Origin: Xanthomonas sp.
GTDB lineage: Bacteria > Pseudomonadota > Gammaproteobacteria > Xanthomonadales > Xanthomonadaceae
DNA length: 64,000 bases
Reading direction: 5' to 3'
NCBI GenBank assembly: GCA_018262705.1
Contig: JADFDQ010000001.1
Span: 248,001 to 312,000, forward strand
Below, piece after piece: positions 1-64,000 of the stretch. Within the stretch, counting starts at the first letter, position 1, and each line of letters opens with the position of its first letter. The notes beneath the pieces are model-generated. The model had not been told where the DNA came from, ran no database searches, and saw only the letters and a program-made list of their open reading frames with translations. The translations under genes and the position numbers were made by a program.

Positions 1-89
1 CTGGAGACGCAGCTGCGGTGACCACTGCCTTCGCCCTCGCCGGCGACGGATGAATGCGCCCTGCGTTGCCGCGGTTGTGACGGCGTACC

Positions 90-989
90 ATGGGTCGCAT
101 GAACGCCCAGCCTCGCCGCACTGAAAACATCCAGACCGACCGCGGCTCGGTCCCCGTCTACACCACTGCCGTCGTCGATCAGCCTTGGGAGCAATACACA
201 ACGGTCGATCATGACGTCTGGCGCCAGCTCTACGAGCGCCAGCGCAATGTGCTGCCGGGCCGCGCCTGCGAAGCGTTCCTGCGTGCGCAGGACACCATGC
301 GGATGTCGCCGGATCGGATTCCGAAATTTTCCGAACTCAACAAAGTGCTGGGCGACACCACCGGTTGGCAGATCATCGGCGTCGAAGGGCTGCTGCCGGA
401 GCTGGATTTCTTCACCCATCTGGCCAACCGTCGCTTCCCCGTCACCTGGTGGATCCGGCGACCGGATCAGATTGACTACATCGCCGAACCGGATCTGTTC
501 CACGATCTGTTCGGTCACGTCCCGCCGCTGATGGATCAAACCTTTGCCGACTACCTCGTCGCCTACGGTCAGGGCGGCGTCAAGGCCCACGGCCTCGGAC
601 AGGATGCGCTGATGCAGCTGGCGCGGCTGTACTGGTACACGGTCGAATTCGGACTGATGCGCGAGAACGGCCAAATGCGCATTTATGGCGCCGGCATCGC
701 CAGCTCGGCGGGCGAGTCGGTCTACAGCGTCGAAAGCAACTCCCCGAACCGGATCGCCTTCGACCTCGAACGGATCATGCGCACCCGCTACCGGATCGAC
801 AGCTACCAGAAGACCTATTTCGTCATCGACAGCTACGAGCAGCTGATCGAGGCCACGAAGCCGGATTTCACCCCGATCTACGCGCGGGTCGGCGAACTGC
901 CGCTGCTGGCCGCAGGCACCGTGCTGGAAGGCGATCAGGTGTTCCAGCGCGGTAGCGGCGAAGGCTGGCCGGACGACGGCGACGTCTGA
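90..989 (+). CDS. phhA: phenylalanine 4-monooxygenase
   Basis: Hydroxylates phenylalanine to tyrosine using O2 and a tetrahydropterin; cytosolic. At 299 residues it matches the short bacterial form, which is a catalytic domain without the animal ACT regulatory domain. The facial triad of iron ligands of the aromatic amino acid hydroxylase family is visible as His138 and His143 in FHDLFGH and Glu186 in WYTVEFG. A second in-frame ATG at 99 is an equally good start; neither has a convincing Shine-Dalgarno. No phhB (pterin carbinolamine dehydratase) is adjacent. Two hairpin elements follow the stop codon and may end the transcript. Confidence 0.96.
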   Translation: MGRMNAQPRRTENIQTDRGSVPVYTTAVVDQPWEQYTTVDHDVWRQLYERQRNVLPGRACEAFLRAQDTMRMSPDRIPKFSELNKVLGDTTGWQIIGVEGLLPELDFFTHLANRRFPVTWWIRRPDQIDYIAEPDLFHDLFGHVPPLMDQTFADYLVAYGQGGVKAHGLGQDALMQLARLYWYTVEFGLMRENGQMRIYGAGIASSAGESVYSVESNSPNRIAFDLERIMRTRYRIDSYQKTYFVIDSYEQLIEATKPDFTPIYARVGELPLLAAGTVLEGDQVFQRGSGEGWPDDGDV

Positions 990-1043
990 AGGGTGCGGGT
1001 TTCCGCCCCGCCTGAGGAGTGCGGCGAAAGATACCCTCTGGCA

Positions 1044-1149
1044 GCCTGTCGCGGTTGCCCACCCTGTGGGGCAAATGTCCCCCGGCATCCGCTTGCTGCG
1101 GATACCTCCTCCTTGATTTTGCCCCACAGGGTGGGCAACCGCGACAGGC
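1044..1149. repeat. nested palindromic element, copy 1
   Basis: Two perfectly complementary 32-nt arms (1044-1075 and 1118-1149) enclose a 42-nt core. The core starts TGTCCCCCGG, carries its own small hairpin (ATCCGC-TTGCT-GCGGAT) and ends CCTCCTCCTTGAT. The same core, reversed and with a different inner hairpin and unrelated arms, recurs at 1200-1297. A third copy is at 27311-27393. It lies 55 nt past the phhA stop, so it could act as a terminator or mRNA-stabilising hairpin. Together with copy 2 it fills most of the 386-nt phhA-fbp gap (990-1375), in which I see no gene. Confidence 0.9.
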
Positions 1150-1199
1150 GAAGCGTTCCCGGCGACAGATCTGGTGGGCATTTTCGTGCGAAATGTAAA

Positions 1200-1297
1200 G
1201 GCATGGCCGGGGGTCTTTGGGTGCGAAATCAAGGAGGAGGCGACGACCGCAGGTCGTCGCCGGGGGACATTCGCACCCAAAGGGCACCGGTCATGCC
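1200..1297. repeat. nested palindromic element, copy 2
   Basis: Arms at 1200-1227 and 1270-1297 are complementary over 28 nt. The inner 14 nt pair perfectly; the outer part has a few mismatches. They enclose a 42-nt core that begins ATCAAGGAGGAGG and ends CCGGGGGACA. This is the reverse complement of the copy-1 core, except that the inner hairpin (CGACGACC-GCA-GGTCGTCG) has a different sequence. The arms share nothing with those of copy 1. It sits 79 nt upstream of the fbp start and would lie in the fbp leader if transcription begins further up. Confidence 0.88.
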
Positions 1298-1375
1298 TCC
1301 GCCACAGCACCCGACAGCAGCCCTCAAAACTGCGCTATGGGCGACAATAGTCCTCGCCATGCTCCGGAAGACCCC

Positions 1376-2416
1376 ATGACGACGCACGCAAACATCGCAC
1401 TCACCCGTTTCCTGATCGAACAGCAGCGCGCCGGTCGGATCAATTCCGAACTGCGGCTGCTGGTCGAGGTGGTCGCACGCGCCTGCAAACAAATATCCGT
1501 CGCCGTCGGCAAGGGCGCGCTCGGCGGCGTGCTGGGCGACGCCGGCACGCCCGGCCACGCCAGCATCAACGTGCAGGGCGAGGCGCAAAAAAAACTCGAC
1601 GTGCTCAGCAATGAAATCCTGCTGGAAGCCAACGCCTGGGGTGGACATCTGGCGGGGCTTGCCTCCGAGGAAATGGACACTTCACAGCCGATCCCGGACA
1701 CATACCCGCACGGCAACTACCTGCTGCTGTTCGATCCGCTCGACGGCAGCTCCAACATCGACGTCAATATTTCGGTCGGCACCATCTTTTCGGTGTTGCG
1801 CTGTCCTGAAGGCGTGTCTTCGCCGACCGATGCCGATTTCCTGCAGCCTGGCACGGCGCAGGTCGCTGCCGGCTACTGCACCTACGGGCCGAGCACGATG
1901 TTGGTGCTCACCGTCGGCCACGGCAGCCATGCCTTCACCCTCGACCGCGAGGTCGGCAGCTTCGTGCTGACCACCCGCGACATGAAGATTCCCGAGGAGA
2001 CCAGGGAATTCGCGGTCAACATGTCCAACCAGCGCTTCTGGGAGCCGCCGATGCAGGCCTATATCGGCGATCTGCTCAAGGGCAAGCAAGGGCCGCGCGG
2101 CAAGGACTTCAACATGCGCTGGGTGGCCTCGATGGTCGCCGACGTGCACCGCATCCTCACCCGCGGCGGTATCTTCAGCTACCCGCTGGACAGCAAGTGC
2201 GCCGAAAAAGGCGGCAAGCTGCGGCTGATGTACGAGGCCAATCCGATGAGCTTTCTGGTCGAACAGGCCGGCGGCGCCGCCAGCACCGGGCGGCGGCGGA
2301 TGCTCGAATTCCAGCCGAGCCGACTGCACCAGCGGGTGCCGGTGTTCCTCGGCTCGAAGCTGGAGGTCGAGGCGGCGGTCGGCTACCACCGCGACTTCGA
2401 CGCCCGTCTTGCCTGA
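1376..2416 (+). CDS. fbp: class I fructose-1,6-bisphosphatase
   Basis: Hydrolyses fructose-1,6-bisphosphate to fructose-6-phosphate, the committed gluconeogenic step; cytosolic and Mg-dependent. At 346 residues it is close to the 332 of E. coli Fbp. The family's metal/phosphate site reads [20 protein letters not shown] at about residues 119-138. The downstream [20 protein letters not shown] segment is the typical substrate-binding C-terminal part. The start at 1376 is chosen because GGAAG lies a few bases upstream and because an upstream extension would run through hairpin copy 2. The following carrier gene starts 27 bp after the stop, so the two may be co-transcribed. Confidence 0.95.
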
Positions 2417-2443
2417 CCGGCACGATCGCGCCGTCTCCCCGCC

Positions 2444-4255
2444 GTGCATGTCGATCCTGCCACCTGGTCCCAACTCGTCTTCGGGCTGATCCTGATCGGC
2501 GGACTGTACCTGTTCATCACCGAGAAGCTTCGGGTCGACGTCACAGCGATGCTGATTCTCGGCGCACTGGTCGTCACCGGTCTGCTCAACGGCGAGCAGG
2601 CGCTGTCCGGGTTTTCCAGCGAACCGGCGATCATCGTGGCCGCCGTGTTCGTGATTTCCGGTGCGCTTGGCACCACCGGCATCAGCGAGCGGATCGGGCG
2701 CTGGGTGGAACGCGCGTCCGGCAATTCGGAAAGCCGCACGATCGCCGTGGTGATGCCGCTGGTGGCGCTGCTGGCCGCATTCACCCACCACGTCATGGTC
2801 ACCGCGATGATGCTGCCGCTGCTGCTGCGGCACGCGCGCAGCCGCCATCTTCCCGCTTCGCGGCTGCTGATGCCGATGTCGCTGGCGGCTTCGCTGGGAA
2901 CCACCTTGACCCTGTTCAGCGCTCCGGCGCTGCTGCTGGCCAACGACATGCTGCAGCGCTCCGGCCACCTCGGGCTCGGGATCTTCTCGATCACCCCGAT
3001 CGGCATCGCTCTGGTGGTGCTGGGCACCGCCTACATGCTGCTCACGCGCTGGCTGCTACCCAAGCGCAGCGGTCAGCAAAACGACGACACCTATCTCCGC
3101 CTGGATCGCTACCGAACCGAGCTGGTGGTGGTCAAGGACGGCCACTGGTGCACGCGGCCGTTCGTGGATCTGGAAAACGCGCTGGGCCAGCGGTTTCGGC
3201 TGGTGGCCTGGCTGCGCGACGGCAAGCGCCGCGACGATCTGGGCAGCAACAGCCCGCTGCTTGGCGGGGACATCCTGGTCGTGGAGGCCGCCGCCGACGA
3301 GTTGCTGTCCCTGCACGACGATGTCGGCCTCGACCTGAACGCCATTGCGCGCTTCGGCGGGCTGGCCGGCAGCGAGGACAGCCACACCCAGCTGGTGCAG
3401 GCGGTGGTGGCACCGGGTTCGGAATTCATCGGCCGCAGCATTCGCGAACTGGATTTCGCGCGCCGCTTCCACACCGTAATCGCCGGCCTGTGGCGGCGCG
3501 GCGAGCACATGGTCGAACGCCTGTCCGACGCGCGTTTGCGCGAGGGCGACTTGCTGGTGCTGTGGGGCAATCCATCGCGCTTTTCCGAATTGGCCACCCA
3601 CCACGGCTTCCTGCTGCTGGTGCCGTTTGCCGGAGAAACCAAGCGCCGCTTGCGCGCGCCGCTGGCGCTGACCATCCTCGGCGCCACCATACTGGCCGCC
3701 GTCACCGAATGGCTGCCGCCGCAGCTGGCGTTCCTGTTCGGCGCGGTGGCCATGATCGTCACCCGCTGCATCGACATCGAACAGGCCTACCGCAGCATCG
3801 ACACCCGCATCTTCGTGATGATCGCCGGCGTGATCCCGCTCGGAATCGCGATGGAGCAAACCGGTACCGCGGCATTGCTGGCGGGCGGATTGTCGCACCT
3901 GATCGCACACTGGTCGCCGCTGGCCATGCTGCTGGTGGTGTTCTCGCTGGCCGCCCTGCTCACCCAGGTCATGAGCGATGCCGCCACCACCGCCCTGCTC
4001 GGCCCCATCGCCATCGCCATGGCGCAGGCGTTGGGGCTGCCGCCCGCGCCGTTCGTGGTGTGCACCGCGCTGGGGGCGGTGGTGGCGTTCCTGACCCCGA
4101 TCGGACATCACGGCAACCTGCTGATCCTCGGTCCCGGCCAGTACCGCTTCTCGGATTTCCTGCGCATCGGACTGCCGCTGACCGCCCTGATTGGCCTGGT
4201 CAGCGCCTGGATGGCGCGTTGGCTGTGGATGCACGGACCGCTGCTGCCGTTTTGA
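2444..4255 (+). CDS. SLC13/DASS-family permease with two TrkA_C domains
   Basis: Predicted inner-membrane anion carrier of the divalent anion:Na+ symporter group, 603 residues. It has hydrophobic helices at about 8-190, then two soluble regulatory RCK_C/TrkA_C-like domains at about 210-290 and 305-390, and a second set of helices at about 405-600. The second half contains LTQVMSDAATTALLGPIAIAMA and the pore-loop-like FLTPIGHHGNLLILGP, the usual SLC13 signature area. The substrate cannot be read from sequence; sulfate, dicarboxylates and other anions are candidates. The start is GTG at 2444 with no clear ribosome-binding site; codons further in are possible. Confidence 0.8.
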   Translation: MHVDPATWSQLVFGLILIGGLYLFITEKLRVDVTAMLILGALVVTGLLNGEQALSGFSSEPAIIVAAVFVISGALGTTGISERIGRWVERASGNSESRTIAVVMPLVALLAAFTHHVMVTAMMLPLLLRHARSRHLPASRLLMPMSLAASLGTTLTLFSAPALLLANDMLQRSGHLGLGIFSITPIGIALVVLGTAYMLLTRWLLPKRSGQQNDDTYLRLDRYRTELVVVKDGHWCTRPFVDLENALGQRFRLVAWLRDGKRRDDLGSNSPLLGGDILVVEAAADELLSLHDDVGLDLNAIARFGGLAGSEDSHTQLVQAVVAPGSEFIGRSIRELDFARRFHTVIAGLWRRGEHMVERLSDARLREGDLLVLWGNPSRFSELATHHGFLLLVPFAGETKRRLRAPLALTILGATILAAVTEWLPPQLAFLFGAVAMIVTRCIDIEQAYRSIDTRIFVMIAGVIPLGIAMEQTGTAALLAGGLSHLIAHWSPLAMLLVVFSLAALLTQVMSDAATTALLGPIAIAMAQALGLPPAPFVVCTALGAVVAFLTPIGHHGNLLILGPGQYRFSDFLRIGLPLTALIGLVSAWMARWLWMHGPLLPF

Positions 4256-4384
4256 CGCCGTTTTCGGCGCCGTGCGCTTGCACCGTCGCGGGAAAGGCCG
4301 GACAGTCTATCCACGCCCCGTTCGAGTGATCGCCGATGCGCACCCCTGCCGCCCCGCTTCGCGCCCGCCATCGCTGCCGCTGAC

Positions 4385-5824
4385 ATGCACGAAACGCTGC
4401 CCCAACTGTGGAATGCGATCCTCGCCGTGCCGCACGCGCGCGCCTGGCTGACCGCAGGCTGGATACTGTATCTGGTGTGTCTCGGGGTCTGGATTATTCT
4501 GCAAAAGCGCGAGCCTTCTGCAACCTTGAGCTGGCTGATCAGCCTGGCCGTGCTGCCCTATTTCGGGTTCTTCATCTATTACGTGTTCGGGCCGCAGCGG
4601 CTGACCCGCCACCGCGCCCGCCGCCAACGCCGCGTCACCGTTCCCGACCCCGGAGCCACCCGCTCCCCGGCGACGCAGGAACTGCGCACGCTGGCGCAGG
4701 CCACCTCGGGCTATGCGCCCACCACCGCCTGCACTATCGAGCTGCTGGTGGATGGCGACCGAAAATACCCGGCGCTGCTGGATGCCATCGCCCGCGCTCG
4801 CCACCACGTCCACCTTGAGTACTACATCCTCGAACCCGACCGCACCGGCCGCGCCGTGGTCGCCGCACTCGCGGAACGCGCCAAGGCCGGGGTCGCCGTG
4901 CGCCTGCTGCTGGACGCCGTGGGTTCCAGCCGTGCTTCGAACGCGTTTTTTCAACCCCTGATCGCTGCCGGCGGCGAGCTGGCGTGGTTTCACCCGGGCC
5001 GGGTCTGGCTGCCGTGGCGGCGACCCTGGGTCAACCTGCGCACCCACCGCAAACTGGCGATCATCGACGGCGCCGTCGGCTTCATCGGTGGCATCAACCT
5101 CACCGACGAAGAAGACCCGCGCGTGCGCAGCGACGCCTACCGCGACCTGCACCTGCGCATGGATGGCGAGATCTTGCGCAAGCTGCAGGATCTGTTCGCC
5201 GACGACTGGGCCTATGCCACCGGCCGTCGTGAGTTCGTCGATGCGATCGCGCGCAACATGCCCAAGCCCTGCCCCGGCGCGGCGCGGGTGCAACTGCTCA
5301 CCTCCGGCCCCGACTCGCCGTGGGAGGCGATCCACCGCCTGCACGTGCACGCCATCCATTCCGCCGAGCACCGGGTTTGGTTGGCCACGCCCTACTTCGT
5401 GCCCGGCGAGGCGGCGATGATGGCGCTGACCTCCTCGGCGTTGGGCGGTTTGGACGTGCGCCTGCTGGTTCCCGAGATGAGCGACAGCCGTCTGGTCACC
5501 CTGTGCGTGCGTTCCTACTACGACGATTTGCTCGCGGCCGGGGTGAAGGTGTTCGAATACGGGCCGCGGATGCTGCACAGCAAGGCGCTGTTGGTCGACG
5601 ACCACCTTGCGATCGTCGGCAGCGCCAATTTCGACAACCGCAGCTTTCGCCTGAATTTTGAAGCCTCAATGCTGATTGACGACGCCCGATTCGCAGAGCG
5701 TCTGTCCGAGGTGCTGTCGCAGGAGTTCGACCGCTCCGAACGGGTTGCCGCAGATCGGCCGCAGCCACTGCTCACCCACCGCCTGCCGGAGGCCCTGGCG
5801 CGGCTGTTGGCACCGCTGCTCTGA
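4385..5824 (+). CDS. cls: cardiolipin synthase (phospholipase D family)
   Basis: Makes cardiolipin from phosphatidylglycerol in the inner membrane. The protein is 479 residues, like E. coli ClsA (486). Two N-terminal membrane helices (about 20-40 and 48-66) precede two phospholipase D HKD motifs: THRKLAIIDGAVGFIGG near residues 220-236 and LHSKALLVDDHLAIVGSANF near 397-416. Both catalytic His, Lys and Asp residues are present. The gene stands between the carrier and a small membrane protein, with 129- and 125-bp gaps. Confidence 0.93.
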   Translation: MHETLPQLWNAILAVPHARAWLTAGWILYLVCLGVWIILQKREPSATLSWLISLAVLPYFGFFIYYVFGPQRLTRHRARRQRRVTVPDPGATRSPATQELRTLAQATSGYAPTTACTIELLVDGDRKYPALLDAIARARHHVHLEYYILEPDRTGRAVVAALAERAKAGVAVRLLLDAVGSSRASNAFFQPLIAAGGELAWFHPGRVWLPWRRPWVNLRTHRKLAIIDGAVGFIGGINLTDEEDPRVRSDAYRDLHLRMDGEILRKLQDLFADDWAYATGRREFVDAIARNMPKPCPGAARVQLLTSGPDSPWEAIHRLHVHAIHSAEHRVWLATPYFVPGEAAMMALTSSALGGLDVRLLVPEMSDSRLVTLCVRSYYDDLLAAGVKVFEYGPRMLHSKALLVDDHLAIVGSANFDNRSFRLNFEASMLIDDARFAERLSEVLSQEFDRSERVAADRPQPLLTHRLPEALARLLAPLL

Positions 5825-5949
5825 TTGATCTGCGTTCACCCGAGGCGACGCGGGGCACGTCGCCCTGCCTCGGCACGAGCCCATGGCCGGGCCTGCCCTT
5901 GCGGGCGCTGCCGGCGTACACTGCGGGCAATCGACAGCGAGCCGCTTTC

Positions 5950-6204
5950 ATGCATTGGTTGTTTCTGCTGCTGGCTTTTGCCGCCTTCGTTTTCGCTTTC
6001 ACGACCACCTCGATGGCCGTTCTCGGCGGATGCCTGTTTGCCGCGCTGGCCTTTTTCATCCTGTGGGTTCTCGGCATGTACCAGGCCCATGTCGCCGGCG
6101 TCGGCCGCGACACCGCCCTGATGGTCGACCCGACCGAACTGCGCCGTCTGCGCGAACAGGCGCAGGCCCGGCGCGCCGAAGCAGCGCAGGATTCCCTGCC
6201 CTGA
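5950..6204 (+). CDS. small two-helix membrane protein
   Basis: 84 residues starting [20 protein letters not shown]. Two hydrophobic helices (about 3-18 and 23-43) are followed by a charged C-terminal tail rich in Arg, Glu and Gln that probably forms a helix. I do not recognise a named family. It lies 10 bp upstream of pdxJ on the same strand, so the two are probably one transcript. A start 17 codons earlier (5899) is possible but would place charged residues before the first helix. Confidence 0.7.
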
Positions 6205-6214
6205 TCCGGTCGCC

Positions 6215-6982
6215 ATGACCGCGCTCAGCGTCAACCTCAACAAGATCGCCCTGCTGCGCAATGCCCGCGGCGGCGGCGAACCGAACGTCGTCCGCGCCGG
6301 TCGCACCTGCCTCGATGCCGGCGCCCACGGGCTGACCGTGCATCCGCGCCCCGACGCCCGCCATATCCGCTGCGACGACGTGGCCGAACTTTCCGCTCTG
6401 TGCGTCCAGCGCGGGGGCGAGTTCAACATCGAGGGCAACCCGTTTGCACCGCCACGCCCCGGTTATCCGGGCCTGCTGGCCTTGTGCGCTTCGGCGCGAC
6501 CGGCGCAGGTCACGCTGGTGCCCGATGGCGACGGCCAGCTCACCTCCGACCACGGCTTCGACTTTCGCAAGGACGGCGCAGCGCTGGCGCCGCTGATCGC
6601 GGCCTTCCGCGAGTTGGGCTGCCGGGTCAGCGTGTTCGTCGACGTCGGCGACCCGGACGTGGGCAGGGCCGCTGAACTTGGCGCACAGCGGGTGGAACTC
6701 TACACCGGTCCCTATGCCGAAGCCTTCATCGCAGGATCGGCCCGGGTTGCGCTTGCGGCTGCGGCCGCAACCGCTCGCCTGGCGCAGTCCGCAGGCCTTG
6801 CCGTCAACGCCGGCCACGACCTCGATCAAGCCAATCTCGCCCACTTCCTCGCCGCCGTCCCGGACGTGCGCGAAGTGTCGATTGGACATGCGCTGGTTGG
6901 CGAAGCCCTGTATGCCGGGCTGGCGCCGACGATCCGCGCCTATTGCCGCATCGTTGCCGCATCCGCAGCGCCGGCGGCTTGA
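6215..6982 (+). CDS. pdxJ: pyridoxine 5'-phosphate synthase
   Basis: Condenses 1-deoxy-D-xylulose 5-phosphate with 3-amino-2-oxopropyl phosphate to make pyridoxine 5'-phosphate, the last de novo step of the DXP-dependent vitamin B6 pathway. The protein is 255 residues, a TIM barrel of normal length. It opens with the family N-terminus [17 protein letters not shown], followed by [13 protein letters not shown] and the FNIEGNP substrate loop. The C-terminal VNAGHDL and [12 protein letters not shown] stretches are typical. It converges on the TonB operon, whose terminator lies in the 221-bp gap. Confidence 0.95.
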
Positions 6983-7120
6983 TGCGGCACTCCGCACCTT
7001 CCCGGCAGTGTCTCGGGACAACACCGTGAATTCTCGGTAAAGCCATCCACGGCTCGGCTTGAACAAGCCGCCTGAGGCAGGTTAGCGGTTCGATCTTCAC
7101 GGCCCGATTCCAGGCAGTCG

Positions 7121-7160
7121 TGAAAAAAACGCCGCCCTTGGCTTTCGCCTGGGCGGCGTT
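7121..7160 (-). terminator. Rho-independent terminator of the tonB-exb operon
   Basis: Read on the minus strand, a 10-bp stem (AACGCCGCCC / GGGCGGCGTT, 7128-7160) encloses a second GGC-GAAA-GCC hairpin and is followed directly by seven Ts. It sits 43 bp past the last exbD stop, and the strong T-run on that side shows its direction. pdxJ transcripts coming the other way would meet the same stem but lack an equivalent T-run. Confidence 0.88.
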
Positions 7161-7203
7161 CGTCATCCACGACGTGCCCCGTAAACCGGGGCTGGAATTT
7201 CAT

Positions 7204-7602
7204 TCAGTTCTGAACAAACCCGATCTTGACCATCTGCGAGTTTTTGGCCGCAACCAGCACCTTGGCCAGAATGCCGTACTGCGCCGATTCATTGGTGTCG
7301 ATCTGCAGTTCCGGCTGGTTGGTCGGATCGCGCTGCACTTCTTCCGTCATCTTCGATTCCAGCTCTTCGACCGCGAGCGGTGAATCGTTCCAGAACACCT
7401 GGCCGGCGGAATCGATCCGCAGCTTGATCGGATCCGGCGGCGTCACCTGATTTTCGGGCGGCGGGCTGGCCTGCGGCAGATCCACGTCGACCGGAATCGA
7501 CTGGATCGGCATCGTCACCATGAAGATGATCAGCAGCACCAGCAGCACGTCCACCAAGGGCGTGACGTTGATGTCCGCCATTGTGCTAGCGTTGGAAGCC
7601 AT
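7204..7602 (-). CDS. exbD: ExbD/TolR-family biopolymer transport protein, second copy
   Basis: 132-residue inner-membrane proton-channel subunit. One N-terminal membrane helix follows the motif [20 protein letters not shown], whose Asp in the helix is the conserved protonatable residue of ExbD/TolR. The periplasmic C-terminal domain follows. It lies 11 bp after the first exbD, so this operon encodes two ExbD proteins as in Xanthomonas, where the second is needed for some but not all TonB functions (established for Xanthomonas campestris). Which substrate it serves here cannot be read from sequence. Confidence 0.9.
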
Positions 7603-7613
7603 TGCGGAACTCC

Positions 7614-8045
7614 TTACAGCCTGCGCTTGGGCGGTGTGGTGATGAAGCCGACCTTGGCCATGCCCTGCGCCTGCGCGATCTTCACGATTTCACCGACCAT
7701 CCGGTAAGGCGTGGTCGAATCGGCGCGGATCTGGACCGGCGGCTGCGGCGTTTTCTGCGCCTCCACCGACAGCCGGCTTTCGATCGTCGGCTTGCTGGCC
7801 GGCTCATCGTTCAGGAACAGGTCGCCGGTTTCCGTGATGGTGATCGTCACCGGCGTCTGCTGGGCCTTCTTGTCCTTGTCCTGCTGATGCAACACGGCTT
7901 CCGGCAGCTGAACCTTGACTTTGTGGTTCATCAGCGGGGTGGTGATCATGAAGATGATCAGCAGCACCAACATCACGTCCACGAGGGGCGTGACGTTGAT
8001 TTCCGCCATCGGCGCGCCGTCTTCTTTGCCGACACTGGCTCCCAT
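7614..8045 (-). CDS. exbD: ExbD-family biopolymer transport protein, first copy
   Basis: 143 residues. The transmembrane motif [20 protein letters not shown] carries the channel Asp, and a periplasmic domain ends TPPKRRL. It is the third gene of tonB-exbB-exbD-exbD, 34 bp after exbB. Together with ExbB it converts proton-motive force into movement of TonB. It differs from the second copy by a longer N-terminus and a charged Lys/Asp/Gln stretch after the helix, so the two are diverged rather than a recent duplication. Confidence 0.92.
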
Positions 8046-8079
8046 GGTCAGGGCTCTCCGTCAGTTCGAATGGTGACGA

Positions 8080-8838
8080 TCAACGGCCGCCCTGCGACTC
8101 GCCCACCCGCGAACCGGTGGCGAAGAAGTCGTGCAGGTCGTGCGCGAAGGTGTCGAACTGGTTGTTGGTGATGCGGTTGAAGCGCACGTAGGCGTTATAG
8201 GCCAACAGCGCCGGGATCGCCGCGAACAGACCGAAGGCGGTCATGATCAGCGCTTCACCCACCGGACCGGCCACCGCCGAGATCGAGGCGTCGCCCGACG
8301 AGCCGATCCGGATCAGGGCGTTGTAGATGCCCCACACGGTGCCGAGCAGGCCGACGAACGGCGCCGAAGAGCCCACGGTCGCCAGCACGGTCAGACCATC
8401 TTCCAGACGCAGCGATTCGCGGGTCACGGCCTGACGCAGGGCGCGATCGACGAACTCGGAGCGGCTGAGCGATTCGGCCAGCGGCGAACCGTCCTGACGC
8501 TGGTGGTGCGCGGTCGCCTGGGCAGCGTCGAGGGCGATCTTGGAGAACGGCTCGGAACGCGGCTGTTCTTCCATGTAGCGGATCGCATCCTGGGCGTTGC
8601 TGGTTTCCCAGAACGTGGTGACCACGCGCTCGGCGCGGCCTTTCAGACGCATGTTCTTGATGAAGTTGATGATGATCCAATAACAGGACATCAACGACAT
8701 GATGAGCAGGGTCAGGAACACGATCCAGCTCATGAAGTCGAAGTTCTGGATCAGATGGTCGAAGCCCATCTGCTGGAGCGCGGCGGCGTTGTTGCCTCCG
8801 GCGGCGGCAGGTGCGGCAGCAGCTGTTTCTTGCAACAT
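8080..8838 (-). CDS. exbB: MotA/TolQ/ExbB proton channel family protein
   Basis: 252-residue inner-membrane protein with three helices (about 33-55, 150-172, 188-212). The conserved family segment LATVGSSAPFVGLLGTVWGI is followed by GEALIMTAFGLFAAIPALLAYNA. It forms the pentameric motor around the ExbD helix and energises TonB. An Ala-rich N-terminal extension precedes helix 1. It lies 74 bp after tonB, the widest spacing in the operon. Confidence 0.93.
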   Translation of the reverse strand: MLQETAAAAPAAAGGNNAAALQQMGFDHLIQNFDFMSWIVFLTLLIMSLMSCYWIIINFIKNMRLKGRAERVVTTFWETSNAQDAIRYMEEQPRSEPFSKIALDAAQATAHHQRQDGSPLAESLSRSEFVDRALRQAVTRESLRLEDGLTVLATVGSSAPFVGLLGTVWGIYNALIRIGSSGDASISAVAGPVGEALIMTAFGLFAAIPALLAYNAYVRFNRITNNQFDTFAHDLHDFFATGSRVGESQGGR

Positions 8839-8912
8839 ACGCTTACCTTTGGATGTCGTGGATGGGGTGTTTCAAGGGTGGTGCGGGGTGGAACGGGTAG
8901 TGCGTGAAACTA

Positions 8913-9584
<672 letters not shown>

Positions 9585-9736
9585 ACGCACGGCTCTGGAA
9601 TGGGGTTCCGTCGCGAAAACGACGGGAGATTTACAGGGCGTGGCGGCTGGCCGCCAGAACTTCTTAGCTTACACGAATTGTCTGCACTTGTTCCATGCCA
9701 ATTCCGGCGTGCCAACTCAATCGCGTGACGCAGTGC

Positions 9737-10870
9737 TCACTGCGAGATGATGCGGTTGGCCTCTTCCGGTTTCTTGACGCCCTTGGCAAGTGCCTGCCGC
9801 GCCGCCTCTCTGGCTTCGGCCTTTTTGCCCGCGTACTCGTAGACCTTGGCAAGGTTGAGGTACGCCTCGCCGTCTGCCGCCATCGGCGCTGCTTTGCTGT
9901 AGAGCTGGATCGCGCGCGGAATGTCGCCGGCAACGTACGCATTCTGGGCAAGGATCTGGTAATCCCGTGCCAGATCCGGACTTTGCTGGAGGATGCCCTT
10001 GGCCACGCCCGCTTCGATCACCTTCTGGGCATCGTCCCAGCGCTGCGCGTTCATGTAGCCGATGTACAGCGCGCGCAGTTCGCGCTCTTCAGTCAGCATG
10101 CCGCGCTTGTACGCATCTTCCAGCAGCGCGTTGGCCTGGTCGAATTTTTCGGCACCTTGCAGCGCCGCGACCGCATTCATCAACAGCCGCTTGTCGTCCG
10201 GATTGCTGGCGACGAGCGCGCGGTAGGCAGCGGCCGCCTCGTCGTTGCGGCCCATGTTAGCAAGAATGCCGGCGCGGAACGCAAGATGTTCGGGTTTGTC
10301 CGACTTGGTTTCTGCCAGAAAGCGATCGATCGTCGCCAGTGCTGCAGGGTATTGCTCTTCCCCGAACTGGATCACGGCAAGATTGTACATGGTCGCGTAG
10401 TGGCTGTCGTTATCGAGCCCGTTGGCTGCAATGGCCCTCGCGAAGTAATCCGCGGCCTTGGCCTGCTGCTCGAGGTTGGCAGCGGCGTTGCCGGCCATCG
10501 AATAGGCATACGATTTGTCGTAGGCGCCGGCGTCGGACGAAGCGCCAACGGCATCGGCATCGGCCATGACGCCCGCCCAATCATCTTTCTCGTAGCGTTC
10601 CTGCATTTTCTTCAGCTTGGCCAGAAGCTTTGGTGACGCCTTGCCGTCCGGCTGCTGACGGGTTGCCTTCGGATAAACCGCCGGTTTGTTTTCCTCGACG
10701 GCGGTTTCACGACCTTGGTTCAACTCAGCCTGCCGCGCAGCGCGCTGCTCGCGCATGGTCATGGGCCTATTCTGCTGTTCCATCTGGGCCAGGGCCTGCG
10801 GCGCAACGGTGAGCGCACCAAGCCCCAAGACCAGGGCAACAACCAGCGGACGATGATGGATCTGGGTCAT
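9737..10870 (-). CDS. exported TPR-repeat protein
   Basis: 377 residues. A signal peptide (helix LVVALVLGLGALTVAPQALA, cut after ALA) is followed by a charged Gln/Arg linker and then at least six tetratricopeptide-like helical hairpins to the C-terminus. One example is DGEAYLNLAKVYEYAGKKAE. The predicted role is protein-protein contacts in the periplasm; the partner is unknown. It is 146 bp upstream of tonB on the same strand, a position I associate with the tonB region of relatives, so a link to TonB is possible but unproven. ATG at 10870 is chosen because GAGGTG lies six bases before it. Confidence 0.85.
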   Translation of the reverse strand: MTQIHHRPLVVALVLGLGALTVAPQALAQMEQQNRPMTMREQRAARQAELNQGRETAVEENKPAVYPKATRQQPDGKASPKLLAKLKKMQERYEKDDWAGVMADADAVGASSDAGAYDKSYAYSMAGNAAANLEQQAKAADYFARAIAANGLDNDSHYATMYNLAVIQFGEEQYPAALATIDRFLAETKSDKPEHLAFRAGILANMGRNDEAAAAYRALVASNPDDKRLLMNAVAALQGAEKFDQANALLEDAYKRGMLTEERELRALYIGYMNAQRWDDAQKVIEAGVAKGILQQSPDLARDYQILAQNAYVAGDIPRAIQLYSKAAPMAADGEAYLNLAKVYEYAGKKAEAREAARQALAKGVKKPEEANRIISQ

Positions 10871-11111
10871 GGGAGCACCTCGAAGGCGTGATTTCCGCAC
10901 CCACTGCGGCCAAGCACGATGTTAGCGATGACTGACGGGGAACGAAGCCGTGCTGAATGGCCCGGGCCGCTCCCGCTGACCGTCGCGTACGCGTTGTGCT
11001 TGCGTCCACGACTCTTTTTATTTTAGCGCGCTCTCAAACGATACGCCCGCCGCAGCGCAAAACGCGCCGTTTCTGGCGCCGCCGGTCAGGCCCGCGCTAT
11101 CCGGCATGACC

Positions 11112-13628
<2,517 letters not shown>

Positions 13629-13669
13629 CTATAGGAGCGTGCAGTATAGCAAACGCCTGCGTGTCGCGT

Positions 13670-14752
13670 TCAGGCCAGACGTTCGATTTGCTGATGTTTC
13701 ACGTGAAACCTGGCGACTGAAGCCCCGTGTTCTTGCAATGCCGCGGGGGGTTCGGTGCCCGTGATCACGATCTGCGCTCCGCTGGCCGCAAGCACATCGA
13801 TCGCGCGCTCCTGGTGGGCGCGATCAAGCTCCGCACCTAGGTCATCCAGCTGCAGGATCGGCCACCGGCCGAGAATCACGGCCAGGCGCGATGCCTGTGC
13901 AAGCAGCAAGGCCAGAGCAAGTTGTTTGGTCTGGCCGCGCGACAGGCAGTTTGCATCCAGTCCGTCCAACGTCAGCTTCAGGTCGGCGCGGTGCGGCCCC
14001 ACCGAGGTGTGCCCCAGGGCAAGGTCGCGCTCGCGGGACAGCAGCAAGGCGTCACCCAGTCCGCACTCGCGCTGGCGCCAGCCGGGGTGCAGCGTGATGG
14101 AAACCGGGCCGAGTTCTGGAAGTAGGATGTCCAGAAGGCAATTCAGATGTGGCTGCAACGCAGCCACCTGCCCGGAGCGTAAAGCGGTCAAGGCTTCTCC
14201 GGCCAGCGCCAACTCCTGTTCCCATCCATCGAACTGCGGGCCGGGGGCGCGTTGACGGAGCAGAGCATTACGCTGTTTGAGTGCGCGCATGTAGCGCCGC
14301 CACGGCGCCATAAAGGCTTGTTCCACGTGGAACAAACCCCAATCCAGAAAACGCCGTCGCAATTCGCTGCTGCCGTCGATCAGGGCATGGCTGCTCGGCT
14401 CGAAGCTGATCACCGCCAGCGCTGCAACCAGTTGACCAAGCTGTTGCACGTCCTGGCCATCAAGCCGCGCCTGCCACTGACTGCCGGAATGACGCAAACC
14501 GGCACTGCGCTGGAGCGCATCATCAGCACACCAATTTACGACCACTTCCAGTGCGGATTGATTGCGCTGAACCAGCCCGTCGCGAACGCGTCCACGAAAA
14601 CTGCGCCCGTGCGCCATCAGGTGCAAGGCTTCGAGCACGCTGGTCTTGCCGCTGCCGTTTTCGCCGGTGATCAGGTTGAAACCGGGGTCCGGCAGGAATT
14701 CCACCGCATCAAAGCAGCGGAACCGCTCAATTCGCAATCGTTCGATTTTCAC
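13670..14752 (-). CDS. recF: DNA recombination/repair protein RecF
   Basis: SMC-like ABC ATPase that helps load RecA at single-strand gaps through RecFOR. It has 360 residues with Walker A GENGSGKTS near residues 30-38, a signature-like LSRGQTKQLALAL and Walker B LQLDDLGAELD. The start is GTG at 14752 (reads MKIERLRIERFRCF, the usual RecF N-terminus). It is third in the dnaA-dnaN-recF-gyrB run, with gaps of about 90 bp on both sides. Confidence 0.95.
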   Translation of the reverse strand: MKIERLRIERFRCFDAVEFLPDPGFNLITGENGSGKTSVLEALHLMAHGRSFRGRVRDGLVQRNQSALEVVVNWCADDALQRSAGLRHSGSQWQARLDGQDVQQLGQLVAALAVISFEPSSHALIDGSSELRRRFLDWGLFHVEQAFMAPWRRYMRALKQRNALLRQRAPGPQFDGWEQELALAGEALTALRSGQVAALQPHLNCLLDILLPELGPVSITLHPGWRQRECGLGDALLLSRERDLALGHTSVGPHRADLKLTLDGLDANCLSRGQTKQLALALLLAQASRLAVILGRWPILQLDDLGAELDRAHQERAIDVLAASGAQIVITGTEPPAALQEHGASVARFHVKHQQIERLA

Positions 14753-14842
14753 TGCCGACTTGGCTGCTCGTTCATGGCAAGTGCCATCACGCGAACAATC
14801 CCCATGCCGCGCAGGCTCGCTGCCCCGGGGCCTGCGCCTGGA

Positions 14843-15943
14843 TCACAGCCGCAGCGGCATGACCACGTGGCGGACGCGTTCGCTGTCGGCACCACGCACC
14901 AGCGCCGAAGAATTGGCGTCGCGCAGCTGCAGCACCACGAACTCGTCGCGCAGCGCACTCAGCGCCTCCAGCAAATAGGTGACGTTGAAGCCGATCGCCA
15001 GACCCTCCACGCTGGTCTGCGCCTCAAGCTCTTCCTGCGCCTCTTCCAGCTCGGGATTGTGCGCGCTGATCTTCAACAGGTCGCGCGACACCTCGACCCG
15101 GATACCTTTGTACTTTTCATTTGTCAGGATTGCTGCGCGCTGCAATGCCGCACGCAGCAGCTCGCGATCGACCTTGACCTCGCGGTTGGCACCGATGGGA
15201 ATCACCGCTTCGTAATCCGGAAATTTTCCGTCGATCAGCTTGCTGGTGAAGGTGACATCGTCGCGCTTGACCCGGATATGTCCCTTGCCGAGTTCAAGTT
15301 CGAGCATCCGGTCGCTGCCTTCCAGCAGCCGCTGCAGCTCCTGAACGCCCTTGCGCGGCACGATGATCTGACGGTTGCCTGTATGCGGCTCGTCCAGCGA
15401 CACCTCGCACAGGGCCAACCGGTGGCCGTCGGTGGCTGCGCAGCGCAGCACGTCGCTGCGCAGGTCAAACAGCAAACCGTTCAAATAGAACCGGACATCC
15501 TGTTGCGCCATTGCGAAAGCAGTGCGCTCCAGCAATTCTCGCAGTCCGGTTTCCGACACCTGGACACGGTCGGTCGCATCCATCTCATCCAATGCCGGAA
15601 AGTCATTGGCTGGCAGGCAGGCGAGGGTGAAACGGCTGCGCCCGGCCTGGACGGTGGCCTTGCCGTCGCGCAAGGTCAGCGTCACTCGGCTGCCGTCCGG
15701 AAGCGCCCGCACGATATCGAACAATTTGCGGGCGCCCACCGTGGTTTCTCCGTCTTCGGCGTCTTCCACCGCAATCCGGGACACCATTTCAACCTCGAGA
15801 TCGGTACCGGTCAGCGCCAGCTGATTGGACTGCACCCGCACCAGAAGGTTGGCCAGGATGGGCAACGTGTGTCGGCGTTCGACCACATTGACGACCTGTG
15901 CCAAAGGCTTGAGTAAAACTTCACGCTGCAGGGAAAACCGCAT
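14843..15943 (-). CDS. dnaN: DNA polymerase III sliding clamp (beta subunit)
   Basis: 366 residues, identical in length to E. coli DnaN, forming the ring-shaped processivity clamp as a dimer. It begins MRFSLQREVLLKPLAQVVNV and ends with the conserved HVVMPLRL tail, which contributes to the partner-binding cleft. AAGGGG lies six bases before the ATG at 15943, which decides the start over an in-frame codon 51 nt upstream. It follows the candidate origin region and precedes recF. Confidence 0.97.
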   Translation of the reverse strand: MRFSLQREVLLKPLAQVVNVVERRHTLPILANLLVRVQSNQLALTGTDLEVEMVSRIAVEDAEDGETTVGARKLFDIVRALPDGSRVTLTLRDGKATVQAGRSRFTLACLPANDFPALDEMDATDRVQVSETGLRELLERTAFAMAQQDVRFYLNGLLFDLRSDVLRCAATDGHRLALCEVSLDEPHTGNRQIIVPRKGVQELQRLLEGSDRMLELELGKGHIRVKRDDVTFTSKLIDGKFPDYEAVIPIGANREVKVDRELLRAALQRAAILTNEKYKGIRVEVSRDLLKISAHNPELEEAQEELEAQTSVEGLAIGFNVTYLLEALSALRDEFVVLQLRDANSSALVRGADSERVRHVVMPLRL

Positions 15944-16199
15944 GTGGACCCCTTGGTCTGGCTGGTTTGCGTGCCTGCGGTATCCCGCATGCACGCCTGC
16001 TTTTAATAATGAATAACTATTAAAAGCGTGGTGGTGGAGTGCCTGAAAATCACTGGATAACTGATGTATCTTGTTGATATTACTATGTTTATAGAGTCGT
16101 CATTCGCCTGTATAACTGTCTTTGGGGGTTGTGAAGTTCCTGTGGGTATCTTTATCGACCGAAGTATTTCCACAACTTGTTCACAGCTTGTTCCCATCG
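15944..16199. other. candidate replication origin (dnaA-dnaN intergenic region)
   Basis: 256-bp gap that is clearly AT-richer than its surroundings, for example around 16010-16025 and 16070-16095. Possible DnaA boxes by comparison with TTATNCACA: TTGTTCACA at 16177 (8 of 9), ATTTCCACA at 16166 (7 of 9), and on the other strand sites at 16141, 16107 and 16052 (7 of 9 each). There is no perfect box. Origins between dnaA and dnaN are usual in Xanthomonas-type chromosomes. The gap must also hold the dnaN promoter and ribosome-binding site. Confidence 0.55.
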
Positions 16200-17513
16200 T
16201 TATTCGCTGAGCTTGCGAACCAGTTTCTCCCAGTCATCGTGCAGTTTGCCATCGGTTTCCCGCATTTTCTGGATCTGGCGGCAGGCATGCATCACCGTGG
16301 TGTGATCGCGTCCCCCGAACTCCTCGCCAATCAAGGGCAGGCTGTATTCCGTCAACTCCTTGGTCAGCGCCATGGCGATCTGACGCGGGCGTGCCAGCGT
16401 CCGGGTTCGCTTCTTTGCCAGCATCTCCTTCAGTTGCAGCCCGTAGTAGTCTGCCACGACCTTCTGGATGTTGGGGATACTGATCGCCTGCTGCTGCGCA
16501 CGCCATAGGTCGCGCAGCGTTTCCTGGGCAAATTCCAGCGTCACCGCGCGGCCGAGGAAGCCGGCCTGCGCGGTCAGTTTGTTGATCGCACCCTCCAGCT
16601 CGCGCACGTTGCTGCGCATTTTCTTGGCGATCAGCTGGGCGACTTCGTCCGGAATCGCGACCCCGCGCTCGTGCGCCTTGGACAGCACGATCTGGGCCCG
16701 TGTTTCGAAGTCCGGCGGATCGATCGCCACCGACAGTCCCCAGCCCAACCGCGATTTCAGGCGCGGCTCCAGACCATCGACCTCGCGCGGGTAGCGGTCG
16801 CAGGTGAGGATGATCTGCTGCTTGCCGTCAAACAGGGCGTTGAAGGTGTGGAAAAACTCTTCCTGGGTGCGGTCCTTGCCGGCGAAAAACTGGATGTCGT
16901 CGATCAGCAGCGCGTCGATCTGCTGGAACTGGCGCTTGAAGCGGTCGGCGGTCTTGTCCTGCAGGGCGCGGAAGAAGGCGTTGTAGAACCCGTTGGAGTG
17001 CAGATAGAGGACTTTGGTCCCCGGTTTCAGGCGGCGCATCTCGTTGCCGGCGGCGAACATCAAATGGGTTTTGCCCAGACCGGTGCCCCCGTAGAGCAGC
17101 AGCGGATTGTGGGCGCGCTCACCGGGCTGGTGGGCAGCGTGCAAGGCGGCCGCGCGCGCCAGTTGATTGCTGCGGCCTTCGACGAAATTTTCGAAGGTGT
17201 AGTGGGCTTCGACGTTGCCTTGAAAGACTTCGCCGGCAGCGGCTGCAGACGCCGAAGACATCACGACCGCGCTGGCGCGTTTCGGGGTGCCGATATCGAG
17301 AACCACCTCGGTTCCGAGAGCGAAATGCTCGACCAATTCGCGAATCCTCGGAAGGTAGCGACGCTGGACTTCTTCGTGGACAAAGGAATTGGGCGCATAC
17401 AGCACCAACCCGCCATCGCGCCGCTCGACCAGCAGCGGTTTGAGCCAGGTGCGTACCTCCTCAAGAGGAAGCTCGGTTTCAAGGCGTCGAAGACAGGTGG
17501 GCCAAACGTCCAT
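16200..17513 (-). CDS. dnaA: chromosomal replication initiator protein DnaA
   Basis: AAA+ initiator that binds DnaA boxes and opens the origin. It has 437 residues: domain I to about 85, a short linker, the AAA+ domain with Walker [10 protein letters not shown] and Walker [13 protein letters not shown], and the helix-turn-helix domain IV with the DnaA signature [15 protein letters not shown]. The start [12 protein letters not shown] at 17513 is chosen because domain I begins there; an upstream extension of 31 codons does not resemble the family. It is divergent from rpmH across 196 bp. Confidence 0.97.
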
Positions 17514-17640
17514 GCGAAGTCGGGTGTGCGGCGGCAAGGGCAGGCCGGCGCAAAGCGCGCCGGCGGAAAAGGTGCAGGGGAACACGCAGCGTATCACCGG
17601 CGGCAAAGTGCGCCAAACCGGAAGCGCACGCGGGATGAAT

Positions 17641-17670
17641 TTGCAGTCAAACGAAAAAGCGTTCTATAAT
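17641..17670 (+). promoter_or_regulatory. sigma70 promoter of rpmH-rnpA
   Basis: TTGCAG at 17641-17646 and a perfect TATAAT at 17665-17670, separated by 18 bp. Transcription would start about 17677, giving a leader of roughly 33 nt before the rpmH ATG at 17710. It is the best-looking promoter in the window, as expected for a ribosomal protein gene. Confidence 0.8.
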
Positions 17671-17709
17671 CGACGACTTTTTTCGATCTACAAGTTACGC
17701 AGGGACGTC

Positions 17710-17850
17710 ATGGCCACCAAGCGCACTTATCAGCCCAGCAACCTCAAGCGCAAGCGCGATCACGGCTTTCGCGCCCGCATGAAGACCGCCGACGGCCGCA
17801 AGGTGCTGGCCCGTCGCCGCGCCAAGGGTCGCCGTCGTCTGACCGTCTGA
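17710..17850 (+). CDS. rpmH: 50S ribosomal protein L34
   Basis: 46-residue basic protein of the large ribosomal subunit. It opens [20 protein letters not shown] and ends with the family [10 protein letters not shown] tail, the same size as other L34 proteins. First gene of the rpmH-rnpA-yidC-mnmE run, transcribed away from dnaA. Confidence 0.98.
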
Positions 17851-17909
17851 CCGGCAGGATCGGACCGCGGCGCGACACCGCCTTTGCGCTTGCAAAGGAC
17901 GTCAGCAGA

Positions 17910-18377
17910 ATGCCGTCGGTTTCAGCGACCATGCCGGATGCGCGCAGCGACCATTTCGAAGCAACGAAGGGCAGCGGTTTTCCGCGCTCTTCGCGGCTGC
18001 GCGCCAAGCCGCAATTCGATCGCGTGTTCAAGCAGGGGCGGCGCAGCAACGATCCGCTGCTGACCCTGTACTGGCTTGAGGATTCGGAACCGGCGCGGCT
18101 GGGCCTTGCTGTCTCGCGCAAGGTCGACCCGCGCGCCGTGGGCCGCAACCGGATCAAGCGCGCCCTGCGCGAAGGCTTTCGTGTGCTGCGGCCCGATCTC
18201 CGCGGCGGCGCCTACGTGCTGGTTGCCCGCAGCGAAGCGGCCCGAGCCGACGGCAAGGCGCTGCGTGCAGCGTTCGAACGCAAACTGCATCGGCTCGGCG
18301 CGTTGCCGCTGCCGTCTGCGCTGGGCACAATGCCGCCCGCCCGCCCCCCGCACGCTCTTTCCCCGGACGCCGAGTGA
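17910..18377 (+). CDS. rnpA: ribonuclease P protein component
   Basis: Protein subunit of RNase P, which with the M1 RNA removes 5' leaders from tRNA precursors. It has up to 155 residues; an ATG at 17931 is also possible. The family core LGLAVSRKVDPRAVGRNRIK, with the conserved RNR motif, sits at about residues 63-82. A Pro/Ala-rich tail of about 20 residues follows. Its stop overlaps the yidC start (TGATG), so the two are translationally coupled. The usual yidD gene between them is absent. Confidence 0.93.
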   Translation: MPSVSATMPDARSDHFEATKGSGFPRSSRLRAKPQFDRVFKQGRRSNDPLLTLYWLEDSEPARLGLAVSRKVDPRAVGRNRIKRALREGFRVLRPDLRGGAYVLVARSEAARADGKALRAAFERKLHRLGALPLPSALGTMPPARPPHALSPDAE

Positions 18378-20029
18378 TGAATCAAATCCGCAAACTGCTG
18401 TTGTTCGCTTGGCTGGCCGTGGCTTTCCTGCTGTGGCAGGCGTGGAGCACGGAACATGCGGTGACGGATCCTGCACCAGCCGCGGTTGCGGCGCCGGCCG
18501 CAGCGACCACCGCCGCGGTGCCAACGGCCAGCGCCGTTCCTGCGGCAACGGCACACCCGACGCCGCAGGCGGCGTCGCCGGCAGCGCGCGGGCCAACGCT
18601 GCAGTTGCGCAATGACGTGCTTGCGCTGGATCTCAATGGACGCGACGTGACCCGCGCCGAGTTGCTGCATTTCCCGCAAACGGCGGCAAAAAATTCGCCG
18701 CCGGTGGTGTTGCTCGATCCAACCCCGGCGACCTACTTCGAAGCCAGCGCGGCCTGGATCGGCACGGACGGCAGCGAGCCGATATTCCAGCCGGCAGACG
18801 CCGTGCGCAGCATTACGCTCGCCCCAGGGCAGGCGTCGGTGACAGCGAATTTCCGGGCGACCACCGCGTCCGGTCTGACCGTGCAGCGCAGCTTCACCTT
18901 GAAGCGCGGCAGCTATGTCGTGGAGATTCGCGACACGCTGGACAACGCCGGCAGCGCCAGCTGGACCGGAGACATCCAGCGCCGCCTCGTGCGGCTGCCG
19001 CCGGTGACCAAACGCAGTTTCTTCAATCCGGAAACCATCAGCCTCAACGGCGCGGCTTGGTACAGCCCGGAAGACAAGTACAAAAAGCGGCGCTATCCCG
19101 ATTTCGCCAAAGACGGTCCATTGAACCAGGAAGTCCACGGCGGTTGGATCGGGCTGTCCCAGCACTATTTTCTCGCCGCCTGGGTGCCGCAGCGCGATCA
19201 GGGCGCGCTGTTCTCGCTGGCCGAGCGCGGCAATCAATATGAAGTCGATGCTCGCGGTCCGCAGGTGACGCTGGCACCGGGACAGCGCTTCACCACCACG
19301 ACAACGCTGGTGATCGCGCCAAAAGTGGCCACCGATCTGGACACGGTGGCGCCGGGGCTGGGGCTGTCGCTCGATTACGGCATCTTTACCGTGTTCGCCA
19401 AGCCCATCCATTGGCTGCTGACCCAGCTGCACAAGATCACCGGCAACTGGGGCTGGGCAATCGTGCTGCTGGTGGTGCTGATCAAGCTGCTGCTGTATCC
19501 GCTGTCGGCCAAGCAGTACCAGTCGATGGCCAAGATGCGCAAGTTCCAGCCGCGCATCGCCCAGCTCAAAGAGCGCTACGGCGACGACAAGCAGAAGTTC
19601 CAGCTGGCGATGATGGATCTGTACAAGCGCGAAAAGGTCAATCCGGCCGGCGGCTGCCTGCCGCTGCTGATCCAGATGCCGATCTTCTTAGCGCTGTACT
19701 ACGTTTTGATCGAAGCGATCGAGCTGCGCCACGCGCCGTGGATCATGGGCTGGATCGGCGATCTGACCGCGCCCGATCCGTATTTTATCCTGCCGATCCT
19801 CAACGGCGTGGTGATGTTCCTGACCCAGAAGATGACGCCGACCGCGGGCATGGACCCGATGCAGGCGAAGATGATGCAGGCCATGCCGGTGGTGATGGCG
19901 GTCATGTTCGCCCTGTTCCCGGCCGGCCTGGTGTTGTACTGGGTCACCAACGGCGCGCTGGGCATGGCCCAGCAGTGGATGAACATGAAGCGCTACGCGG
20001 ACCCACCCGCGGGCGCGGTTCAAAGCTGA
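18377..20029 (+). CDS. yidC: membrane protein insertase YidC
   Basis: Inserts and folds inner-membrane proteins, alone or with SecYEG. It has 550 residues. Helix 1 (about 6-22) is followed by an Ala/Pro-rich linker, a large periplasmic beta domain (about 75-330) and the conserved core of five helices beginning LDYGIFTVFAKPIHWLLTQL. The hydrophilic-groove Arg region VLIKLLLYPLSAKQYQSMAK and the MQMPIFLALY-like segment (LIQMPIFLALYYVL) are present. The start is ATG at 18377, overlapping the rnpA stop. Confidence 0.97.
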   Translation: MNQIRKLLLFAWLAVAFLLWQAWSTEHAVTDPAPAAVAAPAAATTAAVPTASAVPAATAHPTPQAASPAARGPTLQLRNDVLALDLNGRDVTRAELLHFPQTAAKNSPPVVLLDPTPATYFEASAAWIGTDGSEPIFQPADAVRSITLAPGQASVTANFRATTASGLTVQRSFTLKRGSYVVEIRDTLDNAGSASWTGDIQRRLVRLPPVTKRSFFNPETISLNGAAWYSPEDKYKKRRYPDFAKDGPLNQEVHGGWIGLSQHYFLAAWVPQRDQGALFSLAERGNQYEVDARGPQVTLAPGQRFTTTTTLVIAPKVATDLDTVAPGLGLSLDYGIFTVFAKPIHWLLTQLHKITGNWGWAIVLLVVLIKLLLYPLSAKQYQSMAKMRKFQPRIAQLKERYGDDKQKFQLAMMDLYKREKVNPAGGCLPLLIQMPIFLALYYVLIEAIELRHAPWIMGWIGDLTAPDPYFILPILNGVVMFLTQKMTPTAGMDPMQAKMMQAMPVVMAVMFALFPAGLVLYWVTNGALGMAQQWMNMKRYADPPAGAVQS

Positions 20030-20089
20030 CCGCAGCTGGCGGCGCTCGAATCCACCGGCGCCGCGCGGCGGATCTGCAATCATCGGCCG

Positions 20090-21418
20090 ATGGCTTCCCT
20101 CGATACCATCGTCGCAATCGCCAGCGCGCCCGGATCGGGCGGCGTGGGCATCGTGCGGTTGTCCGGGCCGTCGGCATTGTCGATCGGCGAGCGGACGTGT
20201 TCGCGTCGCTTGCGGCCGCGGCGTGCGGTTTTCGCGCAATTTCTCGATGCCGACGGGCAGACGATTGATGACGGCATCGCGCTGTATTTCCGCGGCCCGG
20301 CCAGCTTCACCGGCGAGGACGTGGTCGAACTGCAGGCGCACGGCAGCCCGGTGGTGTTGCAGCAGTTGGTCCGGCGCTGCATCGCGCTGGGGGCGCGGCA
20401 GGCCCGGCCCGGAGAATTCAGCGAGCGGGCGTTTCTCAACGGCAAGCTGGACCTGGCGCAGGCGGAGGCGATTGCCGATCTGATCGCCGCCGCCGATGTT
20501 CGCGCCGCCCGCGCCGCCCGGCGTTCGCTGGAAGGGGTGTTCTCACGGCAGGTCGAGGCGCTGATGGGCCTGCTGCTGGCGGTTCGCGTGCACGTCGAGG
20601 CCGCCATCGATTTCGCCGACGAGCCCTTGGACACCCTGGGGGGCGCGGAACTGCGCGCACGCATGCAGACGGCCCGCGCCGAGCTGGATCGGCTGCGCGC
20701 AGAGGCCAGGCGCGGACGCAAGCTGCGCGACGGGCTGCATGTCGTGCTGGTGGGGCCGCCCAATGCCGGCAAAAGCTCCCTGCTCAACGCGCTGGCCGGA
20801 AGCGAACGGGCGATCGTGACCGCCGTGGCAGGCACCACCCGCGACACCCTGGAAGAGACGCTGCGGCTGGACGGCGTCGAGCTGACCTTGGTCGATACCG
20901 CGGGATTGCGCGCGGCGGGCGATGCCATAGAAGCCGAGGGCATTCGGCGCGCCCGCGCGGAACTGCAGCGCGCCGATCTGGCGTTGGCGGTGGTGGATGC
21001 GACCCGGCCGAACCTCGGCCGCGCTGCGCTAGTCGAAGAACTGGAAGGCGTCCCTGCCGTGCTGTGGCTCTACAACAAGACCGATCTGTTGCCGGAGGCG
21101 CCCGAACTGCCGTCCGATGCGCTGGCGCTGTCGGCGCGGATCGGCAGCGGACTGGAAGCGCTGCGCCGACGACTTTTCGAACTGGCTGGCGGAGACATGC
21201 CGGAAGGCGCGTTTTCCGCGCGGATCCGACACGTCGAGGCCTTGGCGCGGGCATCGGACTGGCTGCATCAAGCCGCGTCCGAATTGGCGCACGAGCGCCT
21301 TGAACTGGCGGCCGAAGCGCTGCGCAGGGCCCACGACGCACTCGGAGAAATCGGCGGGAAAATCGACGCGGACGGTCTACTCGGTCACATTTTTGCGACG
21401 TTCTGCGTCGGCAAATGA
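20090..21418 (+). CDS. mnmE: tRNA modification GTPase MnmE
   Basis: With MnmG it installs the 5-carboxymethylaminomethyl group on U34 of several tRNAs. It has 442 residues. The N-terminal folate-binding domain (to about 115) is followed by helical segments and an inserted G domain with G1 [10 protein letters not shown]3 DTAG and G4 NKTD. The final residues FCVGK match the C-terminal catalytic-Cys motif (FCIGK in most). It lies 60 bp after yidC on the same strand. Confidence 0.97.
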
Positions 21419-21502
21419 ACCGAAATCGGCGTTTGTACTTGACAAATGCGGCCTGCTGCTGCGTCCTATCACCAACAGCCCGTATCCACAGGGGTAGACG
21501 AG

Positions 21503-22537
21503 ATGCCTGCCAATAAAGTTTTACACCGCTTCGCACCCATCGCGCTGAGTCTTGCCGTGGCCTGCACGTTCTCGGCGTGCAAGAAAAGCAACGAACCGGC
21601 GCAAACAGGCCCGCAGGCGAGCACTGCGCCTGCGGCAAGTGCGACCCCTGCCGCAGCGCCGGTGGTCTCGTCCGCGGTGTCCCAGATGAGTCCCGAGCAG
21701 CTGCGGGATGCGGCGCGCAAGGCCTACGACGACAATCGGCTGTATGCGCCAACGGGCAATAATGCGATGGAGTACTACCTTGCCCTGCGCGACAAGCAGC
21801 CAGGCGATGCCAGCGCGTCGAGCGCGCTGAACGATCTGTTGCCGATGGCGGTGATCGCCGCGGAGCAGGGCATCGCCCGCGAAGACTTCGATGAGGCCAA
21901 GCGTCTGGTCGGGCTGATTGGCAAAGCCGACGCCAACCACCCGGCGCTGGAGCGGCTCAAAGGCAGCATCGGCAAGGGCGAGGCGCTGGCCGCACAGCGG
22001 ACACAGCAGCAGCAATTGACCGCAGAGCAGGAAGCCAAGCTCAAGGAGGATCAGGCCAAGCAACGTGAGGAGGACCAGAAAAAACTTCAGGAGCAGCAGC
22101 GCCAGTTGGCCCAGCAGCAAACGCAGCAGGCGCAGCAGCAGGCGGCCGAAGAGCAGCAACGGCAAGCCGCAGCGGCGGCCGAAGAACAGCGGCGGCGCGC
22201 CGCCGCGGCGCAGGCACCCGCACCAGCAGCAGCGACGCCTGATGCGCCGCGTCCGGCTGCGCCGCGACCGACCGCATCGAATTCGCTGCAGGTCGTTTCA
22301 ACCGCGTCGCCGCGCTTCCCGCCGGCCGCGCAGCGCGCCGGCGCCGGCGGCAGCATCCAGGTCGAATTCACGGTCGGAACCGACGGTTCGGTGACCGGCG
22401 CCCGGGTGGTGTCTTCGGACGTGCCAAGGCAGTTTGCGCGCGATTTCGAGCGCGAAGCACTGTCTGCGGTCAAGCGCTGGAAATTCCAGCCGATCGATCA
22501 GGCCACCACCACCCGTCGCACGATCACATTCCAGTAA
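21503..22537 (+). CDS. TonB_C-domain envelope protein with Gln-rich helical linker (TolA/TonB-like)
   Basis: 344 residues. The N-terminal signal segment is followed by Cys residues that could be lipidated (LAVACTFSAC-KK). A helical region at about 75-155 precedes a long Gln/Glu/Arg/Ala coiled-coil-like span at about 165-245, with EEQ and QQQ repeats. The TonB C-terminal fold lies at about 265-344, ending KRWKFQPIDQATTTRRTITF. The architecture recalls TolA more than the proline-rich TonB at 8.9 kb. No ExbB/ExbD genes are adjacent. The start is ATG at 21503, with GGGGTAGACGAG just before. It is followed by a terminator. Confidence 0.8.
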   Translation: MPANKVLHRFAPIALSLAVACTFSACKKSNEPAQTGPQASTAPAASATPAAAPVVSSAVSQMSPEQLRDAARKAYDDNRLYAPTGNNAMEYYLALRDKQPGDASASSALNDLLPMAVIAAEQGIAREDFDEAKRLVGLIGKADANHPALERLKGSIGKGEALAAQRTQQQQLTAEQEAKLKEDQAKQREEDQKKLQEQQRQLAQQQTQQAQQQAAEEQQRQAAAAAEEQRRRAAAAQAPAPAAATPDAPRPAAPRPTASNSLQVVSTASPRFPPAAQRAGAGGSIQVEFTVGTDGSVTGARVVSSDVPRQFARDFEREALSAVKRWKFQPIDQATTTRRTITFQ

Positions 22538-22558
22538 TTCGATTTTCGCAAGAGACAA

Positions 22559-22585
22559 AAAAGCCCGGCGCAATGCCGGGCTTTT
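22559..22585. terminator. bidirectional Rho-independent terminator
   Basis: AAAAGCCCGGC and GCCGGGCTTTT pair perfectly over 11 bp around a 5-nt loop, with A-runs on one side and T-runs on the other. It sits between the convergent TonB-like gene (stop 22537) and the ABC permease gene (stop 22608) and probably serves both. Confidence 0.9.
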
Positions 22586-22607
22586 CGTTTCTGCAAGCTG
22601 CGCCCGA

Positions 22608-23797
22608 TCAGGCCGAAATCGCCAGCTTCTCCTGCTTGTAGCGCCACACGGCCAGCGCCCACAACAATGCGGCCAGCGCCAGCGAACTGACGAGATACAG
22701 GCCCCACTGCTGCAGCGTCGCCGCTTCGCCACGGGTGATCTTCTGGATCAATTGGTTCTGCGACAGGAACGGCACCGCGTATTGCCACAGCGCGGTGTCC
22801 TTCAGCGGATACGCCATCAGCCCATAGGCCGGCAGCATTGGCAGCATCATCAACCACATGATGTGGCTCTGCGCTTCCTTCATGCTCTTGGCGCCGGCGG
22901 CCAGCGCGGTAATCAGCGCGGTACCGATCAGGACCAGGGGCGTGAGGGTGATCAGCAGCTTGCCCATGGCGAGGAAACTGACGTCCATCTGCGCGCCGAT
23001 GCCGGCGGCCAGCGTTGCCGAAACCTTGAACGACACCAGGATCAGCAGCATGGACAACAGACCCAGTGCCGCTGCCGCCAGCATCTTGCCGCCCACCAGC
23101 GCCGCCCTTGATGCCGGGGTGGCCAGCAGCGGTTCCAGTGATTGCCGCTCGCGTTCGCCGGCGGTGGTGTCCATCGCCAGATGCGCGCCGCCGATGAAGG
23201 CGAAAATGGTCAGGATCAACGGCAGCAGGATCGCCATGAACTGACTGCTCTTGGCCTCCGGCGTGGCCATCTCGCGGGTGCCGACGTGCAGCGGCGAGGC
23301 GATGGCGGGATTGATCCCGCGGATCAACAACCGCAGCGCACCGACGCCGTTGCCGTAATTTTCCAGCACCTTGCTGACCCGGGCCACCGCGACATCGGCA
23401 TTGCGGCGGGTGGTGTCGGTGATGATGTCGATCTTGGCCGGCTTGCCGCTGCGCCAGTCCTCGGCGAAATCCTCGTCGATGGCCAGCGCCAGATCTTCCT
23501 GCTGGGCGCGCACCCGCGCCTCGATGTCTGCGGGCGCGGGCTTGGCGTTGATGCCGTAGGCGGCGAGCATCTTGACTAGGTTCGGCGCGCGCTCCATCCC
23601 CACCACCGGCAGGCTGATGGGTGTGTCCAGCTGGGTCTCGGTGCGCATCTGGGAGAGCTTGCCGATACCGAGGAAAATCAGCGGATACAGCAGCGGCGCC
23701 ACCAGCAGGCTGAGGAAGAAGGTGCGGCGGTCGCGGTAGAAGTCGCGCCATTCCTTGCGCAGCACCGTCAGCACGGTGGACAGGAAAGTGTTCGAAG

Positions 23798-23801
<4 letters not shown>
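22608..23801 (-). CDS. ABC-2 type transporter permease (NatB-like)
   Basis: 397-residue membrane component of an exporter. The N-terminal helix at about 25-45 is followed by a large extracytoplasmic domain (about 50-185) and then five or six helices to the C-terminus. The sequence MDTTAGERERQSLEPLLATP is typical of NatB/CcmB-like ABC-2 permeases. Its start overlaps the stop of the ATPase gene by 4 bp. NatAB in Bacillus exports sodium; the substrate here is unknown. Confidence 0.85.
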
Positions 23802-24553
<752 letters not shown>

Positions 24554-24623
24554 TGGGCTGGGGCCAGAGGTCTGGGAAAAGGGGCCGGGTAGCGGGTACC
24601 GGGGACAAAGAGCGGTTCGCGAA

Positions 24624-26168
24624 TCACGGCTCGGCGCCGTTGAAATTGGTGAACGGGTAGGCGTAGCCCAGCGTGTCCAGGCAATGGCCATCCAGCGATT
24701 TGGCATCGGCCTTTTCGATGAACTGCGCGAACAGTTTGGGCATGCAGCCGGCGGCGATCACGTTGTGGCCCTGGCCTTTGAGCACGAACAGGCGGCCGTT
24801 GGGCAGCGACTTCACCACCGCCTCGCCGTAGCGCGGCGGCGTCACCGGATCGAACTCGCCTTCCATCAGCAGCGCCGGAACGCGTGTCGAAAGCGCGTGG
24901 TGGAAATCGGCGGGCACGCTGCCCTTGGGCCAGACCCGGCACATCGCCGCCATGCTTTCCGGCATCGCGTTGCCAAGCACGGTGCCGGCGTCATCGGCGC
25001 GCGCCACCATGCTGTCGGCGTCTTCGCTGCAGGTGACCGACATCTGCATGCCCATCGCCATCGCATCCTTCATCTGGCCGCTCATCAGCTTGGTCAACGC
25101 CATCAAGCCCTCGAAGTGGCCGGCGTTGGCCTCGAAGATGAGCTTGGGCAGCAGCCCGCTGGCCAGCGGCATGTAGGCATACATCCGCACCAGGCCGGCC
25201 ACGGCATCGGCGCTCAGGACGCCCTGCTTGGGTTCGCCGCTGGTGGCGTCGCGGTAGTTCACCGTCACCGGCGCGGTGCGCAGCGTGGCCAGCAGTTGGT
25301 CGAGCTGCGCGCGCGGATCGCCCAGCTTGTCCTTGCACACCGGATCCTTGCTGCACAGTGCGAACTGCAGGGTCAGCGCGTCGTCGAGGTTGCGCGCAAA
25401 AATATTGCCCAGTCCCAGCGTGTTGGGCACCACCGAATCCAGCACGATGCTGCGGGTCTGCGCCGGATGGCGCATGGCGTATTGCTGCGCCACGCGGGTG
25501 CCGTAGCTGATGCCGACCAGGTTGACCTGGGCCACGCCGAGCGCGGCGCGCACGGCATCGAGGTCGGCCACGGCGTCGGTGGTGGTGTAGAAGCGCAGGT
25601 CGGCCCGGTTCGCCAGCGCCGCCGCGCATTTGGACGCCTGCGCCTGCGCCGCTGCCGGCGTGCTGTCGGCAGCGGCGGCGTCGTCATCGTCGAGGGCGCA
25701 GGACAGCAGGTTGGAATGGCCGGTGCCGCGCTGGTCGATCAGGATGACGTTGCGCTGTTTGCGCACTTCCTTGAACACCGGGTCCAGACCGGGGTAGGTG
25801 TCCACCGCCGACTGCCCGGGACCGCCGGCGAGAAAGAACACCGGATCCGGCAGTTTCTCGCCGCCGCCGGTTGGGGCCAGCCAGGCGATGTTGAGTTTGA
25901 TCTTGCGTCCGTTCGGCTGGCTGCGGTTCTCGGGCACCTCGAAGCTGGCGCATTGGGCGTCCAGCGTGTCCTTGCTCGTTGGCGAGCTGAGGCTGCACGG
26001 GGTGAAGGCGATCTTGCCGAACAGCGTCGGCTTGAGGGCTTCCACCGGGCCGGCGTGCTGTCGGCTGGTTGGGGCATTCGCGTCCGGCTTGGGGCGCATG
26101 GCCTTGTAGCCGAAGATCGCTGCGAGAGCGACGATAGCTAGGACAAGTCGGAGCTTGGGGGAGTTCAT
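24624..26168 (-). CDS. exported alpha/beta hydrolase, S33 peptidase-like (TAP-like C-terminus)
   Basis: 514 residues. The N-terminal hydrophobic helix (LRLVLAIVALAAIFGYKAM) directs export or anchors it. The alpha/beta hydrolase core contains the oxyanion-type FFLAGGPGQSAV, the nucleophile elbow GISYGTR, an acidic residue in EGEFDPVTPP and the catalytic His in KGQGHNV. The S33 family with TAP-like C-terminal domain includes prolyl and tripeptidyl aminopeptidases, so a peptidase role in the envelope is likely; the substrate is unknown. ATG at 26168 is preferred over TTG three codons earlier because GAGG is correctly spaced. Confidence 0.85.
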   Translation of the reverse strand: MNSPKLRLVLAIVALAAIFGYKAMRPKPDANAPTSRQHAGPVEALKPTLFGKIAFTPCSLSSPTSKDTLDAQCASFEVPENRSQPNGRKIKLNIAWLAPTGGGEKLPDPVFFLAGGPGQSAVDTYPGLDPVFKEVRKQRNVILIDQRGTGHSNLLSCALDDDDAAAADSTPAAAQAQASKCAAALANRADLRFYTTTDAVADLDAVRAALGVAQVNLVGISYGTRVAQQYAMRHPAQTRSIVLDSVVPNTLGLGNIFARNLDDALTLQFALCSKDPVCKDKLGDPRAQLDQLLATLRTAPVTVNYRDATSGEPKQGVLSADAVAGLVRMYAYMPLASGLLPKLIFEANAGHFEGLMALTKLMSGQMKDAMAMGMQMSVTCSEDADSMVARADDAGTVLGNAMPESMAAMCRVWPKGSVPADFHHALSTRVPALLMEGEFDPVTPPRYGEAVVKSLPNGRLFVLKGQGHNVIAAGCMPKLFAQFIEKADAKSLDGHCLDTLGYAYPFTNFNGAEP

Positions 26169-26213
26169 CGGGAACAACCTCGTTGGATGGTTGCGGTTGG
26201 AAAGGAAACGGGC

Positions 26214-26411
26214 TCAGCCTGGGTCAGGCAGAAACACGTCTTCGATATGCAGCGAAAACAGGCGGGCGATGCGAAACGCCAGCGGCAAGGAGGGGTCATA
26301 TTTGCCGGTCTCCAGCGCGTTGATGGTTTGCCGCGAAACCTCCAGCCGGGTGGCCAGTTCGCCTTGCGACCAGCCGTGAGTCTCACGCAGTTCGCGCAAG
26401 CGGTTGTTCAC
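26214..26411 (-). CDS. XRE-family transcriptional regulator, small
   Basis: 65-residue protein that is almost entirely one helix-turn-helix. The segment [20 protein letters not shown] is the DNA-binding unit, followed by [19 protein letters not shown]. The start is GTG at 26411, which overlaps the stop of the upstream membrane protein (GTGA), so the two are coupled. Small regulators of this type commonly sit with one or two small membrane proteins and repress their own operon. A perfect palindrome in the promoter 0.8 kb upstream fits that role. Confidence 0.85.
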
Positions 26412-27004
26412 AGAAAGCGCTTGGTCAGGATGTATTTGCAGATGCCGTACAGCAGCATCAACAGCGGGAATACCCAGATCATCACCGCGCCGGCGTTGAA
26501 ACTGAGCACCTTGGCCAGATCCAGCAACCCGCCGGCGAAATACAGCAACGACACGCCCAGCGCCGAGATGCCGATGGCTTCGGTTTCGATCCGGCGCTGC
26601 ATTTCGTCGATCTCGCGCAGATAGCGCAGTGCCACCCACATCAACAGGGCGATCGCCAGCGCCGGCAGCACGGCAACCACCGCGCGCAGCGGCATTGAGG
26701 CGATGCCGCGGTTGATCAGCGTCATCGAGCCATACAGCGCCACCGCATAGCCCAGCATAATTGGCAATAGCGCCCGGATGTAGCGTTTGCCGGCGGGCTG
26801 CGCGTACATCTCGTCGCAATGCTCGCGCCACCAGCGCGGCAGCAGCGCAAGCAGCAGCACGCAGAGCAGAAACCCGCAGCTGATCCCCACCCATGCGCCC
26901 ACCGCCGAATCGGGCCATTGCAGCCACCACTTGCCGGCAGCCGCCAGCACCAGGCCGGCCAGCGCGATGCCGACGTAGATCCATTGCATCCGGCGCAGGG
27001 TCAC
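26408..27004 (-). CDS. multi-pass inner-membrane protein of unknown function
   Basis: 198 residues with about six hydrophobic helices (roughly 8-25, 36-54, 78-96, 104-124, 145-163, 168-187) and few charged loops. The most polar loop, [20 protein letters not shown], lies between helices 4 and 5. I do not recognise a characterised family. It is the middle gene of a three-gene operon, overlapping the small membrane protein upstream by 4 bp and the XRE regulator downstream by 4 bp. Confidence 0.8.
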
Positions 27005-27213
27005 GGTTGTTTGACCTTGCGTGATTTGACGAGAAAGACGATGCCCAGTACGAAGAAGGGCGTGCCCGTGGCAATGAACGTGGTTCCAAGCGACGACAAA
27101 GCCGGCCGGCCGCTGATGGCGAGGGCACTGTTGATAATACCGGCAACGAAAAATGCGCTGCCGATGATCAGGAACGTGATGCCGGTGCGCTTGCTTGTTT
27201 GCGGAGGAGTCAT
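27001..27213 (-). CDS. small two-helix membrane protein
   Basis: 70 residues starting [20 protein letters not shown], with two hydrophobic helices (about 11-33 and 41-63) and a basic tail. Function unknown. ATG at 27213 is preferred to an in-frame GTG at 27249, because that GTG lies inside the palindromic operator and upstream of the expected transcription start. First gene of the operon with the six-helix protein and the XRE regulator. Confidence 0.7.
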
Positions 27214-27229
27214 GGCGGTGGTGTCCTGT

Positions 27230-27280
27230 GTGTCAAGTTCACTTGACACGACGATACAGGCGTCGCAACGGCAATGTCAA
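27230..27280 (-). promoter_or_regulatory. promoter with palindromic operator for the membrane protein/XRE operon
   Basis: On the minus strand a perfect TTGACA (-35, 27280-27275) is followed after 18 bp by TATCGT (-10, 27256-27251). A 20-bp palindrome (GTGTCAAGT-TC-ACTTGACAC, 27230-27249) covers the expected start point. A CTTGACA half-site recurs at the -35. Steric repression by a dimer, most simply the XRE protein of the same operon, is inferred from position. Confidence 0.65.
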
Positions 27281-27310
27281 GCGACCTTTACATTTGGCGT
27301 GATTGCTCAG

Positions 27311-27393
27311 GCAGGCGCGGGCTTCCGGCGTGAATGTCCCCCGGCCGCTGACGCGGCCTCCTCCTAGACTGCACGCCGGAAGCCCGCGCCTGC
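27311..27393. repeat. nested palindromic element, copy 3
   Basis: Perfectly complementary 22-nt arms (27311-27332 and 27372-27393) enclose a 39-nt core that shares TGTCCCCCGG and CCTCCTCCT with copies 1 and 2. The inner hairpin here is GGCCGC-TGAC-GCGGCC. The arms are unrelated in sequence to those of the other two copies. The element ends 3 bp before the fpr stop codon on the minus strand, so it may form the 3' end of the fpr mRNA. Confidence 0.88.
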
Positions 27394-27396
27394 GAT

Positions 27397-28161
27397 TCAC
27401 TTGTTGCTGACGTATTTTTCGCGGCGGATCCGGCCAATGGGCAGGCCTGTGTCCTTGAGCAGCTCGAAGGTGGCATCCACCATGTCCGGATTGCCGCACA
27501 GATAGGCGATGTCGGTTTCCGGATCCGGGGAGAGTTCGGTCAGCACGTTCTGCACATAACCGTGGCGCACGTCGGGATGGTCGTGCAGGCAGCCGGGTTT
27601 GGGCAGCGCGCGCGACAGGCAGGGGATGTAGCGAAAATTGGGATGGACATCGGCGAAGGCGCGAAACTCGGCGCCGTACAGCAATTCGGCCGGAGTGCGC
27701 GTGCCCTGCAGCAGAACGACTTCTACGCACCGTTCGCGCATCAGCTGTTCCAGCTGTGGCAGCATCGCTCGGTAGGGCGTCACGCCGGTGCCGGTGCCGA
27801 TCAGGAGATAGCGGCGGTTGTCGTCGTTCGGCATCAGGCAGAAGCGGCCGTACGGGCCGCTGGCCTCAATGTCATCTCCGATCTGCAGCGCCTCGAACAG
27901 CGCGGTGGCGGCGCCGCCTGCGACATAGCTGACGGCGATGTCCACACGTGCGTCAGCCGGGGTGTCCAGCGCGCGTCCGAGCGCGATCGAATAGCTGCGG
28001 CGGGCGTCGGCCCCGTCTGCGTACTTGAAGTGGATCTGCAAAAACTGGCCGGGGATGCAGGGCAGCATCTGGCCGTCGTCGCGCACGAAGGACAGGTGCG
28101 CCACGGTCGGCGCCAGCATCCTGCGGGAAACGAGTTTGAGCGGGAAACGGGTGATCGCCAC
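27397..28161 (-). CDS. fpr: ferredoxin--NADP(+) reductase
   Basis: 254-residue flavoprotein passing electrons between NADPH and ferredoxin or flavodoxin. The FAD-binding motif RRSYSIA is at about residues 55-61. The NADP-binding loop IGTGTGVTPYRAM is at about 121-133, followed by LLQGTRT, and the C-terminal CGNPDMV is at about 224-230. Length and motif order match the bacterial Fpr subfamily. The start is GTG at 28161. It is divergent from the YadG-like gene across 79 bp, and hairpin copy 3 directly follows its stop. Confidence 0.9.
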   Translation of the reverse strand: MAITRFPLKLVSRRMLAPTVAHLSFVRDDGQMLPCIPGQFLQIHFKYADGADARRSYSIALGRALDTPADARVDIAVSYVAGGAATALFEALQIGDDIEASGPYGRFCLMPNDDNRRYLLIGTGTGVTPYRAMLPQLEQLMRERCVEVVLLQGTRTPAELLYGAEFRAFADVHPNFRYIPCLSRALPKPGCLHDHPDVRHGYVQNVLTELSPDPETDIAYLCGNPDMVDATFELLKDTGLPIGRIRREKYVSNK

Positions 28162-28240
28162 GGCGCTGCAACACTGCGTGGCAAAGGTGATGCCACAAGG
28201 CTGCCTATACTACCGGCTTCGCGTGAGCAGACGCTGGCAA

Positions 28241-29236
28241 ATGGCTTCGATGAATCTGGATTCCAACGTCCCCGCGTTGCGCGTGCGCGACCTACGAAAA
28301 ACCTACGATGGCGGCGTGCAGGCGCTCAAGGGCGTCAGTCTCGACGTCGCACCGGGCGATTTCCACGCCCTGCTCGGCCCGAACGGTGCCGGCAAAAGCA
28401 CTCTGATCGGCATCGTCAGCGCGCTTGTCAACAAGACCTCGGGAACCGTTGAAGTGTTTGGAATCGACATCGACGCCGATCGCAGCGCGGCGATGCGACA
28501 GATCGGCCTGGTGCCGCAGGAATTCAACTTCAACATGTTCGAAAAGCCGCTGGATATCTGCGTGAACTACGCGGGTTTTTACGGCGTGCCGCGTGCCGAA
28601 GCCTTGCGCCGCGCGGAAGAGGAACTGAGGTGGGCGCATTTGTGGGAGAAGGCGCATACCACCAGCCGCACGTTGTCGGGGGGAATGAAGCGGCGGCTGA
28701 TGATCGCCCGCGCAATGATGACCCGGCCCCGTCTGTTGATCCTCGATGAGCCGACCGCGGGCGTGGACATCGAAATCCGCCGCGACATGTGGAAGACGCT
28801 GCAGGAGATCAACGCCGCCGGCACCACCATCATTTTGACCACGCACTACCTTGAAGAAGCCGAAAGCCTGTGCCGAAACCTGGCCATCATCGACCACGGC
28901 CTCATCATCGAGCGCGGACCGATGAAATCGCTGCTGGCCAAGCTCGATGTGGAAGGTTTTCTGTTCGACGTCGACGGCCCGCTGCCGGCGGAGCTTCCAA
29001 ACATTGATGGCGTCGCGCTGACGGCGCGCGATGCGCAAACGCTGGATCTGGACATGCCGCGGGCGATGGATCTGAACCGGGTGTTCGCCGCCTTCGAACA
29101 GGCGGGAATCCGGGTGCGCTCGATGCGCACCAAGAGCAATCGGCTGGAGGAATTGTTCGTGCGCCTGATTGGGCGTGGCGAAAACGGCGGGGAAAAGGCA
29201 ATGCCCGAAGCAGCGGGCGAGGGCGGACAACAATGA
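28241..29236 (+). CDS. ABC transporter ATP-binding protein (YadG-like)
   Basis: 331 residues. Walker A GPNGAGKST, signature LSGGMKRR, Walker B LLILDEPTAGVD and H-loop LTTHYLEEAE are all present. A C-terminal extension of about 90 residues is typical of ATPases paired with ABC-2 exporters. ATG at 28241 is chosen; MNLDS at 28250 is an alternative. The stop overlaps the permease start by 4 bp. YadGH-type systems are putative exporters without a firmly assigned substrate. Confidence 0.9.
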   Translation: MASMNLDSNVPALRVRDLRKTYDGGVQALKGVSLDVAPGDFHALLGPNGAGKSTLIGIVSALVNKTSGTVEVFGIDIDADRSAAMRQIGLVPQEFNFNMFEKPLDICVNYAGFYGVPRAEALRRAEEELRWAHLWEKAHTTSRTLSGGMKRRLMIARAMMTRPRLLILDEPTAGVDIEIRRDMWKTLQEINAAGTTIILTTHYLEEAESLCRNLAIIDHGLIIERGPMKSLLAKLDVEGFLFDVDGPLPAELPNIDGVALTARDAQTLDLDMPRAMDLNRVFAAFEQAGIRVRSMRTKSNRLEELFVRLIGRGENGGEKAMPEAAGEGGQQ

Positions 29237-30003
29237 GTCATCCCAACCTCGTCGCGCTGGTCACCGTCGCGCGTCGGGAAATCATGCGCATTCTGCGGAT
29301 CTGGACCCAGACCCTGATTCCGCCGGCGATCACGATGACGCTGTATTTCATGATCTTCGGCGGGCTGATCGGTTCGCGGGTGGGCAAGATGGGCGGGCTG
29401 GACTACATGGAGTTCATCGTCCCCGGCCTGGTGATGATGAGCGTCATCCAGAACAGCTACGGCAACATTTCCAGTTCGTTTTTCGGCGCCAAGTTCGGCC
29501 GCTACATCGAAGAGCTGCTGGTCAGCCCGGCACCGGACTGGGTGATCCTCGCCGGCTACGTGGCCGGCGCGATGCTGCGCGGGATCATGGTTGGCATCAT
29601 CGTGATGATCATCGCGATGTTCTTCACTACCGTCCACGTCGCGCATCCGCTGGTGACGGTGACGGCGGTTCTCCTCGGCGCGGTGATCTTCTCGCTGGCG
29701 GGATTTATCAACGCCGTGTTTGCCAAGAAGTTTGATGATGTGGCCATCGTGCCCACCTTCATATTGACCCCGCTGACCTATTTGGGCGGCGTGTTTTATT
29801 CGATCACCTTGCTGCCGCCGTGGGCGCAGGCCGCCACCCACGCCAACCCGATTTTCTACATGGTCAATGCGTTCCGCTACGGCCTGCTGGGGCAAAGCGA
29901 TGTGCCGCTGTGGATGGCCTATGCCTTGATGCTGGGCTTTGTGGCGGTGCTGGCCACGATTGCCTTGACCTTGTTAAAGAAAGGCGTGGGCCTGCGTAGT
30001 TAA
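29233..30003 (+). CDS. ABC-2 type transporter permease (YadH-like)
   Basis: 256 residues with six helices. The YadH-type core reads IPPAITMTLYFMIFGGLIGS near the N-terminus, then FIVPGLVMMSVIQNSYGN, and FLGGVFYS-like LTYLGGVFYSITLLPPWAQ in the C-terminal half. It is coupled to the ATPase gene by ATGA. Its stop is convergent with, and overlaps by 4 bp, the RND pump gene on the other strand. Confidence 0.9.
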   Translation: MSHPNLVALVTVARREIMRILRIWTQTLIPPAITMTLYFMIFGGLIGSRVGKMGGLDYMEFIVPGLVMMSVIQNSYGNISSSFFGAKFGRYIEELLVSPAPDWVILAGYVAGAMLRGIMVGIIVMIIAMFFTTVHVAHPLVTVTAVLLGAVIFSLAGFINAVFAKKFDDVAIVPTFILTPLTYLGGVFYSITLLPPWAQAATHANPIFYMVNAFRYGLLGQSDVPLWMAYALMLGFVAVLATIALTLLKKGVGLRS

Positions 30004-33000
30004 ACTACCGCAGGCTTGCCCTTGAAGCGCCGTGCGATCCAATTTCCGGCATCGTCGAGCACGGTGTAGGCGGCGGGCACCACCAGCAGGCTGAGTGCCG
30101 TGGAGGTCACCAGCCCGCCAATCACCGCCCACGCCATCGGTGCGCGCATGCTGGATTCGCCGGCAAAGCCCAACGCCAACGGCAACATGCCGGCGCCCAT
30201 TGCAATGGTGGTCATGATCACCGGGCGGGCGCGCTTGTGGCAGGCGTCGATCAGCGCGGCATGCCTTGGCAGGCCATGTTGGTCTTCGGCCATCACCGCG
30301 TAGTCCACCAGCAGGATGGAATTCTTGCTGGCGATGCCGATCAGCATCAGCAAGCCAATCAAGGCCGGCAGCGACAGCATATTGCGGGTGATCAGCAGCG
30401 CACCAAAGGCACCGGCCGCGCACAGCGGTATGGCGCTCAAAATGGTCAACGGTTGCATCGGGTGCCGGAACAGCAACAGCAGCACCATGTAGATGCAGAC
30501 GATGCCGGCCACCATCGCCAGCATGAAGCCGGTAAACAGTTCGACGAAAATTTCCGCATCGCCGGTATTGATGATCGACACCCCCGGCGGCAGTGCTTTC
30601 ACCGACGGCAGTTGTTGCACCTTGGCCATCACATCGCCCAGCGGGCGGCCGTTGAGTTCGGTGGTCAGGGTGATGTTGCGTTGGCGCTTGTAGCGGCTGA
30701 TCACCGACGGCCCACTGCCCTCAATCATGGTGGCCACTGCGGCCAGCGGCACCGGCCCGCGTGTGCCGGGCACGCGCAATTGGCCCAGTAAATCCGGCTG
30801 CGCCAGCGTGGCCTGATCAAAACCCACGCGGATGGGAATTTGGCGGTCGGCCAGATTGAGTTTGGCCATGCGCTGCACGTAATCGCCGCTGGTGGCGATG
30901 CGCGCGGCTTCGGCAATGGCGGTGGTGGAGACGCCCAGTTCGGCAGCACGCGCAGAGTCCGGAAAAATCTGCACTTCCGGGCGCAGCAGTGAAGCCGATG
31001 ACGACACGCTGCCCAGTCCGGGAAGCGTGCGCAGCTCGCGCTCCACGTTCGCCGCCGCCGCGTACAGCGCATCGGCATCGTCACCAGCCAGCACCAATTG
31101 CATCAGCTCGCCGGGCTCATTGCTCATGAAGCTCAGGCGCACGCCGGGCAGATTGGCCAGCCGCGAACGCACCTCGGTTTCCAGCGTGCGTTGGCTGCGC
31201 GAACGGGTATTCGATGCGCCCCATTCCAGCGTCAGCACCGCGCGACGCAAATCCGGCAGGCCGCTTTTGCTGGGGTCGCCCAGATTGGGCACAGACCCAA
31301 TTTGGGTGAACACTTGTTTGAGTTCGGGCATCGGCTGCAACAGATGGCGTGCCTGCTCGGTCATGCGCTGGGTGTCTTCGATGCGCACGCCGGGTGCCAG
31401 CTCCAGCGACAGCATGCTGCGGCCCTGATCGGACACCGGGATGAAGGTGGTGGGGATCAGCGGAATCAGCGCCAGTGATGCCACGAACAATGCACCCGCA
31501 ATCCCGAGTGTTTTCCAGCGGTTGTGCAACGCCTTGTCCACCCACACCAGATAGCGGCGCATCAACGCGCCGTCTTGTTCTGCGTGCGGTTTTGGCTTGA
31601 GCAAATGTGCCGCCATCATCGGCGTCAGCAAGCGCGCTACCAATAGCGAGAACAGCACCGCGGTGGCGGCGGTCCAGCCAAATTCACGGAAGAATTTGCC
31701 GGATACGCCGGGCATAAAGGCCACCGGCACGAACACCGCGGCCAAGGTGATCGACGTGGCAATCACGGCGGTGCCAATTTCATCGGCGGCATCGCGCGCG
31801 GCGTCCAGCGGTTTCTTGCCCATGCCCAGATGGCGCACGATGTTTTCGATTTCGACGATCGCATCGTCCACCAACAACCCGATCACCACGCTCAGCGCCA
31901 GCAAGGTGATCATGTTCAGGCTGAAGCCCAGCCACGCAATCACGGCGAAGGTGGGAATGATGGACAGCGGCAGCGCAATGGCCGACACCCAGGTGGCGCG
32001 CCAATCGCGCAGGAACCAGAACACCACCGCCAGCGCCAGCAGCGCGCCTTCCCACAGCATGGTCATCGAGGACGTATACGAGCGCTGGGTTTCCTCGGAC
32101 ATGTCGGTCACTTGCCGGAACGCCACGCCGGGGTGTTGCCTGGAAAGTTCGGCCAACGCGGCGCGCACGGCATCGCGCACCTTGAGCTCATCGGCACCGC
32201 GCGAACGCGCCAGCGAAAAGCCCACCACCGGCGTGCCGTTGAGCAGTGCAATCTGGCTGCGGTCGGCGTTGCCATCGTGGACGCTGGCCAGCGCGTCCAG
32301 CCGTGCGTGTTGGCCATTGGGCAGGGCAATCGTGAAGTCGCGCAAGGCCTGCGCATCGCGCACGGTATTGAGCGTGCGCACGCTTTGCTGGCCGCCGTCC
32401 TGCTCGGTTTTGCCGCCGGGGCGATCGACTTGCATCGCCGCCAATTGCTGGTTCACCGCACCGGCGGTGATGCCCTGTGCGAGCAGGGCTTGCGGGTTGA
32501 GATCGACCCGAATCTGCCGATCCACGCCGCCAATGCGGGTGACGGCCGCCACCCCATTGACGCCATACAAGGTGCGCGCCACGTAGCGATCGACGAACCA
32601 CGACACGTCATCGGGCGGCATCGACGGCGCATCCACCGCATAAGTCAGCAGCGAGCCGACGATTTCCACTTTGGAAATCACCGGCTCCTGGATGTCCTGC
32701 GGCAGGTCCATGCGGATGCGCGTGACCGCATCCTTGGCATCGTTCAACGCTTCCAGCAGGTTGGCGTCGATGCGAAATTCGATCACGGTGGTGGACTGCC
32801 CATCCACCACCGTGGAAAACACGCGCTTGACGTGGTTGAGCGTGGCCACCGCGTCTTCCACCTTGCGCGTCACTTCGGTTTCCAGCTGCTGCGGTGACGC
32901 GCCGGGTTGGGTGATGACCACCGTCACCATCGGGAAACTGATGTCGGGAAACCGCGCCACCGGCAGTTGGTGAAAGCCCCAGAAGCCGGCCACGCACAGC

Positions 33001-33071
33001 ACGAAGAACAGCATGATCGCCGGCACCGGGTTGCGGATGCCCCAGGTGGAAAGGGTGCCGCCGCCGCTCAT
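30000..33071 (-). CDS. RND efflux pump inner-membrane transporter (AcrB/HAE1 family)
   Basis: 1,023 residues, the size of AcrB-type pumps. It has twelve membrane helices in two sets of six, with large periplasmic loops after helices 1 and 7. The proton-relay Asp pair in helix 4 is in VIGLLVDDAIVEIENIVRHL. The N-terminus MSGGGTLSTWGIRNPVPAIM is followed by QLPVARFPDISFPMV. It probably exports drugs or other amphiphiles. It is co-translated with the adaptor gene (4-bp overlap). No outer-membrane channel gene is in the operon, so it must borrow a TolC-type partner. Confidence 0.93.
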   Translation of the reverse strand: MSGGGTLSTWGIRNPVPAIMLFFVLCVAGFWGFHQLPVARFPDISFPMVTVVITQPGASPQQLETEVTRKVEDAVATLNHVKRVFSTVVDGQSTTVIEFRIDANLLEALNDAKDAVTRIRMDLPQDIQEPVISKVEIVGSLLTYAVDAPSMPPDDVSWFVDRYVARTLYGVNGVAAVTRIGGVDRQIRVDLNPQALLAQGITAGAVNQQLAAMQVDRPGGKTEQDGGQQSVRTLNTVRDAQALRDFTIALPNGQHARLDALASVHDGNADRSQIALLNGTPVVGFSLARSRGADELKVRDAVRAALAELSRQHPGVAFRQVTDMSEETQRSYTSSMTMLWEGALLALAVVFWFLRDWRATWVSAIALPLSIIPTFAVIAWLGFSLNMITLLALSVVIGLLVDDAIVEIENIVRHLGMGKKPLDAARDAADEIGTAVIATSITLAAVFVPVAFMPGVSGKFFREFGWTAATAVLFSLLVARLLTPMMAAHLLKPKPHAEQDGALMRRYLVWVDKALHNRWKTLGIAGALFVASLALIPLIPTTFIPVSDQGRSMLSLELAPGVRIEDTQRMTEQARHLLQPMPELKQVFTQIGSVPNLGDPSKSGLPDLRRAVLTLEWGASNTRSRSQRTLETEVRSRLANLPGVRLSFMSNEPGELMQLVLAGDDADALYAAAANVERELRTLPGLGSVSSSASLLRPEVQIFPDSARAAELGVSTTAIAEAARIATSGDYVQRMAKLNLADRQIPIRVGFDQATLAQPDLLGQLRVPGTRGPVPLAAVATMIEGSGPSVISRYKRQRNITLTTELNGRPLGDVMAKVQQLPSVKALPPGVSIINTGDAEIFVELFTGFMLAMVAGIVCIYMVLLLLFRHPMQPLTILSAIPLCAAGAFGALLITRNMLSLPALIGLLMLIGIASKNSILLVDYAVMAEDQHGLPRHAALIDACHKRARPVIMTTIAMGAGMLPLALGFAGESSMRAPMAWAVIGGLVTSTALSLLVVPAAYTVLDDAGNWIARRFKGKPAVV

Positions 33072-34150
33072 GGGGCGCTGCCGCTGGCCGCAACGATGCG
33101 GATCAAATCGCCGTCGGACAGGAAGCCGGCACCGGCGCTGACCACTTGCTCGCCGGCCTTCAGCCCGCTGCGGACTTCAACCTGGCCACCGTCACTACTG
33201 CCCGGTTCAACGCGCACACGCGTGGCGTGTTTACCATCGCGCACCACGAACACATAGGCATGGCCATCGCGGCGCAGCACGGCACTGATCGGAACCACCA
33301 AGGCCGCGCCCTGCCCGATCAGGATCTTGCCCTGCACATAGGTGCCCGGCTGCACTTGTTTGGGCTGCGGCAAATCCACATAGGCGGTGCCGGTGCGGCT
33401 GCTACTGTCCACACCGGGTGTGACAGCGCGCACGCGGCCGTGCACGCCGCTGCCGTCCAGAATCACGTCTTGCCCCACCCGCACCTGCGCCAATTGCGCT
33501 TCGGGCAGATCGGCGCGCCACTCCAGCCGGTTTTGCCGTATCAGCCGCAGCAATTCGCTGCCGGCAGCCACCACTTGCCCGGGTTGCACCAGCCGCTTGG
33601 AAATCAGGCCGGCATCGGGGGCGCGCAGTTCGGCATAGCTGCGACGCAGCGCGGCGGTATCGCGCACGGCGCGTGCGGTGCCCAACTGCGCCTCGGCTTG
33701 GGCGCGTGCGGCGCGCAACTCATCCAACGCCACCGCGCTGATGTAGTGGCCCTCCACCAGCGACTGCCCGCGCGTGTATTTCGAACGCGCCAACTCGGCG
33801 CCGGCTTGCGCCTGCTGCATGTTCGCATTCGCCTGAGCCAGATCGCTATCTAGACTGCGATGATCGAGCGCCAACAGCAGCTCGCCCTTCTGCACCTGCT
33901 GGCCCACATCCACCAGCAGCTGTGTGACGCGCAGGCCGCTGAGTTCGACCCCCAATTGCATGTCTTCCCATGCCGCCACCGGCCCCGAGGCCGGCACGCT
34001 GCGTGACAGGGTTTGCATCTGCGCCGGCACCACGCTGACCGCTTGCGCAGACGCAGCTTGCGCGCTGCGGTCTTGTGTGTGGCAGGCGGCGGTGAGCAGC
34101 GCCAGGCAAAGGGCAAGGCCTGACACGACAAGGCGAGCGGAAACACGCAT
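33068..34150 (-). CDS. RND efflux periplasmic adaptor (lipoprotein)
   Basis: 360 residues. The lipoprotein signal MRVSARLVVSGLALCLALL ends in a TAAC lipobox. The adaptor parts follow: first lipoyl half (QPVQKGELLLALD-like QVQKGELLLALD), an alpha-helical hairpin (about 105-165), second lipoyl half (LRAPDAGLISKRLVQPGQVV), and beta-barrel and membrane-proximal domains. It bridges the RND pump to an outer-membrane channel. The start at 34150 is chosen because the signal peptide begins there. First gene of the pair. Confidence 0.93.
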   Translation of the reverse strand: MRVSARLVVSGLALCLALLTAACHTQDRSAQAASAQAVSVVPAQMQTLSRSVPASGPVAAWEDMQLGVELSGLRVTQLLVDVGQQVQKGELLLALDHRSLDSDLAQANANMQQAQAGAELARSKYTRGQSLVEGHYISAVALDELRAARAQAEAQLGTARAVRDTAALRRSYAELRAPDAGLISKRLVQPGQVVAAGSELLRLIRQNRLEWRADLPEAQLAQVRVGQDVILDGSGVHGRVRAVTPGVDSSSRTGTAYVDLPQPKQVQPGTYVQGKILIGQGAALVVPISAVLRRDGHAYVFVVRDGKHATRVRVEPGSSDGGQVEVRSGLKAGEQVVSAGAGFLSDGDLIRIVAASGSAP

Positions 34151-34213
34151 GCGCAAACATCCGGTGGGGCGGGTTGGCGCGCAGCCTAGCACATAACTAA
34201 ACCAGCGGGTCTA

Positions 34214-35017
34214 TTAACTTGCTGGTGCGCTGGGCAAGCGAAAAAACGCGGCCGCGGTGGCGGAGCTGTGGGCGGCGGCCAGCTCGACCGCTTCGCCGCG
34301 ATCCCGCGCCAATTCTTCCACGATATGCGCCAGATACATCGGCTCGTTGCGGCGGTCTTTGGGCATCGGCGAAATCGTGCGTGGCAGCAGATAGGGCGCG
34401 TCGGTTTCGATCATCAAACGATGGGCCGGAATGTGCTTCACCAGTTCGCGCAGATGCGCGCCACGCCGCTCATCGCACAGCCAGCCGGTGATGCCGATAT
34501 GCCAGTCCTGATCCAGATAGTCGAACAACTCTTCGCGGCTGCCGGTAAAGCAATGCACCACCCGCGGGCCAAGCTGGCCGTCGAAGTTTTTCAGCATCGC
34601 CATGAAGTCGGCATGCGCATCGCGCTGGTGCAGGAACAGCGGTTTTTGCGTGTCCACTGCAATTTGCAACTGCTTTTCGAACGCGCTGCGTTGCGCCGAG
34701 CGCGGCGAGAAATCGCGAAAGTAATCCAGCCCGCATTCCCCCACCGCCACCACTTCCGGGTGGGTGTGCAGTTCGCGCAATTCGGCATCGCATTCGGCGG
34801 TGTATTCGCTGGCGTGGTGTGGATGCACCCCGGCGGTGGCAAACCACTGCCCGGGTTTGCTGCGCGCCAATTCGAGTGCCTTGGGCGAATGTTCGCGTGA
34901 TGCGCCGGTGAGGATGGCGCGGGTGACACCCGCCGCCACGGCGCGTTGCCACACCGCTTCGCGGTCGCGGTCGAAGCTGTCGTGGCTGAGGTTCAGGCCG
35001 ATGTCGATGAGGGTCAT
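34214..35017 (-). CDS. tatD: TatD-family metal-dependent DNase
   Basis: 267 residues. E. coli TatD is a Mg-dependent 3'-5' exonuclease linked to DNA repair and turnover. The N-terminus MTLIDIGLNLSHDSFD resembles TatD itself rather than YcfH, which has an HxH there. Metal-ligand segments follow: GVHPHH, GECGLDYFRDFSP, FLHQRDAH, HCFTGS and ETDAPYLLPR. The start is ATG at 35017. The GTAG-type palindrome begins 7 bp upstream, so its promoter lies in or across that repeat. Confidence 0.92.
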   Translation of the reverse strand: MTLIDIGLNLSHDSFDRDREAVWQRAVAAGVTRAILTGASREHSPKALELARSKPGQWFATAGVHPHHASEYTAECDAELRELHTHPEVVAVGECGLDYFRDFSPRSAQRSAFEKQLQIAVDTQKPLFLHQRDAHADFMAMLKNFDGQLGPRVVHCFTGSREELFDYLDQDWHIGITGWLCDERRGAHLRELVKHIPAHRLMIETDAPYLLPRTISPMPKDRRNEPMYLAHIVEELARDRGEAVELAAAHSSATAAAFFRLPSAPAS

Positions 35018-35023
35018 GTCGCT

Positions 35024-35099
35024 ATTGTAGGAGCGCACCGCAGGGGCGCGATGGTTTTGCAGGCGACCTGGTCGCGCACCTGCGGTGCGCTCCTACAAT
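35024..35099. repeat. GTAGGAGCGC-type extragenic palindrome (REP-like)
   Basis: Perfect 21-bp inverted arms (35024-35044, 35079-35099) containing GTAGGAGCGCACCGCAGG, with a 34-nt middle. It occupies nearly the whole gap between divergent tatD and hrpB. The same sequence family recurs at 39934, 46431 and 58154. This is the GTAG-headed REP class known in Xanthomonadaceae and Stenotrophomonas, normally spread by RAYT transposases; none is in the window. Confidence 0.9.
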
Positions 35100-35105
35100 G
35101 CGCAG

Positions 35106-37724
35106 ATGCAATTTCCAATTACACCGCTGCTGCCGGAAATAACAGCTTCGCTGTCAGAACATTCGCGTCTGGTGCTGGAAGCCCCGCCGGGCGCCGGCAA
35201 AACCACGCAGGTGCCACTGGCCTTGCTGGATGCAACGTGGTTGGCCGGCAAGAAAATCGTGATGCTGGAGCCGCGCCGGGTGGCTGCGCGCAGCGCCGCC
35301 GTGTTCATGGCCCACCAGTTGGGTGAAGGCGTTGGGCAAACCGTGGGCTATCGCATTCGGTTTGAAAACAAGGTGTCGGCCAACACGCGCATTGAAGTCG
35401 TCACCGAAGGCATCCTCACCCGCATGGTGCAGGACGACCCGTTGCTGGAAGGCGTGGGTGCGCTGTTGTTCGATGAATTCCACGAGCGGCATTTGTCTGG
35501 CGACCTGGGGTTGGCGCTGGCGCTGGATGTGCAAGCAGGGTTGCGTGAAGACCTGCGCATCGTGGTGATGTCGGCCACCCTGGATGGCGAAAAACTCGCA
35601 AGCTTTCTGGATGCCCCGCGTCTGTCCAGTGCGGGGCGCAGTTATCCGGTCGCAATATCGCACTTTCCCGCCAAGCGCGAAGAAGCGTTGGAGCAGCAAG
35701 TGCGGCGCTGCGTGGAACATGCGCTGGCGACGCATCCGGGCGATCTGTTGGTGTTCCTGCCGGGGCAGCGCGAGATTGCGAAGGTGGAGCAGATTCTTGC
35801 GGCTGCGCTGCCGACGATGCAGCCGACACACGCTGCGGGGGTGTTGCGACAAGCGCGCCATGGAGGGCGCGCGCCCGAATCGGGGCAGGATGCCCCGACT
35901 GAGGGAAAAGCAACGCCCCCGCAGCGGGTAGCGGCGATGAACGGTCTGGAAATCCTTGCCCTGCACGGCGAGCTCCCCATCGAACAACAAACCCGCGTGT
36001 TGCAGCCTGCGGCAGATGGCCGCCGCCGCGTGGTGTTGGCAACCAATGTGGCCGAATCGTCCGTCACGCTGCCGGGTGTGCGCGTGGTGATCGATGCGGG
36101 CCTCGCTCGCGAGCCGAAGTTTGATCCCAATAGCGGGTTTTCGCGCCTGGAAACCGTGGCCATATCGCAAGCCAGTGCCGACCAGCGCGCCGGCCGTGCC
36201 GGGCGTGTGGCAGAAGGTGTTGCGTATCGGCTGTGGCCACAATCGCAGCGTTTGGAGCCGCAGCGCAAACCGGAAATCGCGCAAGTGGAGTTGGCGGCAC
36301 TGGCGCTGGAATTGGCGGTGTGGGGGAGCAGTGAATTGCGCTTTGTGGATGCACCGCCTGCCGGTGCGCTGGCTGCGGGGCGCGACGTATTGCGGCGTTT
36401 GGATGCGCTGGATGCGCAAGGTGCCATCACCGCACGCGGCAAACGCATGCTCGGCTTGGGCACGCATCCGCGTTTGGCGGCGATGTTGTTGGCCATCCGC
36501 GAGCCGCAGCGGGTGGCGCTGGCCTGTGATCTTGCGGCCTTGATTGAAGCGCGTGACCCGCTACGCACGCGGTCTGATGCATTGGCCGAGCGCTGGCAGG
36601 CATTGGCGGCGTTTCGCAATGGGCGGGTGCCAGCCGATGCCAACCGCAGCGGCTTGGCAACGATTGATGCGGCGGCCAAACAATGGCGACGCCGCTTGCG
36701 TTGTGAGGCGCTGCCGCCGGCATCGATTCCTGCGCATGCACTGGGCGATGTGATGGCGCACGCCTTTCCCGACCGCATCGGCAAACAGCATCCGCAAGAC
36801 CCCAAACGCTATCAATTGGCCAATGGCCGCATGCTGCGTTTGTTAGACGATTCCGCGCTATATGGCGAACCGTGGCTGGTGGCCAGCGAGCTGCGTTTCG
36901 AAGCCAAGGATGCGCTGCTGCTGCGCGCCGCACCGGTGGACGAGGTGTATCTGCGCCACGCCTTCACCGCGCATTTTCAAACCGGCGATGAAGTGCGTTG
37001 GGATGCCGGCAAACGTGCGCTGCGCAGCGAGCGCGTTGAACGCTTCGATGGCATCGTGCTGTCAACAACATCTGCCGGAAAAGTGGATCCTGCGTTGGCG
37101 GCGCAAGCCTTGACCGATGCGGTACGTGAGCTTGGGCTGGCGTGTTTGCCGTGGACCGACGCGCTGCGCCAATGGCGCATCCGCGCAGCGTGCCTGCGTG
37201 TGTGGATGCCGGAATTAGGCTTGCCTGATGTGTCAGACACACAGTTGTTGCACACGCTGGAGACGTGGCTGACACCGGCGTTGGTCGGCAAAACGCGGCT
37301 GGATGCGCTGAGTGAAAGCGAACTGAGTGAAGCGCTGAAATCCGGCATCGACTGGATCCTGCGGCAACGCATCGACCAGTTCGCACCCACCCGCATCGAC
37401 GTGCCTTCAGGCCTGCAACGCGCAATCGAGTACCACATCGATGACCACGGCCAACCGGCACCGCCGGTGCTGGCGGTGAAGTTGCAGGAATTGTTCGGGC
37501 TGGCGCAAACCCCGCGCATTGCCGATGGCCGCGTGCCGTTGCTGCTGCACCTGCTCTCACCCGGCGGCAAACCGCTGCAAGTGACCGCCGACCTGCACAA
37601 CTTCTGGGCCAATACCTATGCCGAAGTGAAAAAGGAAATGAAAGGCCGCTACCCGCGCCACCCGTGGCCGGACGACCCGTGGAGAGCCACCGCCACCCAT
37701 CGCGCCAAACCGCGCGGGACGTGA
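35106..37724 (+). CDS. hrpB: ATP-dependent RNA helicase HrpB
   Basis: 872-residue DExH-box helicase. It has motif I APPGAGKTTQ, motif II FDEFHERH, motif III SATLDGEKL and motif VI DQRAGRAGR, followed by the HrpB-specific C-terminal domain ending RYPRHPWPDDPWRATATHR. Its substrate in most bacteria is undefined. The start at 35106 is chosen because upstream codons lie inside the palindrome. Between the two helicase domains, about residues 242-273, a 32-residue low-complexity stretch is encoded by an inserted palindrome (35831-35926) that keeps the frame. Confidence 0.94.
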   Translation: MQFPITPLLPEITASLSEHSRLVLEAPPGAGKTTQVPLALLDATWLAGKKIVMLEPRRVAARSAAVFMAHQLGEGVGQTVGYRIRFENKVSANTRIEVVTEGILTRMVQDDPLLEGVGALLFDEFHERHLSGDLGLALALDVQAGLREDLRIVVMSATLDGEKLASFLDAPRLSSAGRSYPVAISHFPAKREEALEQQVRRCVEHALATHPGDLLVFLPGQREIAKVEQILAAALPTMQPTHAAGVLRQARHGGRAPESGQDAPTEGKATPPQRVAAMNGLEILALHGELPIEQQTRVLQPAADGRRRVVLATNVAESSVTLPGVRVVIDAGLAREPKFDPNSGFSRLETVAISQASADQRAGRAGRVAEGVAYRLWPQSQRLEPQRKPEIAQVELAALALELAVWGSSELRFVDAPPAGALAAGRDVLRRLDALDAQGAITARGKRMLGLGTHPRLAAMLLAIREPQRVALACDLAALIEARDPLRTRSDALAERWQALAAFRNGRVPADANRSGLATIDAAAKQWRRRLRCEALPPASIPAHALGDVMAHAFPDRIGKQHPQDPKRYQLANGRMLRLLDDSALYGEPWLVASELRFEAKDALLLRAAPVDEVYLRHAFTAHFQTGDEVRWDAGKRALRSERVERFDGIVLSTTSAGKVDPALAAQALTDAVRELGLACLPWTDALRQWRIRAACLRVWMPELGLPDVSDTQLLHTLETWLTPALVGKTRLDALSESELSEALKSGIDWILRQRIDQFAPTRIDVPSGLQRAIEYHIDDHGQPAPPVLAVKLQELFGLAQTPRIADGRVPLLLHLLSPGGKPLQVTADLHNFWANTYAEVKKEMKGRYPRHPWPDDPWRATATHRAKPRGT
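35831..35926. repeat. palindromic element inserted in frame within hrpB
   Basis: Outer arms CGCTGCGGGGGTGTTGC (35831-35847) and its complement (35910-35926) pair at 16 of 17 positions. Inside are two further hairpins: GCGCGCC-ATGGA-GGGCGCGC (35853 on) and a perfect TCGGGGCA-GGA-TGCCCCGA (35880-35898). The element is 96 bp, a multiple of three, with no stop in the hrpB frame. It encodes Arg/Gly/Ala-rich residues where other HrpB proteins pass straight from the FLPGQREI region to the next strand. Confidence 0.78.
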
Positions 37725-37842
37725 GGCGACGGCCATTCAAACGAGGCAGACCGCAGGCTGAATGAAGCATTGGATGGAGTGTGTTTGCCGCCGCGTTTCG
37801 CGCGATACTCTCAAGCGGGGCTGGTATTGAAGGAGCGCGACG

Positions 37843-38166
37843 ATGGGCAAGCTGGACAGGGCGCAGGATCGGGCGCTGGAGCTGATCGGTGAAATTGGCG
37901 ACGGCTTGCGCAAGCGCGTTCCGGACAAGGCCGCACAGTGGATCGAAACCGGCGCGGCGCTGGGTGCGCTGCGAGCGGGTTCGAAAGTCGCGGGCGGTTT
38001 CGTGCGCCGCAATCCCTATCTGGTTGGCGCTGCCGTGGCCGGTGCCGGGCTGCTCTGGCTGGCGGCGCGCCATCACAAACGCCAGCTCGCCGCCCAGGAA
38101 GGCAGTCTGCGCCGCCTGCAGGCGGTGCGTCGCGGCGAGTTCGAGCAGGACGACTACGGCGTCTGA
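37843..38166 (+). CDS. small membrane-anchored protein of unknown function
   Basis: 107 residues: an amphipathic, charged N-terminal half (GKLDRAQDRALELIGEIGDG), then one hydrophobic helix (LVGAAVAGAGLLWLAARHHK, about 65-80) and a charged tail. The layout recalls ElaB/YqjD-type ribosome-associated anchors, but the sequence is not close enough for an assignment. It has its own 118-bp upstream gap and overlaps the end of the histidine kinase gene on the other strand by 13 bp. Confidence 0.65.
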   Translation: MGKLDRAQDRALELIGEIGDGLRKRVPDKAAQWIETGAALGALRAGSKVAGGFVRRNPYLVGAAVAGAGLLWLAARHHKRQLAAQEGSLRRLQAVRRGEFEQDDYGV

Positions 38167-39284
38167 CGGGTTTCCGCCGGCTCGCTGCAAACTGAGGCCG
38201 GCAATTCCACAACGAAGCGGGCGCCGCCGCCTTCGCGGTCCTCGTACCACAGCCGTCCGCCGGCGCCGGTCACGATCTGACGCGCCAACGCCAGGCCCAA
38301 TCCGTTCGATACGCCGGCTTGCGCGTCGTGCCCGTCGACGCGCTGGAACGGTTTGAACAGCTGCGCCTGAAAGTCGACCGGCACCCCGGGGCCGCGGTCT
38401 TGCACCACCATCTGCCAATGTCCGTCGCGGCCGGGGCGCCCCAGCAGTTCCACCTCGCCGCCGCTATGGGCGTACTTGAGGGCATTGCCCAGCAGGTTTT
38501 CGCCGACGTGGCGCAGCAGCTGGCCGTTGATGGCCATGCAGGCATCGGCCTCGGGAACCTCGGTCGATAGCCGCAGATCGTGGGCTTCAAGCAGCAATTC
38601 GTAGCGCGCGGCCAGCCAGCGCAGGGTGTCGCCGAGATCCGCGCTGCGGGCAGGCGCGCTGTGGCCGCGCGGCTTGGGGGATTGTTCTTCGAGGTAGTCG
38701 CGCACATAGTCCAGCGCTTCGCGCGTGCTCTCCTCGATGATCTGCAGATAACGAGCGATGCGCTCCGGCTTGGCATCCGGCAATGACAGCATCTCGCGCG
38801 CGAACAGCACCGAGGTCAGCGGATTCTTGATGTCGTGGGCGATCAGGTTGAACAGTTCCTGGCGCCTGCGCAGCTCGTGTTCGAGCCGTTCGTGCCCTTT
38901 CCGGTGATGCAGCTGCACGCGCACCCGGGCCAGCAATTCGCTGTCATCGACCGGAATGGAGACGAAGTCGGCGGCGCCGGCACCGAAAGCGCGCAGACGC
39001 TGCTTGCGGTCGCTGCCGTCGGCCAGCACCAGCAGCGGCAGCTTCGGTTCGTCTTCGCGTCCGGCCATTGCCGTAATCAGGTCGAAGACGCCATCGTTCA
39101 GGCGTCGCGCTTCCAGCAGCACGAGGTCGGGCGCGCGGGTGGCAAGCGCTTCCAGTGCGTCCTCGTCGCCCCGTGCGCTGACGACGGCGTGCCCGGCTTC
39201 GCGCAGCAGCGCGGTCACCGATGAAGGTTCATCGGCGGTTGTGACGACGAGAATGCGGCCGGAGCTGGCGGAGCGGTACGGCAC
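38154..39284 (-). CDS. histidine kinase with N-terminal degenerate receiver domain
   Basis: 376 residues, no membrane segment. A receiver-like fold (about 9-125) is followed by a HisKA dimerisation domain with the phospho-acceptor His in NLIAHDIKNPLTS. The HATPase_c domain has an N-box (GENLLGNALKYA), a G1 box (DRGPGVP) and a G2 box (SNGLGLALARQIV). In the receiver, the usual phospho-Asp position reads LLEARRL (Glu), the acidic pair is VVTTADEP, and the conserved Lys before Pro is Ile (SIPVDD). It therefore probably cannot be phosphorylated. No partner regulator is adjacent. The start is GTG at 39284. Confidence 0.87.
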   Translation of the reverse strand: MPYRSASSGRILVVTTADEPSSVTALLREAGHAVVSARGDEDALEALATRAPDLVLLEARRLNDGVFDLITAMAGREDEPKLPLLVLADGSDRKQRLRAFGAGAADFVSIPVDDSELLARVRVQLHHRKGHERLEHELRRRQELFNLIAHDIKNPLTSVLFAREMLSLPDAKPERIARYLQIIEESTREALDYVRDYLEEQSPKPRGHSAPARSADLGDTLRWLAARYELLLEAHDLRLSTEVPEADACMAINGQLLRHVGENLLGNALKYAHSGGEVELLGRPGRDGHWQMVVQDRGPGVPVDFQAQLFKPFQRVDGHDAQAGVSNGLGLALARQIVTGAGGRLWYEDREGGGARFVVELPASVCSEPAETRQTP

Positions 39285-39363
39285 CCGGATAAAACTCCAG
39301 ACCTGTGAACCGGCCTACGGTAGCAAACGACCGCGGCGGCGGCCATGCCAATGGACGAAACGC

Positions 39364-39903
39364 TCAAGTGCCGCAATCGCGCCACTGGCCGGGTAGCAGG
39401 TCGCCGAGACGGTGCGGACCGTGTGCGATACGCAGCAGCCGCAGGGTCGGCAGGCCTACTGCGGCGGTCATCCGCCGCACCTGCCGGTTGCGGCCCTCGT
39501 GGATCATCAGTTCCAGCCACGCGTCCGGCACGGTCTTGCGGAAACGCACCGGCGGATCGCGCGGCCACAGCGTGGGGGTGTCGATGCGGCTGGCTTGCGC
39601 AGGCAGCGTGGTGCCATCGTTGAGCGGCACGCCATCGCGCAGCGCCTGCAGCTGCGCCTCGACAGGATCGCCCTCCACCTGCACCCAGTAGGTTTTGGGC
39701 TGCTTGTGCCTGGGATCGGTCAAGCGGTGTGCCAAACGACCATCGTCGGTCAACAGCAACAGACCTTCCGAATCAAAGTCCAGTCGCCCGGCCGGATACA
39801 CGTCGGCTGGCAGTCCGAACCCCGCCAGCGTCGGCCGCGACGGCACGCTGCGGTCGGTGAACTGGCAGAGCACGCCGTAGGGTTTGTTGAAGGCAATGAG
39901 CAT
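39364..39903 (-). CDS. rluE: 23S rRNA pseudouridine synthase, RluE-like
   Basis: 179-residue pseudouridine synthase of the RsuA/RluB/E/F group, lacking the N-terminal S4 domain, as RluE does. The catalytic Asp is in AGRLDFDSEGLLLLT, and the C-terminal motif is HEGRNRQVRRM. E. coli RluE modifies U2457 of 23S rRNA. ATG at 39903 opens MLIAFNKPYGVLCQF, the family start; longer readings run into the palindrome at 39934. Confidence 0.88.
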   Translation of the reverse strand: MLIAFNKPYGVLCQFTDRSVPSRPTLAGFGLPADVYPAGRLDFDSEGLLLLTDDGRLAHRLTDPRHKQPKTYWVQVEGDPVEAQLQALRDGVPLNDGTTLPAQASRIDTPTLWPRDPPVRFRKTVPDAWLELMIHEGRNRQVRRMTAAVGLPTLRLLRIAHGPHRLGDLLPGQWRDCGT

Positions 39904-39933
39904 GGACAAAACCAATGAATCCGCCCGGCTTTG

Positions 39934-40014
39934 CGTAGGAGCGCACCGCAGGGGCGCGATGCGTTTTGGATGAACCGGGCCAAAGCAATCGCGCCCCTGT
40001 GGTGCGCTCCTACG
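39934..40014. repeat. GTAGGAGCGC-type extragenic palindrome
   Basis: 27-nt arms (39934-39960, 39988-40014) pair at 26 of 27 positions and contain GTAGGAGCGCACC and GGGGCGCGAT. It belongs to the same family as the palindromes at 35024, 46431 and 58154. It fills the gap between rluE and the methyltransferase-like gene, both on the minus strand. Confidence 0.88.
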
Positions 40015-40037
40015 GGCTGGGGGACGGGGCGCCATCG

Positions 40038-40895
40038 TCACGGCTTGCGGAACCGCAGCGTCATCCGGTCGCTTTCGCCGATTGCCTTGTACTTGGCATC
40101 GTCCGCCGCGTCGTGGCTATTGGTTGGCGGCAGCGTCCACACGCCGTTTGGATGATCCTTGGTATCGGCCGGGTTGGCGTTGACCTCGCTGCGCGCGTCC
40201 AGCACGAAGCCGGCCTGCGTGGCCAGTGCGATGATCAGATCCTCGGTCAGGTAGCCGCTCTTTTTCATCGCGTCCGGATCGGTGCCGGGCTTGGCGCGGT
40301 GATCGACCACGCCGAGCACGCCGCCGGGCTTGAGCACGTCGAAAAACGCCTTGAAATAGGCCTCGGCGTTGCCGTCGGCCACCCAGTTGTGGGCGTTGCG
40401 AAAGGTCAGTACGGTATCGGCGGATTCGGGCGGGCCGAAGCTGGGCGCGGAGGCGTCGAACAGCCGCAGGTCCGGCTCGCCGTACACCTCGGGATGCGCG
40501 GCGAATTTCTCGCGCAGCGTCTTGTTCAGCGCGTAGCGGTAGCCGGGCTGGCCGGCGATGGCATCGTCCCAGGTCGCGGCAACGTAGTGCCCGCGCTCGC
40601 GCAGATAGGGCGCGAGGATGTCGGCGTACCAGCCGCCGCCGGGGGTGATTTCGATGACGGTTTCGTCCGGCTGCACGCCGAAGAAGGCCAACGTTTGTCC
40701 CGGATGGCGGTAGCGGTCGCGCAGCATGTCGGTCGGCGCGCGCCAGGCGCCGGCCAGCGCGGCATCCAGCGACGCACCGGGAGCGGTTTGCGCGGCGGCG
40801 GGTGCCAGGGCCTCTTGCGGCGGGGCCGCCAGCGCCGAGCCAAGCAGCCCGAGGCAGGCGACGAGTACAGTCAAACGGACCGAACGGACAGACAT
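40038..40895 (-). CDS. exported class I methyltransferase-like protein
   Basis: 285 residues. A clear signal peptide (RLTVLVACLGLLGSALA, cut before APP) precedes a Rossmann methyltransferase fold. The motif I equivalent is VIEITPGGGWYADILAPYL, followed by TFRNAHNW and LKPGGVLGVVDHRA. S-adenosylmethionine is not expected in the periplasm, so the activity there is unclear. Similar exported methyltransferase-like proteins occur in other proteobacteria without known function. It lies 46 bp downstream of icd and may share its transcript. Confidence 0.8.
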   Translation of the reverse strand: MSVRSVRLTVLVACLGLLGSALAAPPQEALAPAAAQTAPGASLDAALAGAWRAPTDMLRDRYRHPGQTLAFFGVQPDETVIEITPGGGWYADILAPYLRERGHYVAATWDDAIAGQPGYRYALNKTLREKFAAHPEVYGEPDLRLFDASAPSFGPPESADTVLTFRNAHNWVADGNAEAYFKAFFDVLKPGGVLGVVDHRAKPGTDPDAMKKSGYLTEDLIIALATQAGFVLDARSEVNANPADTKDHPNGVWTLPPTNSHDAADDAKYKAIGESDRMTLRFRKP

Positions 40896-40941
40896 GCGGG
40901 CGCTCCACGAAAGGCGAAGCGCCAGACTAACCGTTCGAGGG

Positions 40942-43792
<2,851 letters not shown>

Positions 43793-43795
43793 GAC

Positions 43796-44614
43796 CTATT
43801 GCCGCAGGCTGCGCCGCGCCTGTGGCGGCGCGGTTCCGGGCGTGCCCCGCCACGGGTTGATGTCGAGCCCGCCGCGGCGGGTGTAGCGCGCTTCCACCGA
43901 CAGCGCACTTGGCGCGCAGCGCGTCAACACGTCGATGAAAATGCGCTCCACGCACTGCTCGTGGAACTCGGCGTGCTCGCGGAAGCCGACCAGATAGCGC
44001 AGCAGCCCTTCGCGGTCGATGCCCGGGCCCGTATAGACCAGCTTGAGATCGGCCCAGTCCGGCTGGCCGGTGACGGGGCAGTTGGACTTGAGCAGGCCGC
44101 TGCACAGGGTTTCCGTCACGTTCTCGCCAGCAGAGGACAGGCAGGACGGGTCCGGCGGGCCGTAGCGGTCAATCGCGATCTCCAGTCCGTCGATGTTTTC
44201 GCCGGAGGATTCGCGTTCCATTTCAGGCAACCCGAACGCCAGCGTCACCGCCGCGCCCGCCGCCGCGCTCAGGTCGGCTTCGATCCGCGTTTTCACCACG
44301 GCGTTGGATTCGAAACGTTCGCCGTTGAAGGAATTGAGATAGAGCTTGAGCGATTTCGATTCGATCAACTGCGGCGACTCGGCCGGCACCGTCAGCGTGG
44401 CCGTCGCCACCCGCGGCTTGCCGCGTGGATCGAGCCACGACAGTTCATAGACCTGCCAGCGGTCAAGCCCGACGAAAGGCAGCGCCGCGCCGTCCAGCCC
44501 CAGCGCCGTGCGCCCGGTCGCGCGCGCAATCGGGAACAGCAGGCCGGGGTCGTAGCGCGACGGATAGGCCACGTCGCGGCCGAGCGGGGAAGAACCGGCG
44601 GAAGGCGTGCTCAT
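43796..44614 (-). CDS. queF: NADPH-dependent 7-cyano-7-deazaguanine reductase
   Basis: Reduces preQ0 to preQ1 in queuosine biosynthesis. The 272 residues correspond to the two-domain QueF type (E. coli 282). The catalytic Cys is in [13 protein letters not shown], the specificity segment [13 protein letters not shown] lies earlier, and [15 protein letters not shown] is the C-terminal signature. ATG at 44614 overlaps the zapE stop (ATGA), giving a coupled operon. Confidence 0.94.
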
Positions 44615-45711
44615 CGGGCGTGGTGTTCGAAGGTCAGGTAGTCGGCGGATTGCATTTCCACGAGGCGCGAAGCGGTGCGTTCGAAGGCGCCGGCAATGCG
44701 CTCGCCGGCATAGAGTGCCATCGGCGCGGCGGCGGCGGTGCACACCAGGTTGACGTGGCGGTCGTAAAACTCGTCGATCAGGTTGACGAAACGGCGCGCG
44801 GCGTCGTCGCGGCTGGCGTCCAGCACCGGAATGCCGCCGACCAACACGGTGTGGAACTCGCTGGCGATCTCGATGTAGTCGGCGCTGCCGCGCGGGCCTT
44901 CGCACAATGCGTCGAAGTCGAACCTACACAGCCCCGAGCTGCGCGCGCGCACCGGAATCCGCCGGCCTTCGATCACGATGCCGGCGTCCAGATGCCCGGC
45001 ATCGCCGCCCAGCTCGCGCCAGCGCTGCGCCAGCCAGGCATCGGACTGCGCATCCAGCGGCGCGCGGTAGACCGGCGAGCGGGTCAGCGCGCGCAGCCGG
45101 TAGTCGGTCGAACTGGCCAGTTCGATCACCTCGCAGCGTTGTTTGAGCATGGTGATCGCCGGCAGGAAGCGCGCCCGCTGCAGGCCATCCTTGTAGAGAT
45201 CGTCCGGCGCCGAATTCGAGCTGGTGACCAGTGTCACACCTTCGGCAAACAGCCGCTCCAACAGGCGCGAAAGCAGCATCGCATCGCCGATGTCGATCAC
45301 GAAGAATTCGTCGAGCACCAGCACCTGCAGGCTGTCACGCCAGTCGCGTGCCACCAAGGCCAGCGGGTCGGCTTCGTTGGCGTGCGCACGCAGGCGCGCG
45401 TTCACTTCGCGCATAAAGCGGTGGAAATGGGTGCGGCGTTTCTTGTCGACCGGCAACCCGGCGAAGAACAGATCGATCAGGAAGGTCTTGCCGCGCCCGA
45501 CCCCGCCCCACAGGTACAACCCGCGCACCGGATCCGGCGCGTGTCCGCCCAACAGGCGGTGCAGCAAACCCGGAGAGGAAGGCTCGCCAATCAACTGCGT
45601 GTGGATGCGATCCAGCATCGCCAGCACCGCGCGCTGGGCCGGATCGTCCTGCCAGTCGCCGCGCGCCACGCCCTGCGCGTAGCGCTGCGAAGGAAGCGAC
45701 GCTTCAATCAT
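44611..45711 (-). CDS. zapE: cell division protein ZapE (AFG1-type ATPase)
   Basis: 366 residues. The AFG1/LACE1-type P-loop ATPase carries Walker [11 protein letters not shown] and Walker [15 protein letters not shown]; the [19 protein letters not shown] segment is distinctive of ZapE. In E. coli it modulates Z-ring stability under low oxygen or heat. The start [11 protein letters not shown] at 45711 overlaps the upstream hydrolase stop by 4 bp. Confidence 0.93.
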
Positions 45712-46382
45712 GCCGATGGAGGCGTCGGCAGCCAGCCGCGCACGCCGTTTTTCACCACGCCGCGCAGATCCATCAGCTTGCGATGGAAAAAATGGCTGGC
45801 GCCTTCGATCTCGATCAGCTGCGGCGGCAGCGCCAGCCCCGCCACCCACTGCCGCACCGCTTCAGGGTCGACGATTTCATCGACATCGCCCTGGATCAGC
45901 AGCCACGGCATCGTCGGCAGCGTGATGCCGTCGAACGACCAACTGCGCCCCACCGGCGGGGCGACCGTGATCAGCGCTGCCGCCTTCAGCGCCACGGCAG
46001 CGCGCAATGCGATCCACGCCCCGAAGCTGAACCCGGCCAGCCACAGCGCATGCTGCGGAAAGCGTTCCCGCGCCCACGCCGCCACCGCGCGCAGATCGTC
46101 CAGCTCGCCGCGGCCGGCATCGAACGCACCCTCCGAGCCACCCACCCCGCGGAAGTTGAAGCGCAGCGACGTCGCGCCCGCTTCGCGCAGCGCGCGCGCG
46201 GTCATCGTCACCACCTTGTTGTGCATCGTCCCGCCCTCGGTCGGCAGCGGGTGACAAACGATCGCCAGCACCGCCCGGGTCGGCGCTTCCGCCGGCGTCA
46301 GCGCGGCCTCGATGCGGCCGGCCGGGCCGGGGATGACCAGCGCCTCGGTGCCGTCGCTGGTCGGGGCAGGATTCGAGCTCAT
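45708..46382 (-). CDS. alpha/beta hydrolase
   Basis: 224-residue cytosolic hydrolase of the dienelactone-hydrolase-like YtfL/COG2945 type. It contains ICHPLPTEGGTMHNKVV, FNFRGVGGSEGAF, the nucleophile elbow LAGFSFGAW, an acid in IQGDVDEIVDP and the His in EGASHFFH, so the full catalytic triad is visible. Substrate unknown. First gene of a four-gene operon with zapE, queF and the lipoprotein; GTAG-type repeats lie directly upstream. Confidence 0.85.
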   Translation of the reverse strand: MSSNPAPTSDGTEALVIPGPAGRIEAALTPAEAPTRAVLAIVCHPLPTEGGTMHNKVVTMTARALREAGATSLRFNFRGVGGSEGAFDAGRGELDDLRAVAAWARERFPQHALWLAGFSFGAWIALRAAVALKAAALITVAPPVGRSWSFDGITLPTMPWLLIQGDVDEIVDPEAVRQWVAGLALPPQLIEIEGASHFFHRKLMDLRGVVKNGVRGWLPTPPSA

Positions 46383-46430
46383 GCGCCGGATTCTGCCAGA
46401 GTCGCGGTCATGGCCGGGTCAGCAGCCTCT

Positions 46431-46580
46431 CGCGCCCCTCGGCCTGCGGCCTCGGTGCGCTCCTACAACCGCAAGATCAATGCGCCGGGGAAATGCTCCG
46501 TAGGAGCGCACCGCAGGGGCGCGATCGGCAACCGTGCATCCTCTCGCGCCCCTCGGCCTGCGGCCTCGGTGCGCTCCTAC
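46431..46580. repeat. cluster of three GTAGGAGCGC-type half palindromes
   Basis: Three related segments in alternating orientation: GGTGCGCTCCTAC ending at 46466, CGTAGGAGCGCACC from 46499, and GGTGCGCTCCTAC ending at 46580. Each carries the GCGCCCC/GGGGCGC extension. They fill the gap between the hydrolase operon and the cytochrome gene. The last copy supplies the TAG stop of the cytochrome gene (46577-46579). Confidence 0.87.
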
Positions 46581-47101
46581 TGCTTGCTCTGCGTCACCAT
46601 GTATTCGACCGCGGCCTTCATCTGGTCATCGGTCAGGGCGGCATTGCCGCCGCGCGCCGGCATGGTGCCGGTCGTGCCGGTGAAGCCGGCAATCGCCTTC
46701 TTGATCAGCTCGTCCAGGCCCTGCGCGGCCACCCGCGCGCCGATTCCGGCCGCATCCAGCATGGGCGCGCCGCCCACGCCGCCGGTGTGGCAGGCGGTGC
46801 AGGGGCCGTTGTTGAAGATCGTCGCGCCGTCGGTGCTGCCGCCGAACGGCACGTTGGCGCTGGCCGATGCCTGCGCGGCGGCGGCGGCCGCTGCCTGCTG
46901 CGCCGCGCCGGTGGCGCCTGCGTAGACCCCGCCTTCCGGCGCGATCCGCTCCAGCGTGCTGGCCGTCGCGCCGGGATCGGCCGGGTAGACCTTCGTCCCG
47001 TTCAGGTAATGCGCAAACAGCACAAGACCGATGCCAACGCTCACCAGAAAGGCGATCAGCAGCGAAAACTTCTTGAGAAAGACCAGATCGAGAGGACGCA
47101 C
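46577..47101 (-). CDS. membrane-anchored cytochrome c5-type protein
   Basis: 174 residues. One N-terminal helix (about 12-30) anchors it to the inner membrane. An Ala/Gln-rich linker leads to a small cytochrome c domain with the haem motif CTACH and a Met ligand candidate in GTMPARGG. It probably carries electrons to terminal oxidases. Its stop codon lies within the last GTAG-type repeat. Confidence 0.87.
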   Translation of the reverse strand: MRPLDLVFLKKFSLLIAFLVSVGIGLVLFAHYLNGTKVYPADPGATASTLERIAPEGGVYAGATGAAQQAAAAAAAQASASANVPFGGSTDGATIFNNGPCTACHTGGVGGAPMLDAAGIGARVAAQGLDELIKKAIAGFTGTTGTMPARGGNAALTDDQMKAAVEYMVTQSKQ

Positions 47102-47428
47102 TTTTTACCCCTGAAACGCCGCCGAAGACGGCCCCTGTTGCTCGGATTATTCCAGAATTGATGCGCCGCGGTCGAGGGGGCGGGTCGGGTGCCGCCGGCT
47201 GCAGGCGGCGCGAGTCCGGGAAAAATCGGGGGTCTGACCGGTTCTTGACGTCCGCCGCGTTAAGGAAGTGTTGACAGCCATCACAATTTGCGGCGTTAAT
47301 ACACGCTACGGCAGGGTGCAAGGGTGCGCAATCTGTCGATGGGGCAATGAATTTTCACGCGTTTCACGGCGACAAAGCGTCGCGAAACCAATCACGGCAA
47401 CACTTTGGACCAGGGAGCTCGAAGTCAT
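47102..47428 (+). promoter_or_regulatory. upstream region of the autotransporter, with candidate promoter
   Basis: 327-bp gap without a credible gene, between divergent transcripts for the cytochrome (minus) and the autotransporter (plus). The best plus-strand promoter candidate is TTGACA at 47271 and TTAATA at 47296, with a 19-bp spacer, which is longer than ideal. It would give a leader of about 120 nt. A second TTGAC occurs at 47244. Near 47190 there is a GC-rich inverted repeat (GCCGCC...GGCGGC). Confidence 0.4.
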
Positions 47429-50400
47429 ATGAACGACAACCGGAACGTCACGCGGTCTGCCAAGGCCATCCGCAGCATCAAGCAATCGGCAATGACCCGC
47501 GCAGTGCGCTCGGTGCTGGCCGCCTCGGCACTGACCCTCGCGCTGGGCGCCACCAGCGGCACCGCCTCGGCGGCCGCGCATCGGGTCCCGATGGCGCACG
47601 CGCTGCAGCTGCAGCAGGCGGCGATCAATTTCGCCCCGCTGGACGATCCCTCGCTGGTTGCCGGCGGACTGGGCGGCGGCATTGTGCCGCCGGCTGCCCC
47701 GGTGATGTCGCTGGTTACGGCCGGCAGCTGGACGACACCCGGAAGCGCCAGCGTCACATTCATTGGTCCCTGGAGCATCTACAGCAACGTCGACGACGCG
47801 GCGGCCGTCTACATGAACGCCGGCGTCGATGGCATCCTTAACCTTCCCGCGGGCTCGTCCGCGAGTGCCACCACCAACGGCGACTACAACGCCTACGGCA
47901 TTCTGGCGACCGCCGGAAACACCATGACGGTCAACAATGGCGGCGGCGCCTACGGCATCGCCCTGGGCGACGGCGATGCGTTCGGCATCTCCGCCTACGG
48001 CAAGTACGGCGCCACGGTCAACAACAGTGGCTCGGCGAGTGCCTACACCTGGGGCGATGGCGATGCCACCGGCATCAGCGCGGTTTCCTACAACGGCGGC
48101 TCGACGATCAACAACACCGGCGCTGCCCACGCCTATGCGTACGGCGATGGCGATGCCACGGCGATCTACGCCTTCAGCTTCAACGGCGACGCAACGGTCG
48201 ACAACAGCAACCACGCCCATGCCGCCACCTATGGCACGGGCGACGCCACGGCCATCGACGCCATCAGCCTCTACGGCGACGCGACGGTGGTCAACAGCGG
48301 CATGGCGATTGCTTTCGCCTACGGATCCGGCGACGCCACGGCGATCCATGCCTACTCCAAGTACGGCGATGTCAGCGTCACCAACTCGGACTGGGTCTAC
48401 GCCTACGCTTTCACCGGCGACGCCACCGGCGTGGATGCCTACAGCTACCATGGCGCCGACGTCAGCGTCGACAACAGCGGCTACGTCGGCGCGTATTCCT
48501 GGGCGGGGGTCGGTGTCGGCATCCAGGCCGTCGGCGTCGACGCCAGCGTTGACGTCAGCAACAGTGGCGACATCGTTGCCTACGGCTACCTTGCGGCGGC
48601 CGGCATCAACGCCTTCAGCTATGCGGGCGATGTCACGGTCACCAACGCGGCGACCGGGGCGATCGACGTTTACAGCTACAACAACGCCTACGGCGTGCGC
48701 GCCGTGTCCGCCAACGGCAACGTGACGGTCACCAACGACGGCACCATCGACGCCCGCTCGAACTACTACGCAGAAGGCATCCACGCCTATGCCGCCGGCG
48801 ACGTGACCGTCACCAACACCGGCGACGTGACGGCCTACACCCATGATGGCGTGCTGTACACCTCGCAAGCCATCGGCATTTCGGCGGTGAGCCCTGCCGG
48901 CACCGTGACGGTCACCAACAGCGGTCACGCCGAGGGCTATGCGTGGCAGTTCGGCGACGGCATCGGCATCTATGCCGTGGGCATCGGTGGCGACGTGACC
49001 GTCACCAACACCGCCACCGGCGACATCTACGCCTACGGCTGGGCCGGCAATGCCTACGGCATCCAGGCCGTCAGCATCAATGGCGACGTGACGGTTCAGA
49101 ACGACGGCACCATCGACACCCATTCGTACTTCTTCAACGGCATCGGCGTGTATGCCTACAGCGACGCCGGCAACGTCACCATCAACAACACCGGCAGCGC
49201 GCGCGGCTACACCGAGGACGGCAGCTTAGGCAACGCGATCGGCTTGTCGGGCGTGAGCAACGGCGGCGACGTCACGGTCGCCAACGACGGCCACGCCGAG
49301 GGCTTTGCCTATTTCTACGGCAACGGCATCGGCATTCTTGCCGTCGGCTACGACAACGCGACCGTCAGCAACAGTGCCACCGGCACCGTGTACGCCTATT
49401 CCTTCGCAGACAGCGCCATCGGCGCCTATGCCTATGGCGGAGTCTCGGCCGGCGTCACCAACGATGGCTATGTCGGCGCCTTCAGCTCGATGGGCCTGGC
49501 CTACGGCGTGGCGGCGATCAGCGGCGGCGACGCCAGCGTCGTCAACAACGGCGATGTGTATGTCGACGGCAAGTACGGTTCGGCGGCGCTGTATGCGGCC
49601 GGTGCCGATGCGGTCGCAACCAACTCGGCCACCGGTTATCTGTCGGCCACGTCCAAGTACGGCAACGCCATCGGCGCGCAGGCGTACAGCTTGGGCGGCT
49701 CGGCAACCACGACCAATGCGGGCCTGATCAATGCCGAGACCACCAAGTACGGCGGTCTGGCGATCGGCCTGTACGCGAACGCCCCGGGCGGCACGGCCAC
49801 GGGGGTGAACTCGGGCGAGATCCACGCCTCGGGGCTGTACGGCGGCGCCTATGGCGTCGGCATGGCCGCGGGCATCTTCGCCTACGGCGATGACGTGTCG
49901 GTCACCAATACCGCGACCGGCACCATCTATGCGCGCGGCTACGGCTGGGCGGCCGGCATCGAGGCCGGCGGCATCGCCGGCAGCACGGTGGCGGTGGACA
50001 ACGCCGGCCTGATCCAGGTGGCGTCCGTTGATGAGGCTTTCGGCATCTACGCCTATGGCGATACGGTGTCGGTGACCAACAGCGGCGATCTCGGCGCGAC
50101 CCCGTATTACGCGGGCTACTACAACGACGCCGGCATCGTGGCGATCAACGGCGCCGCCGCCGGCGTCTACGCCTACGGCTACTACGACGCCACCATCGCC
50201 AACACGGCGACCGGGGAGATCAACGTATACGGCTACGCCAGCGCGGCGGGCGCCATCGCGCAGACGAACCTGGGCACGGCGACGGTCAACAACGCGGGCA
50301 GCATCACCAGCGATTCGTTCGGCAACGCTTACGGCGCGGTGGCCGCCTCCGACTTCGGCGATGCCAGCGTGGTCAACACCGGGACCATCGACGTCACTGC

Positions 50401-52573
50401 GGGCGGCACGGCCGTGGGCGCGAGCGCCATGGCGCCCTATGGCGCCGCGACCGTCACCAATGCCGCGGGCGGCAGCATCAACGCCTACGGCTACACCTCC
50501 GTCGGCGCGCTGGCCACCGGCTTCGACCTGTACTCGGTGGCCACGGTCAACAACGCCGGCAGCATCGACGCCTCGACCGCCGGTATCGGCTATGCGTTTG
50601 GCGCGGTTGGCGCGAACAAATACGGCAACGTGGTGATCAACAACGCGGCCACCGGGACGATCTACGCCTCCGGTGGCGCGCGGGCGGTCGGCGTCGCAAC
50701 CGGTGTGTCCGATGGCGACGCCACGGTCAACAACGCCGGCGCGATCCATGCCGGCAATAGCGATTTTGCCTATGGCGTGATGTTCGGCGGCGTGCTCGGC
50801 ACCAACACGCTGAACAATCTCGCCACCGGCGTGATCGAAGCCTACGGCGTCGACGGCACCGCGTTCGCGGTGGTCGGCGACGACGGCGTGGACGTGATCA
50901 ACAACGCCGGCAAGATCTACGGCGCGGTGTTGATGAACGGCGGAAACGACGTGTTCAACAACTTGGCCGGCGGCCTGTGGGACCTACGGGGCTACTCGGG
51001 TCCGACGAGCTATACCGATTTCGGTGACGGCGATGATTACCTGCTCAACCAGGGCACGATCAACGTTCACGAGAGCGCGATGGGCTTCGGCGCGGGCGAT
51101 GATCTGGCGGTCAATGACGCCAGCGGCCTGATCATGATGCGCTCCAGCCTGATCGACATGGGCACCGGCTACAACCTGTTCGAGAACTACGGCACGGTCG
51201 AGCTCCTGGGTCCGGCCAACGTGATCGACGGCGGCGTGTACGGGGTGGTGGCCAACGACGGCCTGCTTGATTTCCGCACCGGCAATCCGGTCGACGGCCT
51301 GACCGTCTACGGCACGTTCGCGGGCCACGGCGACATGGACATCGACGTGGATCAGCCGTCCGGCGCGTACGCCGGTGTCGCCGACACCCTGTACGTGGTG
51401 GGCGACATCGCCCCGACCACGGTGCAGACGGTGAACGTGGACCTGACGCCGCTGTTCCCGCAGACGGCCCACATGTCGATCCCGTTCGCGTGGGTGACCG
51501 GTGATTCGGTGGCGGGGAACTTCGTGCCGGGCACGCTGTACGGCTACAACCACCCGCTGAACTTCATCGACCTCGGGTTCACGATCGGCAGCGACATCGA
51601 CGCGACCAATGCGACCAATGACGTGTTCTCGATCGACCTCGACGTGAACGGCCTGAACGACACCGGTGCGATCGCGGTGCTGACGGCGCAGGGTGCGGCG
51701 AACTTCATGAACATGCAGGTGGGCACGTTCCGCCAGCGTCTGGGCGCAAACCCGTACGGCGATGCCGGCAAGGTGATGAGCGCGTTCGTGCGTTACTACA
51801 CCGATTCGGGCGACGTCAGCCCGGGCCACAACGCGTTCAACTTCGGTCAGGGCGGTCATTTCAACTACGACCAGTCGAGCTGGGGCACCGAGGTGGGCGT
51901 GAACGCGAACCTGTGGAGCAACCTCCATATGGGCGTGGTGCTGGGCAACGCGGATTCGCGTCAGCGCCTGCGTGACGGCGGCGTGGGCACCAACCGCTTC
52001 GACGGCATGACCTTCGGCATTTATGCGACCTGGTACACGCCGGAAGGCTGGTATATCGACTTCTCCGGACGGAAGATGGCGGCGGACGTGCGTTCAACCT
52101 CGGTCGCCGGAACGCTGCAGAGCCGGGTGCACACCAACGCGTGGAGCCTGGAAGGCGGCTACGAGTTCAAAGTCGGGAACATCAACATCGTTCCGCAGCT
52201 GCAGTACACCTGGACCCAGGTGGACGAAATCGATCCCTACCACGGCCAGCTGGTTGACCTGAATCTGGGCGGTGGCCACTACAACCGCGGTCGGATCGGC
52301 GTGGACTTCAACACGCAGATCGAGAGCGGGGACTTCCGCTGGACGCCGTACGGCTCGCTAAACTGGGTGAACAACTCGCGTGGCTCGACGGCCTACAACG
52401 TGGGTGGCATCTTCAACGGCGAAACGTGGGTGAATGGCAGCATGTTCATGGCCGAGTTCGGCGTGGGCATCGAGAAGGGCGGCTTCGGCTTCACGCTTGG
52501 CGGCACCTGGAGCGACGGCGGCAGCTACGACAGCGTGCTGGGCGGACAGGCGAGCTTCCGTTACTCCTGGTAA
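47429..52573 (+). CDS. giant repetitive autotransporter (type Va)
   Basis: 1,714 residues. A long basic signal segment ends in SVLAASALTLALGATSGTAS, cut near TASA. The passenger of about 1,350 residues is built of degenerate repeats of roughly 35-45 residues with recurring GDVTVTN, NNAG, ATGxIYAYG and AYGIxA motifs; it is rich in Gly, Ala, Asn and Tyr and probably forms a beta-helix. From about residue 1420 an autotransporter beta-barrel follows, with GxxxG-type beta strands, ending FRYSW with a terminal aromatic residue. No protease or lectin domain is seen, so an adhesin or surface-layer role is inferred. ATG at 47429 is preferred over 47405. A terminator follows. Confidence 0.88.
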   Translation: MNDNRNVTRSAKAIRSIKQSAMTRAVRSVLAASALTLALGATSGTASAAAHRVPMAHALQLQQAAINFAPLDDPSLVAGGLGGGIVPPAAPVMSLVTAGSWTTPGSASVTFIGPWSIYSNVDDAAAVYMNAGVDGILNLPAGSSASATTNGDYNAYGILATAGNTMTVNNGGGAYGIALGDGDAFGISAYGKYGATVNNSGSASAYTWGDGDATGISAVSYNGGSTINNTGAAHAYAYGDGDATAIYAFSFNGDATVDNSNHAHAATYGTGDATAIDAISLYGDATVVNSGMAIAFAYGSGDATAIHAYSKYGDVSVTNSDWVYAYAFTGDATGVDAYSYHGADVSVDNSGYVGAYSWAGVGVGIQAVGVDASVDVSNSGDIVAYGYLAAAGINAFSYAGDVTVTNAATGAIDVYSYNNAYGVRAVSANGNVTVTNDGTIDARSNYYAEGIHAYAAGDVTVTNTGDVTAYTHDGVLYTSQAIGISAVSPAGTVTVTNSGHAEGYAWQFGDGIGIYAVGIGGDVTVTNTATGDIYAYGWAGNAYGIQAVSINGDVTVQNDGTIDTHSYFFNGIGVYAYSDAGNVTINNTGSARGYTEDGSLGNAIGLSGVSNGGDVTVANDGHAEGFAYFYGNGIGILAVGYDNATVSNSATGTVYAYSFADSAIGAYAYGGVSAGVTNDGYVGAFSSMGLAYGVAAISGGDASVVNNGDVYVDGKYGSAALYAAGADAVATNSATGYLSATSKYGNAIGAQAYSLGGSATTTNAGLINAETTKYGGLAIGLYANAPGGTATGVNSGEIHASGLYGGAYGVGMAAGIFAYGDDVSVTNTATGTIYARGYGWAAGIEAGGIAGSTVAVDNAGLIQVASVDEAFGIYAYGDTVSVTNSGDLGATPYYAGYYNDAGIVAINGAAAGVYAYGYYDATIANTATGEINVYGYASAAGAIAQTNLGTATVNNAGSITSDSFGNAYGAVAASDFGDASVVNTGTIDVTAGGTAVGASAMAPYGAATVTNAAGGSINAYGYTSVGALATGFDLYSVATVNNAGSIDASTAGIGYAFGAVGANKYGNVVINNAATGTIYASGGARAVGVATGVSDGDATVNNAGAIHAGNSDFAYGVMFGGVLGTNTLNNLATGVIEAYGVDGTAFAVVGDDGVDVINNAGKIYGAVLMNGGNDVFNNLAGGLWDLRGYSGPTSYTDFGDGDDYLLNQGTINVHESAMGFGAGDDLAVNDASGLIMMRSSLIDMGTGYNLFENYGTVELLGPANVIDGGVYGVVANDGLLDFRTGNPVDGLTVYGTFAGHGDMDIDVDQPSGAYAGVADTLYVVGDIAPTTVQTVNVDLTPLFPQTAHMSIPFAWVTGDSVAGNFVPGTLYGYNHPLNFIDLGFTIGSDIDATNATNDVFSIDLDVNGLNDTGAIAVLTAQGAANFMNMQVGTFRQRLGANPYGDAGKVMSAFVRYYTDSGDVSPGHNAFNFGQGGHFNYDQSSWGTEVGVNANLWSNLHMGVVLGNADSRQRLRDGGVGTNRFDGMTFGIYATWYTPEGWYIDFSGRKMAADVRSTSVAGTLQSRVHTNAWSLEGGYEFKVGNINIVPQLQYTWTQVDEIDPYHGQLVDLNLGGGHYNRGRIGVDFNTQIESGDFRWTPYGSLNWVNNSRGSTAYNVGGIFNGETWVNGSMFMAEFGVGIEKGGFGFTLGGTWSDGGSYDSVLGGQASFRYSW

Positions 52574-52593
52574 GACGCAGGGTACCGAGTTGG

Positions 52594-52617
52594 GGGGCCC
52601 GGCACTTGCCGGGCCCC
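52594..52617 (+). terminator. Rho-independent terminator after the autotransporter
   Basis: Perfect 11-bp stem GGGGCCCGGCA / TGCCGGGCCCC around a 2-nt centre, 20 bp past the stop, followed by CTCTTGTCC with few Ts. It is a very stable hairpin with a weak T-run, so partial read-through into the next gene at 52647 is plausible. Confidence 0.7.
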
Positions 52618-52646
52618 TCTTGTCCCAACAGCAGTCTGGATGACAA

Positions 52647-53888
52647 GTGGCTAAAGACAAAAAGCAGAAAGATTCCAATGTCCAGTTCAACAAGGACAAA
52701 CCTGAACTGGACGTCGGACTGGACACGGTTGCAGCAGAATCCAGCGAATCTCCCAATGCTGAACAAGCTGCACCGGAACCGGCTGCAGGCCAACAGGAGC
52801 AGCAGCAGAAACCGAAAGATCTGACCCAGCTCAAGGTTGAAAAGAGCTGCTCACGCTCCCTCGCCGGCTGGCTTGGCCAGAACCGGCTGTCGCTGGCGAT
52901 CACCTCCTATCAGTCCGGCCGCATCTATCTCGTCGGTTCGGACAAGAACGGACGGGTGTCGTTTTTCGAGCGCATCTTTGAACGCGCCATGGGTGTGGTA
53001 GGAAACGCGCAGCGCATCTATCTGGGCGGCCTGTACCAGCTCTGGCGTTTCGAGAACGTGCTGCGGCCGAACGAGATCATCCACGGCCAATTCGACAAAT
53101 GCTACGTGCCGCGCAATGCACAGACCATCGGCGATCTGGACATCCACGAACTGGGTATTCGCAAGAATGGCCGGGTGGTGTTCGTAAACACCAAGTATTC
53201 CTGTCTGGCCGAACTGAGCCCGACGCACAGTTTCAAGGCGATCTGGAAACCCAAGTTCATCAGCAAACTGGCGCCCGAAGACCGCTGCCACCTCAACGGC
53301 TTGGCGATGGTCGACGGCGAACCCAAGTACGTGACGGCGGTGTGCAAGAGCGACAGCGTCGATGGCTGGCGCGAGCGCCGCCAGGACGGCGGCGTGGTGA
53401 TCGACGTCGAAACCGACGAGATCGTCTGCGAAGGTCTGTCGATGCCGCATTCGCCGCGCTGGCACAACGGCAAGCTGTGGCTGCTCAACGCCGGCACCGG
53501 CTACCTCGGCTGGGTCGATTTCGAGAAGAAAGCCTTCGTCCCGCACGCTTTCGTGCCCGGCTTCGCCCGCGGCCTGTCGATCCTCGGCAACGTCGCAGCG
53601 GTCGGCTTGTCCAAGCCGCGCAACCAGCGTTTTGAAGGCTTGCAGCTGGACGAGGAATTGAAGAAGCGCGATGCCGAGCCGTGGTGCGGGGTGCAGATCA
53701 TTTCGCTGGCCAACGGCGACGTACTGAACTGGATCCGCTTCGACGGCGACATTAGCGAGATCTTCGACATCAGCTTCTTGCCCAACGTCAAGCACCCGAT
53801 GATGATCGGCCTGCGCACCGCCGAGATCCGCGACCTCATCACCTTCGAATCCGACCTGCCCGCACCAGCAGAGGCCAAAACCGAATGA
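52647..53888 (+). CDS. TIGR03032-family protein (beta-propeller-like)
   Basis: 413 residues. A charged, low-complexity N-terminal tail (about 1-65, Glu/Gln/Lys/Pro-rich) precedes the TIGR03032 core. Typical stretches are LSLAITSYQSGRIYLVGSDK, FERIFERAMGVVG and LYQLWRFENVL, with repeated WHNGKLWLLNAGTGYLG-type blades. No signal peptide, so cytosolic. Family function is unknown. The start is GTG at 52647, because reading upstream enters the terminator. Its stop overlaps the next gene (ATGA). Confidence 0.87.
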   Translation: MAKDKKQKDSNVQFNKDKPELDVGLDTVAAESSESPNAEQAAPEPAAGQQEQQQKPKDLTQLKVEKSCSRSLAGWLGQNRLSLAITSYQSGRIYLVGSDKNGRVSFFERIFERAMGVVGNAQRIYLGGLYQLWRFENVLRPNEIIHGQFDKCYVPRNAQTIGDLDIHELGIRKNGRVVFVNTKYSCLAELSPTHSFKAIWKPKFISKLAPEDRCHLNGLAMVDGEPKYVTAVCKSDSVDGWRERRQDGGVVIDVETDEIVCEGLSMPHSPRWHNGKLWLLNAGTGYLGWVDFEKKAFVPHAFVPGFARGLSILGNVAAVGLSKPRNQRFEGLQLDEELKKRDAEPWCGVQIISLANGDVLNWIRFDGDISEIFDISFLPNVKHPMMIGLRTAEIRDLITFESDLPAPAEAKTE

Positions 53889-54346
53889 TCCGCAGCTTTT
53901 CTTTGACCGCTTTTGCCGTCGGCGCCCTCATCCTGGCGCCCGTTGCGAACGCCCAGACCCGTCCGGCAGGTACCACGGCTGCTCAAGCCCCCACCGTCGA
54001 CGAAGCCACGCGCACCTTCCGCGCCTGGGACAAGAACGGCGATGGGCAGCTGACCATGGCCGAATTCAGCGAGGGCTTCAAACGCGCCCAGGCCACGGTT
54101 CAAGCCGCCGCGAATCTGCGCCGCCAGTTTGCCGCGATCGACGCCAACCACAGCGGTGCCATTGATCCGACCGAATATCCGAATCTGGTTCTGATCAAGA
54201 ATGCCGGCCGCAACGCTCCGTCGCTGTCGCGCTTTGACGGCAACGGCAACGGCAAGCTGGAATTCAATGAATATGTGAAGCTGGTCGAGGCGCTTTCTCC
54301 GCGTCCGCAGGCCCAGCCGGCGGCGAGAGGTCAGGGACGCCGGTGA
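53885..54346 (+). CDS. exported EF-hand protein
   Basis: 153 residues. The signal peptide ends VANAQ. Three calcium-binding EF-hand loops are visible: DKNGDGQLTMAE, DANHSGAIDPTE and DGNGNGKLEFNE, each with acidic residues at positions 1 and 12. A Pro/Gln/Arg tail follows. It is probably a periplasmic or surface calcium-binding protein. It overlaps both neighbours by 4 bp, so it is translated as part of one unit. Confidence 0.88.
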   Translation: MIRSFSLTAFAVGALILAPVANAQTRPAGTTAAQAPTVDEATRTFRAWDKNGDGQLTMAEFSEGFKRAQATVQAAANLRRQFAAIDANHSGAIDPTEYPNLVLIKNAGRNAPSLSRFDGNGNGKLEFNEYVKLVEALSPRPQAQPAARGQGRR

Positions 54347-54915
54347 AAACGCAAATCGCCACCGTCTGGAAGCAGATGACCCCGGAATTGACCGAGGAGC
54401 TGGTTGCTTTCTGGAAGGACAACCAGGCCATCGAAAACGATGCGCAGGCCCGCCAGCGCGCGCAGCAGGCCGTGTGCACGTTGCGCGACGAAAGCGGCGC
54501 ATTGACCGGCGTGGCCACGGCCATCGTCAAGGTGCTTCCGCGCCTGCGCCAGCCGATGTACTACTACCGGATTTTCCTGGCGCGCTCGGTTCGTGGACAT
54601 GACACCTTCCTGCCCATGGTCGCCCACTCCAAGCAGACCCTGCACGAATACAACAAATGTCTGAAGCAGCCCGAGAGCCTTGGACTGTTGTTCGAGCTAG
54701 AAAACGGCAAGTTGGGCAAAGCCTATCCGCATGCCTACGAACCGACCTTCGATGCCACATTCATCGGCTACTCGCCGCGTGGCATGCAACTACGCGTTAC
54801 CTATTTTTCGAATGCTATGCTGCAGGCGCCGGCACGTCTCGCGGCCGCTAAGGGCGGTCGCGGCGCGGGCAGGATCACCAATCAAATAACCCCGGCACAG
54901 CAGCAGTCGGGCTGA
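54343..54915 (+). CDS. GNAT-fold-like protein of unknown function
   Basis: 190 residues, no signal peptide. The segment AVCTLRDESGALTGVATAIV followed by YYYRIFLARSVRGHDTFLPM resembles strands 2-4 and the cofactor-binding loop of GNAT acetyltransferases, but the RGxG loop is not intact. The assignment is therefore tentative and inactivity is possible. A basic Gly/Ala tail ends the protein. The start is GTG at 54343, overlapping the EF-hand stop. The metallopeptidase follows after 19 bp. Confidence 0.6.
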   Translation: MKTQIATVWKQMTPELTEELVAFWKDNQAIENDAQARQRAQQAVCTLRDESGALTGVATAIVKVLPRLRQPMYYYRIFLARSVRGHDTFLPMVAHSKQTLHEYNKCLKQPESLGLLFELENGKLGKAYPHAYEPTFDATFIGYSPRGMQLRVTYFSNAMLQAPARLAAAKGGRGAGRITNQITPAQQQSG

Positions 54916-54934
54916 TCACCACGGAGAGAGCACC

Positions 54935-56647
54935 ATGAAACATCAAGCCAGTCTGTTGTGTCTTGCTATCGCTTCCGCACTTGCCGTTCCGACCGCGCAG
55001 GCCGCCAATGCCAATCGTGCCGACGTGGTCAATCGCGTCAACGCGTTGATGAACGTCAATGCCACCGTTATCCACCGCGCCTCGGGTGATGCCCTGGTCG
55101 CACGCGATGTGATCGTTGATCGCAACGGCGCCGAGCACGTTCGCTATGACCGCACTTTCCGCGGCTTGCCCGTCATCGGCGGCGATTTCGTTGCACATTC
55201 GCGCAACGGTCGCCTCGACCGCGTCAGCCAGACCCTGCGCAGCGCAGTTCGTCCCAGCTTGAACGGCCGAATCACCCGCGACCAGGCCATCGTCGAAGCC
55301 GGTGCCCACTTCGGTACCCGTTTCGATGGCGTGCCCACCGCGCGCACCGTGGTCTATGCCCGCGGCGCCAGCCCGGTGCTGGCCTATGAAGTCGTCTTCA
55401 TCGGCACCAAGGCGGATCGCAGCCCGACTGAAATGCATTATTTCGTCGATGCCAACAGCGCCCGGATCCTGGACAAGTGGGACGGCATCCAGGCCGCCAA
55501 GCCCGGCCCGGGCCGCAACTGCCGCCTGTCCGGTCCCGCCGTGGGTACGGGCAACAGCCTGTTCCTTGGCGCGGTCACGCTGAATACCTCGCAGTGCCTG
55601 TCCCAGAATCAGTTCTCGCTGGTCGATACCACCCGCGGCAACGGCGAAACCCACGACATGCATAACGGCACGGCCGGCAACGGCACGCTGTTCACCGCAT
55701 CCAGCAATGTCTGGGGTAATTTCACCATGAGCGATCGGGCCACCGTGGCCGCCGACGCCCATTTCGGCATCGCGGCCACCTGGGACTACTACAAGAACAC
55801 CTTTGGTCGCAATGGCATCGCCAACGACGGCAAGGGTGCGCTCAGCCGCGTCCACGTGGGCAACAATTGGGTCAATGCGACCTGGAGCGATAGCTGCTTC
55901 TGCATGAGCTTCGGTGATGGCGATCCCAACGATTCCGCCGGCATGAACCAGCCGATCGTCGCGCTGGACGTGGCAGGCCACGAAATGACGCACGGTGTCA
56001 CCAGCCGTACGGCCGGGCTCATCTATAGCGGAGAATCCGGCGGTCTGAACGAGGCCACCTCCGACATCTTCGGCACCATGGTCGAGTTCTCGGTCAACAA
56101 CGCCGCCGACCCCGGCGATTACCTGATCGGCGAAAAAACGTTTGGAACCAACGACGGCACCAAGGCGCTGCGCTACATGTTCAAGCCCAGTCTGGATGCG
56201 TGGCTGTACGGCAATACGCCGGGCTATGTCTCCTGGGATTGCTACGGCCCCACCATCGGCTCGGCTGACGTTCACTTCTCGTCCGGTCCCGCCAACCACT
56301 TCATCTATCTGCTGTCGGAAGGCGCGGTGGTTCCGGCCGGGTTCGGTGCCGGAACGGATGCGAACCTCACGCCCAACGATCTGGTCTGCAACGGCAATAC
56401 CGGTCTGACCGCGATCGGCCGCACCAAGGCGGCGGCGATTTGGTACCGCGCATTGACGGTGTACATGACCTCGTCCTCGGGCTATGCCGACGCTCGTACG
56501 GCAACCCACTCTGCAGCGATCGATCTTTACGGGTCGGCTGAAGCCGCTGCTGTCGATGCCGCGTGGGATGCGATCAATGTGGGCAATCAGCCAATTGTTC
56601 AGGCACCGGCACCTGCACCGGCTCCGAACAATCGCCGGCGTCGTTGA
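54935..56647 (+). CDS. secreted M4-family (thermolysin-like) metallopeptidase
   Basis: 570 residues. A signal peptide (cut after AQA) is followed by an FTP/PepSY propeptide (to about 190). The catalytic domain has zinc-binding HEMTH in DVAGHEMTHGVTSRT, the third ligand Glu in GGLNEATSDIFG and the catalytic His in DVHFSSGPANHFIY. A Pro/Ala linker and an Arg-rich end (NNRRRR) complete it. It is likely secreted as a zymogen and self-processed. It lies 19 bp after the GNAT-like gene and is closed by a terminator, so it belongs to the same transcript. Confidence 0.94.
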   Translation: MKHQASLLCLAIASALAVPTAQAANANRADVVNRVNALMNVNATVIHRASGDALVARDVIVDRNGAEHVRYDRTFRGLPVIGGDFVAHSRNGRLDRVSQTLRSAVRPSLNGRITRDQAIVEAGAHFGTRFDGVPTARTVVYARGASPVLAYEVVFIGTKADRSPTEMHYFVDANSARILDKWDGIQAAKPGPGRNCRLSGPAVGTGNSLFLGAVTLNTSQCLSQNQFSLVDTTRGNGETHDMHNGTAGNGTLFTASSNVWGNFTMSDRATVAADAHFGIAATWDYYKNTFGRNGIANDGKGALSRVHVGNNWVNATWSDSCFCMSFGDGDPNDSAGMNQPIVALDVAGHEMTHGVTSRTAGLIYSGESGGLNEATSDIFGTMVEFSVNNAADPGDYLIGEKTFGTNDGTKALRYMFKPSLDAWLYGNTPGYVSWDCYGPTIGSADVHFSSGPANHFIYLLSEGAVVPAGFGAGTDANLTPNDLVCNGNTGLTAIGRTKAAAIWYRALTVYMTSSSGYADARTATHSAAIDLYGSAEAAAVDAAWDAINVGNQPIVQAPAPAPAPNNRRRR

Positions 56648-56701
56648 GTTCAGCAACGGCTCGCACCGGCCAAAGCATCGGTTGGTTCAAGCGTGATCAA
56701 C

Positions 56702-56727
56702 AAACGGCCCGCCTTGGCGGGCCGTTT
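56702..56727. terminator. Rho-independent terminator after the M4 peptidase
   Basis: AAACGGCCCGCC and GGCGGGCCGTTT pair perfectly over 12 bp with a 2-nt centre. It sits between the plus-strand peptidase (stop 56647) and the minus-strand tRNA repeat array, and could also stop transcripts coming out of the array. Confidence 0.8.
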
Positions 56728-56743
56728 GCATTGACGCATGAAA

Positions 56744-57089
56744 AAGCGGACGCGTTGGCGAACCACCGGTTCGCGCGTCCGGCGAACGCCCGAGCGCTGC
56801 GCGCGAGGGCCGGGAATCACGACAGGAAGCCATCCGTAGGATGGCGCGCCTGGAGGGGTAAGCGGACGCGTTGGCGAACCACCGGTTCGCGCGTCCGGCG
56901 AACGCCCGAGCGCTGCGCGCGAGGGCCGGGAATCACGACAGGAAGCCATCCGTAGGATGGCGCGCCTGGAGGGGTAAGCGGACGCGTTGGCGAACCACCG
57001 GTTCGCGCGTCCGGCGAACGCCCGAGCGCTGCGCGCGAGGGCCGGGAATCACGACAGGAAGCCATCCGTAGGATGGCGCGCCTGGAGGG
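56744..57089 (-). repeat. three tandem 116-bp repeats starting with the tRNA-Arg 3' end
   Basis: Read on the minus strand, the last 16 nt of the tRNA gene (57089-57074) are followed by a 100-nt spacer. The whole 116-bp unit is then repeated, with tRNA 3'-end copies at 56973-56958 and 56857-56842; the third unit ends near 56744. Units look identical where I compared them. Each spacer holds a strong hairpin, for example GGACGCG...CGCGTCC at 56748-56780. The period is not a multiple of three, so it is not a coding repeat. Confidence 0.92.
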
Positions 57090-57150
57090 ATTCGAACCCC
57101 CGACCAATGGCTTCGGAAGCCACTACTCTATCCGGCTGAGCTACAGGCGC
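57074..57150 (-). tRNA. tRNA-Arg (anticodon CCG)
   Basis: 77 nt with an encoded CCA. The acceptor stem GCGCCTG/CAGGCGC is fully paired with discriminator G. There is a D-arm GCTC...GAGT, an anticodon arm GTGGC-TTCCGAA-GCCAT with CCG anticodon, and a T-arm GGGGGTTCGAATCCCTC. It reads CGG codons, which are abundant in this GC-rich genome. The 3' 16 nt are repeated downstream (56744-57089). Confidence 0.97.
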
Positions 57151-57207
57151 GTTGAACGGATATTTTCGCACGATTGCACGCCCACGTGCGCCTGCTAGGC
57201 TAGCAGG

Positions 57208-58128
57208 ATGTCCCGGCGCGAGCTTGCAACTTCCGATGAAGGCGCCGCGCCGTGGCGCGAGAATCTGCGCGGCTACCGAGCGCTGGTCGGCGGCGATCAG
57301 GCGCTTGGGTGGCTGCTGGTGTTGTGCCCGGCCGGCTGGGCGCTCTGGTTGGCCGATCAAAAGCGGCCGTCTTTCACCCTCCTGGTTGCGTTCATCGCCG
57401 GCACGATTTTGCTGCGCAGCGCCGGTTTCATGATCGACGCGTATTTTGGCGCGCTGCTTGATGCGCGCGCCGGGCGCATCGCGCGTTTTCCGCCGGAATC
57501 CGAGCGCGTTGATCCGCGCGTGGCCGCGCTGCTGTGTGTGGTGCTTCTGCTGGTGGTTTCTTCGCTGGTTCTTGCCTTGAATCCGGCCGCAACCTGGTTG
57601 GCTGCATCGTGGGCGCTGCTGGCGTCGGGATACTGGCTGGTCAAGCGCCATATCTATCTGGCACAGGCTTATGTCGGCGTGCTTGCCAGTTGGGGCGTGC
57701 CGATGGCCTTTGCCGCGCTCACCGGCGCGGTTCCAACCTTGGGCTGGACGCTGTTCGTCGCCAGCGTTTTCTGGCTGACCGCCTGCGCGGCATGGCAGGC
57801 GATGGCGCAGCGCGATGACGATTTGCTGTCCGGCGCGAAGTCGCTGGCCATCTTGCTGGGCGAGGTGGATTTGATCGGGCAAGGGGTTTTGTATGCCTGC
57901 ATGTTCGTGGCGTTGATGCTGGTCGGACGCGATGCCCATCTGGGTGCGTGGTTCTGGGGCGGGTTGTTGCTGGCAATGGCGCTGGCTGGCAGGTGTCTGA
58001 AACTTGCGCGTCGGCGCGATCCGGAACGTTGCCTGCGCGCGTCGAGACTCAACGGCTGGATCGGAATGGCGATCTTCATCGGTCTTGTTTTGGACTTCGC
58101 GCTGCGTGCAACGACGGTGAACGCGTGA
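57208..58128 (+). CDS. UbiA-family protein with degenerate active site
   Basis: 306 residues, eight or nine membrane helices. The overall order (DQALGWLLVLCPAGWALWL, LLRSAGF, LVKRHIYLAQAYVGVL, GVPMAFAALTG, GAKSLAILLG) follows UbiA 4-hydroxybenzoate prenyltransferases. However, the first Asp-rich motif NDxxDxxxD reads D77-A78-Y-F-G81-A-L-L-D85. In the second motif the YD and D positions are replaced, leaving AQRDDD at 200-205. The Mg-diphosphate ligands are thus largely lost. It may be a pseudoenzyme or a changed activity; whether a true ubiA exists elsewhere cannot be seen. It starts 57 bp from the divergent tRNA. Confidence 0.78.
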   Translation: MSRRELATSDEGAAPWRENLRGYRALVGGDQALGWLLVLCPAGWALWLADQKRPSFTLLVAFIAGTILLRSAGFMIDAYFGALLDARAGRIARFPPESERVDPRVAALLCVVLLLVVSSLVLALNPAATWLAASWALLASGYWLVKRHIYLAQAYVGVLASWGVPMAFAALTGAVPTLGWTLFVASVFWLTACAAWQAMAQRDDDLLSGAKSLAILLGEVDLIGQGVLYACMFVALMLVGRDAHLGAWFWGGLLLAMALAGRCLKLARRRDPERCLRASRLNGWIGMAIFIGLVLDFALRATTVNA

Positions 58129-58153
58129 ACGCAAACAAGAGGCGGGGTTGCTA

Positions 58154-58227
58154 ATCGCGCCTCTCTGCCTGCGGCCTCGATGCGCTCCTACAAACGCGGC
58201 CTGCAAATGTGGCCTTGATGCGCTCCA
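58154..58227. repeat. degenerate GTAG-type palindrome remnants
   Basis: ATCGCGCCTC...GATGCGCTCCTAC (58153-58191) and a second partial GATGCGCTCC (58217-58227) resemble the half elements at 46431-46580 but with substitutions. They lie between the UbiA-like gene and the end of comF. Confidence 0.65.
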
Positions 58228-58278
58228 GGCAATTTCAACCGGGTTGCCGGCGGTTGTGACGAACAGAACGCGCACGCT

Positions 58279-58983
58279 TCACGCCACCCGCGCGCACACC
58301 CAGGCGTCAACCTGCGCGACGCCGGCCTTGCGAAGCGCTTCGGCGGCGGCGTGCAGCGTGGCGCCGGTGGTCATCACGTCGTCGAACAGAGTGACGCGCC
58401 CGGGGAGTGCAACACCGTTCGCGGCTGCAAACGCGCCGCGCAGATTGCGCTTGCGCGCCTCGGCATCGAGTCGAGACTGTGCCGAGGTGGCGCGAACGCG
58501 CTGCAGAAGATCGGTGCGCAACGGCACTCCCAAAGCGCGTGCCAGCGGTTTTGCCAGTTCCAGCGCCTGATCGTAGCCGCGCTTTCGAAGTCGGCTTGGG
58601 TGCAGCGGCAGCGGCAGCAGTGCCTGCGGCCGCTCCAGCGCGGCAAAGCGCTCGGCCATGTGCTGCACCAGCACCCGTCCGGAGGCGAAATCGTGGTGGA
58701 ATTTCAGCCACGGCAGTAGGCCATCCACAGGGAAGGCATAGTCGAACGCGGCGTGGACGGTGTCCAGCGGCGGCGGGCGCTGCAGGCAGACGCCGCAAAT
58801 CCCCGACTCCGGCAGCGGCAGCGCGCAGCGCGCGCAGGCAGGCCCCTGCCACGGCAGGGCGTCGTGGCAGGCGGCGCACAGATCCCGATCCGGCAGCCCG
58901 GGATCGCCGCAGACCACGCAGCGGGGCGCGAACAGCCAGCGCAGCGGCGCGGGGTGGCCAATGTCAACTTTTTCAATATACAT
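58279..58983 (-). CDS. comF: ComF family protein
   Basis: 234 residues. Four Cys pairs (CVVC, CAAC, CARC, CGVC) form the N-terminal zinc-binding part. The phosphoribosyltransferase-like domain has the motif [14 protein letters not shown]. In competent bacteria ComF is needed for uptake or processing of transforming DNA; the biochemical role in gammaproteobacteria is less clear. ATG at 58983 ([11 protein letters not shown]) is the best start; a longer reading to 59094 would run into the bioB coding sequence. Divergent from bioB. Confidence 0.85.
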
Positions 58984-58994
58984 TTGGTTGACGA
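58961..58994 (+). promoter_or_regulatory. candidate BirA (biotin) operator
   Basis: ATGTCAACT (58961-58969) and GGTTGACGA (58986-58994) form an inverted pair with a 16-bp spacer. This is the spacing of BirA operators (consensus TTGTAAACC-N15/16-GGTTTACAA); matches are 6 of 9 and 7 of 9. A -10-like TATACA (58977) lies inside. It sits 54 bp before the bioB ATG and overlaps the comF start codon, so one repressor could affect both genes. Confidence 0.5.
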
Positions 58995-59047
58995 AACTTT
59001 GCATGGCCTCCAGACTGCGCTCTACTTCGCCTGCCGTCTTTCGGAAA

Positions 59048-60286
59048 ATGCCCTTGTCTGCCGTCAGCCCTTTACCCGTCCTGACCTCGGACAACCGCCA
59101 CGACTGGACCCGAGCCGAGGTCGAGGCGCTGTTCGACCTGCCCTTCCCCGAGCTGCTCTACCGCGCCGCGACGGTGCATCGGGAAAATTTTGACCCTTGC
59201 GAGGTGCAGGTTTCGACATTGCTGTCGGTCAAGACCGGCGGCTGCCCGGAGGACTGCGCCTACTGCCCGCAGTCGGCCCATCACGGCACCGGCCTTGCTG
59301 CCAGCAAACTGATGGACGTGGAGGACGTGATCGAAAAGGCGCGGCAGGCCAAAGCCGCCGGCGCTTCGCGCTTTTGCATGGGCGCGGCCTGGCGCTCGCC
59401 CAAGCCGCGCGACATGCCCAAGGTGACGGCGATGGTGCGCGCGGTGAAATCATTGGGGCTGGAAACTTGCGCCACGCTGGGGATGCTGGATGCGGATCAG
59501 GCGCGCGAGCTCAGGGACGCCGGGCTGGACTACTACAACCACAACCTCGACAGCGATCCCGAGTTTTACGATTCGATCATCCACACCCGCACCGTGCAAG
59601 ACCGTTTCGACACCTTGGAACACGTGCGCGCTGCGGGCATGAAAACCTGCTGCGGCGGCATCGTGGGCATGGGCGAAAGTCGCCGCCAGCGCGCCGGACT
59701 GCTGATGACGCTGGCAAACCTGCCGCGCCACCCGGAATCGGTGCCGGTCAACCAGTTGGTGCCGGTGAAGGGCACGCCGCTGGCCGATGCGCCGGCGCTG
59801 GATCCGCTAGAATTCGTGCGCACGATTGCAGCGGCCAGGATCCTGATGCCGGCCTCGATGGTGCGGCTGTCAGCCGGACGCGCCGCAATGAGCGACGAGA
59901 TGCAGGCGCTGTGTTTCGCCGCCGGCGCCAATTCGATTTTTCACGGGGACAAGCTGTTGACCACGGGCAACCCCGATACGGGGTACGATGACGCCCTGTT
60001 CCAGCGACTCGGGTTACGCCCCATGCCCCTAGATCAAGCAAAATCCAGCGTCAGCGACATTCCCGGCCTGACCATCGTCGGCGGCAGCGAATGCTGCGGC
60101 GGCGGGTGCTGCACCGAAGGCAACGACTGCTCCTGCAGTGCGGGCGGTGGCGGCTGCGGCAGCGGCGGCAGCAAATGCGGTTGCAAGGACAGCAAGTCCG
60201 AGGCGATGGCCGCGCCTGCGCCCATCCTGCCTGTCCGTGCGCCGGAGGACGGCTGCGGCTGCGGCTGCGGATGCGAACACGGCTGA
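59048..60286 (+). CDS. bioB: biotin synthase with cysteine-rich C-terminal tail
   Basis: Radical SAM enzyme that inserts sulfur into dethiobiotin. The [4Fe-4S] motif C66-x3-C70-x2-C73 ([20 protein letters not shown]) and the TIM-barrel segments [14 protein letters not shown] and [11 protein letters not shown] are standard. The protein is 412 residues against about 346 in E. coli. The extra residues 349-412 hold 13 cysteines in CC, CxC and GCGCGCGC patterns with many glycines, resembling a metal-binding tail. ATG at 59048 is chosen because the family N-terminus follows it. The bioF start lies within the last codons. Confidence 0.94.
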
Positions 60287-61449
60287 GCGAACGCGTCGCG
60301 GCGCAACGGGCGCTGCGTGAGCAACAGCATCGCCAGCGAATTCGGCGCACCGTGGCGCAGCGCGATGGTGTGTGTGTCGAGATGGACGGCCGCTGGCTGC
60401 TGAATTTTTGCAGCAACGATTATCTTGGCCTGTCGAAGCATCACAAGGTGCTGGCGGCGCTGCGTTCGGTCGATGCCGCGGGCAGCACCGCCTCGCCGCT
60501 GGTTTGCGGGCACACGGCGCAGCATGCGCAACTGGAAGAAGCGCTGTGCGACTGGCAGCAAACCCCGCGCGCGCTGCTGTTTTCCAGCGGCCACGCCGCC
60601 AATCTGGCGGTACTGCAGGCGCTGTTGGGTAAAGGCGATGTGTGTGTGCAGGATCGGCTCAACCATGCCAGTCTGATCGACGGTGCGCGGCTGTCCTGTT
60701 GCGATTTCAAACGCTATTCGCACGCCGATGCCGATGCAGCGGCGCATCAGCTGGCCGCACATCCGGACGGTGCGGCGCTGCTGGTCAGCGACGGCGTGTT
60801 TTCGATGGACGGCGACATCGCCCCGATTCGGGCACTGGCCGAAGTTGCGAAAACGCACGAGGCGACGCTGTACGTCGATGACGCCCACGGCGCCGGCGTG
60901 CTGGGCGCGGCGGGGCGCGGCAGCATCGCGGCGGCCGGTTTATCGGTGGCCGACGTGCCGCTGCGGCTGGTGACGTTCGGCAAGTCGCTGGGCGGTGCCG
61001 GTGCGGCGGTGCTGGGCGCGGCCGATCTGATCGAACACCTGCTGCAGACCGCGCGTGGCGCGATCTATTCGACCGCGCTGTCGCCGGCGCAGGCGGCAGC
61101 GGCGACTGCGGCGATCAACCTTGTGCGCAGTGAAGAAGGCGAAGCGCTGCGTGAAAACTTGCGCGTCAATATCGAGCGCTTTCGCGCGAGCGCGGCCGAG
61201 TGCGGACTGAATTTGCTCGCATCAGAGACCGCCATTCAGCCGCTTCTCGTCGGCGCCGACGCCGATGCGCTGGCGCAATCCAGCGCACTGGAAGAACGCG
61301 GCTATTGGGTCGCCGCAATTCGTCCGCCCACGGTTCCCGAAGGCAGCGCGCGGCTGCGCATCACGCTGTCGGCCGGGCACACGACGGCGCAGATCGACGG
61401 TTTGCTGGAGGCGCTGACCGCTACACCACGCCCACGCAGACGTATTTGA
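60271..61449 (+). CDS. bioF: 8-amino-7-oxononanoate synthase
   Basis: PLP enzyme joining pimeloyl-thioester and alanine to form KAPA, the first dedicated biotin ring precursor. It has 392 residues. The PLP lysine is in [16 protein letters not shown], with [12 protein letters not shown] and [13 protein letters not shown] as further family motifs. ATG at 60271 overlaps the end of bioB by 16 bp, so translation is coupled. It is convergent with the aldehyde dehydrogenase gene, overlapping by 29 bp. Confidence 0.95.
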
Positions 61450-62881
61450 TCTCGGTGTAATCATCGAGGCCGTACTTCGAACCTTCGCGGCCGATGCCGG
61501 ATTGCTTGACGCCGCCGAACGGCGCGACCTCGGTCGAGATCAGGCCGGTGTTGATGCCGACGATGCCGGCTTCCAGCGCCTCCGACACCCGCCAACTGCG
61601 TGCCAGATCGCGGGTGTAGAAATACGCGGCCAGTCCGAATTCGGTGGCGTTGGCCAGCGCGATGGCTTCCTCGTCGGTGTGGAAACGGTACAGCGGCGCG
61701 ACCGGGCCGAAAATTTCCTCGCGCGACAGGCGCATGGTGGTGTCGGCATCGAGTAGCACGGTCGGCTGGTAGAAGGTGCCGCCGAGCGCGTGGCGCGCGC
61801 CGCCGGTGGCGACCTTCGCACCCTTGCCCACGGCATCGGCCATCAGGTCCTCGACCTTGGTCAGCGCCTTGGCGTCGATCAGCGGGCCTTGATCGGTGCG
61901 GCCCTGCAGACCGTCGCCCACGGCCAGTGCCTCCACCGCTTCGACCAGCTTGTTCGCGAAGGCGTCGTACACGCCATCCTGCACGAACAGGCGGTTGGCA
62001 CAGACGCAGGTCTGGCCGCTGTTGCGGTATTTGCTTGCAAGTGCGCCGGCAACGGCGGCGTCGAGATCGGCATCGTCGAACACGATGAACGGCGCGTTGC
62101 CGCCCAGTTCCAGCGACACCTTCTTGACGCTTTCGGCGCACTGCGCCATCAGCTGTTTGCCCACGGCAGTTGAACCAGTAAAGCTGAGTTTGCGCACCTT
62201 GCGGTTGGAGGTCATTTCGCGGCCGATGGCTGGGGCATCGGCGCCGGTGACGATGTTGAGCACGCCCGCCGGCAGCCCGGCTTGTTCGGCCAGCACCGCA
62301 ATTGCGAGTGCCGAATACGGCGTCTGGATCGCCGGTTTGCAGACCAGGGTGCAGCCGGCCGCCAGCGCCGGACCGAGCTTGCGGCCGAGCATGGCGGAAG
62401 GAAAATTCCACGGCGTGATCGCCGCGACCACGCCGATCGGCTGACGCAGCGTGATGATGCGCTTGTCGGTGGCGTGGGCGGGAATGGTGTCGCCGTACAT
62501 GCGCTTGGCTTCCTCGCCGAACCATTCGAGAAAGCTCGCCGAATAGGTAATCTCGCCGGTGGATTCGGCCAGCGGCTTGCCCTGTTCGGCGGTCATCAGA
62601 CGGGCCAGATCGGACTGCTGCTCCAGCATCAGGTCGGCCAGCTTGCGCAGCACGCGGGCGCGCTCCTTCGCGGTTCTTGCCGCCCAAGCCGGAAACGCCG
62701 CCTGCGCCGCGTCGATGGCTTTTGCGGTTTCGCGCGCGCCCATGTCGGGCACCGTGCCCAGCGATTCGCCGCTGGCGGGGTTGTTCACGTCACAGGTTGC
62801 GCCGCTGTCGGCATCGCACCAGCGGCCGTTAACGAACGCCTGCGTGCGCAGCAGGTCGGGACGGGAGAGAGCAAGACTCAT
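61421..62881 (-). CDS. gabD: NAD(P)-dependent succinate-semialdehyde dehydrogenase
   Basis: 486 residues, like E. coli GabD (482). Oxidises succinate semialdehyde to succinate in 4-aminobutyrate catabolism. Motifs: cofactor-binding [29 protein letters not shown], catalytic Glu in [10 protein letters not shown] and catalytic Cys in [16 protein letters not shown] at 62881 has AAGGAAG eight bases upstream. No gabT is adjacent. The 253-bp gap to the divergent CoA-transferase shows nothing beyond promoter space. Confidence 0.9.
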
Positions 62882-63134
62882 GGAGACACTTCCTTTCGAT
62901 CGATGCGGCAGGCGGCACGCGGCGCGGCGATTGCGGGAGATGCAAGTATGACGACCACTGCAGTCAGCGCAGCGTGAGGCCGCAGCGCTGCAGCAATGGT
63001 GCCCCGCCTCGACAGCGCTGCAAGCACGGCCCAAACTAGTGCCCTCGCGGCGCACGGGCTGGTTTGCTCGTTCCGCCTTCTTTTCGCGCTTCGTGCCGTG
63101 CAAACGGCCGGCGCAGGTTTTTGCAGGTCGTCAC

Positions 63135-64000
63135 TTGAGCAACAGCGCCACCCCGTTGGCCGGTCTGAAGGTCGTCGAGCTGGCGCGGATCCTTGCCGGC
63201 CCGTGGATCGGGCAGACTCTGGCCGATCTGGGTGCCGACGTGATCAAGATCGAGGCGCCGCAGGGCGACGACACCCGCCGCTGGGGTCCGCCGTTCGTGG
63301 ACAACGCGGATGGTAGCCAGGGCAGCGCGGCCTATTACCATGCCTGCAACCGCGGCAAGCGTTCGCTGACCGCGGATCTGCGCAAGCCCGAGGATCTGGC
63401 GCGGGTGCGCGCGCTGGCCGCGCAGGCCGATGTGTTCATTGAGAACTTCAAGGTCGGTGGGCTGGAAAAATTCGGGCTCGACTTCGACTCGTTGCACGCC
63501 ATCAACCCCGGCCTGGTCTATTGCTCGGTGACCGGCTTCGGCCAGGACGGCCCGTACGCGGCGCGCGCCGGCTACGACGCCATGATCCAAGCGATGGGCG
63601 GGATCATGAGCCTGACCGGCGAGCCCGACGGCATGCCGCAGAAAATCGGCGTCGCCTTTGCCGATCTGTTCGCCGGCCTGCACGGGGGGGTGGCGATCCA
63701 GGCCGCGCTGCTGCAGCGCGCGCGCAGCGGTCGCGGCCAGCACATCGACATTGCCCTGCTCGATTCGATGGTCGGCATGTTGGCCAATCAGGCGATGAAC
63801 TGTCTTGTTTCCGGGCAGGTGCCGCCGCGGCTGGGCAGCGCGCATCCGAACATCGTTCCGTATCAGGCGTTCGCCACCCGCGACGGCCATCTGATGCTGG
63901 CGGTCGGCAACGACGCGCAGTTCGCGCGGCTGTGCGCGGTGCTGGAGTTGCCGGCGCTGGTCGACGATCCGCGCTTTGCCGACAACGCCGCCCGCGTCGT
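63135..64000 (+). CDS. CaiB/BaiF family CoA-transferase (3' end outside window)
   Basis: First 288 codons of a type III CoA-transferase. The family opening is GLKVVELARILAGPWIGQTL, followed by GADVIKIE, KRSLTADL, ENFKVGGLEKFGLDF and GQDGPY. The catalytic Asp is D177 in VAFADLFAGLHGG. It transfers CoA between carboxylic acids; the acid is unknown. TTG at 63135 is the only credible start in frame, with AGGT seven bases before. It is divergent from the aldehyde dehydrogenase gene; a shared role in short-chain acid metabolism is possible. Confidence 0.88.
   Translation, partial: MSNSATPLAGLKVVELARILAGPWIGQTLADLGADVIKIEAPQGDDTRRWGPPFVDNADGSQGSAAYYHACNRGKRSLTADLRKPEDLARVRALAAQADVFIENFKVGGLEKFGLDFDSLHAINPGLVYCSVTGFGQDGPYAARAGYDAMIQAMGGIMSLTGEPDGMPQKIGVAFADLFAGLHGGVAIQAALLQRARSGRGQHIDIALLDSMVGMLANQAMNCLVSGQVPPRLGSAHPNIVPYQAFATRDGHLMLAVGNDAQFARLCAVLELPALVDDPRFADNAARV

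Follow-up and report, generated by a model that had tools for sequence, protein, structure and literature searches.

We describe a nested hairpin of about 95–115 nt, made of a variable outer stem, a conserved two-sided loop and a variable inner stem, which apparently represents a small mobile DNA family present in at least two bacterial families; in searches of the open-licence literature, by topic or by exact core string, none of the titles and abstract openings listed describes it. We regard it as probably a non-autonomous mobile repeat whose arms are rewritten from each other, whose G-rich strand folds and whose pairs keep a fixed inverted orientation. It was examined starting from the window, a stretch of 64,000 nucleotides of a Xanthomonas genome, in which the core pattern has four matches at three places against 0.00 expected, a count that excludes chance.

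Anatomy and distribution of the element

Nested hairpin 1 lies at 1044–1149 with its G-rich strand on the minus strand. Its outer arms (1044–1075 and 1118–1149; 32 nt, 100% complementary) enclose a core of 42 nt (1076–1117), in which the conserved 5′ loop strand with the first inner-stem bases occupies 1105–1117 (minus strand, AUCAAGGAGGAGG) and the last inner-stem bases with the conserved 3′ loop strand occupy 1076–1085 (minus strand, CCGGGGGACA). Nested hairpin 2 (1199–1298, G-rich strand plus) has outer arms of 29 nt at 1199–1227 and 1270–1298, 86% complementary, around a 42-nt core at 1228–1269. A covariance model, R1, built from 64 hairpins read on the G-rich strand, matches the two at 1050–1144 minus (99.7 bits) and 1201–1295 plus (91.4 bits). 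Their RNA fold z-scores are −15.1 on the G-rich strand versus −12.8 on the opposite strand for hairpin 1, and −9.2 and −8.8 on the two strands for hairpin 2; as single-stranded DNA, 1030–1310 folds with z = −11.65, and none of 200 shuffles is equally good. Together they form an inverted pair (1044–1298), minus then plus on the G-rich strand, which is the usual arrangement of pairs, around a spacer of 49 bases (1150–1198) that differs in sequence and length from the spacers of other pairs. Nested hairpin 3 (27309–27396, minus; model match 76 bits) has perfect 22-nt arms at 27311–27332 and 27372–27393, unrelated to the arms of copies 1 and 2, and adjoins the 3′ end of a minus-strand ORF (27397–28161). 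A sequence-only reading had described copies 1 and 2 as sharing a 42-nt core in opposite orientation within complementary arms, which is confirmed, and the core is repeated beyond these two, in the third window copy, in at least 13 copies in the window's genome (R1) and in other genomes. Its remark that the arms have no sequence in common holds for copies 1 and 2 and fails family-wide, where arms are weakly alike.

R1 matches 34 of the 198 genomes searched around the window's genome, its own included (E 0.001), namely 24 of the 25 genomes of its genus (G003 being negative) and 10 others from its family. No more than 21 candidates entered scoring in any one genome, which makes high copy counts lower bounds. 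A loose core pattern hits 37 of these 198 genomes, true elements being present in only part of them, and in 80 loci from 20 genomes read side by side the core is constant, both stems vary and nearly all of them pair. In an even sample of the class, R1 matches 3 of 274 genomes, own included. Among the 120 named loci listed by a collection-wide pattern scan, at least 16 have strong R1 matches, with at least 26 matches of 52 bits or more; the record names with strong matches, among the matches listed, are Rhodoferax, Ramlibacter, Variovorax, Acidovorax, Curvibacter, Rhizobacter, Hydrogenophaga, Comamonadaceae, Burkholderiales, Pseudomonadota, Lysobacteraceae and Stenotrophomonas, the top named match among those listed being a Lysobacteraceae bin (95.9 bits). 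R1 also matches 64 of 150 genomes (E 0.0001; at most 28 candidates scored per genome) in the family to which one Variovorax genome belongs, hereafter the second family. The 16S region of G052, a genome of the window's family, is ~82.5% identical to that of a Variovorax record over 1710 aligned bases, which makes the carriers of the two families distant. Complete-looking elements were also seen in two (L431 and L433) of four viral-collection contigs matching the core pattern, possibly in prophage or host flank.

On the G-rich strand the element reads outer arm, GCGAA, AUCAAGGNGGA, inner hairpin, CGGNGGACAU, UCGC and outer arm, the conserved loop being AAGGNGGA on one side and CGGNGGACAU on the other. 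In 44 model-fetched genus-locus hits, the GG letters are conserved at 98–100% and most neighbours at 84–100%, and the loop linker is A in 66% on the 5′ side and G in 56% on the 3′ side. The linker pairs (5′,3′) parsed in 138 of 161 cases examined, one place being counted twice, are A,G in 110, G,A in 15, A,A in 6, C,G in 5, C,A and T,A in one each and G,G never; 81 of the 138 come from loci fetched by a pattern that itself requires A and G, and the other 57 give 35, 11, 6, 4, 1 and 0 in the same order, with second-family counts of 57, 4 and 2. This tally indicates that the two linkers are interdependent, and a subfamily may be marked by their swap. Each loop strand carries GGNGG, giving four GG tracts in all with short, one-base linkers, a composition that suggests a possible two-layer G-quadruplex. 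In the second family, two mismatches around one outer-stem C-G pair are nearly fixed (56/63 and 58/63) and constitute a second conserved internal loop (GCA/GGA).

Pairing, orientation and folding strand

Because the core pattern is independent of the arm letters, arm pairing across copies is a fair test of the stems. In 99 distinct hairpins from 120 cores (one of the 99 being a spurious core, later dropped), the median alignment score of a hairpin's own arms is 24, against 8 for arms of different hairpins (90th percentile 12); since related hairpins cross-pair, only 60 of the 81 hairpins outside genome G088, and 20 of the 99 overall, lie above the 99th percentile of cross-pairings. When 64 hairpins are laid out as a 24-pair outer stem and a 9-pair inner stem, 92.9% of 2098 cells are paired and 32 of the 33 pairs change on both sides, which bears out the earlier view that pairing is conserved and sequence is not. 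The covariation score is 0.748, against 0.199 for shuffled and at most 0.144 for slid versions; none of 500 shuffles reaches any covariation measure, and slid versions pair only 32.5–43.0% of cells. The second family, whose alignment was fitted to R1, gives 89.9% paired cells, again 32 of 33 pairs, and a score of 0.726 versus 0.172 (63 distinct rows). Distal arms are distinct in 63 of 64 hairpins; arms falling into a few fixed families, the mark of an ordinary set of REP types, are found inside single genomes such as G088 and G077 and not across the family. Arm resemblance, computed for 149 of 159 arms, is 0.506 within a genome, 0.443 between species of a genus, 0.441 between genera and 0.324 when shuffled, so that arms from one genus are no more alike than arms from different ones.

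Neighbouring hairpins obey an orientation rule: over both families, opposite-orientation neighbours stand minus-plus 59 times and plus-minus once, alongside five same-direction cases. R1 searches of 122 sources (121 loci and the window; L409, which repeats L210, was left out) yielded 165 non-overlapping hits, or 159 after removal of six low scorers, and neighbours within 500 bp are minus-plus in 32 cases, minus-minus in 4, plus-plus in 1 and plus-minus in 1, with 86 hits alone. All 27 second-family cases are minus-plus; among the named loci listed, at least nine are minus-plus and at least one is minus-minus, a set that may overlap the second-family one. Spacers between model bounds range from ~33 to 296 nt and are apparently unrelated across loci. 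In the places listed, the start-to-start distance is 155 in all five G518 pairs, 200–201 in four of five G538 pairs and 151 in three of four G543 pairs; the G518 repeated unit comprises pair, spacer and ends, and for G538 the likeness covers both hairpins and, in part, the spacers. Two G088 loci, L241 (2211) and L248 (1862), contain chimeras in which the left arm of one hairpin is joined to the right-hand sequence of the other, with loss of the outer stem, and these look like products of recombination or deletion between two inverted cores.

The stem pairs that are not Watson-Crick, read on the G-rich strand, are G·U in 211 cases versus A·C in 48 (138 of 159 model hits; 21 unparsed). The 80 hairpins outside G088 hold 145 G·U versus 32 A·C, 60 of them leaning to G·U, 2 to A·C and 18 tying; 54 distinct hairpins of the second family hold 117 versus 12 (44 leaning to G·U, none to A·C, 10 tying), and in the alignment the ratio is 100:16 in the outer and 25:8 in the inner stem. 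As strand-neutral decay would give equal numbers of the two, this excess identifies the G-rich strand as the folding strand, and because the hairpins that make up a pair are on opposite strands, the bias is tied to the element's own orientation. Selection on structure, one of two origins envisaged from the window copies, accordingly finds support in that structure matters on one strand. In a control set of 48 other inverted repeats, G·T and A·C number 54 and 50 overall, with strand arbitrary; the same repeats taken singly also lean one way (84 versus 20), so that only a shared direction relative to the core is informative. The asymmetry is absent in one small class, paired hairpins in divergent context (G·U 2 versus A·C 3; 4 hairpins), and hand-made ortholog sets contain 29 double changes, 48 G·U and 26 A·C, the largest set, which includes a doubtful ortholog, standing at 14:15. 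Dependence on transcription of the flanking genes was considered and rejected, since in tandem contexts the asymmetry persists, if weaker, where the G-rich strand is antisense to both of them (25:12, 16 hairpins; sense 26:7, 24 hairpins). Strand-biased mutation may add to the effect, as 18 of the 21 G·U changes confined to one arm in G088 are compatible with C-to-T mutation of the G-rich strand.

Changes in the arms, mobility and explanations

The young family of G088 (57 hairpins, 55 of them usable after removal of the two chimeras) shows 28 one-arm changes and 13 complementary two-arm changes in 1271 paired cells, the latter against ~0.06 expected under independent arm mutation; on the G-rich strand, the one-arm changes leave 21 G·U, 2 A·C and 5 other pairs. 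Four neighbouring sites in L243 and three in L246 are newly matched between the arms, and two mismatches common to most copies are resolved there; L233 resolves both in the opposite direction and L242 resolves one. L233, L243 and L246 each resolve both mismatches in one direction and carry new paired changes besides. L236 has the right arm of L246 at the changed sites and the old left arm, and looks like a half-way state of L246. In L237 and L239, a two-arm change lies 3 nt from a mismatch that persists, so that copied stretches would be short there; L462 and L466 have one change in common, which may count one event twice. In the second family, the 537 cells of 23 hairpins from G518, G538 and G543 (five groups of at least three) show 13 one-arm changes, 11 of them G·U and 2 A·C. 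Two-arm changes in these cells number 10: nine in G538, one in G543 and none in G518. Among 62 ortholog pairs, 17 are alignable (some members in several pairs), 26 are unparsed and 19 have a hairpin in both species with arms beyond alignment; the alignable pairs show 25 double changes, 29 G·U, 10 A·C and 19 other half-changes, and 6 complex changes. Published work shows that hairpins can arise and persist through template switching, with two-arm, multi-base compensatory changes (PMC8794818, in excerpt), and from the pattern of substitutions the concerted changes point to switching from arm to arm; they could instead be two selected steps. Template-switch-like copying, also proposed from the window copies, would then act on the arms, and we think that arm-to-arm copying, combined with acceptance of G·U pairs in the strand that folds, is why pairing is kept and sequence is not. 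With dozens of near-identical copies per genome in half-changed, one-arm and two-arm states, the family can separate template switching from slow compensation.

Three copies in G115, ~92% alike, have the whole hairpin and both arms in common; their three-way identity stops ~5 nt past the stem base, with pairwise matches 4–18 nt beyond. Taken with the arm resemblance within genomes, this indicates that arms come with the core. The genes flanking the window pair, which we take to be phhA and fbp, are separated by 386 bp, or 131 after removal of the element and its arms, and the gap is 133 bp in G011 and 145 bp in G021, the two nearest relatives with conserved gene order and no element. Other relatives with this gene order have gaps of 118 (G007), 149 (G006), 67 (G004), 60 (G018), 49 (G005), 318 (G002) and 1158 bp (G020); the gaps of G011, G021, G007 and G006, read directly, contain no element.

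Some copies belong to larger units. G088 pairs sit in units of 390–449 bp (mostly 410–450) with GGTTCTTC-like ends, one of the nine listed having an 8-bp duplication, AAAAGGAA; G518 and G077 copies sit in units of ~360 and ~265 bp, respectively, with other ends (both read by eye). The window pair has a right-hand GAAGACCC only, without a left partner. In G115 and G083 the shared DNA barely exceeds the hairpin, and in G052 similarity is limited to the hairpins. Several observations lie beside these. In G077, the ~265-bp units at L416, L418 and L419 have CTTCGGGTGGGCGCT-like ends and the core hairpin inside, and two of the three also hold a second, different palindrome, bounded by a repeated CCCGC, which the third lacks. 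L192, L194, L195 and L199 of G017 and L186 of G021 share a longer downstream stretch; it includes another long palindrome, whose inner hairpin is GCAGGCC/GGCCTGC and which seems to represent a further nested-palindrome family. Contigs C36 and C48 of G018 carry two copies of the gene beside window copy 3 with differing flanks, which suggests two mixed strains, and one G018 contig supplies a near-identical occupied partner of G020. Two candidates for a source of mobility were rejected. The terminal repeats of some units are presumably ISL3-like, and an ISL3 transposase (PF01610) gave matches in 4 of 10 genomes at E 0.001, those of G012 and G052 exceeding the cut-off, and none in G088 or G000. 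The other candidate, an autonomous copy enclosing a gene between its hairpins, was sought in G509, in the one wide-spaced set followed, which proved to be a normal pair plus a third hairpin (L488, 1781–3919) around an ORF that we take to be HipA-like.

The sequence-only reading had also offered insertion of a mobile core with inverted copying of the DNA around it, each site building its own arms. We now consider this improbable as the general origin of the arms, which travel with the core in G115 and resemble each other within genomes, and the nearest empty phhA-fbp gaps match the length of the flanks alone. What speaks for it is the comparison of an occupied site, L305, with the near-identical empty L292: a single CATGCTTCG stands in L292, and L305 has two in inverted repeat, one forming the ~9 nt at the outer end of the left arm and the other, inverted, at the right. 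Flank copying is possible in single cases such as this one, although L292 can also be read as the remnant of an internal deletion that left a short hairpin; of the occupied and empty sites compared, phhA-fbp goes against flank copying and L305/L292 partly for it. Just as improbable in our view is that the hairpins are mere passengers inside several unrelated MITEs, with neither mobility nor role of their own. The G088, G518 and G077 units would fit such a history, but the sharing limited to the hairpin in G115, G083 and G052 and the window copies that lack such a pair of ends do not, and the same loop in unrelated MITEs would itself need explaining.

Under another reading, the element is an ordinary REP family mobilised by a RAYT (TnpA-REP) transposase that works on a single DNA strand. 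This would account for inverted doublets and strand-specific hairpin recognition, both of which are given as REP features in the excerpts of PMC2817692 and PMC8266576, and GGAG stands before the inner hairpin. We hold this reading to be very improbable nonetheless: RAYT-type REPs have a GT(A/G)G head beside the palindrome (PMC2817692, in excerpt), in place of which the element has AAGGNGGAG; none of 30 Y1_Tnp loci (L310–L339, up to 1.5 kb on each side) has both core halves, L313 and L324 having one half-motif match each; and the hairpin carriers G014, G015, G019 and G027 gave no Y1_Tnp match (G015 being 80% complete). A structured RNA under ordinary cis selection, in which the transcribed G-rich strand serves an mRNA function such as stability, termination or protein binding and stems are compensated stepwise, is a more serious contender, if still rather unlikely. 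It would explain the covariation and G·U excess of both families, the same-locus hairpins of several species with their predominance of G·U over A·C half-changes, and the gene contexts of the hairpins (45 convergent, 32 tandem, 11 divergent and 33 unclassified), a bias expected both of harmless mobile repeats and of 3′-end elements. It sits less well with the asymmetry of antisense hairpins, with the scan of 900–1500, which covered copies 1 and 2 and found no promoter- or terminator-like site and no intrinsic terminator (GC stem then T run), with the shortest spacers, which leave little room for two divergent promoters, and with the multi-site two-arm changes within single young copies.

In the mobile repeat that we favour, the unit would consist of one nested hairpin or of two inverted to each other in a fixed way. 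In each, the G-rich strand would be the one that folds, and the conserved purine loop, with GGNGG on both sides and possibly a quadruplex, would be recognised or would give the fold its effect, the stems needing only to pair. The hairpin would move with its arms, alone, as a pair or within MITE-like units, through a putative moving enzyme and with any host function equally conjectural; that the scanned Y1_Tnp loci, the PF01610 search in G088 and the G509 set yielded no such enzyme counts against this reading. In place, the arms would drift, one arm mutating first; while DNA is being synthesised across the folded strand, the growing strand may switch template and copy one arm from the other, so that both change together, and changes leaving G·U on the folded strand would survive, others being corrected or lost. 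The computations themselves show the family, its covariation, the rule of orientation, the strand asymmetry, the joint movement of arms and core and the concerted changes; switching as the cause of these changes, the quadruplex, the enzyme and a host role are inferred. In its full form, a purine-loop element whose fold stalls synthesis on one strand, drives the switching, rewrites the arms and so repairs its own structure, this scheme is tentative and to our mind still doubtful. If true, it would describe a self-repairing element free to change its arms completely while spreading between distant bacteria.

Comparison with known systems

The element resembles MITEs in that its pairs ride in MITE-like units in G088, G518 and G077; it differs in that such units vary between genomes whereas the hairpins do not, and in that other copies lack such ends. 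Conserved loops, strong covariation and a single folding strand recall the structured RNAs of Rfam. At the gathering score, however, a search of six loci found only a tRNA, and at E up to 1 (window 1–30000 and seven loci) no match on the element reached gathering, the weak matches being microRNA hairpin models (best E 0.0036, with 30.1 bits where the cut-off is 100). A single-strand structure that is backed by covariation, has no Rfam match and is common in at least two bacterial families is thereby added to those known. Elsewhere in the window, 17013–17093 gives a sub-threshold match to the AsdA antisense RNA (29.8 bits, gathering 52), probably by chance. Integron attC sites likewise act as a folded single strand with variable but paired sequence and have conserved boxes at the stem base, whereas the conserved part here is the central loop.

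With REP, BIME and REPIN sequences the element shares short intergenic palindromes, inverted doublets and a strand-specific hairpin in the proposed mechanism, but its nested hairpin is much longer, exceeding the 20–40 bp given for RAYT-type REP palindromes in the excerpt of PMC3733652, and it is the loop that is conserved, not the stem. The window also contains ordinary REP-like hairpins with GTAGGAGCGCACC, at 35024–35099 and 39934–40014, which resemble the Xanthomonas REP given in the excerpt of PMC2817692; with the top named R1 match in a Lysobacteraceae bin, they suggest that the window derives from the Lysobacteraceae (Xanthomonadaceae). The closest parallel to the arm changes is quasi-palindrome correction, the maintenance of hairpins by template switching, with its two-arm, multi-base compensatory changes; the tests set out in the excerpt of PMC8794818 concern ribosomal RNA genes, whereas the present case is a mobile repeat family with large arm turnover, and thus offers, in two distant bacterial groups, a natural system for the question of how pairing in long stems persists through turnover of their sequence.
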